A stretch of 29,967 nucleotides of DNA from a virus, in IMG/VR virus record IMGVR_UViG_3300022074_000250, positions 1 to 29,967 of that record, one strand, 5' to 3'. This document shows positions 1-29,967 of this stretch, in pieces. The notes under the pieces were generated by a model that worked only from the letters and a program-made list of their open reading frames with translations, did no database searches and was not told the DNA's origin. Positions within the stretch are counted from its first letter, which is position 1. Every line of letters begins with the position of its first letter. A program made the translations under genes and the position numbers.

Positions 1-408
1 GGAGGATTCTCACCGGCTGAGTATGGGGGCTATATCCTAGTGAAGGACTACCACATCCACTCCTTGAGACTGTCAGCTTACAGGCACATGAGTGGCTTGG
101 AGATGCAGGTTCAAGCTCTGGATGGCGTCGATGACTTCGTGGACATAGGCAATGTATGTATAGAATTACCATCCAAGAGAGCATCCGTTTCCTTTGACTT
201 GGAGAGGATAGTTGGCACGAAGACCAGCGAAGAAAACCAGTGGGAAGCCATCCCTGATGAGACATGCATAGTAATTGACGTGGCCTCTCCATTCCTAGAC
301 AGGAGGACCGGATTACTCAGTGAGCCTGTGTTCATGAGGATAAACCATGACAGCGGTCTCAGTGACATTACTCAATACGTGGATTTGGTGGGGTCGGATG
401 CAGACTGA
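1..408 (+). CDS. Hypothetical protein, 5' end outside the window
   Basis: The frame is open from base 1 to the TGA at 406-408, so the gene probably starts upstream of the window. The first in-window start codon is a GTG at 40, but no well-placed Shine-Dalgarno (SD) site precedes it. The visible product (about 135 residues) is soluble and acidic, with no membrane segment or recognisable catalytic motif. Its 3' end overlaps the next gene by 11 bases, which fits a shared transcription unit. I do not recognise the family. It precedes the replication block and probably belongs to another plus-strand unit that begins to the left. Confidence 0.55.
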   Translation, partial: GGFSPAEYGGYILVKDYHIHSLRLSAYRHMSGLEMQVQALDGVDDFVDIGNVCIELPSKRASVSFDLERIVGTKTSEENQWEAIPDETCIVIDVASPFLDRRTGLLSEPVFMRINHDSGLSDITQYVDLVGSDAD

Positions 409-643
409 TGACAGAAGGGAGGAATGGATGGGGCTGGGGATACTCCTCTCCGAGATTAGGTTCGGTGTGTGGCTCGAGAACAGGAGCGATTCTAAGCTCG
501 GTATGAGAGTGAGGAGAAAAATAAGCTGGCGGTCCCTGTTCAACTCTGGCACAATGGCTCAACAGGCGTGTGTAGAGGCGTTTCTATCCCCGTTCGATAT
601 GGAGCTCAAGGAGAGCTACAGTAGCAGGGATGACGTGTTCTAG
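398..643 (+). CDS. Small hypothetical protein ending at an amber codon
   Basis: This 81-residue ORF starts at ATG 398, behind a GGTGGGG-type ribosome site at about 388-394, and overlaps the preceding gene. The frame stays open further upstream, but this ATG has the best ribosome site. The protein is basic in its middle part (MRVRRKISWR) with no known domain. It ends at TAG 641-643, and the same frame continues open for a further 62 sense codons to TGA 830-832. It may therefore be the first part of a 144-codon gene interrupted by one stop. Function unknown. Confidence 0.5.
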   Translation: MQTDDRREEWMGLGILLSEIRFGVWLENRSDSKLGMRVRRKISWRSLFNSGTMAQQACVEAFLSPFDMELKESYSSRDDVF

Positions 644-646
644 TGG

Positions 647-832
647 TTGTTGATACTCAGCAAGCTGGATGGCATGTACGAATTGTCGCATGCCATCACG
701 GACTCATCCGGTCTCCACATGATGAGGTGGGTGACCGAAAATCCACTGCCCCGTGACTGGGACGACTTCTTGGTGTGGGTGGACTCATACGATAGCGAAA
801 TAGATATGATTGGGCACGACTTTTCTGTTTGA
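647..832 (+). CDS. Small hypothetical ORF, in frame after an amber stop
   Basis: This is the in-frame continuation of the previous ORF after TAG 641-643. A TTG at 647 could start it, or an ATG at 674 giving about 52 residues, but neither has a convincing ribosome site. That favours a single interrupted or read-through gene over two independent ones. The product is acidic and Trp/Asp-rich (PRDWDDFLVWVDSYDSE) with no motif I recognise. Its TGA stop at 830-832 is the first three bases of the conserved promoter module that precedes the clamp-loader gene. Confidence 0.4.
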   Translation: MLILSKLDGMYELSHAITDSSGLHMMRWVTENPLPRDWDDFLVWVDSYDSEIDMIGHDFSV

Positions 833-861
833 CTATATAAACAGAGGTTGGAGGAGGAACT
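830..861 (+). promoter_or_regulatory. TATA-box promoter module, copy 1 (clamp-loader/polymerase unit)
   Basis: TGACTATATAAACA begins at 830 and its TGA is the stop codon of the upstream ORF. TATATAAA at 834-841 matches an archaeal TATA box. The ATG of the clamp-loader gene lies 28 bases after the first T of the box. With usual archaeal TATA-to-start spacing, transcription would begin at or next to the ATG. A GGAGGAGG SD-like tract at 851-857 lies between box and ATG. Two other copies have identical spacing (7557 and 11525). Confidence 0.75.
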
Positions 862-1788
862 ATGGAAGAATACACTGCTTCACCGACCGACATGGAAGAC
901 ATGGTAGGTCTGGAGAAACTGAAGATTGACTTGAACTCTTGGCAGAGTCAACAGACGCAGATGCCTAGTGCTCTGCTGTTCCATGGACCAGTCGGCACTG
1001 GCAAAAGCACATCGGCTCACCTGATAGGCAAGGCGTTACTGGGAGAGCACTATGATGCCAACTTCATCGAGACGAATGGCTCGGACGACAGGGGAATCAA
1101 CTACGTGAGGGATGAGCTGAAGCAGATAATGCGAACTAAGGCTATAGGAGCTAAGCTGAAGATTATACTACTCGATGAGGCTGACGGCCTGACTGCAACG
1201 GCTCAAGATGCCATGAGGAGGATGATGGAGACATACTCATCCAACAACCTGCTGATTCTCACCTGTAACGACATCAGCAAGATAAAGCCAGCCATCAAGT
1301 CCAGATGCGCGGTCTATGGTTTTCCTCCCGTCGATGCCTTCCAAGGTGCGAATAGGCTAGCTGAGGCATATGGGCTGGATGACGTTGCCCCACTGGTGAA
1401 GCTAATACAACTCAACAACGGTGACATGCGCCAGTCAATGATATTCTTGAACTCGGCAGGGCCTGACTATGAGAATAGAATCAATGACCTAGAGGCATCA
1501 ATGGACAACAGCGTACAGCATGTGTTAGCCGATGACTGGCTCAACCTGAGAAGGAGCTTTCACGAGCAACTGAGGATGGGTAGAGGATTACAGGCCATAC
1601 TAACCAATTTCTACAATAACATGCAGGAGCACTTCGACGATGAGGACAACGTCGACTCCATGAATGATATAATGGTCGCTTATGGCGACGTTCTGGTCCA
1701 CAAGCATACGTGGATTGGCAATCACTATTCCTACCTAGATTACTTGGTGGCGAAAATGAGAAAGGAAGTGAAAATGAATGATGAATAA
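862..1788 (+). CDS. rfcS: Replication factor C small-subunit-like clamp loader ATPase
   Basis: This AAA+ ATPase would load the sliding clamp onto primer-template DNA. Walker A is at residues 42-50 (GPVGTGKST), Walker B at 103-108 (LLDEAD), sensor 1 at about 131-137 (LILTCND) and the clamp-loader SRC signature at 147-149. All are placed as in archaeal and eukaryotic RFC small subunits. Length (308 aa) is close to family size (about 320). No RFC large subunit is visible in the window, so the complex may be homomeric, use the host large subunit, or have a partner elsewhere. It is the first gene of the first promoter-defined unit, which also carries the clamp and polymerase. The final codons overlap the next gene. 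Confidence 0.92.
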   Translation: MEEYTASPTDMEDMVGLEKLKIDLNSWQSQQTQMPSALLFHGPVGTGKSTSAHLIGKALLGEHYDANFIETNGSDDRGINYVRDELKQIMRTKAIGAKLKIILLDEADGLTATAQDAMRRMMETYSSNNLLILTCNDISKIKPAIKSRCAVYGFPPVDAFQGANRLAEAYGLDDVAPLVKLIQLNNGDMRQSMIFLNSAGPDYENRINDLEASMDNSVQHVLADDWLNLRRSFHEQLRMGRGLQAILTNFYNNMQEHFDDEDNVDSMNDIMVAYGDVLVHKHTWIGNHYSYLDYLVAKMRKEVKMNDE

Positions 1789-3151
1789 CAAAGATGAGAA
1801 AGACATGCAGAATGGTGAAGGGAACATGAATCCCTTCAATGCTATGAGGAAGCAGGAGGATTGGCCTAAAGCGGTCATGGACCGCTTCGCCATGGTATCG
1901 GAGAGAACCGGTGAGAGCGTACAGAAGATATCTGATGCCTTCATCGAGCATATCGCCAAGCAGTGGGGATGTACTGATTGGAAGGCAGAGGACGAGGACG
2001 TGTTGGTAGACTGGGCTGAGGGAATGCTCATTGAGGACCGAAGCAGTAACGTTAGCGGTAGAGGTGGAGAGACGACCACCTTCGTAGGTCAGTGGCTTGG
2101 TGTGGAAGGCATCGAGAGAGACAGGGCCGCGAACCTCAAGAGATACGCAGAGGAAGCATGGGAGGAGAATCCCAATGACGCTATATCCAGCGGAAGGGTT
2201 GGACACTACTTCAAGGAAGATGGTCTATGGAGCATCAACACAGCTAACGGAGTCGTTGCTACGAATGAACTCATAGGAGAGCCTCCATCACTCGGCTTCA
2301 GGTACAAGGATGAATACCTCTGCTTGATATCGAAAGCAGGAAGGCCATACCCATCAACTAGAATCGGCAGATACTACAAGTTCCTAGGCAATGAGAAGTC
2401 GGCTTACTTCCAAGGGGATGGGCCGATGCTATGGCGTGTTGACCTGACTGGTGATAACAAGGACTTGAACATAGACGTGGGTGTGCCTGTTTCCATACAG
2501 GTCAAACTACCTACCTCCAACTCCCCGGCGTTTCAGGACGTACTATCGACGAACTACGACTTCCCGGACAACATGGTGTACACCGATGAGTGGTGCCCCG
2601 AGAATCTGAGGCACAAGCTCGACCCGTTCAAGCTCTGGACAGATTCAGAGACAGTGGAAGAGAGAAGCAGAGTCATAGTCACTCAGCTAGACAAGCTGGA
2701 GGAGGCGTTTGAGATGCACAAGAGAGAGTGGATGGGTAATCAAGGCATGGTTGCCACAGGGCCTGACATTCTAGTCAGAGCTCAGGTAACCCGGATGAAC
2801 ACAGAAGGTCGAGAATTCCAGAGAGATGATGGGGACAGTTGGAAGAGCTATAGCCTATTCCTCTCCAGTCTCTCCTTGCAGAACAGACACGACGGCAACA
2901 GAGCTGAGGTAGCCGGATGGATTGACGAGGCTGTACATGACTTAGCCCACCCATTCCACTTCAGGGATGTTGATGACGAGCTGTGGGGATATGGTCAGAG
3001 GACAGGCGTCATGATTCATGGCAGACTCAAGATGAAGCAAGACCAAGGGGAGAGCGTTCCATCGATTACAGTATATGGCGTCTACACGGATGCCAAGAAG
3101 GCATGGAGGCAGGCCGGTGGAGGGGACACCGGGTCTGACCAGTTCAATTAG
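1778..3151 (+). CDS. Hypothetical replication protein, candidate ssDNA-binding protein
   Basis: This 457-residue protein starts at ATG 1778 (or 1781) inside the end of the clamp-loader gene, with GGAAGTG as a plausible ribosome site. It has an acidic, methionine-rich N-terminus, then a helical region, then a long mixed central part (about residues 145-260) with alternating hydrophobic residues and aromatics. The tail is Gly/Asp-rich with an FN end, reminiscent of acidic SSB/RPA tails but not diagnostic. No ATPase or nuclease motif is seen. Its place between clamp loader and clamp, and the known presence of RPA-type proteins in magrovirus-like replication modules, make an OB-fold ssDNA-binding role an inference only. 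It could instead be a replisome scaffold. Confidence 0.6.
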   Translation: MMNNKDEKDMQNGEGNMNPFNAMRKQEDWPKAVMDRFAMVSERTGESVQKISDAFIEHIAKQWGCTDWKAEDEDVLVDWAEGMLIEDRSSNVSGRGGETTTFVGQWLGVEGIERDRAANLKRYAEEAWEENPNDAISSGRVGHYFKEDGLWSINTANGVVATNELIGEPPSLGFRYKDEYLCLISKAGRPYPSTRIGRYYKFLGNEKSAYFQGDGPMLWRVDLTGDNKDLNIDVGVPVSIQVKLPTSNSPAFQDVLSTNYDFPDNMVYTDEWCPENLRHKLDPFKLWTDSETVEERSRVIVTQLDKLEEAFEMHKREWMGNQGMVATGPDILVRAQVTRMNTEGREFQRDDGDSWKSYSLFLSSLSLQNRHDGNRAEVAGWIDEAVHDLAHPFHFRDVDDELWGYGQRTGVMIHGRLKMKQDQGESVPSITVYGVYTDAKKAWRQAGGGDTGSDQFN

Positions 3152-3162
3152 GAGATGAGAAG

Positions 3163-3435
3163 ATGAACAAGACGAAGAAACAAATAGAGAACGAGCTAGA
3201 GCAAGCGAACGCTGAGATAGATAGGCTGAAAGAGGGTTACAACAACCTTATGGTTAGTGCACAGGATATACAGAAATTGGCTAACAATAGGTTAGTGTCA
3301 ATCAGACTGTTGGAGACTTTTGTGAACACAGTCAGGTCTGCAACTGACCAGTTGCTAAACGACATGATGGAACTAGGCCTCGTTCAGCGACAAGCCCCTG
3401 AGGATGGGGTTCAGGCTGACGGGGGCGAGCAGTGA
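3163..3435 (+). CDS. Small coiled-coil protein
   Basis: This 90-residue protein starts at ATG 3163, with GGAGATGAG just upstream. Residues 3-30 form a strongly charged heptad-like helix (KKQIENELEQANAEIDRLKE), followed by a second helical stretch to about residue 70 and an acidic, Gly-rich tail. It probably oligomerises. Its stop codon (3433-3435) shares the A with the start of the next gene (TGATG), so the two are likely translationally coupled. Function unknown; a structural partner of the adjacent ATPase is possible but unsupported by any motif. Confidence 0.65.
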   Translation: MNKTKKQIENELEQANAEIDRLKEGYNNLMVSAQDIQKLANNRLVSIRLLETFVNTVRSATDQLLNDMMELGLVQRQAPEDGVQADGGEQ

Positions 3436-4394
3436 TGGCAGGATTCGGACAAGCAAAGGCTCTCGAGGGAGCTATCACACCAATGCAGCAACAGACCACC
3501 AACGACCCCTTGAAGAACATCAGGGCTGAGATGAGCGATGTGAACTCTAACAAGCCGAAGACCCACATATTCATGGCAGTGGTCGGAAAGGAGAATACAG
3601 GCAAGAGCGCCATCATCTTCGACTACTATCAGAAGTACTGCAATGATTTTGCTAGTGAGCCCAATAACGATGGCATGGAGCCAAAGAAGTTCTGGGTCAT
3701 AGACTTCGACTCAGGCGGTTCAGCTACCAAGTCGGCTTACTACTCGGAGAACAAGAACATCAAGTGCTGGGAGCCATGGGTGTACATGGAAGGCGGTAGA
3801 AGCGCTTACAACTACCCAGACACGCATGACAGGGTCATTAACATCATGAAAGTGGCTCTTGAGGAGGCAGACAACCTATGGGGCGTCTTAATCAGCGGAA
3901 TCGACCAGTGGGACAGCGTGGCTACTAATTGTATGCGTATCGCTGACTTAGGGTTGTCCAAGGACGGTATAGAGGCTGCTGACAACAGAGGAGCAGGGGA
4001 TAACACCCGCGTCCAATCCCAATGGGACTGGGCCGTAAGGGTCGCTAGGTTCCACCAGCTCACTGCCATGTGCAGAGCTTTGGTGAAGAGGGGCACGAGA
4101 GTATTCTGGGAGACTCACATGAAGGACGTCTACAAGGACGGGAAGGTATCGAAGACCGATGGTGCCCCGGCTTGGGAGAAGAGCAGTGCTGGGTATATGT
4201 ACCAGATAGTGCACTGTCGTAGGGAAGTGTCCACTGATGACGAGGGCGAGATGACTGGTGAGAAGTACACAGCGACATTCACCAAGAGCAAGACCGACTC
4301 GACTCTACAGGGACAGAGAGTAACGACTCTAGTCACACAGCATGGGAAGCCTCCCAAGTTCATGGGTCTGCCCGAGCTATCAAGGTTAGAGTGA
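3435..4394 (+). CDS. RecA-fold P-loop ATPase, Sak4/AAA_24-like
   Basis: This ATPase is probably involved in recombination or in handling single-stranded DNA during replication. Walker A is at residues 51-58 (GKENTGKS), preceded by a hydrophobic strand (HIFMAVV). A strand ending in an acidic pair (FWVIDFDSGG, 86-95) follows, and a further strand ends with an Asp at about residues 151-160 (VLISGIDQWD), the likely Walker B. ETHMKD near 225 could be the RecA-like sensing element. Architecture and 319-residue length fit the phage Sak4 / AAA_24 nucleotide-binding family rather than full RadA, since no N-terminal helix-hairpin-helix is present. ATG 3435 is preferred over the overlapping GTG 3432. 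Confidence 0.75.
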   Translation: MAGFGQAKALEGAITPMQQQTTNDPLKNIRAEMSDVNSNKPKTHIFMAVVGKENTGKSAIIFDYYQKYCNDFASEPNNDGMEPKKFWVIDFDSGGSATKSAYYSENKNIKCWEPWVYMEGGRSAYNYPDTHDRVINIMKVALEEADNLWGVLISGIDQWDSVATNCMRIADLGLSKDGIEAADNRGAGDNTRVQSQWDWAVRVARFHQLTAMCRALVKRGTRVFWETHMKDVYKDGKVSKTDGAPAWEKSSAGYMYQIVHCRREVSTDDEGEMTGEKYTATFTKSKTDSTLQGQRVTTLVTQHGKPPKFMGLPELSRLE

Positions 4395-4398
4395 TTAC

Positions 4399-5160
4399 AT
4401 GGCTCGGATTACCCTCCCCAAGAGAGAGTGGCAGAAGCACTTGGGACAGTTTCAGGGCAACGTCAATGACCTATCCCTGATTATCTACGACAACCCAGTG
4501 TGTCTGGGTTATGCTGTGGCATACCAGACATACTTCTACAAGATGTTCCAACAGTATCCGGGCGTCAAAGTAAAGCCGGGGAGGATAAACATAAGCGATT
4601 TGTCCAAAGTCAACTCGTTTCTGAAGAAGTGCGATGGCGATGTGACTATCAGACAGGCAGATGGCGGGAAGACTCTCTACATCATCAATGGCAATCTGAA
4701 AATGACCCTACCCATCATGGATATACTGAGTGATAAGATTGTGACTAACTACGAGAAGCTGATAGAGACAGCGGTAGAGGACGACTGGCAAACCTTTGGG
4801 GGTAACGTGCATGAGCTATCGGCTACGACCAAGCTAACGGAAGTCCTCAGATTATCTGGGCTGACAAACCTAGTGAACAAGAACTCTGATTATGTTATCA
4901 GCGCCAACCAATCCGAGATATCGGTATCGGTAGGTAAGCAACACGACACCAGAATGTTCGCAGTTAGTAAGCTAGAGGACGCAGACGGGCCCAACCACAC
5001 CCTCGAGGCTAGTTTCGGACCTTGGCTACTACCGTGCTTATCACTAGTGGATGCCAATATGAAATCCAAGATACACTTCGGAGACCAGTGCGCTATTGTA
5101 ATCAGACAGACCAATGAGAGCGTGCAGAGACTGTTAATTATAGTAGACCAACAGATGTGA
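4399..5160 (+). CDS. pcn: PCNA-like sliding clamp (divergent)
   Basis: The protein is 253 residues, close to the 245-260 of archaeal PCNA. It has the alternating beta-strand pattern of a two-domain clamp and a C-terminal strand (RLLIIVDQQM) in the place where PCNA ends. It lies directly before the B-family polymerase gene (GTGA overlap, 5157-5160) and in the same unit as the clamp loader. Clamps carry no catalytic motif, so the call rests on length, strand pattern and context and is less certain than for its neighbours. If correct, it would ring the viral DNA and tether PolB and perhaps the ERCC4 and Cas4-like nucleases. Confidence 0.6.
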   Translation: MARITLPKREWQKHLGQFQGNVNDLSLIIYDNPVCLGYAVAYQTYFYKMFQQYPGVKVKPGRINISDLSKVNSFLKKCDGDVTIRQADGGKTLYIINGNLKMTLPIMDILSDKIVTNYEKLIETAVEDDWQTFGGNVHELSATTKLTEVLRLSGLTNLVNKNSDYVISANQSEISVSVGKQHDTRMFAVSKLEDADGPNHTLEASFGPWLLPCLSLVDANMKSKIHFGDQCAIVIRQTNESVQRLLIIVDQQM

Positions 5161-7559
5161 TTCTCGTGATTGTCGACTACTATTACCCTAATAACGAATG
5201 GGAAGGAGTCGGCAGACCATCGATATACACTAGGTACAGGGGGAAGGACGGAGATTTGGCGGTTCATACAATAGATGCCAATGACGAAGACCCCTCCTAC
5301 ATACCCCCTCATTGCTGGATTCCACAGAACACAAATCACAGGAGACTCAGCAGAGTCACAGCCAGATACCCCGGCACCAGAGTCAGGGATACGATAGAGG
5401 CTACCGGTATAGTCGCTAGCAGATTCAATACGAGAGTCAAGCTACACAGGCTAGACTTAGCCAACCCATCGGATATTCATGACATCAAGAGGGAGTTACA
5501 GACCTATGAGGGAGACATCACTTACGAGGAGCAGGTCATGAGGCATCTGTACCCAGTAGCGGATGACATCCCCGACTTCCATCCAAGGATATGGTACTTC
5601 GATATGGAGTGGCAGCCCGATGGGACGATGAATGAGAAAGAGATTACGATGATAGCCATTGACGATACTCTCGCAGAACACCCAGTGGTATTCGCTTGGA
5701 GGCACAATCAGGAGTTTCAAGTGGACTTCATCGAGAAGGAGGGCGGGTACATGCGTTACCTATTCCCTAGTGAGGAGGAGATGCTGGTCGCTATGTTGGG
5801 CCACCTACACGAATGCGACCCAGACATATTGGTTGCTCATGCACTGCTGTGGGCAGACCTACCGAAGCTAATTGAGAGACTCGATGTACATGGTAAGGGC
5901 GACGAGCTCAGCCCCTTGCATCAGGTCATGAGGAAGGGCAAGAAGGGATATCGTGAGAACTCACAGCCAATACTCGGTAGGCTAGTCTACGACACAGCAC
6001 AGGAGTGGTCCACTGGCGCTGGGTTGGAAGCCCTATGGCAGAAGAGCGGTAGAGGCCAATTCAGGAACAGGAAGCTAGCCACAATCGCTGAGGACATGGA
6101 GCTGGACAAGGAGTTCGGTGATGAGGGGGCCAAGATGGATGCGGACGTATTCACTTGGTGGTTGGATAACTTCGATGAGTTCGTCGACTACTGTCTACGT
6201 GATACTACTCTATTGAGAAGGGCATCCGAGAGAATCAACGTTATACCATACCATCTAGCCATGCAGAAGCACTGCGGTGTGCCCTTCAAAAGCACATGTA
6301 ACGTATCGAGATACTTTCGTGGGTTGATATCCAGAGCCACTGATTTGAAGGCCGTGACCACAAGGACAGCGACGAGACAGGACTACCAAGCGGCTACAGT
6401 CCCCGATACGGTGCCGGGCAGGCACGAGAACGTGGCTTGCATAGATTTCAAATCAATGTACCCCACTATCTTCGTCGATGCTAACCTATGTCTCACAACC
6501 AAGAAGAGCGCAGGCGGAGATGGTATCAGAAGCGTACCAAATGGCACTCATTGGAACACTAAAGAAATAGGCATCATACCTTCCATACTCAAGGGCATGC
6601 TCGAATTGCGAGCGAAGTACAAAAAACTACTCAAGGAAGCTAAGACTGAGGAGGAGAAGCTACAGTACGACATGATGCAAACAGCAGTCAAGGTAGCCAC
6701 GAATGCTACTTACGGATACGTATCGCAGAAGTCGGTGGCTGGAGGTTGGATTGACCCTGATATCGGCGCGACCATCACATATTACGGCAGGCAGTGCATT
6801 CGCACCTTGCTCGACAGAAGCGACGACGTGGGCTACACTGCATTAGCGGGCCACACAGACTCAGGTTACATTCAGATTCCATTTGATGATATTGAGGGAC
6901 ACTTAGACAACCTCAACTCCTACATTCAGAAGAAGTACGACTTACCGAACATGGAGATAGAGCTCGAGGCTTACTTCGACTACTGGCTCACTGCTGGCGT
7001 CAAGAACCAGAACTTCGGTATCATGGTTTGGCCACCGGAGAAGAAGGGGCACCTCAAGGTGACAGGATTCTCATTCAAAGCCTCAAGCGTCTCCCCCGTC
7101 ACTAAGGAGATGCAAGGTAGCATATTCCAAATGATAGGAACTGGCGCGGGCGAGGAAGAGGTCACTGAGTTCGTGAGACCGATAGCTCTGTCCGTGCTCA
7201 AAGGGGAGAGGAGTGCAGAGGAGCTAGCACCCTATGGCAGATGGGGGCAGGCCAAATACAAGAAGACCCCACCAATGGCTGCTAGAGCGGCAATGTATTA
7301 CAATCAACACATCAATCCTAAGGAGCCATTCAGAGTGGGTGATAGCCTACAGTGGCTATACGTTAAAGCCACACCTGAGGGTAAGCCTCACACTGCGGTA
7401 GTCGGCTTCCGAGATTTCGAGGAGATAGACGGATACCACATAGACTACGACCTCTGCGTCGAGAAATTCATTCGTAAGAAACTCACGAGAATATACGAGG
7501 CTTTGGAATGGGACGTGAGGAAGGCATCAGGGGAAGCTATGCCAAAAAGGTATTTTTGA
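5157..7559 (+). CDS. polB: Family B DNA polymerase with 3'-5' exonuclease domain
   Basis: This is the replicative polymerase, 800 residues, starting at GTG 5157 overlapping the clamp stop. Exo I is FDMEW (D149, E151); Exo III is YCLRD (Y345, D349). The Exo II region (AHALLWADLPKL, D234) keeps the Asp but lacks the usual Asn and the aromatic before Asp. Polymerase motif A is DFKSMYPT (D430), motif B is KVATNATYGY (512-521) and motif C is GHTDS (565-569), where the first Asp of the usual DTD is His566 while Asp568 is kept. No intein is seen. Length and motif order fit host-like or viral polymerases copying with RNA or DNA primers; a protein-primed type would usually be shorter with extra inserts. 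Confidence 0.95.
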   Translation: MILVIVDYYYPNNEWEGVGRPSIYTRYRGKDGDLAVHTIDANDEDPSYIPPHCWIPQNTNHRRLSRVTARYPGTRVRDTIEATGIVASRFNTRVKLHRLDLANPSDIHDIKRELQTYEGDITYEEQVMRHLYPVADDIPDFHPRIWYFDMEWQPDGTMNEKEITMIAIDDTLAEHPVVFAWRHNQEFQVDFIEKEGGYMRYLFPSEEEMLVAMLGHLHECDPDILVAHALLWADLPKLIERLDVHGKGDELSPLHQVMRKGKKGYRENSQPILGRLVYDTAQEWSTGAGLEALWQKSGRGQFRNRKLATIAEDMELDKEFGDEGAKMDADVFTWWLDNFDEFVDYCLRDTTLLRRASERINVIPYHLAMQKHCGVPFKSTCNVSRYFRGLISRATDLKAVTTRTATRQDYQAATVPDTVPGRHENVACIDFKSMYPTIFVDANLCLTTKKSAGGDGIRSVPNGTHWNTKEIGIIPSILKGMLELRAKYKKLLKEAKTEEEKLQYDMMQTAVKVATNATYGYVSQKSVAGGWIDPDIGATITYYGRQCIRTLLDRSDDVGYTALAGHTDSGYIQIPFDDIEGHLDNLNSYIQKKYDLPNMEIELEAYFDYWLTAGVKNQNFGIMVWPPEKKGHLKVTGFSFKASSVSPVTKEMQGSIFQMIGTGAGEEEVTEFVRPIALSVLKGERSAEELAPYGRWGQAKYKKTPPMAARAAMYYNQHINPKEPFRVGDSLQWLYVKATPEGKPHTAVVGFRDFEEIDGYHIDYDLCVEKFIRKKLTRIYEALEWDVRKASGEAMPKRYF

Positions 7560-7588
7560 CTATATAAACAAGGTATGGAGGAACGAGT
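7557..7588 (+). promoter_or_regulatory. TATA-box promoter module, copy 2
   Basis: TGACTATATAAACA begins at 7557. Its TGA is the stop codon of polB, and TATATAAA lies at 7561-7568. ATG 7589 is 28 bases after the first T, as in copy 1. Identity with copy 3 extends through AAGGTATGGAG. It heads the MazG-like/primase/nuclease unit. Confidence 0.78.
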
Positions 7589-7774
7589 ATGAGTAGAATA
7601 GAGGATGAGGTTTGTAAGAAGATACAATCCAGAGCTGAGGTAGGCAAGAAAAAGTATGGGGTAACTATGGAAACCGCACCACTATCCAAGCTAGAATGGC
7701 TCATACACGCTCAAGAGGAAGCAATGGACCTAGCGGTGTACCTACAGAAGCTCATTGAGATGGAGGGAGAGTAA
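7589..7774 (+). CDS. MazG-like (all-alpha NTP pyrophosphohydrolase) small protein
   Basis: This 61-residue helical protein contains KKYGVTM followed by LEWLIHAQEEAMDLAVYL (about 35-52). That matches the compact phage MazG-like proteins, with acidic residues E36, E43, E44 and D47 placed as metal ligands of the all-alpha NTP-PPase fold. Known members hydrolyse (d)NTPs or related nucleotides. It is shorter than a complete MazG domain (about 90-100 residues), so it probably works as an oligomer or is a minimal version. It is the first gene of the second promoter-defined unit. Confidence 0.65.
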   Translation: MSRIEDEVCKKIQSRAEVGKKKYGVTMETAPLSKLEWLIHAQEEAMDLAVYLQKLIEMEGE

Positions 7775-8083
7775 GTGAGTTATCGAAAATTATTCAATTA
7801 CATAATTGGTATGGGATTAGGTGGACTAGGTTTGTTCAACTCAAGTAAGTTAGAGATACGATATGAAACAAATAGCAACTTAGAGTTGCTCTATCAAAAT
7901 GGTATGATAATATCTAGCGTTATTATTGTGTATTTCTTCCTAGCCTTTTGGGTGGAGATGCTGATGATGCGGACTATGCGTAGGCGCAAAGCAATGCGTA
8001 AAACATTTTTTGTCGATGAAGAACCTCTAGCAATTAGTGACTTCGTAAAACCTCCTACAGAAAAAACGGAGGAAGATGAATGA
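7775..8083 (+). CDS. Small membrane protein, one or two transmembrane segments
   Basis: Starts at GTG 7775, directly after the upstream stop, with GGAGGGAGA as ribosome site. Residues 43-64 (IISSVIIVYFFLAFWVEM region) form a clear transmembrane helix followed by a strongly basic stretch (RRRKAMRK), so the C-terminal tail should be cytoplasmic. A weaker hydrophobic Gly-rich segment lies at about 7-21. The coding sequence is visibly richer in A+T than its neighbours, which may mark separate acquisition. No family recognised. A holin-like or membrane-anchoring role is possible but unsupported. Confidence 0.6.
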   Translation: MSYRKLFNYIIGMGLGGLGLFNSSKLEIRYETNSNLELLYQNGMIISSVIIVYFFLAFWVEMLMMRTMRRRKAMRKTFFVDEEPLAISDFVKPPTEKTEEDE

Positions 8084-8205
8084 TATCCAAGTGCGTTTGT
8101 GGCTGGCAAGGGCTGACTGATACCCTAATTCTCAAAGGCATTCCAATCTGTCCTATGTGCAACAGAGAGTTCTCACAGATGAGATGCGAGGGGTGTGGGG
8201 AATGA
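8080..8205 (+). CDS. Mini zinc-ribbon protein, 41 aa
   Basis: ATG 8080 overlaps the stop of the membrane-protein gene (ATGA), with GGAGGAAG just upstream. The 41-residue product has paired cysteines CVC, CPMC and CEGC, enough for a zinc ribbon or two small zinc knuckles. Its stop overlaps the start of the Cas4-like gene (ATGA at 8202-8205), so translation is probably coupled. It is one of several tiny Cys-rich proteins in this block. Binding partner unknown. Confidence 0.6.
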   Translation: MISKCVCGWQGLTDTLILKGIPICPMCNREFSQMRCEGCGE

Positions 8206-9191
8206 GATTCATGAAGTTCAATCCGAATGAGCAGTCTCTCATAGACAGAGGCCCTGAAGCTCATACAGAGGAGCTTGAGCAGTCGTATCATGGTAGTACA
8301 TATGCTTGGTCACCGGGCATGGACAAGAAGCTCAGGATGAGTAAGTCATCGCTAGGCTCATTCCTGTGGTGCCCATTCAAGTACAAGGCTAGCTACATAT
8401 ATGGCCTCAACGAGGAGGAGACTGACGATATGGTCAGGGGTACCAACGTCCATTCCATAGTGGAGTACTTCTGGGACAATGTGACTGACGTCAAACAAGA
8501 AGCAGTGGAACTGTTGCAGAAGGGAGAGGAGAGAGAGGCCAAGAGGCTATTGAAGAAGGTGATACCTGACCCTCCGATGCCCTACTTGTTAGGGGAGGAA
8601 GCGGTGATAGACCAATGGTTCGAGTGGCAGTGGAACAGATTTAGTGTAACTGAGGGATTCAACTGGGAGGCAATAGGCAATGAGGTCTCAGCGCACGCTT
8701 CCATAGATGTGGACGTGGATGGGGAGAGCTATCCTGTCCACTTGCGCGGTTTTATCGATACTGTATTCTCCGATGGTGATGGGGGATTTGTGCTCATGGA
8801 GTTGAAGACAGGTAAGTGGAATCAGAGAAAAGCAAAGAGCATGAGAGAGGAAATGCAATTCTATAGGCTCATGCTAGAGGAGGGTAACTATGTCAAGTAC
8901 CTACCAGTATCAGCATGGGCTTGGGAATTTCCCAGAGGATGGGCCAATGGTGGCCTCAAAGCGGAATGGGAGATTGAGAATACCAACACTAGGAAGACCA
9001 GCTATGCGCCCAAGACTGTGAAAAGAAACATGGAGAAGCTGGTCAGAGCACATGTGAACGATTCATTTGAGCCAGCCCCAAAAGAGTGGAGAGGGCCAGA
9101 TGGAGAGACTCTATCTAGCTGCCAGATGTGTAGCTTCATGGAGATATGTCCTGCTTGGAGCATGGACGCAGAAACGGAGGAAAGAAAATGA
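8202..9191 (+). CDS. Cas4-like / PD-(D/E)XK exonuclease with Fe-S cysteines
   Basis: A RecB-family nuclease, probably processing DNA ends during replication or recombination. From ATG 8202 (329 aa) the Cas4 signature is complete: C57 in FLWCPFKY, H84 in VRGTNVHS, D186 in RGFIDTVF, E200-L-K202 in MELKTGK, Q219 in MQFYRL, and C307, C310, C316 in CQMCSFMEIC. C57 plus the three C-terminal Cys would hold a 4Fe-4S cluster. An in-frame ATG at 8157 exists, but 8202 has a better ribosome site (GGGGTGTGGGG) and the ATGA junction. No Cas1, Cas2 or CRISPR array is near, so a replication or repair role fits better than CRISPR adaptation. Confidence 0.88.
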   Translation: MRFMKFNPNEQSLIDRGPEAHTEELEQSYHGSTYAWSPGMDKKLRMSKSSLGSFLWCPFKYKASYIYGLNEEETDDMVRGTNVHSIVEYFWDNVTDVKQEAVELLQKGEEREAKRLLKKVIPDPPMPYLLGEEAVIDQWFEWQWNRFSVTEGFNWEAIGNEVSAHASIDVDVDGESYPVHLRGFIDTVFSDGDGGFVLMELKTGKWNQRKAKSMREEMQFYRLMLEEGNYVKYLPVSAWAWEFPRGWANGGLKAEWEIENTNTRKTSYAPKTVKRNMEKLVRAHVNDSFEPAPKEWRGPDGETLSSCQMCSFMEICPAWSMDAETEERK

Positions 9192-9523
9192 GCAGAGAAG
9201 AGATGAATAACAAATTAAACAGAGTTAGAATAGCGCTAGAGGACTTAGTGAGAACAGATGATAGTAGCATGACAGTCAATGTCAGATATGGGTTAATTGA
9301 ACCGAAGAGTCACACAATCAGTCTGACAAAGCAAATGACCCTAGATGCATATGTCGATAACAACGAGCAGGACATGCCGATGTCATTTCCAGTGCTGGAC
9401 GTGATTGTGCATAAAGGGGCCTTCAATAGGAGGAAGGATTGGGAGCTAGTCTACACTCCAGAGGTTTTAGCGATGATGATTCATAAGGATGCTAGAAAGC
9501 TAGCTAACTACAAAATCAGGTGA
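9188..9523 (+). CDS. Hypothetical protein between Cas4-like nuclease and primase
   Basis: Starts at ATG 9188, overlapping the Cas4-like stop (ATGA), with GGAGGAAAG upstream. It is 111 residues, a mix of helices and strands with basic patches (FNRRKDWELVY) and no Cys, membrane segment or catalytic motif recognised. Position inside the primase unit suggests an accessory DNA-metabolism role, but nothing in the sequence proves it. An in-frame GTG/ATG start further upstream (9146) would need a long overlap and is less likely. Confidence 0.6.
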   Translation: MSREEMNNKLNRVRIALEDLVRTDDSSMTVNVRYGLIEPKSHTISLTKQMTLDAYVDNNEQDMPMSFPVLDVIVHKGAFNRRKDWELVYTPEVLAMMIHKDARKLANYKIR

Positions 9524-9527
9524 TTTG

Positions 9528-10637
9528 TTGACTTTCATTGAGTTGGACTTTCCGAGGGAGGTCCTTGAGATTAGCGAGGGAGGGGTCAGTGGTGGTCGCT
9601 GGCTAGTCAACAATTGGGATGAGCTTGAGAAATACTGGAATAACAAGAACGGGCGTGGCGATGCTTACTTCACCACATATGGATTCAGGCAGACTCAACC
9701 TCCTAAGCATCACAGGGCTGCTCATAACAGTGCGATAGTCAGGCACTTCGTAATGGACTTCGACTGCAAGGACTTCAAGCGGAATGGTGCTCCTGTGGAG
9801 TTCTCTTTCATGCATAAGCAAGTCAGGAGACTCCATAAGCATCTCTCGGATAACGATTTCCTACATTACGTCTGGTTCAGTGGAGGGGGGTTTCACATAT
9901 GGGTACCCATATCCGACGTTCACTTACCAACAGACGGAATAGATGTAACAAGGGTAAAGAGAGCTGGGAGAGAGCTAATGACCAAGTGGTACAATCTCCT
10001 AGACTTATCATGCAACGACCCAACTGTCGCTTTCGATTTAGCAGGTATGATTAGGATACCTAACTCTTACAACTATCGAAGAGGGTGCTGGAGCACGCCA
10101 CTGACATCAGAAGAAATCATGGGGTTAAACGAAGATGAGCTCTATGATTTATCTCAGGATTGTCGGGGTGGCTACATAGCACATGGTAACTCTAAAATGG
10201 AGTTAAAACTACCAGAGAGGTCAAAGGGCACATTCTACATAAAGAGAGGAAAAGTATCTGATTTGCCTGACGTGTCATTAGGTAACATGATTGTGTTGCC
10301 TTGTATAGCTCAAGCCGCTTTAGGGGCAGGTAATCCTCCACACAGAGCTAGGTATCACTTGGCCTCTTATCTAGCTGACAGGCTTAGGTGGTTCTTACCA
10401 TTCGACGTCGTTAATGAGAAGGAGCTCAGTAGTCATACTGAGCGTATTGTAGGTATATGCTCCGAACAAGGTTGGGCTGATTACAATCAAGACATAACCA
10501 GAACTCAAGTTGAGAGTATAGTACATAAGGGATATCCGCATGCAAAATGTGCTACACTGATACAAGAGGGGTTCTGTGTAGGTAAGTGTAGATTCCACGA
10601 TGGGACTGGGGATGAGTTATTTGAGCAAATGTTGTAA
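9528..10637 (+). CDS. priS: Archaeo-eukaryotic primase fused to a PriL-type Fe-S domain
   Basis: Makes primers for the viral polymerase. With start TTG 9528 (AGGTGA four bases upstream; TTG 9525 is the alternative), the AEP motifs are D77-F-D79 (FVMDFDC), the SGGGFHIWVP block with H123, and D170 (AFDLAG). The C-terminal part (from about 255) has C259 in LPCIAQAAL, then PPHRARYHLASYLADRL and a tail with C341, C350 and C354. That is the pattern of the PriL C-terminal domain, which binds a 4Fe-4S cluster. Archaea and eukaryotes normally carry these as two subunits; here catalytic and Fe-S parts are one 369-residue protein. The gene uses a non-ATG start. Confidence 0.88.
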   Translation: MTFIELDFPREVLEISEGGVSGGRWLVNNWDELEKYWNNKNGRGDAYFTTYGFRQTQPPKHHRAAHNSAIVRHFVMDFDCKDFKRNGAPVEFSFMHKQVRRLHKHLSDNDFLHYVWFSGGGFHIWVPISDVHLPTDGIDVTRVKRAGRELMTKWYNLLDLSCNDPTVAFDLAGMIRIPNSYNYRRGCWSTPLTSEEIMGLNEDELYDLSQDCRGGYIAHGNSKMELKLPERSKGTFYIKRGKVSDLPDVSLGNMIVLPCIAQAALGAGNPPHRARYHLASYLADRLRWFLPFDVVNEKELSSHTERIVGICSEQGWADYNQDITRTQVESIVHKGYPHAKCATLIQEGFCVGKCRFHDGTGDELFEQML

Positions 10638-10866
10638 GGACTGCGGAGTGAAGCTAAGAGGCAGGAACATAAGGAAAAAGAGGTTGAATGGGTATGTATC
10701 TAGACAACTATGCCAACACTGCTTCAATCACCCGAAGGAGAAGGATAGGTGCGAAATAATCAAATCTAACGGGGAGAGATGTAAAATGAGGAAGAGGGGA
10801 GATATGAAATGGTGTTCATTCCATGTCCCCAAGGGAGAGGAGAACGATGGAGTTACAGATAGATAG
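10612..10866 (+). CDS. Small two-module zinc-binding protein
   Basis: Product is 84 residues from ATG 10612 (an ATG at 10600 is also in frame). The first module has CCKDCG ... CQHC spaced as a zinc ribbon. The second has RCEII..NGERCKM ... WCSFH, a C-C-C-H arrangement like a treble-clef knuckle. Many Arg/Lys residues between the modules suggest nucleic-acid contact. It overlaps the primase 3' end and the nuclease 5' end, so it is coupled to both. Family unknown. Confidence 0.65.
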   Translation: MSYLSKCCKDCGVKLRGRNIRKKRLNGYVSRQLCQHCFNHPKEKDRCEIIKSNGERCKMRKRGDMKWCSFHVPKGEENDGVTDR

Positions 10867-11527
10867 CAATGAGAGAGGAAAACTCTGTGATGCAGTTATT
10901 CGCAAAGCGAATAGTGCCGGTCTGATTGTAGAGAGGAAGACGCTAGTGGTAGGAGACTACTTGCTCGGTGGAGCTTGCGTCGAGGCGAAAAGCATAGGTG
11001 ACTTCCTACATTCATGTGACAGCGGTCACCTATGGAAACAGTTGGATAACATGGATGCTAACTACGAGAGGTTCTTCCTTCTGATACATGGCACTATCGC
11101 TGAATACGTCAAGCACCAGAAGAAGCCTTACAGCGCCGTCCAAAGCAAGATGATTGGGTTGGTAGGCAGAGTCATGGCAGACTTCGACTGTCAGGTGTTC
11201 TGCACCCCCCATACTAGTGAGGCGGCACTTTTCATAATCAAACTACACAACAAGCTACACAAACCAGCTTCCAGACACGGGGCACAAGCGATAAGGAGAG
11301 TCAGTACTAACGACGTCAGGAAGGACGTACTACTAGGCATACCCGGAGTGGGGCCAACCATGGCCGATAGGTTACTGAAGGAATGTGGCTCCATAGAGGA
11401 GATGCTCTACATGGAATCGCTAAAGAGAGTCAAGGGACTTGGTGATAAAATAGCCAAAAGAATAGTATCGGTTTTGACAAGCGAGGAAGTCATACACATA
11501 GAGAGAAATGTAATGAAAAGAAGATGA
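10847..11527 (+). CDS. ERCC4 (XPF/Mus81/Hef)-type structure-specific nuclease with two HhH motifs
   Basis: Cuts branched or flapped DNA in repair and replication. From ATG 10847 (226 aa) the ERCC4 core shows D6 and E9-R10 (IDSNERG), VGDY (35-38) and VEAK (E46, K48), which corresponds to the ERK part of the GDY-ERK signature with Ala in place of Arg. The C-terminal part has two helix-hairpin-helix DNA-binding motifs: GIPGVGPTMADRLL (164-177) and VKGLGDKIAKRI (195-206). Length fits the helicase-less archaeal XPF (short form), which works with PCNA; a viral clamp candidate is encoded nearby. Last gene of unit 2, its TGA forming the start of promoter copy 3. Confidence 0.9.
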   Translation: MELQIDSNERGKLCDAVIRKANSAGLIVERKTLVVGDYLLGGACVEAKSIGDFLHSCDSGHLWKQLDNMDANYERFFLLIHGTIAEYVKHQKKPYSAVQSKMIGLVGRVMADFDCQVFCTPHTSEAALFIIKLHNKLHKPASRHGAQAIRRVSTNDVRKDVLLGIPGVGPTMADRLLKECGSIEEMLYMESLKRVKGLGDKIAKRIVSVLTSEEVIHIERNVMKRR

Positions 11528-11556
11528 CTATATAAACAAGGTATGGAGAAACAAAA
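11525..11556 (+). promoter_or_regulatory. TATA-box promoter module, copy 3
   Basis: TGACTATATAAACA begins at 11525. Its TGA is the stop of the ERCC4 gene, and TATATAAA lies at 11529-11536. An ATG at 11557 is 28 bases after the first T, as in copies 1 and 2, but it opens only a five-codon ORF before the real gene at 11571. Confidence 0.78.
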
Positions 11557-11574
11557 ATGGAGTTGGTAAGATGA
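11557..11574 (+). other. Possible 5-codon leader ORF coupled to the next gene
   Basis: ATG 11557 sits where the other two promoter modules have the start codon of a real gene. It encodes Met-Glu-Leu-Val-Arg and then TGA (11572-11574), which overlaps the downstream ATG 11571 as ATGA. It may be a leaderless mini-ORF that delivers ribosomes to the next start by termination-reinitiation, or a relic of a start-site shift. This is inference from spacing only. Confidence 0.35.
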
Positions 11575-12977
11575 AGGACGCAAGTGAGTACGAGGCAGTG
11601 AAGAAATATCCTGTGTTTGACGGTTATATCAAACACTTCGGAAACGTATCGATGGATAATGACATACCAGCTATGCTATCCTTCTTCTTCGTTCAAGGTC
11701 AATTGGCAGTGCCATATGTAAGAATACCATGGGGAGCTAGCCACTTGGACCCTAGAGTTCACTCGTTCTGGATTCAGTCCAGTAGAACTGGCAAGTCGAT
11801 AGCATGGGAGTTCGTGGGCGACATACTGAACTCAGTAGGCATACCTACCGATTTGTACACAACAGGTACAGATGCAGGTCTCATAGGAGGATTCGAGGAG
11901 ATTACTGATGGTGAGGGTAACAAGGAGCAAATTCTCAAAGAAGGCTTCCTGAATGGGCGTAAGGCCTTGAACTTCGATGAGGGGTCGATTATTCTCAACC
12001 CCAACAAGCACAGCTCAGAGACTGTTCTCTACCTACAATCGGCATGCAACCCAGTGGGTAGCAACAACAACGTCCTAGTCAAGCACACTAAGGCAGGAAG
12101 AATAGAGACTGAGTCCCTAGTGTCATTGTGGATTACCACATACCCACCTGCTGGCGTCAAGGAGTATGTACTGACAAAGGGTATCTTCCAGCGAGTTCTA
12201 CTATACTGGTCTCACTGGGACATGAACCGTAGAAAGAACGTAAGCGAGCTTAGGGCCGAAATGGCTTACAAGAAGATACCTAAGATGGAAGTTACGTATG
12301 ATGAGTTGGTCGATTACTTCACAACACTGGAGAAGAAGCTCAAGAACAGGGTGCTGGAGATTACAGAGTGCTCGGTGCTTGAGTGGGACACGAAGTCTAG
12401 GTCAGAGCAAGAGGAGTTACTCCAAGACACGATGCAGGCTATGTATACCGCTGACCCGTACACATTCCTACCATCCCTACTATCGGCTATAGACGAGTAC
12501 TACCAACTGATGGACGGACTCGGTCCGGGTATCAGCGATGTAGTATCGTCATTCATACCGGCGATGGAGAACTACACAGTCATATTCGCCACACACATAG
12601 CCATGCTTGATGACAAATGGGAAGTCGATGGTAATCACGTGAGAATGGCTACTGAGATTCTATACGACCTGTTTCGCAATCTGATATCTTGGCTTGAGGG
12701 AGAGGTCGAGATAGGACCCAAGGTCAGCGAGAGAGCCACTCAGAGAAACAAGTGGATTGTGGCAATGCAAGCCACTGTGCCTTATGAGCTAGGTAACAGA
12801 GGAGAGGGATGGCATAGCAAAGCAGATGTCATAAAGGCATACATGGCCCAAACTGGAATCACCAGAGGAACTGCGTACCAGCACTTCGACAAGTGGGCCA
12901 AGTCAATATTCAACGAGAGCAAGGACGGAACCAAGGGATATCTAAGGCTAAGGGAGGAATTAAAGAATGTCACTTAA
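11571..12977 (+). CDS. P-loop ATPase, candidate replicative helicase
   Basis: The 468-residue protein has a Walker A variant SSRTGKS (70-76) after a hydrophobic strand (HSFWIQ), a Walker B at 133-138 (LNFDEG), a polar sensor-like strand at about 185-193 (SLWITTYPP) and a candidate arginine finger R208 (GIFQRVLLYW). That order resembles phage DUF3987-type and other hexameric helicase/ATPases. The C-terminus (about 395-465) looks like a winged helix (WHSKADVIKAYMAQTG..RGTAYQHFDKW). No other replicative helicase appears in the window, and the gene heads the third unit of a replication block, so a helicase role is a reasonable inference. The exact family is uncertain. Confidence 0.7.
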   Translation: MKDASEYEAVKKYPVFDGYIKHFGNVSMDNDIPAMLSFFFVQGQLAVPYVRIPWGASHLDPRVHSFWIQSSRTGKSIAWEFVGDILNSVGIPTDLYTTGTDAGLIGGFEEITDGEGNKEQILKEGFLNGRKALNFDEGSIILNPNKHSSETVLYLQSACNPVGSNNNVLVKHTKAGRIETESLVSLWITTYPPAGVKEYVLTKGIFQRVLLYWSHWDMNRRKNVSELRAEMAYKKIPKMEVTYDELVDYFTTLEKKLKNRVLEITECSVLEWDTKSRSEQEELLQDTMQAMYTADPYTFLPSLLSAIDEYYQLMDGLGPGISDVVSSFIPAMENYTVIFATHIAMLDDKWEVDGNHVRMATEILYDLFRNLISWLEGEVEIGPKVSERATQRNKWIVAMQATVPYELGNRGEGWHSKADVIKAYMAQTGITRGTAYQHFDKWAKSIFNESKDGTKGYLRLREELKNVT

Positions 12978-13104
12978 AACGAAGGTATGCTGGGAGTGCA
13001 AGGGGAGGCAGTACGTGTACAAGCAAAACTCAGATGGCAGTTTCTCCTGTGAAGCATGCATTTGCCTAGCTTACCCCGAGGAGATGATTACGGATGAGCA
13101 ATGA
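12967..13104 (+). CDS. Mini zinc-ribbon protein, 45 aa
   Basis: ATG 12967 lies 11 bases inside the end of the ATPase gene, with the purine-rich TTAAAGA upstream. The 45-residue product contains CWEC ... CEAC-IC, spaced by about 17 residues, which fits a zinc ribbon. It overlaps both neighbours, and its stop at 13102-13104 lies inside the exonuclease gene. Function unknown. Confidence 0.5.
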   Translation: MSLKTKVCWECKGRQYVYKQNSDGSFSCEACICLAYPEEMITDEQ

Positions 13105-13705
13105 CATAATGGCACTAGACATAGAGACGAGCAACTACTCATGGGAGATTGGCGGTTGGGACAACAAGGCTTTGTTTGACACATCCGTCGTGGCTACATG
13201 GGACGGTAAGGACGGACATATCTTTACCAAAGCAGACGTCCATTTGGATGGGGCCGAGACCCATGACCTACACCCACGAACTCTAGGCGACCATATCACT
13301 GCTCACATAGAGAAGGGTGGTAGGATACTAGGTCACAATATAATCAGCTTCGACTTACCAGTGCTCAGAGAGTCACTGGACTGCTGGGCCGCAGGCGATG
13401 TGATGCAGAAGTCGGACAACATCATAGACACTAAACTCCTCTTTCAGAAGTCATCCCTGCCTTATGGTAAGTTGGAGACATCATTGCAGTCATTGGTATC
13501 ACACACGCTTGGCAAGAGCAAGAGCATGAGCAGTGTCGATGCTCCTAGGGGATGGCGTGATGGTAAGTACGAGGAGGTGTGCGACTACTGCTTGAAGGAC
13601 GCACAGCTCACGTACGATGTGTATGCCCATGCAAAGGAGCATGGATTCTTGAAGTCGAGGTCTTTCGAGACTGGAGATATAGTAGAGGTTGAGTTGGAAT
13701 GGTAA
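13094..13705 (+). CDS. DEDDy 3'-5' exonuclease (DnaQ/RNase H fold)
   Basis: A stand-alone 203-residue proofreading-type exonuclease. Exo I is MALDIET (D9, E11), Exo II is GHNIISFDLPVL (N82, D87) and Exo III is YCLKDAQ (Y165, D169), which is the DEDDy arrangement. All catalytic residues are present, unlike the changed Exo II of the PolB in this window. Such enzymes trim 3' ends in DNA (or RNA); here it could proofread in trans or process recombination ends. It is between the possible helicase and the chaperonin. Confidence 0.87.
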   Translation: MSNDIMALDIETSNYSWEIGGWDNKALFDTSVVATWDGKDGHIFTKADVHLDGAETHDLHPRTLGDHITAHIEKGGRILGHNIISFDLPVLRESLDCWAAGDVMQKSDNIIDTKLLFQKSSLPYGKLETSLQSLVSHTLGKSKSMSSVDAPRGWRDGKYEEVCDYCLKDAQLTYDVYAHAKEHGFLKSRSFETGDIVEVELEW

Positions 13706-13875
13706 CAAACGAAGAAATTGAAAAAATGAAAAGAGAACTGCTAGAGCATCAAATTGCCTTTGACCGAATATACAGAATGGTCACTGGCGGAAGCAACCTG
13801 CATGACATAAGCAGAGTTGTATCCAAATTGAAAATGCGGGTCGGGTACCCATTTGATGGAGGCGAGGAAGAATGA
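13699..13875 (+). CDS. Small hypothetical helical protein, 58 aa
   Basis: ATG 13699 overlaps the exonuclease end, and TGA 13873-13875 overlaps the chaperonin start (ATGA). The purine-rich tract AGAGGTTGAGTTGG precedes it. The product starts with a charged helix (NEEIEKMKRELLEHQ) and ends in acidic residues. The coding sequence is richer in A than its neighbours. No motif recognised; filling an otherwise empty 167-base gap with perfect junctions supports it being real. Confidence 0.55.
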   Translation: MVTNEEIEKMKRELLEHQIAFDRIYRMVTGGSNLHDISRVVSKLKMRVGYPFDGGEEE

Positions 13876-15383
13876 GCGACACCAAGACAGAGATAACACT
13901 CAGGACTAACATAGAAGCGGCTAGAGTAATTGTCAACACTGTCAAAACCACTCTAGGCCCATTAGGTAGGGATAAGCTACTGGTGGATGCTGGTGGTAAC
14001 ACAATTGTCACTAATGATGGAGCCACGATACTACGCGAGCTAGACGTCAGTCACCCAGCTGCCAAGATGATTATCGAATGCGCTAAGACACAGGAGGCTG
14101 AGTGCTACGATGGTACGACATCATCAGTCATAGTCGCTGGTCAGCTTCTCGCTAACAGCGAGGGCTTACTGAACAAGGGACTGCACCCTAATCTGGTTTG
14201 CATGGGTTATCACGATGCGGCTAGACTAGCGATAGAGAGACTCAATGAGCTTGGTAGACAACCAATAAACATGGATGACTCCCTCAGTGCTGTAGTTAAG
14301 ACAGCCATAACAGGAAAGACCTTAGCGGCAGATATGAATCATGTCACTCTTCTAGTGAAAGAATCACTGGATGGCACTACCAACAAGCCTAGAGTAATAT
14401 GCCTACCCGGAGGTGGGTTATCAGACTCTGAGCTGATTCAGGGAGTCGTGGTGAACAAGACGACTACTCTACCATTGGAGAATGAGTATAGAGAGCCAAT
14501 TGAGACGAACGTCATACTCCTCAACTCAGGGATGGAGCCTACCAAGACAGACGACAACGTTCAAGTGCAACTGGATATGAAGGGGTACTCGCAACTAAAA
14601 TCATCTGCTAACAACGACGTCCTTCAGTCAGCCAAGCAGATAATAGAGGCGCTGGGGGACAAAGGTATGGTTTTCGTCAGAGATGGTGTATCAGACTCAG
14701 CAGTGTCCTATCTGAAGAAGAACAACGTGAATGTAGTCAGGAGGATACCTGAGAGCGTGATTCAATCCCTATCCGCATCCTTAGGAGTGCCTGTGCACCA
14801 CTCGCCCTCCGAGGGGATGAGCTCAGTGAAGACTCTGATACAGGAGAAGGAGATTGACGATGTCAAGTACCTCTTCGTGGAGGGTGATAGCCCAGAAGTC
14901 AACACGTTGGTCCTCAGGGGGTCCACTAGAACCACTCTCGATGAGACCGAGAGGGGATTTGATGACGCCCTAGGGGTAGCGGCTCTCTTGAAGGAAGGTG
15001 GGGACTACGTATGGGGCGGGGGTTCCACTTATGCGGCTCTAGCCTATCACCTAAGGACTGAGGCGGCAAGCGTCAGTGGACGCAAGCAGATGGCCATAGA
15101 GGCCTTTGCCGATGCCTTGGAGATAATACCAGCCACTCTGGCTGAGAACAGCGGACATGACCCACTGGATTGCATACTCGGAATGAGGAAGCACCTGTAT
15201 GACGACCCCCTCATGGAGAGCAAGGCCATGGGGCCAAACGTCGAGGAAGGCGGGCTGACCGATATGGCTGTGCTGAGTGTGGTTGAGCCCATGAAGCTAG
15301 TCAGACAGGCTATACTGAGCGCTACAGAGGTCACGACGGCCATGCTGAAGATTGACGACATGGTGGCTAAGAGGGCAGAGTGA
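13872..15383 (+). CDS. ths: Group II chaperonin (thermosome subunit)
   Basis: A 503-residue archaeal-type chaperonin, expected to form a double-ring folding chamber. It has the N-terminal block TLGPLGRDKLLVD and NDGATIL (48-54), the phosphate loop at 79-84 (YDGTTS, with Tyr where Gly is usual but D80 kept), the DDAL equatorial Asp region before GGGSTYAALA, and the C-terminal ATEVTTAMLKIDD. The apical segment is present. The subunit is some 35-45 residues shorter than most host thermosomes and lacks the flexible GGM-rich tail. Chaperonins are unusual in viruses; this one may help fold virion or replication proteins. Its start overlaps the gene upstream and its stop overlaps the gene downstream. 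Confidence 0.95.
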   Translation: MSDTKTEITLRTNIEAARVIVNTVKTTLGPLGRDKLLVDAGGNTIVTNDGATILRELDVSHPAAKMIIECAKTQEAECYDGTTSSVIVAGQLLANSEGLLNKGLHPNLVCMGYHDAARLAIERLNELGRQPINMDDSLSAVVKTAITGKTLAADMNHVTLLVKESLDGTTNKPRVICLPGGGLSDSELIQGVVVNKTTTLPLENEYREPIETNVILLNSGMEPTKTDDNVQVQLDMKGYSQLKSSANNDVLQSAKQIIEALGDKGMVFVRDGVSDSAVSYLKKNNVNVVRRIPESVIQSLSASLGVPVHHSPSEGMSSVKTLIQEKEIDDVKYLFVEGDSPEVNTLVLRGSTRTTLDETERGFDDALGVAALLKEGGDYVWGGGSTYAALAYHLRTEAASVSGRKQMAIEAFADALEIIPATLAENSGHDPLDCILGMRKHLYDDPLMESKAMGPNVEEGGLTDMAVLSVVEPMKLVRQAILSATEVTTAMLKIDDMVAKRAE

Positions 15384-15568
15384 TGGGGCGGTTGATGGAC
15401 CGCCTCAAGGTACGTTGCCGGAACTGCGACCACTTGCACGTACCACGACCCCTATCAGCGAAATACCACGATGGGGAGGGCGGTAGAATACAACTATGGA
15501 AATGTAGGGAGTGTGGTCACTTCTGGCAGGATTCAGTATTCAAATACCCTAGAAAAAGGAAGGAGTGA
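15383..15568 (+). CDS. Zinc-ribbon protein, 61 aa
   Basis: ATG 15383 overlaps the chaperonin stop (TGATG), with GAGGG upstream. CRNCDH ... CRECGHFW separated by about 28 residues is a classical zinc ribbon like those of RPA, TFIIS or RNA polymerase subunits. Its ends are basic (RKRKE at the C-terminus), suggesting nucleic-acid binding. It is followed by the methyltransferase. Confidence 0.62.
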   Translation: MGRLMDRLKVRCRNCDHLHVPRPLSAKYHDGEGGRIQLWKCRECGHFWQDSVFKYPRKRKE

Positions 15569-15573
15569 TAATT

Positions 15574-16353
15574 ATGAATGTACTAAGTGCTTTTGATGGA
15601 ATGTCTTGCGGGCGAATTGCTTTAGAGAGAGCAGGTATCAACATCAAAAATTACTTCGCATCTGAGATTGATAAATACACTATTCAAATAGCTAAGAAAA
15701 ACTATCCGGATACGATTTACGTAGGCGATGTCACTGAGCTTAAGGGCTCAGATATACCTGTTAAAATAGACCTACTGATGGGGGGCTCCCCCTGTCAGGG
15801 ATTCAGCTTCGCTCGAGGTGGCGAGGAGCTTAACTTCGATGACCCTAGAAGCAGGTTGTTTTTCGAGTTCGTCAGGTTATTGAAGGAATGCGAACCTAGG
15901 TACTTCCTTCTGGAGAACGTGAGAATGAATCAGAAGTCACAGGATGTGATAACAAGATTTCTGGGTGTCGAGCCTGTGAGAATCAACAGTGACTTGTTCG
16001 TAGGACAGAACAGGGAGCGTCTGTACTGGACAAATCTAGAGATAAAACCACTTCCTGAAAGACCGGAGTGGGATGGGCAATACTACCAATGGAGGAGGAC
16101 CTACTTCAGGGAGAACAAGTCGGGAGTCTGCCCATGCTTGACTGCTAACATGGGTACAGGAGGACACAACGTACCCTTGAAATCAGAGAATCTGGCAGAC
16201 AAGCTGACGCCAGTTGAATGTGAGCGTCTACAGACCATACCTGACAATTACACTGAGGGCGTGTCCAACACACAGAGATACAAGATGATAGGGAACGGAT
16301 GGACCGTTGATGTGATTGCTCACATCCTCAGCTCTTTACCGAGGGATGATTAA
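15574..16353 (+). CDS. C5-cytosine DNA methyltransferase, no nuclease partner
   Basis: A 259-residue enzyme with start ATG 15574 (AAGGAAGGAG eight bases upstream; GTG 15565 is possible). Motif I is SAFDGMSCG, motif IV is GGSPCQGFS with the catalytic Cys, motif VI is ENVRM, motif VIII is QNRERLYW, motif IX includes CERLQTIPDNYT, and motif X is MIGNGWTVDVIAHIL. The target-recognition region between VIII and IX is short, so specificity cannot be read. No restriction gene is adjacent, so it is an orphan, probably protecting viral DNA or hiding it from host enzymes. It is more A+T rich than its neighbours, and its stop shares TTAA with the convergent gene. Confidence 0.92.
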   Translation: MNVLSAFDGMSCGRIALERAGINIKNYFASEIDKYTIQIAKKNYPDTIYVGDVTELKGSDIPVKIDLLMGGSPCQGFSFARGGEELNFDDPRSRLFFEFVRLLKECEPRYFLLENVRMNQKSQDVITRFLGVEPVRINSDLFVGQNRERLYWTNLEIKPLPERPEWDGQYYQWRRTYFRENKSGVCPCLTANMGTGGHNVPLKSENLADKLTPVECERLQTIPDNYTEGVSNTQRYKMIGNGWTVDVIAHILSSLPRDD

Positions 16354-17087
16354 CTCTTCACGCCAATCTGACCAAGAATAGAGTCAATTTTTTTTCTTCT
16401 ATTGTCGATACTATCTCGGAGGAGGGTTTCTTGAGCAGGGCTCATGGGTACTTCGGAGTCGAAGACAGGTTGGACGTATTCATCGAAAGGCAATTCGTCT
16501 ACCCTACGAGCGAAAGACTCCTTCGACTCATCAGGGATTGAGTAATCCACATTGAGCCTTCGTGGCGTTCCTCTTGCCATAAAATCAACGTGTTCGGGGG
16601 AGAGGTTCACAGGACCGTAGAACATCGGGTCATGCACCTTATCAATACCATTTACTTTCATGTAGTTTGGTTCCTTGAGGTCTGCAAGACCAAGTGCTTC
16701 AAGCAAAGCCCCATACTCAGGATTATCGTACATTCGTATCATATTTCTTCTACTATCAGCCATGTGCTGAGCATTGTTTTTTACATCGGGATACGGAATG
16801 CCCCTTATTTGTTCAGACAGTATAGGGCTTCTACCACCAAACCTACCTTGTATTCTCTCATCGAAGGGTAGCGTCTGCTGTATTATTTTCTGCCCAGCGA
16901 ATGGTGCTATCGGTTTCAACAGCTCATTGAGGTACAAATCATCCACTGTACTCGTACTACCCACCTTGGTGACATTGGGTTCGCCGTCTTTCGCATACAC
17001 TAATTGATTCGCTCCTGAGTCTAGAAACTTGCCTTCGGATGGTTGAAACTTGAGTAGCATCCAAGCCATCTCAAACGCCCGACTCAT
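16350..17087 (-). CDS. Hypothetical protein, convergent with the methyltransferase
   Basis: A 245-residue protein with start ATG 17087, beginning MSRAFEMAW. That opening resembles short N-terminal segments I recall from hypothetical proteins of marine viruses. Residues 20-45 (FLDSGANQLVYA...NVTKVGS) vaguely resemble a kinase-like glycine loop and following Lys strand, but no catalytic HxD or DFG is present. The rest is polar with many Pro and Arg (ARGTPRRL, IDNRRKKID). Its stop overlaps the methyltransferase stop in a shared TTAA. It is isolated from the tail genes, so its role is unclear. Confidence 0.65.
   Translation of the reverse strand: MSRAFEMAWMLLKFQPSEGKFLDSGANQLVYAKDGEPNVTKVGSTSTVDDLYLNELLKPIAPFAGQKIIQQTLPFDERIQGRFGGRSPILSEQIRGIPYPDVKNNAQHMADSRRNMIRMYDNPEYGALLEALGLADLKEPNYMKVNGIDKVHDPMFYGPVNLSPEHVDFMARGTPRRLNVDYSIPDESKESFARRVDELPFDEYVQPVFDSEVPMSPAQETLLRDSIDNRRKKIDSILGQIGVKS
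16388..16395 (+). terminator. Possible U-tract terminator for the plus-strand block
   Basis: A run of eight T on the plus strand lies 35 bases after the methyltransferase stop, followed by TTCTTCT-type bases. Archaeal transcripts commonly end at such tracts without a hairpin. It lies inside the 3' end of the convergent minus-strand gene, where it codes for Lys residues, so it may be coincidence. Confidence 0.35.
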
Positions 17088-17188
17088 GTTATTGGGTGTA
17101 TGTGTTGTGATTTAGACGTTGTCATATCAGTGAATAAATCATGCAATCATGCAAAAAGAAAATATAGTATCGGTGTACTTATTACACC
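17088..17188. promoter_or_regulatory. Divergent intergenic region with probable promoters
   Basis: This is the main intergenic space between divergently transcribed genes. On the plus strand, AAATATAG at 17160-17167 lies about 26 bases (centre to ATG) before ATG 17189, the same geometry as the three TATATAAA modules, so a leaderless promoter is plausible. On the minus strand, TCTAAATC (17110-17117 in plus coordinates) lies at a similar distance from ATG 17087, but is weak. A tandem 8-base repeat lies between them. No other gene is visible here. Confidence 0.5.
17138..17153. repeat. Tandem 8-bp repeat, possible operator
   Basis: ATCATGCA occurs twice head-to-tail in the divergent promoter region. 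Position between the two start sites and a length near one DNA turn for the pair suggest a regulator binding site, but two short copies could also arise by chance. Confidence 0.4.
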
Positions 17189-17482
17189 ATGAGTTTGTTT
17201 CGGTGGTTTGCGCGTAAGTTGATGGGGATAATGGGTAATGTGTATGTGTGGTTGGACAAACGAGTGGAATACACCAAGGAAGAGGTAAGCAGCGTCTTGG
17301 GCATTCCGATAGACGATGACCTGCAAGTGAGCTCCAGATACGAGTTGTGCAGAAGGGTAGAGGAGACTTTCGATGTGCCTAAGGACTCCTTCTGGACTTT
17401 GCACAGCACACAGAAGATAAGGTTCGCAGTACAACAAGCTAGGAATCTGAAAGCAAGCAAGGGAGTTGTAGCTAGTGAGTAA
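17189..17482 (+). CDS. Hypothetical protein with amphipathic N-terminus
   Basis: A 97-residue protein that begins with an aromatic, basic and hydrophobic helix (SLFRWFARKLMGIMGNVYVWL), possibly membrane-associating. It is followed by a soluble helical part with YTKEEVSSVLG and a basic C-terminal region. The KEEVSSVLG segment is mildly like a helix-turn-helix but I would not call it. It has its own TATA-like element and is the first gene of a short plus-strand cluster facing the tail genes. Confidence 0.55.
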   Translation: MSLFRWFARKLMGIMGNVYVWLDKRVEYTKEEVSSVLGIPIDDDLQVSSRYELCRRVEETFDVPKDSFWTLHSTQKIRFAVQQARNLKASKGVVASE

Positions 17483-17543
17483 CTACACCGTTGAAATGAA
17501 TTTTACAATATACTACAACCAAGGAGAGGAATATCATGTGTAA
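17475..17543 (+). CDS. Tiny ORF, 22 aa
   Basis: A GTG start at 17475 overlaps the previous gene's end, and TAA at 17541-17543 overlaps the next ORF. The product is polar and Tyr-rich. It is supported only by its tight junctions and could be chance. Confidence 0.25.
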   Translation: MSNYTVEMNFTIYYNQGEEYHV

Positions 17544-17622
17544 TCATCCAGAATGCAAGAGCTGGACCAACCCCTTCACCAACCTGTGCTTCTACCACAC
17601 TCTATGGGGTGACGAGGAATGA
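17536..17622 (+). CDS. Tiny Cys/His protein, 28 aa
   Basis: ATG 17536 with AAGGAGAGG at a good distance. The product has C-N-H-P-E-C ... C-F-Y-H, a C-C-C-H pattern like the second module of the zinc protein at 10612-10866 (C-S-F-H). At 28 residues it would be a single zinc knuckle. Its stop overlaps the next ORF (ATGA). Confidence 0.42.
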   Translation: MCNHPECKSWTNPFTNLCFYHTLWGDEE

Positions 17623-17690
17623 GTATGTACGATTACATCAGGTCACTGCTCATACTGGACCTAGACGAGCTAATGGAGGAGATAGAATAG
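17619..17690 (+). CDS. Tiny acidic ORF, 23 aa
   Basis: ATG 17619 in an ATGA junction, ending at TAG 17688-17690. The product has a hydrophobic helix (YIRSLLILDLDELMEEIE) with an acidic end. After it, 17691-17763 contains no supported gene before the convergent tail-side gene ends. Confidence 0.3.
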   Translation: MSMYDYIRSLLILDLDELMEEIE

Positions 17691-17763
17691 ACTCCGATGA
17701 TGGTATTACCCTAGAGGGATACAATAGGTTCTGGAACTGGTTCTGCAAGAGAATCTTCCTAGT

Positions 17764-18081
17764 CTAGCAGTCCACAGCATCGGTAAATCCGTCTTGGGTC
17801 TTCAGATGCAGGTAGCACTGCTTCAGTAAGTTATACTGGGTCTTAGCGTTAGCCGTGTTCAACTCAAAATCACCATTGAAACCGCTGATTGCCGATGCGT
17901 CTTGCTCATAGGCATCGTCACTGGCATACACCTTACCACGATATTTGACATTGAATGACTTTACTTTATCACCGTCCTCAGTGATATCCACCCTCTTGTC
18001 CACACGTGCATCAACTATGACGCAATATGCGTAATCACACGTTATTCCGAACTCTGTCTCGTACTCTACCTTCAATGCCAT
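17764..18081 (-). CDS. Small structural-type protein
   Basis: A 105-residue protein. The ORF extends to 18114, but ATG 18081 is chosen because GGAGGAAAA lies nine bases upstream on the minus strand. The product is beta-rich with YRGKVYASDDAYEQDA and GFNGDFEL, a pattern I associate with small proteins next to marine-virus tail fibres, probably a fibre accessory or assembly protein. It is the last gene of the minus-strand late block. The A+T-rich stretch just upstream (18082-18117) could hold its own promoter. Confidence 0.62.
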   Translation of the reverse strand: MALKVEYETEFGITCDYAYCVIVDARVDKRVDITEDGDKVKSFNVKYRGKVYASDDAYEQDASAISGFNGDFELNTANAKTQYNLLKQCYLHLKTQDGFTDAVDC

Positions 18082-18117
18082 ATCTTTTCCTCCATATTTT
18101 TTCTTATTAAACATTTA

Positions 18118-18717
18118 TCAATTGAATACTATACTATAACCGATAGTAGAATTTGTGCTTCCATTGGCATTAGTCGCAGTACCAGTAATAATCAATCCTA
18201 ATGAATCACCAGAAGCCGGTGTATCATAGTCACCAGAACCACCATTGGAACCCAAGTCTATGATTACTTTGAAACCAGTACCAACACCGAATTTAGTTGA
18301 ACCAAGAGCATTTTGGTCTGTGACCGAGGAACCAGTTACGGATGCGCTTAAATTACCAGAGCTGAAAGACGTTTCTTCACTGTCTATACTCACACTGTAA
18401 GAGTAGCTGGTAGCACCGGTTTCGTGTATATACCCGAAGACATTGAATTCTATCTGACCTGTGTGGCCCGGTACATCTGTTGCGTAGCCATCAAGCTCGG
18501 CATCATCCAGATTCTTGTTACCGTTTTCTGGTCGCATTGGGTTTGAGGGTAAGCTCCCATTGTAGTACATAGCACCTCCTTGATTTACCTCCCCTAAAGT
18601 AGCACTAGCACTGGTAGGAGTACCACTAGAAGTGTGACTCAATACAACACCAGAAGGCGCACTACCACCAGAACCCTGTTGAGCGCAACCAGCAACACCT
18701 ATCATTATCGAAGCCAT
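18118..18717 (-). CDS. Probable tail-associated beta-rich protein
   Basis: A 199-residue, Gly/Ser/Thr-rich protein with long beta-prone segments (YSYSVSIDSEETSF, KVIIDLGSNGGSG, LGLIITGTATN). ATG 18717 has GGTGATTGA directly upstream, overlapping the end of the fibre gene. No catalytic motif. Its composition and location downstream of the fibre genes suggest a fibre-tip or receptor-binding accessory. Codon use is more A+T rich than in the baseplate genes to the right. Confidence 0.58.
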   Translation of the reverse strand: MASIMIGVAGCAQQGSGGSAPSGVVLSHTSSGTPTSASATLGEVNQGGAMYYNGSLPSNPMRPENGNKNLDDAELDGYATDVPGHTGQIEFNVFGYIHETGATSYSYSVSIDSEETSFSSGNLSASVTGSSVTDQNALGSTKFGVGTGFKVIIDLGSNGGSGDYDTPASGDSLGLIITGTATNANGSTNSTIGYSIVFN

Positions 18718-18721
18718 TCAA

Positions 18722-20782
18722 TCACCCTATGGCAAACCATGTGTTAGTCGCCACTGCTACGAAGGTCTTGGCCTTGTCGTCATCCACAGTCGCAGTACCT
18801 ACGATACTGTTACTTCCACCAGCACCAACAGTTACCTGTGAGCCTTTGTTGTTTATTATCGTGTATTGTTGTCCTAATTCAGCGGTATCTGGAAGGGTTG
18901 GCACTCCGCTACCTGTCACATAGATATAGGAACCGGATTGTGCATCAGTTAATGTTGTTGAGCCTGTTATAGCCACAACCTTAATCTTGTGAGCCTTGAT
19001 TCCGTTGGAGTCACCACTAATCCACAGTACGTTTCCATCACCACTACCTATGCGTATTTGACTGTCTGCGTCAATATCACCAGCATCGACACTTCCTATT
19101 ATTAGATTGTTAGAACCAGAGGTGATATTGTCTCCTGCCTGATGGCCTAGTAGTATGTTATTTGAACCAGTATTTACTGCATCTCCTGCTTTGTACCCCA
19201 AAGCCGTATTATTATCTCCTGTGCTTAACGTATCTAATGCAGCATACCCTATAGCTACATTGTCTTCAGCGGAAGTAGCCGCATTTAAACTGTCGGAACC
19301 TAATGAAGTATTGAAGCTTGAAGTCAAGTTTCTCCCGGCGTTATTGCCAACTATTGTATTTGATGCAGACGTTAGATATATTCCTGCTTGATTTCCTATC
19401 ACTACATTTTGATTGCCAAAATTGTGTTGTAGAGCGTTATAGCCGATTCCTACATTTGATTGACTAGCACCGGCTGATGCTCTTTTACCCGCACTATATC
19501 CGAGGAAGACATTTTGCGTTCCGGTTGCATTTTTACCTGCGTTATAACCAATAGCGACTATTCCGGTAGTTGTTTCTAGTTCCTTGAGCGCTTCGACGCC
19601 AATACCTATGTTGTTACCTCCTGTAGTTACATCTTGCATAGCCTGATACCCTATTGCTATATTTTTGTCAGCAGATGTTAATGCTGACAAAACATCCTTA
19701 CCTATACCGATGTTTCCTTCTGCGGAGCTAAGAGTTCCATGTGGGGGAGCCGCACCATCAGGAGATATGAGAATGCTATCTGTGAAGTTGGTGATGTTGC
19801 TGATTACATCTGTTAAATCATTGAGAGCAGAAGCACCGCCACCACCTGCGTCCTCCCATTGCACACCGCTACCTGTTGAAGTCAGAACTTGGCCATCAGT
19901 GCCTTGTTGCCCACCAACGGTTAGGTTATCAGTTTCTAATGTACCATCAACATCAACATCACCTGAGATATCTAGGCTTGAGGCCTCTATTTCCCCTGAC
20001 GCTTTGAATGTAACACCATCGGCATTACCGACTCTGAATATGATTTGGTCGTCAGTGGAGAACTTAATTTGGTTATGAGCGTCTCTACCAACGGCTAAAG
20101 ATGCATTGAGAACTGATGTAATTGTAGTCTGTGCTGCGGTTATAGCAATATCGTTAGCATTTGCAGTAATGCCGTCTCCACCCACTACATTGAGAGTTCT
20201 AGTGGAAGCGATAGTGCCTCCACCAGTCAACCCATCACCAGCAGTTATTGTAACGCCACTATGGTCTATATGTTCATTTGCCACGAAATCAGAAAAGCCG
20301 TCATGGAAAGCACCACCTGATACTGCAACTGCTGTTCCACCAAGAGTGATTGCATCTGCCTCTAAAGTGCCATCTACATCTACATCGCCACTGATATCTA
20401 GGCTAGTCGCCTCTATTTCCCCTGACGTTTTGAATGTGACACCATCTGCATCACCGACTCTGAATATGATTGAGTCGTCGGTGGAGAACTTAATTTGGTT
20501 ATGAGCGTCTCTACCAACCACTAGACTTGCGTTCAACATAGAGGTTTGTGCTGTCAGAGCAGCCGCTAACCTACCTGTTGCTAACGTACCTGAGGCTATG
20601 TTGGAGGCGTTAGTAGTGTCTGTTGTTGCAGACGTTGCTAATGATGTTCCGTTGAGTGTTATGGCATCAGCCTCTAACGTACCATCAACATCTACATCCC
20701 CCGATATATCGAGGCTAGCTGCCGTTACGCCTTCGGTAACTACAAGCCCATTCTTTACTACAAAGTCCCTCTTCGTTGCCAT
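18722..20782 (-). CDS. Tail fibre with trimeric beta-roll repeats
   Basis: A 686-residue fibre. The N-terminus (MATKRDFVVKNGLVV) matches that of the fibre at 23086-24780, probably the attachment segment. SLDISGDVDVDGTL modules follow at about residues 22, 126 and 269, two of them within 70-residue near-identical repeats. Residues 357-565 contain 13 repeats of the N-x-x-I-G-x-x-A type with a 16-19 residue period, like the head repeats of YadA/Hep_Hag trimeric adhesins. The end (YTIINNKGSQVTVGAGG...NTWFAIG) resembles phage fibre tips. It probably forms a trimer that binds the host cell surface. Confidence 0.85.
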   Translation of the reverse strand: MATKRDFVVKNGLVVTEGVTAASLDISGDVDVDGTLEADAITLNGTSLATSATTDTTNASNIASGTLATGRLAAALTAQTSMLNASLVVGRDAHNQIKFSTDDSIIFRVGDADGVTFKTSGEIEATSLDISGDVDVDGTLEADAITLGGTAVAVSGGAFHDGFSDFVANEHIDHSGVTITAGDGLTGGGTIASTRTLNVVGGDGITANANDIAITAAQTTITSVLNASLAVGRDAHNQIKFSTDDQIIFRVGNADGVTFKASGEIEASSLDISGDVDVDGTLETDNLTVGGQQGTDGQVLTSTGSGVQWEDAGGGGASALNDLTDVISNITNFTDSILISPDGAAPPHGTLSSAEGNIGIGKDVLSALTSADKNIAIGYQAMQDVTTGGNNIGIGVEALKELETTTGIVAIGYNAGKNATGTQNVFLGYSAGKRASAGASQSNVGIGYNALQHNFGNQNVVIGNQAGIYLTSASNTIVGNNAGRNLTSSFNTSLGSDSLNAATSAEDNVAIGYAALDTLSTGDNNTALGYKAGDAVNTGSNNILLGHQAGDNITSGSNNLIIGSVDAGDIDADSQIRIGSGDGNVLWISGDSNGIKAHKIKVVAITGSTTLTDAQSGSYIYVTGSGVPTLPDTAELGQQYTIINNKGSQVTVGAGGSNSIVGTATVDDDKAKTFVAVATNTWFAIG
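19088..19714 (-). repeat. Thirteen tandem 16-19 residue beta-roll repeats
   Basis: Within the fibre gene, a core like NIAIGYQA, NIGIGVEA, NVFLGYSA, NVVIGNQA recurs at residues 357, 374, 391, 408, 424, 443, 459, 475, 491, 508, 525, 542 and 559. Each is followed by a variable Thr/Ser/Gly turn. The DNA copies are diverged, so this is an old protein-level repeat. Confidence 0.85.
19910..20116 (-). repeat. Direct repeat B in the fibre gene
   Basis: Second copy of the 70-codon repeat (residues 223-291); it differs from copy A at a handful of residues (DS to DQ, GD to GN, KT to KA). A shorter third copy of the SLDISGDVDVDGTL half lies at 20645-20719. Confidence 0.85.
20333..20542 (-). repeat. Direct repeat A in the fibre gene (70 codons)
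   Basis: Residues 81-150 contain VGRDAHNQIKFSTDD and SLDISGDVDVDGTL. The copy at 19910-20116 is nearly identical in protein and includes a long identical DNA core (for example the segment coding GRDAHNQIKFSTDD). Similarity at DNA level suggests recent duplication or recombination. Confidence 0.85.
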
Positions 20783-20807
20783 TGTTTCACCATGATTTCA
20801 CTGTCCA

Positions 20808-23084
20808 TCACTTGATTAGTAGGGTATTCACGACGCGGTAGTCGTAGTCGACGCTACTACCGCTCCCATTCGTGAATCTGAGCTCTATGTTACCGCTGTT
20901 GAGCACTGCGTCCCAAGTCACTAGAGCGGCGTTGTTTGCCTTAGTGGATACTATCGCGTATTGAGTCAGGAATATAGCATCGCTGTTGGCCGGTGCGGAT
21001 GCACCCTTGTAGTTGACGAGTATCTCCCCGCTCTCGAAGTCCGTGCCATCCGATATCTGGTAGACGAACTTAGCGGTCCTGTATGTTCCATCAGCGTATG
21101 TGACTGCCGCATGCGCTGCGCTATTTGCCACAGTCTGGTTATCTGCTGAACCGGTATCTAGCACTGCTACCGCGTCTACGCTCACAGTACTTGCTTTGAC
21201 CTCACCAGCACTGCTGTAGATGACAGCCTTGCTGTTGACTACGGTGCCTGCACTTGAGCCATCTAGTAGATTCAGCTCACCGGCATTGGATGATACGTTG
21301 GTGCCACCGATGTCCAGTGTGGTTACTGATATCTCACCAGCAACGGTGACTAGGCCGTTCGCCAGTGTGATTAGGTCTGTGTCATCCGTGTGACCGATGG
21401 TGGTGCCGTTGATTAGCACGTTGTCTATGTCCAATGAGCCTCCTGAGATTAATCCGGTAGTAGTAATCGCTCCACTACCCACATCTATCGAAGTGAAACC
21501 TGATGTAATACTACCTGCGTTTAAAGCGCCAACAGTCGCTAAACCTGCCGCACTTGTCACATTGGAATGAATCGTAGTTGCGCCATATACTGCGACATCG
21601 TTTATCTTGTATGATTTTCCGCTAGCCAAGTTTAGATTGACGTTAGCCTCCCAACCTGCGGGTGTGTCTTGATACGTGAAACTTGGATTAGTGGCACCCG
21701 TACATTCGATTTCAATACCTGAGCCTTCTGCATTAGCCAGAGAGTCATTGCCCTTCGAGACTGTAATCAAGTCGTCTTCCACCGTCAGTTGGGTCGTGGA
21801 TATGGTAGTGGTGGTGCCGTTGACTGTTAAATCGCCAGCAATGGTGGTGACTGAGCCTGCACCAGCACCAATCGTGACGTCGACGACGCCGTCTGTGGCA
21901 TGCTGTCCCTCAAGGACCAGCCCTGCTGTGAGCGCTGTGTCGGTGCCGTCGCTCTCAGCAACTAGCAAGGACATCTTCCCTGCCTCATCCGAGTTGTCAG
22001 CCTCAGATACCTCAACGAGAATCTGCCCGAAGGAGGTCTGGGCCTGTGCCGCATCATCCCCTACGAAGGTAATCTTACCGACGTCATCATTGTCAGCACC
22101 AGCAGCGCCCTTGTCCTTGACGAACTTCAGCTCTGCTGAGGATGTATCGTTGGTAGTATTCTTAATCTCGACTACTGGCTTACCTGAGGCACTGTCAGAG
22201 AAAACTACGGATGGCGAGGTTATTGCCACTCCTGTAGTAGCAGTTATGCCTGATACTGGGCCCACGATGTCAATAACAGCATCGGCGTCTATGTCCAACT
22301 GACCGTTTGCTGTTGAGTGTATTTTAAGTCCAGAGTCCCTGAACTGGAGTTGCATTGCCGCATTCAGTAGCAGTCCTGTGTCAGCAACGTGTGTGAGTGT
22401 GACATCGGTGTCAGCACCGAACCCTAGCACAGCGGCATCAGACAGGAGGGTGAGGTCGTCACCAACCGTAACGTCTGCGTTGAAGATAGCCTTGCCTTCC
22501 TCGCTACCATCAAGTGTCAGGAACGTGGTATCGCTACCACCATCAGTTCCCTTGAAGATGATGTCGCTGTCACTAGCCTGAGCATCAATCGTGATGTTTC
22601 CAGTGGTGGTAGCCAGAGTCACAGCAGCGTCTCCAGCAGTCAGGTCATCAGCGGCTAGAGCCGATGCAGTACCACCACCGGATGCGGTGATTTGTAGTAT
22701 CGAGGCACCAGTGGCGTTCTGAGCATCAGCCGCTATGGATATCCCAGTGCCAGCCTTCAACTCGAAGGCGGCAGGACCACCCGTGGCAGCCCTTCGCTCA
22801 CTCAGTATGGTGATAGTCTGCCCAGAAGCAACGGTTCCAGTCAATGGCCTGCTGAGATAGATATCGTTGCTGTCTATCTGAGTTACTTTGGTGCCTTTAG
22901 ACAACTGTGCGTGGGATACATGGTCGCCAACAGCGAAAGAGCCCGGAGAAGCGGACGATATCTTCATCGCACCCACTAGGTACTGAGCATCTGTCGTAGC
23001 GCTGCCCTTAGCTACTTGTATGGCATTGAAGGCCTTTGCTCTGGAGGCTATGCCACCCTGACCAGAATCACCGTTATACGCCAT
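20808..23084 (-). CDS. Long tail-fibre-like structural protein
   Basis: About 758 residues from ATG 23084 (GGAGCTGGTGG upstream; a GTG at 23093 is also open). It is almost entirely beta-prone and rich in Gly, Ala, Thr and Asp. It contains GDLTVNGTTTT...LTVEDDLI, a module shared with the gene at 24795-27215 and common in marine phage structural proteins. The C-terminus (YDYRVVNTLLIK after WDAVLNSGNIELRF) looks like a compact beta domain, possibly the tip. Together with its neighbours it probably builds the distal tail. Confidence 0.8.
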   Translation of the reverse strand: MAYNGDSGQGGIASRAKAFNAIQVAKGSATTDAQYLVGAMKISSASPGSFAVGDHVSHAQLSKGTKVTQIDSNDIYLSRPLTGTVASGQTITILSERRAATGGPAAFELKAGTGISIAADAQNATGASILQITASGGGTASALAADDLTAGDAAVTLATTTGNITIDAQASDSDIIFKGTDGGSDTTFLTLDGSEEGKAIFNADVTVGDDLTLLSDAAVLGFGADTDVTLTHVADTGLLLNAAMQLQFRDSGLKIHSTANGQLDIDADAVIDIVGPVSGITATTGVAITSPSVVFSDSASGKPVVEIKNTTNDTSSAELKFVKDKGAAGADNDDVGKITFVGDDAAQAQTSFGQILVEVSEADNSDEAGKMSLLVAESDGTDTALTAGLVLEGQHATDGVVDVTIGAGAGSVTTIAGDLTVNGTTTTISTTQLTVEDDLITVSKGNDSLANAEGSGIEIECTGATNPSFTYQDTPAGWEANVNLNLASGKSYKINDVAVYGATTIHSNVTSAAGLATVGALNAGSITSGFTSIDVGSGAITTTGLISGGSLDIDNVLINGTTIGHTDDTDLITLANGLVTVAGEISVTTLDIGGTNVSSNAGELNLLDGSSAGTVVNSKAVIYSSAGEVKASTVSVDAVAVLDTGSADNQTVANSAAHAAVTYADGTYRTAKFVYQISDGTDFESGEILVNYKGASAPANSDAIFLTQYAIVSTKANNAALVTWDAVLNSGNIELRFTNGSGSSVDYDYRVVNTLLIK
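21594..21842 (-). repeat. Fibre module shared with 25356-25580
   Basis: Codes for DLTVNGTTTTISTTQLTVEDDLI and the following segment with GSGIEIE...FTYQDTPAGWEANVNLNL. The counterpart in the neighbouring gene has TLTVNGATTTVNSTTLTVDD and SIVFTDSTDSWTFNQHL. They are paralogous modules in two separate fibre genes. Confidence 0.75.
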
Positions 23085-23085
23085 A

Positions 23086-24780
23086 TCAACCACCAGCTCC
23101 GCCTATTGACAGCCCGTTCACGTTCACTGAGTACGTGCTTATGTCGTTGCTTGTATGAGTGTATTTGCTAGTGTATTGGAAAACGAGCACCATCGTGTCC
23201 TCGGTCGACCCTGCTCCGTCAGCATGCTTCATCCAGACGAATCTTCCGAGCTCGACGTCACCAGACTCGTGCTCCACTATAGTCTCTATGTTACCTGAGG
23301 CGTTGACCAAACCGTACACCTTGTTCACCACTCTCTTCTGTATGACGTTCGAGGCATTCTTTATCGTGGCGACGCAGAAGGCCTCTGCCGCTTGGAATAT
23401 GTCTATTGTTGAGGAGTTGCCTGCGGTCCCGGTGTCGCCTACCGCTAACGCCAGTATATTGACTCCACCTATGTTGTTCGCATTCGTGCCATAGGCAGCG
23501 GCTGCACCTGAAGCGCTAGGTAGTTTAACCCTACCAGACACCTCTGTGACGGAGATAGTCTCGCTGGTGTAGAAGTTAGTGCCGTCTATATCTATTATCT
23601 TGTGAGTACCAGACTGTTCGTTGTTTACATCGGTTACGTCAAGCACACCAGTGCTCTCTCGCATCCTAGCGTGTGCGCTGTGTACGAATCCGGTGGCAGT
23701 GACGTTAGTCACATCGTCTATGGAGCCGGTGACGTCTAGGCTACCAGTGATATTGACCCCGCCTGTGGCAGTGGCCAACTTGGTATTGGAGTTGAACTTG
23801 AGATTAATTGCGCCGTCTGCGTCCAGATGTAGGTGAGCCGCTAGGCTACCGCTTCCATCCACGGTGGCAATGGTAGACTCCCCGTTTGCAGCTGAGGTGA
23901 TACTGAGCGTATCGTTTGATGAGGGGGTCATCACAATCGAGTCGTCGGTGATGACTGTAGTACCAATCGTGAAGTCAGTAGTCGCATCGATTGTAGCGGC
24001 TGTAATATCAGTCACGTTTATCGAGCCGCTGTTGATATCGACGTTGGTCATGGCTTGGTTATTGAAATCAATAGCACCGCTTGCTTGGAATGCCCCTATG
24101 TTAGTGGCAGTGAGTGTATCGGCTACTGTTACGTTACCATCTGCAATTTCTAGAGCAGTAGTCGCGTTAGTGCCAGTTATCACTAACCTATTAGCACTGG
24201 TGTCCCACTGCATCTTATCACCAGCGGTATCACCGTAGAAGATGACATCAACACCAGCGTCATCAACACCATACTCAAGTTGCTTAGCGACTAGGATTTT
24301 CTCCCCTCCGCTATTTGCTGTGTTGAATGTCAGGTATGCATTGTCCGCTTCCTCGATAACCAGTGCAGTCGCACTGTTGTCTAGCATCTTGATGGATGAA
24401 GCGGCACCAAATGTAAGAGCACCATCACCGCCTGCGCTCAGAGTCAGGTCACCGCTGATGTCAGCAGCACCGTTGATATCAAGGCCGGTTCCCACTATCG
24501 CAGCGAAAGAACCCGCTGCCACACTAGCCCCACCGATGACAGTCCCGTCTATCGCACCGCCGTTTATGTCGACCTTAGCAAAGACTACCGAGCCACTTCC
24601 GTGGGGAGTGATATTGATATCCTCGTTACCTGTTACGGTCGATATCGTCTGACCATCAATCTTGATGCTGTCGATGTCTATATGTCCGCTGTTGACGAGA
24701 AGGTTTCCGTTGCTCAGGGTGACGTTGCCACCATCGACCACCAGTCCCGTCTTGACATGGAAGTCTCTTGCTGTTGCCAT
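23086..24780 (-). CDS. Tail-fibre-like structural protein
   Basis: About 564 residues from ATG 24780 (AGGTGG about ten bases upstream; a GTG at 24789 is in frame). The N-terminus MATARDFHVKTGLVV matches the fibre at 18722-20782, indicating paralogy and a shared attachment site. The body is a run of beta-prone, Gly/Asp/Thr-rich repeats (AADISGDLTL, GSLDVTGSIDDVTNVTATG). The C-terminal about 150 residues are more complex (VYGLVNASGNIETIVEHESG, FVWMKHADGAG), likely a folded tip domain. Its TGA stop overlaps the start of the next fibre gene. Confidence 0.8.
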   Translation of the reverse strand: MATARDFHVKTGLVVDGGNVTLSNGNLLVNSGHIDIDSIKIDGQTISTVTGNEDINITPHGSGSVVFAKVDINGGAIDGTVIGGASVAAGSFAAIVGTGLDINGAADISGDLTLSAGGDGALTFGAASSIKMLDNSATALVIEEADNAYLTFNTANSGGEKILVAKQLEYGVDDAGVDVIFYGDTAGDKMQWDTSANRLVITGTNATTALEIADGNVTVADTLTATNIGAFQASGAIDFNNQAMTNVDINSGSINVTDITAATIDATTDFTIGTTVITDDSIVMTPSSNDTLSITSAANGESTIATVDGSGSLAAHLHLDADGAINLKFNSNTKLATATGGVNITGSLDVTGSIDDVTNVTATGFVHSAHARMRESTGVLDVTDVNNEQSGTHKIIDIDGTNFYTSETISVTEVSGRVKLPSASGAAAAYGTNANNIGGVNILALAVGDTGTAGNSSTIDIFQAAEAFCVATIKNASNVIQKRVVNKVYGLVNASGNIETIVEHESGDVELGRFVWMKHADGAGSTEDTMVLVFQYTSKYTHTSNDISTYSVNVNGLSIGGAGG

Positions 24781-24794
24781 TTTTGCCACCTATG

Positions 24795-27215
24795 TCATAT
24801 TGTTAGAGCCTGCCACGACACGCGCACGTCTATGTCTTTACTGTTGACCGTAGGGGTCACCTTCAATTGAATGTATTGGTTAGCACCGCTTCCGGTCTGC
24901 GAAGCTGAGTAGGTTCCCTGTTGTGTGGAGGAGGTAGTGACCACGCCATAGACCGACACGAAGACATCACCATCAGCTATATCCGAACCAGAGGCTGTTC
25001 CGGAATGAGTCATGACCATCTCAGCAGTCTCGTAGACCCCGTCGGTGTTGTTCTCCACGGACACGAGTAGCTTGGCTGCCTTGAACTCCTGCCTCTTGAA
25101 CAGGTTGATTGTGAGAGGGGTGCCTGTGGATGAGCTATCTGTGTCCACTGTGCCGTACCCGAATCCGAGCTCCTTGACTTGGAGGTCGGTCTGCGGGCTC
25201 GCTTGGTTGATTCCGACGAAGTTGTTTGTCGAGTCAGTCTTGATGAGGCTGGTATCCACCACTAAGTCAGTGGTGTTGACCGTGTCCAAGAACCCAGTTG
25301 CCCATCTGACCGTAGCACTACCGAAGTTCTTGCTACTATCAGCGCTTGGGAAGAGATGCTGGTTGAATGTCCAAGAGTCAGTGCTGTCTGTGAATACTAT
25401 GCTCTTGTCGGTGTCAGATGACTTGAGGATGATTCCGCCACCATCTACTGCCGCATCGTTGCCCTCAGAGCCACTGGGGGAGTGTGCTAGTTCGATGAGT
25501 TTGTCATCAACCGTCAGAGTAGTAGAATTGACAGTGGTCGTTGCACCATTCACGGTCAGTGTCCCTGTCACAATCAAATCCTGATTGACAGTCAGATTGC
25601 CTGCGGGACCGATGCTTGTGATTCCCGCTTGATTAGCGTCGAGGTTCAATACACCGCTAGATGCGGAAATACCCGTACCAGCCACTGCCGTGGCCAAGTC
25701 AGCAACGCTCTCCTTCTTTGAATTGTTGGAGTCATTGGCATCTATGAATGCTATGGAGTCAGCGGCGACGTCGATTGCCCCTGCTGACAGGTCATTGAGG
25801 CTGAACTGAGCATTGGCATCAGCCAATTGAACTGCCGATGTGCCGAACTTGAGCTTATCGCCATCGTCCTCATCCACCCATAGAGTGAAGGCTGTGCCGC
25901 CCGGATTGTCATCGACCTTTGTGAATTGGATGCCTGTTGGTTGCTTCAACAGAGCACCACCCATTATTATCGGCCCTCCCACATTCAACGTGTTAGTGCC
26001 TGTGGTGAAGCTCAAGTCGGTGTCGTTGGTGAACGCAGAGCTACCATCGCTCAGTTGTATGGCTCCTGCTGACCCGCTGGCTGATGTGGATGTTGTCGAG
26101 CTTGAGAATATCTTCACCCACGTAGAACCGCTGTAGATGAATATCGCACCGGAGGACGGTCCCACGTCACCAACGGTCGCACCTCCGTTACTCAGGCCAC
26201 TGGGGTCGAAGATGACCTTGTGGGTGCTAGTCTGTGCGTTGTTGACCACAACCATGTGACTCGGGGGAAACGTGCCCGAGGGCGTGATGTTTATGTCGCC
26301 GCTCGCTGGTGTTGCATTGAAGAAGTTAGGCCCATCGAACCTGAAGGTCTGCGCCGTGTTCAAGACGCTCAATTTGTTTGGTCCCAGCCTGTGGGTCCTC
26401 CTGCTGCCACCCTGCTTAGCACTGTAGTACATCACATGGTCGCCATCAGTGCCATCGGTACCGAAGCTGTAGGACTGCCACAGCGCACCGAAGTTGCTGG
26501 AGGACAGGCCACCTGACTCGTCCGCACCGAAGAGGTTGTCCAAGTCAGCAGCGGAGTCCACCCTGTTGCTCTGGTTGCCCACTGAGCCGGTCGTCATTGG
26601 GCTGAGGTATATCGGGGAGGGGCGAATGAAGGTCCTCAAGTCGAAGACCTCGGTCACCTCCAGATTCAAGTCCCCACCACTACCGTTGTGGACGCACTTA
26701 ACCACCGCTAGCACAGTGCTTTGCTTGGAGCCTAGGTCCAAACTACCGTTCTGCCCGCTTGGGTCACCTAGGAACGCCTCGGGTGTGACGGGGAAGCCGC
26801 TGGAGACAGCCGTACCTTGCTCTATCTGTATGTAGTTAGTGGACTCATTAGTACACACGTAGACTACTAACAAGCAGCTCTGACCACTTGTGAGAGCGCT
26901 AGTGGACCCTTCTATCGTGCTTTGCTGTAACGTGATTGTCGTGGTAGCGCCACCAGCTATATTGCCAAAGGGCACAATCATGCCATCCAACACAGCGTAC
27001 CCACCTCTCACCACAATCGAGTTGGTGCCATTGTCCGTAACCAGACCGGGAGTGGTCGCCTTGGCATTCCTGTTGCTGTCGCCAGTCGCCGTGTCCTCGT
27101 ACATCAGTATGCCATTACCGTGCACTCCCTCGTACACGTTAGTCAGGGACGGGGACAGCAGGAAGTCACCATCGGTGAGCTGTGTAGTGTGACCTGATTT
27201 AGCGCTCTCACCCAT
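24795..27215 (-). CDS. Large fibre or baseplate-associated structural protein
   Basis: 806 residues from ATG 27215, preceded by GAGGTGAGGTGAG. The first about 210 residues (SPSLTNVYEGVHGNG, YAVLDGMIVPFGN, FDLRTFIRPSPIYLSP) look like a folded baseplate-attachment domain. Residues 300-500 are beta-rich, followed by the shared TVNGATTTV...TLTVDDKLI module (about 546-620) and FGSATVRWATGFLDTVNTTDL, typical of marine phage fibres. The C-terminus ends in VRVSWQALTI. As the first of the four long fibre genes after the baseplate genes, it may link the fibres to the tail. Confidence 0.78.
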   Translation of the reverse strand: MGESAKSGHTTQLTDGDFLLSPSLTNVYEGVHGNGILMYEDTATGDSNRNAKATTPGLVTDNGTNSIVVRGGYAVLDGMIVPFGNIAGGATTTITLQQSTIEGSTSALTSGQSCLLVVYVCTNESTNYIQIEQGTAVSSGFPVTPEAFLGDPSGQNGSLDLGSKQSTVLAVVKCVHNGSGGDLNLEVTEVFDLRTFIRPSPIYLSPMTTGSVGNQSNRVDSAADLDNLFGADESGGLSSSNFGALWQSYSFGTDGTDGDHVMYYSAKQGGSRRTHRLGPNKLSVLNTAQTFRFDGPNFFNATPASGDINITPSGTFPPSHMVVVNNAQTSTHKVIFDPSGLSNGGATVGDVGPSSGAIFIYSGSTWVKIFSSSTTSTSASGSAGAIQLSDGSSAFTNDTDLSFTTGTNTLNVGGPIIMGGALLKQPTGIQFTKVDDNPGGTAFTLWVDEDDGDKLKFGTSAVQLADANAQFSLNDLSAGAIDVAADSIAFIDANDSNNSKKESVADLATAVAGTGISASSGVLNLDANQAGITSIGPAGNLTVNQDLIVTGTLTVNGATTTVNSTTLTVDDKLIELAHSPSGSEGNDAAVDGGGIILKSSDTDKSIVFTDSTDSWTFNQHLFPSADSSKNFGSATVRWATGFLDTVNTTDLVVDTSLIKTDSTNNFVGINQASPQTDLQVKELGFGYGTVDTDSSSTGTPLTINLFKRQEFKAAKLLVSVENNTDGVYETAEMVMTHSGTASGSDIADGDVFVSVYGVVTTSSTQQGTYSASQTGSGANQYIQLKVTPTVNSKDIDVRVSWQALTI
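25356..25580 (-). repeat. Fibre module shared with 21594-21842
   Basis: Codes for the TVNGATTTVNSTTLTVDD stretch and what follows in the large fibre gene; it pairs with the module in the gene at 20808-23084. Confidence 0.75.
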
Positions 27216-27219
27216 GCTC

Positions 27220-27564
27220 TCACCTCACCTCGACCAGTAGCTGGAATATAACCTCATTCGTGCTTGTTTTCAAAATAGGCCTGAATACGTGTCTGGATAT
27301 GGGTGTGAAATCCGATGTGCCCCTTAGCTGTATGTAGACCTCCTTGAGGGTCTCGTTGAATGAGTCAGAGGTGGATAGCTTGCCCTCCACGAGCAATGTT
27401 GAGTTGTCCATGATTCTGACTGTGGGCGTTATCGTGACCGCTGGCCTGCCCGCTGCACCATCCGATGGTGTGGCAGGGGTGCTGTCGAAACCTATGACCA
27501 TCTCGTTGATGTTGTCAGCGATGGTCTCTATCACTAGTCTCTTCAAGTGGTCGTTAGCTACCAT
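27220..27564 (-). CDS. Small tail/baseplate protein
   Basis: 114 residues, ATG 27564 overlapping the hub C-terminal gene's stop. It starts with a helix (NDHLKRLVIETIADNINEM), then beta-prone segments (RPAVTITPTVRIMDNSTLLVEGKL, EVYIQLRG) and ends with IFQLLVEVR. It is compact and has no catalytic motif. Position between hub and first fibre gene suggests a connector or small baseplate component; the family is not recognised. Confidence 0.62.
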   Translation of the reverse strand: MVANDHLKRLVIETIADNINEMVIGFDSTPATPSDGAAGRPAVTITPTVRIMDNSTLLVEGKLSTSDSFNETLKEVYIQLRGTSDFTPISRHVFRPILKTSTNEVIFQLLVEVR

Positions 27565-28264
27565 ACAGGGTCACCTCCGCTGTGTCACCGCTGTCCTTGC
27601 ACAGCCCTATGCTGCTTATGGTCCCGCTGATGCCTGTCACTGTAGCCGCCCCACCGAGTCTTCCCCTATCGCCGTTACGGCCTATGAGGAAGCCAGTGGA
27701 GTTACCCTCTATGACTGTGATGGTGGGGGTGACTATTATCTCCATGCTGCTGAAGAAGGAGAAGTTCTCCTCCTTTACCTGATTGGACTTGTCAGGCCTG
27801 TTGACCGAGGTAGTTGTTATGCTACCCTCCCTTATGTTCTGTAACACGCCCTCCAACCCAGTCTCCGCACTCAGGAAGACGAAGTCGCTCAGTCCGTTCA
27901 TGGTGTGCTTCACCTCAAGGACAGTCAGCCTCTTGCCCTCGTACTCCACGACGTCCCCCGGCCTCAGCTCCCAGCAGTTGGGATGCCCCTCGCTCTTTAT
28001 GGAGCCCGATAGCGTCGAATTGGCCCTGAGTATCTGTCTAGCTACCGTTCTCGCCCTGTTCATGTTGGTTATCGATGCGTCGAATATGGGGCTGGTGTTC
28101 TCGACTATGTCTATATCGTCCCTGCCCTGTTGCTTGCTCCTGTCGTCCATTGTGAATATGAGGTCCTCGTTCACGGCTATGGGTATGCCGCTGACCGTTA
28201 TCCTGTTCTCCACGTTCTCTATCGGGCTGGTGTCCTTGTTGCCGAACCTGACGTTGTACTCCAC
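27554..28264 (-). CDS. Tail hub C-terminal part (separate frame)
   Basis: 236 residues from GTG 28264. It opens with EYNVRFGNK...IENVENRITVSG and continues with LRPGDVVEYEGKRLTVLEVKHTMNG, which matches the late part of phage tail-hub (gpD/Mu gp44-type) proteins. The gene upstream ends in the matching earlier part (KFDRYGVLNYVPFNFAE), but in a different frame, with 46 bases of overlap. It is either the second half of one hub made by frameshift or re-initiation, or the result of a one-base loss. The C-terminal half adds a beta domain (about 160-236). Confidence 0.75.
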   Translation of the reverse strand: MEYNVRFGNKDTSPIENVENRITVSGIPIAVNEDLIFTMDDRSKQQGRDDIDIVENTSPIFDASITNMNRARTVARQILRANSTLSGSIKSEGHPNCWELRPGDVVEYEGKRLTVLEVKHTMNGLSDFVFLSAETGLEGVLQNIREGSITTTSVNRPDKSNQVKEENFSFFSSMEIIVTPTITVIEGNSTGFLIGRNGDRGRLGGAATVTGISGTISSIGLCKDSGDTAEVTLYGS

Positions 28265-28998
28265 GGCCTGCTGACCTCAGCGAAATTGAACGGCACGTAG
28301 TTCAGGACTCCATACCTGTCGAACTTGATGATTCTGTTATCGTGCCTAGATATGAATCTCAGGGCCGTGACTAGGTTCACCCCATTGAAGTCGGTTGCTA
28401 GGAAGGTAGTGCTGTGCTTCCTCCTGTTCACCCCCATCTTCGTGACGGTGGTGGATGAGCCTATGGTGACTGCGTTGAGGGCATCGTTCACCTCGTCAGA
28501 CACCTTCATAGCCAAGTCCGTGGTTCTGAATCCTATGTCTATGCCTTGAGCTACCCTCACCTCGGTGTCGTCGAAGCCAAGCTCTTTCAGGGTCAAGCCC
28601 CTCATGTTGCGCATATCCGCCCTTAACCCCGAGGCAGTGCTAGCGACAGTTCCGGTCATGACCCTCTTGCTCGTCTCGTCCTTGCCGTAGAGTAGCTTCG
28701 TGATGGAGTTCTTGCCCCTACCGGTAAATATGTCCGACTTCAGAGTGTGCCCATCTGTCTCGGTGTGTGTCAGTGTCAATGCCGACTCTGACTCGGATAT
28801 AGTGTACGTGCGCTCTGATGCGATGTCGTAGTTGTCAGCGTTCACTGCCTCTATGGTGACCCTCGACTTGCCGTTGCTCCTAGGCTCCACCTTGGCATAG
28901 TGGACCGCATTGTCCACGAACACCGGTTGCCTCACGTCATTCATCACAGTGGTTAGGGTCTCGTCGAACCTGCCCTTAGTCGATTGTATGAGTCCCAT
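28219..28998 (-). CDS. Tail hub N-terminal part
   Basis: 259 residues from ATG 28998, sharing an A with the previous stop (TGATG) and preceded by GGAGATGGTG. The body is mixed alpha/beta with GRGKNSITKLLYGKDE and ends in LRFISRHDNRIIKFDRYGVLNYVPF, the typical lead into the second half of a hub protein. After AEVSR the frame turns into low-quality sequence (PWSTTSGSATRTPAR) and stops, while the sense continues in the -1 frame in the next gene. Confidence 0.72.
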   Translation of the reverse strand: MGLIQSTKGRFDETLTTVMNDVRQPVFVDNAVHYAKVEPRSNGKSRVTIEAVNADNYDIASERTYTISESESALTLTHTETDGHTLKSDIFTGRGKNSITKLLYGKDETSKRVMTGTVASTASGLRADMRNMRGLTLKELGFDDTEVRVAQGIDIGFRTTDLAMKVSDEVNDALNAVTIGSSTTVTKMGVNRRKHSTTFLATDFNGVNLVTALRFISRHDNRIIKFDRYGVLNYVPFNFAEVSRPWSTTSGSATRTPAR

Positions 28999-29967
28999 CA
29001 AGCACCATCTCCGCTGTGGTCGGTCACACTGAAGGTGACATCGCCCTTGTGACCCTTGCCGTGCAGGGACTGGCTGAATCTGGGTTTGACTGAGAAGTCA
29101 GGTCGTTTGGCCTCGTCATCCGTATCGCTCTCCTGCCTTCTCCTAGGCGCATCGGAGCGATGGTGCTGCAAGGTGTTCTCGCTCATCACCACTCTCGATA
29201 CGGTAGTGTCAAGGGAGTTGCTGAAGCCTGTCACGGACGCACCGGGTAGCTTGGGGCCATGTGACGATGGGGTCTCCAAGGCCCCTGTGGGGTCCAACAC
29301 GAAGACCGGTAGGTATGGGCCGTTCGTGTCGGGCACTGCTCTCGATGCGGACAGGTTTGCAGTGGGTGCCCTACCGTTGGGCGTCTCGTACGTGAATAGG
29401 CCGTACTTGCCGCCGGACGTGGCGTGTAGGTAGTTCTGCAAGTGCTGTGGTGATGTGTTACTGAGGGAGTTGTGTATCCTGAATACCTCTACGTGATTTG
29501 CATCCAGCACCCTGATTGGCCTGAGCAGGAACTTGACTGTCGCATCCTCCTCGTTGTTCATCACAGTGTCAGTGTTGTAGTTTGTGGCATCCTGATACGG
29601 GTTGCTGGTGTCATTGCTTCCAGTCAGACTGTTGACTCCCCAACCAGTGTCGTCAAAGAGGCCTGAGTGACTCTTGGACTCTATGATGTATGAGCCCCCG
29701 TATGGCCTGAAGGAGCTAGTGTGTGAGTACCTGTGCACGCTACTAGGCATAGAGCCATTGTTGTACCTAGAGAAGTTCACACCAGTGTAGTCCACATCCG
29801 TCAGTGAGCCTTCTATCTGTAGTCCTCCCTGTAATACGACCCTCTGTCCCACGTTCCTGTCAGTGTGGAGACTATGAGCCTCGGTGTTGATTGCTATGTG
29901 GCTCTGCTCTACCCCCTCCACTACCTCGGCGTCTATGCCTATTCTGGGACTCGAGCGGGATATGGGG
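28998..29967 (-). CDS. Tail structural protein, 5' end outside the window
   Basis: The frame stays open to the right edge, so the start lies beyond base 29967. A GTG at 29921 is only an internal candidate. The visible 323 residues are polar with many Ser, Thr and His (SSVHRYSHTSSFRPYGGSY, LHATSGGKYGLFTYE) and end in an Arg/Asp-rich tail (RRRQESDTDDEAKRPDF). No enzyme motif. Position directly before the hub gene suggests a tail or baseplate structural role. Confidence 0.6.
   Translation of the reverse strand, partial: PISRSSPRIGIDAEVVEGVEQSHIAINTEAHSLHTDRNVGQRVVLQGGLQIEGSLTDVDYTGVNFSRYNNGSMPSSVHRYSHTSSFRPYGGSYIIESKSHSGLFDDTGWGVNSLTGSNDTSNPYQDATNYNTDTVMNNEEDATVKFLLRPIRVLDANHVEVFRIHNSLSNTSPQHLQNYLHATSGGKYGLFTYETPNGRAPTANLSASRAVPDTNGPYLPVFVLDPTGALETPSSHGPKLPGASVTGFSNSLDTTVSRVVMSENTLQHHRSDAPRRRQESDTDDEAKRPDFSVKPRFSQSLHGKGHKGDVTFSVTDHSGDGA

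Follow-up and report, generated by a model that had tools for sequence, protein, structure and literature searches.

Here we report that a 14-base sequence, TGACTATATAAACA, occurs three times in a 29,967-nucleotide stretch of viral DNA (IMG/VR record IMGVR_UViG_3300022074_000250; the whole stretch is called the window below). The three modules around it are, we consider with good confidence, copies of one virus-wide promoter that serves the replication gene block and is rewritten in concert from lineage to lineage, its sites probably tracking a common reader.

Each module has five upstream bases (TTGAC), then a TATA-like box and then a downstream segment of about 12 bp, in total about 24 bp, and would set the start of RNA polymerase about 28 nt past the first T of the box. 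Transcripts would be leaderless at sites 1 and 2 and would carry short SD-bearing leaders at site 3 and at most sites in relatives. A single word is common to the copies of a lineage, and from one lineage to the next the copies change as a set. The simplest cause would be a reader that recognises a specific sequence and evolves together with all of its sites; it would most likely be virus-encoded and work with the TBP, TFB and RNA polymerase of the host.

The window encodes an RFC small subunit, a family B DNA polymerase (PolB), a PD-(D/E)XK nuclease, a primase-like protein, an ERCC4-type nuclease, a thermosome and a cytosine methylase, and a second gene block lies on the opposite strand. Two-block viruses of marine group II archaea that bear a replisome have been described in the order Magrovirales (PMC12999244, PMC10768690). 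Judged by its gene content, the window comes from a Magrovirales-type virus of marine archaea, whose own replisome, chaperonin and two opposite blocks it matches. Relatives were collected through matches to RFC, ERCC4 and PolB, and 19 records were scanned at full length; these records are metagenomic and mostly incomplete fragments. A thermosome search of genome contigs for host promoters returned 73 loci, none of them titled Poseidoniales.

The three modules of the window

The copies of TGACTATATAAACA at 830, 7557 and 11525, as originally noted, are exact; they lie on the + strand only, and no further copy was detected in the whole window with up to 2 mismatches allowed. When the window was simulated 300 times with an order-3 Markov model, a single simulation contained any 14-mer with three same-strand copies. 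The TGA of each module is, again as noted, the in-frame stop of the upstream gene (830-832, pre-RFC gene; 7557-7559, PolB; 11525-11527, ERCC4). At all three sites an ATG follows at +32 from the first T of this TGA and at +28 from the first T of TATATAAA; the exact spacing thus stands, but the third ATG (11557) encodes MELVR-stop only, the start of the conserved 468-aa gene being at 11571. Sites 2 and 3 have about 23 nearly identical bases in common rather than 14, and site 1 departs after the box. Among the matches listed in an exact scan of viral contigs with TGACTATATAAACA, most were to contigs with no relation to the window, which is no surprise for a 14-mer so rich in AT, and only those to relatives were used. 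The features of the window, all on the + strand, are as follows.

347-832, +: pre-RFC gene (family median 144 aa), found ahead of RFC in 17 records; module 1 begins with its stop TGA (830-832)
825-853, +: promoter module 1 (predicted), with TTTGAC upstream, the TATATAAA box at 834-841 and the downstream segment; predicted TSS 862
862-1788, +: RFC small subunit (clamp loader); AAA PF00004, 2.3e-16; PHROG clamp loader, 1.2e-38
5157-7559, +: family B DNA polymerase; PF00136, 3.6e-32; its TGA begins module 2
7552-7581, +: promoter module 2 (predicted), with TTTTTGAC, the TATATAAA box at 7561-7568 and AAGGTATGGAGGAAC; predicted TSS 7589
7589-7774, +: 61-aa conserved small protein, PHROG 11184 (function unknown), first gene of unit 2
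10823-11527, +: ERCC4-type nuclease with HhH motifs; PF02732, 7.2e-13; its TGA begins module 3
11520-11549, +: promoter module 3 (predicted), with GATGAC, the TATATAAA box at 11529-11536 and AAGGTATGGAGAAAC; predicted TSS 11557
11557-11574, +: MELVR-stop, a frame of five codons that starts with the +32 ATG and whose TGA overlaps the ATG at 11571
11571-12977, +: 468-aa Walker-A protein, in the same place in 20 of 20 records; the gene behind module 3
13872-15383, +: thermosome-type chaperonin, downstream in the same block; PF00118, 3.9e-114

The RFC mRNA is probably leaderless, with its ATG at +28 of the box. At site 3, the segment 11557-11574 may be read either as a 14-nt leader with GGAG or as a tiny upstream ORF, and the layout in the closest relative (G001) is similar. 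In that genome (L240, 8373) the 468-aa gene is 98% identical, a CTG takes the place of the window's ATG, and the +32 ATG opens MELVT-stop. The 468-aa protein had no match in Pfam, NCBIfam or PHROG; a reading of its sequence makes it a likely replication ATPase or helicase. The replication functions of the module-driven genes suggest that they would be expressed early.

Two further observations concern the window itself. An in-frame TAG (641-643) splits the pre-RFC gene and may represent a nonsense change, a sequencing error or recoding. A 97-aa + strand gene at 17189 is preceded by a TATA-like AATATAG after AAAAAGAA, 28 nt before its ATG (17161-17189); this box looks like an ordinary archaeal promoter, unlike the repeated word.

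The upstream part of the element (TTGAC, TTCAC or TTTGG, depending on the lineage) is not the A-rich or purine-rich BRE typical of archaea. A bacterial sigma-70 promoter was rejected: 17 bp beyond the TTGACT of site 2 stands AGGAAC instead of TATAAT, and the genes of the region are of archaeal type.

One word per genome and its concerted change

Repeated 12-mers were enumerated in each record without any motif given beforehand. In most records the top or near-top repeated 12-mer was one word, present on one strand only, with 11 copies in G009, 12 in G008, 9 in G007, 9 in G002, 13 in G022, 12 in G030, 11 in G024, 12 in G025, 9 in G028, 5 in G003 and 6 in G004. Nine records thus hold 9-13 copies (those of G002 within 38 kb), with essentially none on the other strand, and any 12-mer reached at most 4 copies in Markov-simulated sequences. 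The element measures about 24 bp, and its copies are nearly identical within a genome and all lie on the strand of the replication genes, at gene starts inside the replication block. Counted from the first T of the box, the conserved block covers about -5 to +18. Ahead of late-strand genes, no comparable box was seen at -28.

The modules had been thought to define three co-regulated units. Their conservation as promoter modules in relatives agrees with this, but three is not the full set: close relatives have 5-9 copies and complete-sized relatives mostly 9-13, and the lower count arose because only this window had been seen. An upstream stop lies within -6 to +8 of the box T at 28 of 133 sites, through a TGA at -4 or a TAA at +4; a stop codon inside the module is common and not essential, and is expected because the genome is compact.

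Near-identical copies within a genome might also belong to a replication origin, a packaging site or a mobile repeat kept uniform by copying. We regard this as extremely improbable, given the single orientation, the positions at gene starts, the fixed spacing, the orthologous positions and the unrelated flanks.

The search for the motif in relatives that had been suggested as a check found the element conserved, in a lineage-specific form at orthologous sites, where the words differ between lineages (e.g. TATATAAACC, TACTTAAACA, TATTTAAACG and CTTTAAGAACC). At the site that follows the pre-RFC gene, a lineage-specific box was present in nearly all complete upstream regions inspected. The words can be aligned as follows.

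Window: TTGAC-TATATAAACA
G002, G003: ...AACTGG
G009: ...AACCGAGATTGAA
G008: TTGAC-TACTTAAACAAAGAATGAA
G007: TTTGG-TATTTAAACGAAGATAGTA
G028: GAC-TATTTAAACTGATAAAGA
G022, G030: TTCAC-TACTTAAAGCAGCATCAA
G024: GTTGA-TATATAAAGSAACAGTAAG
G027: GAG-TATATAAATCRGCAAAGAA
G016, G018: TTGAC-TATAAAAGGGAATAG
G025, G026: CCTTTAAGAACCATCAACAATA (most deviant)

The core of the box varies by lineage (TATATAAA, TACTTAAA, TATTTAAA, TATAAAAG, CTTTAAGA), and a TAnnTAAA-like core is retained in most lineages. A separate word (AATAGGCACTAC / GTAGTGCCTATTCCGAC) occurs 3-4 times per record, clustered, in G003, G018 and loci L022, L057 and L083.

The 30-mers at the pre-RFC, post-PolB and post-ERCC4 sites are 77% identical within a genome and 50% identical between genomes at the same site; the within-genome value is partly conditioned on the search word, which the 12-mer enumeration and the simulations are not. 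For a stronger test, sites were paired across genomes by the family of the downstream gene. Between G009 and G008 this gave 9 shared sites, every one of which carries differences at one set of 5 positions, with the rest of the block nearly unchanged; between G009 and G007, all 6 shared sites carry differences at one set of 8 positions. On the PolB tree, short branches join G008 and G009/G034 as sisters. Orthologous positions with non-orthologous letters argue against a recent dispersal of repeats and are the signature of sites that track a common reader; the swap of all copies together in each lineage suggests that this reader is a protein that changes with them.

The words could instead be no more than optimal promoters for the TBP and TFB of each host, with hosts or TFB paralogues differing between lineages and no viral reader involved. 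In most words a core compatible with TBP lies at a suitable distance from the start, a change of host might in principle account for the concerted change, and archaeal viruses depend on host TBP and TFB according to published reviews (PMC5569661). We nevertheless consider this explanation rather unlikely, if the most serious of those weighed here. The close sisters G008 and G009 are altered at all shared sites, and late viral genes depend on this host machinery too, but none was seen to have such a box ahead of it. The near-identity, moreover, spans about 24 bp, including the segment from -20 to -10, which general factors normally read loosely.

Start distances and leaders

An ATG was assignable by rule at 120 sites in 15 genomes, ATGs inside the word being set aside. 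Measured from the first T of the box, the ATG lies at 26 (7 sites), 27 (3), 28 (15), 29 (11), 30 (4) or 31 (5), which makes 45 of 120 sites at 26-31, and at 34 or more in 72 of 120; only two fall at 22-25. The distribution has a sharp lower edge at 26, a peak at 28-29 and a second, broad group at 34-54. An SD-like tract precedes 55 of the 72 distant ATGs (34 or later) and 19 of the 45 near ones (26-31). The edge and the split in SD tracts fit a fixed start at about +28, with a leaderless mRNA where the ATG lies there and an SD-led one where it comes later. The spacing between the box and the RFC gene is kept in many lineages despite the changed letters of the box.

At the post-ERCC4 site, six sister genomes and the near-duplicate G034 begin a leader of about 90 nt at the distance otherwise taken by the ATG; in the window and in its nearest relative the spacer at this place is short. 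The expectation that all modules give leaderless mRNAs therefore has to be narrowed: the distance fits at sites 1 and 2, but not at site 3, where most close relatives have the leader of about 90 nt. The GGAG tract had appeared paradoxical, as an SD-like sequence between box and ATG in DNA that would not be transcribed from the module. This paradox is weakened by the position of the tract at a fixed distance from the box (about +16 to +20), that is, inside or at the edge of the conserved block, whose downstream promoter segment is lineage-specific.

In sister clades the conserved leader of about 90 nt (L230:14907-15004, L233:11541-11635 and equivalents) contains nested inverted repeats (ATTCC..GGAAT, TCTATAC..GTATAGA), which form a plausible two-stem hairpin with one compensatory pair only. 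Other clades have different inverted repeats right before the ATG of the 468-aa gene, e.g. GACCCC..GGGGTC. Such repeats might possibly serve autoregulation or be an origin element.

The location of the motif between tightly packed co-directional genes, with the upstream stop inside it, would also suit an element that acts in RNA, transcribed between cistrons and used there by a viral nuclease for processing or by the ribosome for translational coupling. This is very unlikely: a TATA-like core with a fixed minimum of about 28 nt to the ATG is what a DNA promoter predicts, the element also stands ahead of the non-coding leader in relatives, and the RNA around site 3 folds worse than shuffled sequences (z = +1.6), with no stable structure.

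Candidate readers and comparison with known systems

No viral TBP was found in 26 records, and the search for one candidate reader common to all motif-bearing genomes returned none. G025 and G026 encode a complete TFB behind the thermosome, and none was found in the other 24 records searched. A full viral TFB was rejected as the general reader, being confined to G025 and G026; TFB-bearing relatives outside that lineage lack their word.

A mini-cyclin protein (A2; 94-116 aa) is present in 21 of 34 records, with its gene some 2 kb upstream of RFC; judging from relatives, the gene of the present virus would fall just beyond the left edge of the window. The predicted structure (AF2 pLDDT 92, pTM 0.85) comprises five helices in a single cyclin fold. 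Its closest matches are cyclin C (Z 10.3), yeast TFIIB in its second repeat (Z 10.0; rmsd 2.5 over 87 residues) and, on the archaeal side, Pyrococcus TFB (Z 8.8); for helical models a Z under about 13 can be unspecific, and the matches shown for the mini-cyclin are cyclin and TFIIB folds. The protein has this single repeat only, with no Zn ribbon, B-reader/linker or second cyclin repeat. Its sequence matches to TFIIB and TFIIIB70 are weak, TFIIB falling below the threshold, and the comparison of its profile with the two viral TFBs was not significant. A universal role was rejected, as the protein is missing from the motif-bearing G027, G028, G025 and G016; within part of the order it is a reasonable candidate, and no more than that. 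More tentatively, and at a probability that we put as low, a virus-encoded, TFB-like mini-cyclin with a single repeat, itself part of the regulon, may act as a specificity factor that reads the word of its lineage beside host TBP; reader and promoters would then be replaced together, as a 'promoter code' that separates co-infecting lineages.

The conserved stretch covers BRE, TATA and downstream DNA, where archaeal repressors act, and might thus be a dispersed repressor operator over ordinary TATA boxes (cf. Aca8 in rudiviruses) that later shuts the block off. Virus-specific regulators have been proposed for such sequences in Sulfolobus viruses (PMC11065993). The words have no evident palindrome and no conserved repressor-type gene was found in all genomes, which makes an operator doubtful; it would be compatible with the promoter explanation preferred here, which leaves the sign of regulation free.

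The promoter set resembles those of the single-subunit RNA polymerases of T7-group phages, in which each genome likewise uses a single promoter word that varies from one related phage to another, its copies being rewritten together. No viral RNA polymerase is known from archaeal viruses (PMC5569661). Among these, SIRV2 and other Sulfolobales viruses use one regulatory sequence around BRE/TATA for many early genes, with varying flanks that imply virus-specific regulators (PMC11065993). The sharing of one sequence around the core promoter by several genes of a virus is found here as well. In the Sulfolobales viruses, however, the TATA/BRE core is highly similar between viruses and anti-defence genes are served while core genes are under other promoters, whereas here the box itself changes by lineage and core replication genes are served. 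In the SIRV2 genome, the same 12-mer test gave at most 5 copies of any 12-mer. The GTC element of SIRV1/2 promoters (Kessler 2004, as cited in PMC5569661) is likewise virus-specific and lies just downstream of TATA; its sequence differs, and the element described here is variable between lineages and nearly invariant within a genome. With canonical archaeal TATA/BRE promoters and leaderless mRNAs the modules share a TATA-like box and a distance that fits a TSS at the ATG, but they have no A-rich BRE, conserve a specific downstream segment and include many SD-leadered sites.

Genes for basal initiation factors can occur in archaeal tailed viruses: a viral TFB has been described for Aoguangviridae (PMC10768690), the haloarchaeal tailed virus HJTV-2 has an annotated TATA-box-binding protein (L396, 31047-31661), and clear TFBs are present here in G025 and G026. 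The 12-mer test revealed no promoter word of this kind in the haloviruses HJTV-2 and HSTV-2 (partial). The 48.5 kb examined of HSTV-2 (KC117376, L398) contain GGTTGTGTCCCG 5 times, more often than simulated sequences would.

No discussion of promoters was found in the magrovirus literature searched, in which the founding papers were partly covered, and the literature searched held no published description of the single-cyclin-fold protein family. Regulatory sequences shared within a virus and specific to it are already known from Sulfolobus viruses, as is the downstream element of SIRV. What is new is that the regulon serves core replication genes, that the box itself changes and that it does so in strict concert among close relatives; the single-cyclin-fold family is new as well.

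With these proposed promoters, the order Magrovirales, known from metagenomes only, gains a readable transcription programme in which the starts of units can be called from sequence and virus lineages can be typed by their promoter word. One promoter type is predicted to yield both leaderless and leadered mRNAs. A dozen sites that change in step among close relatives are a clean natural experiment in cis-trans co-evolution and point to an undiscovered reader, possibly a stripped-down TFB.
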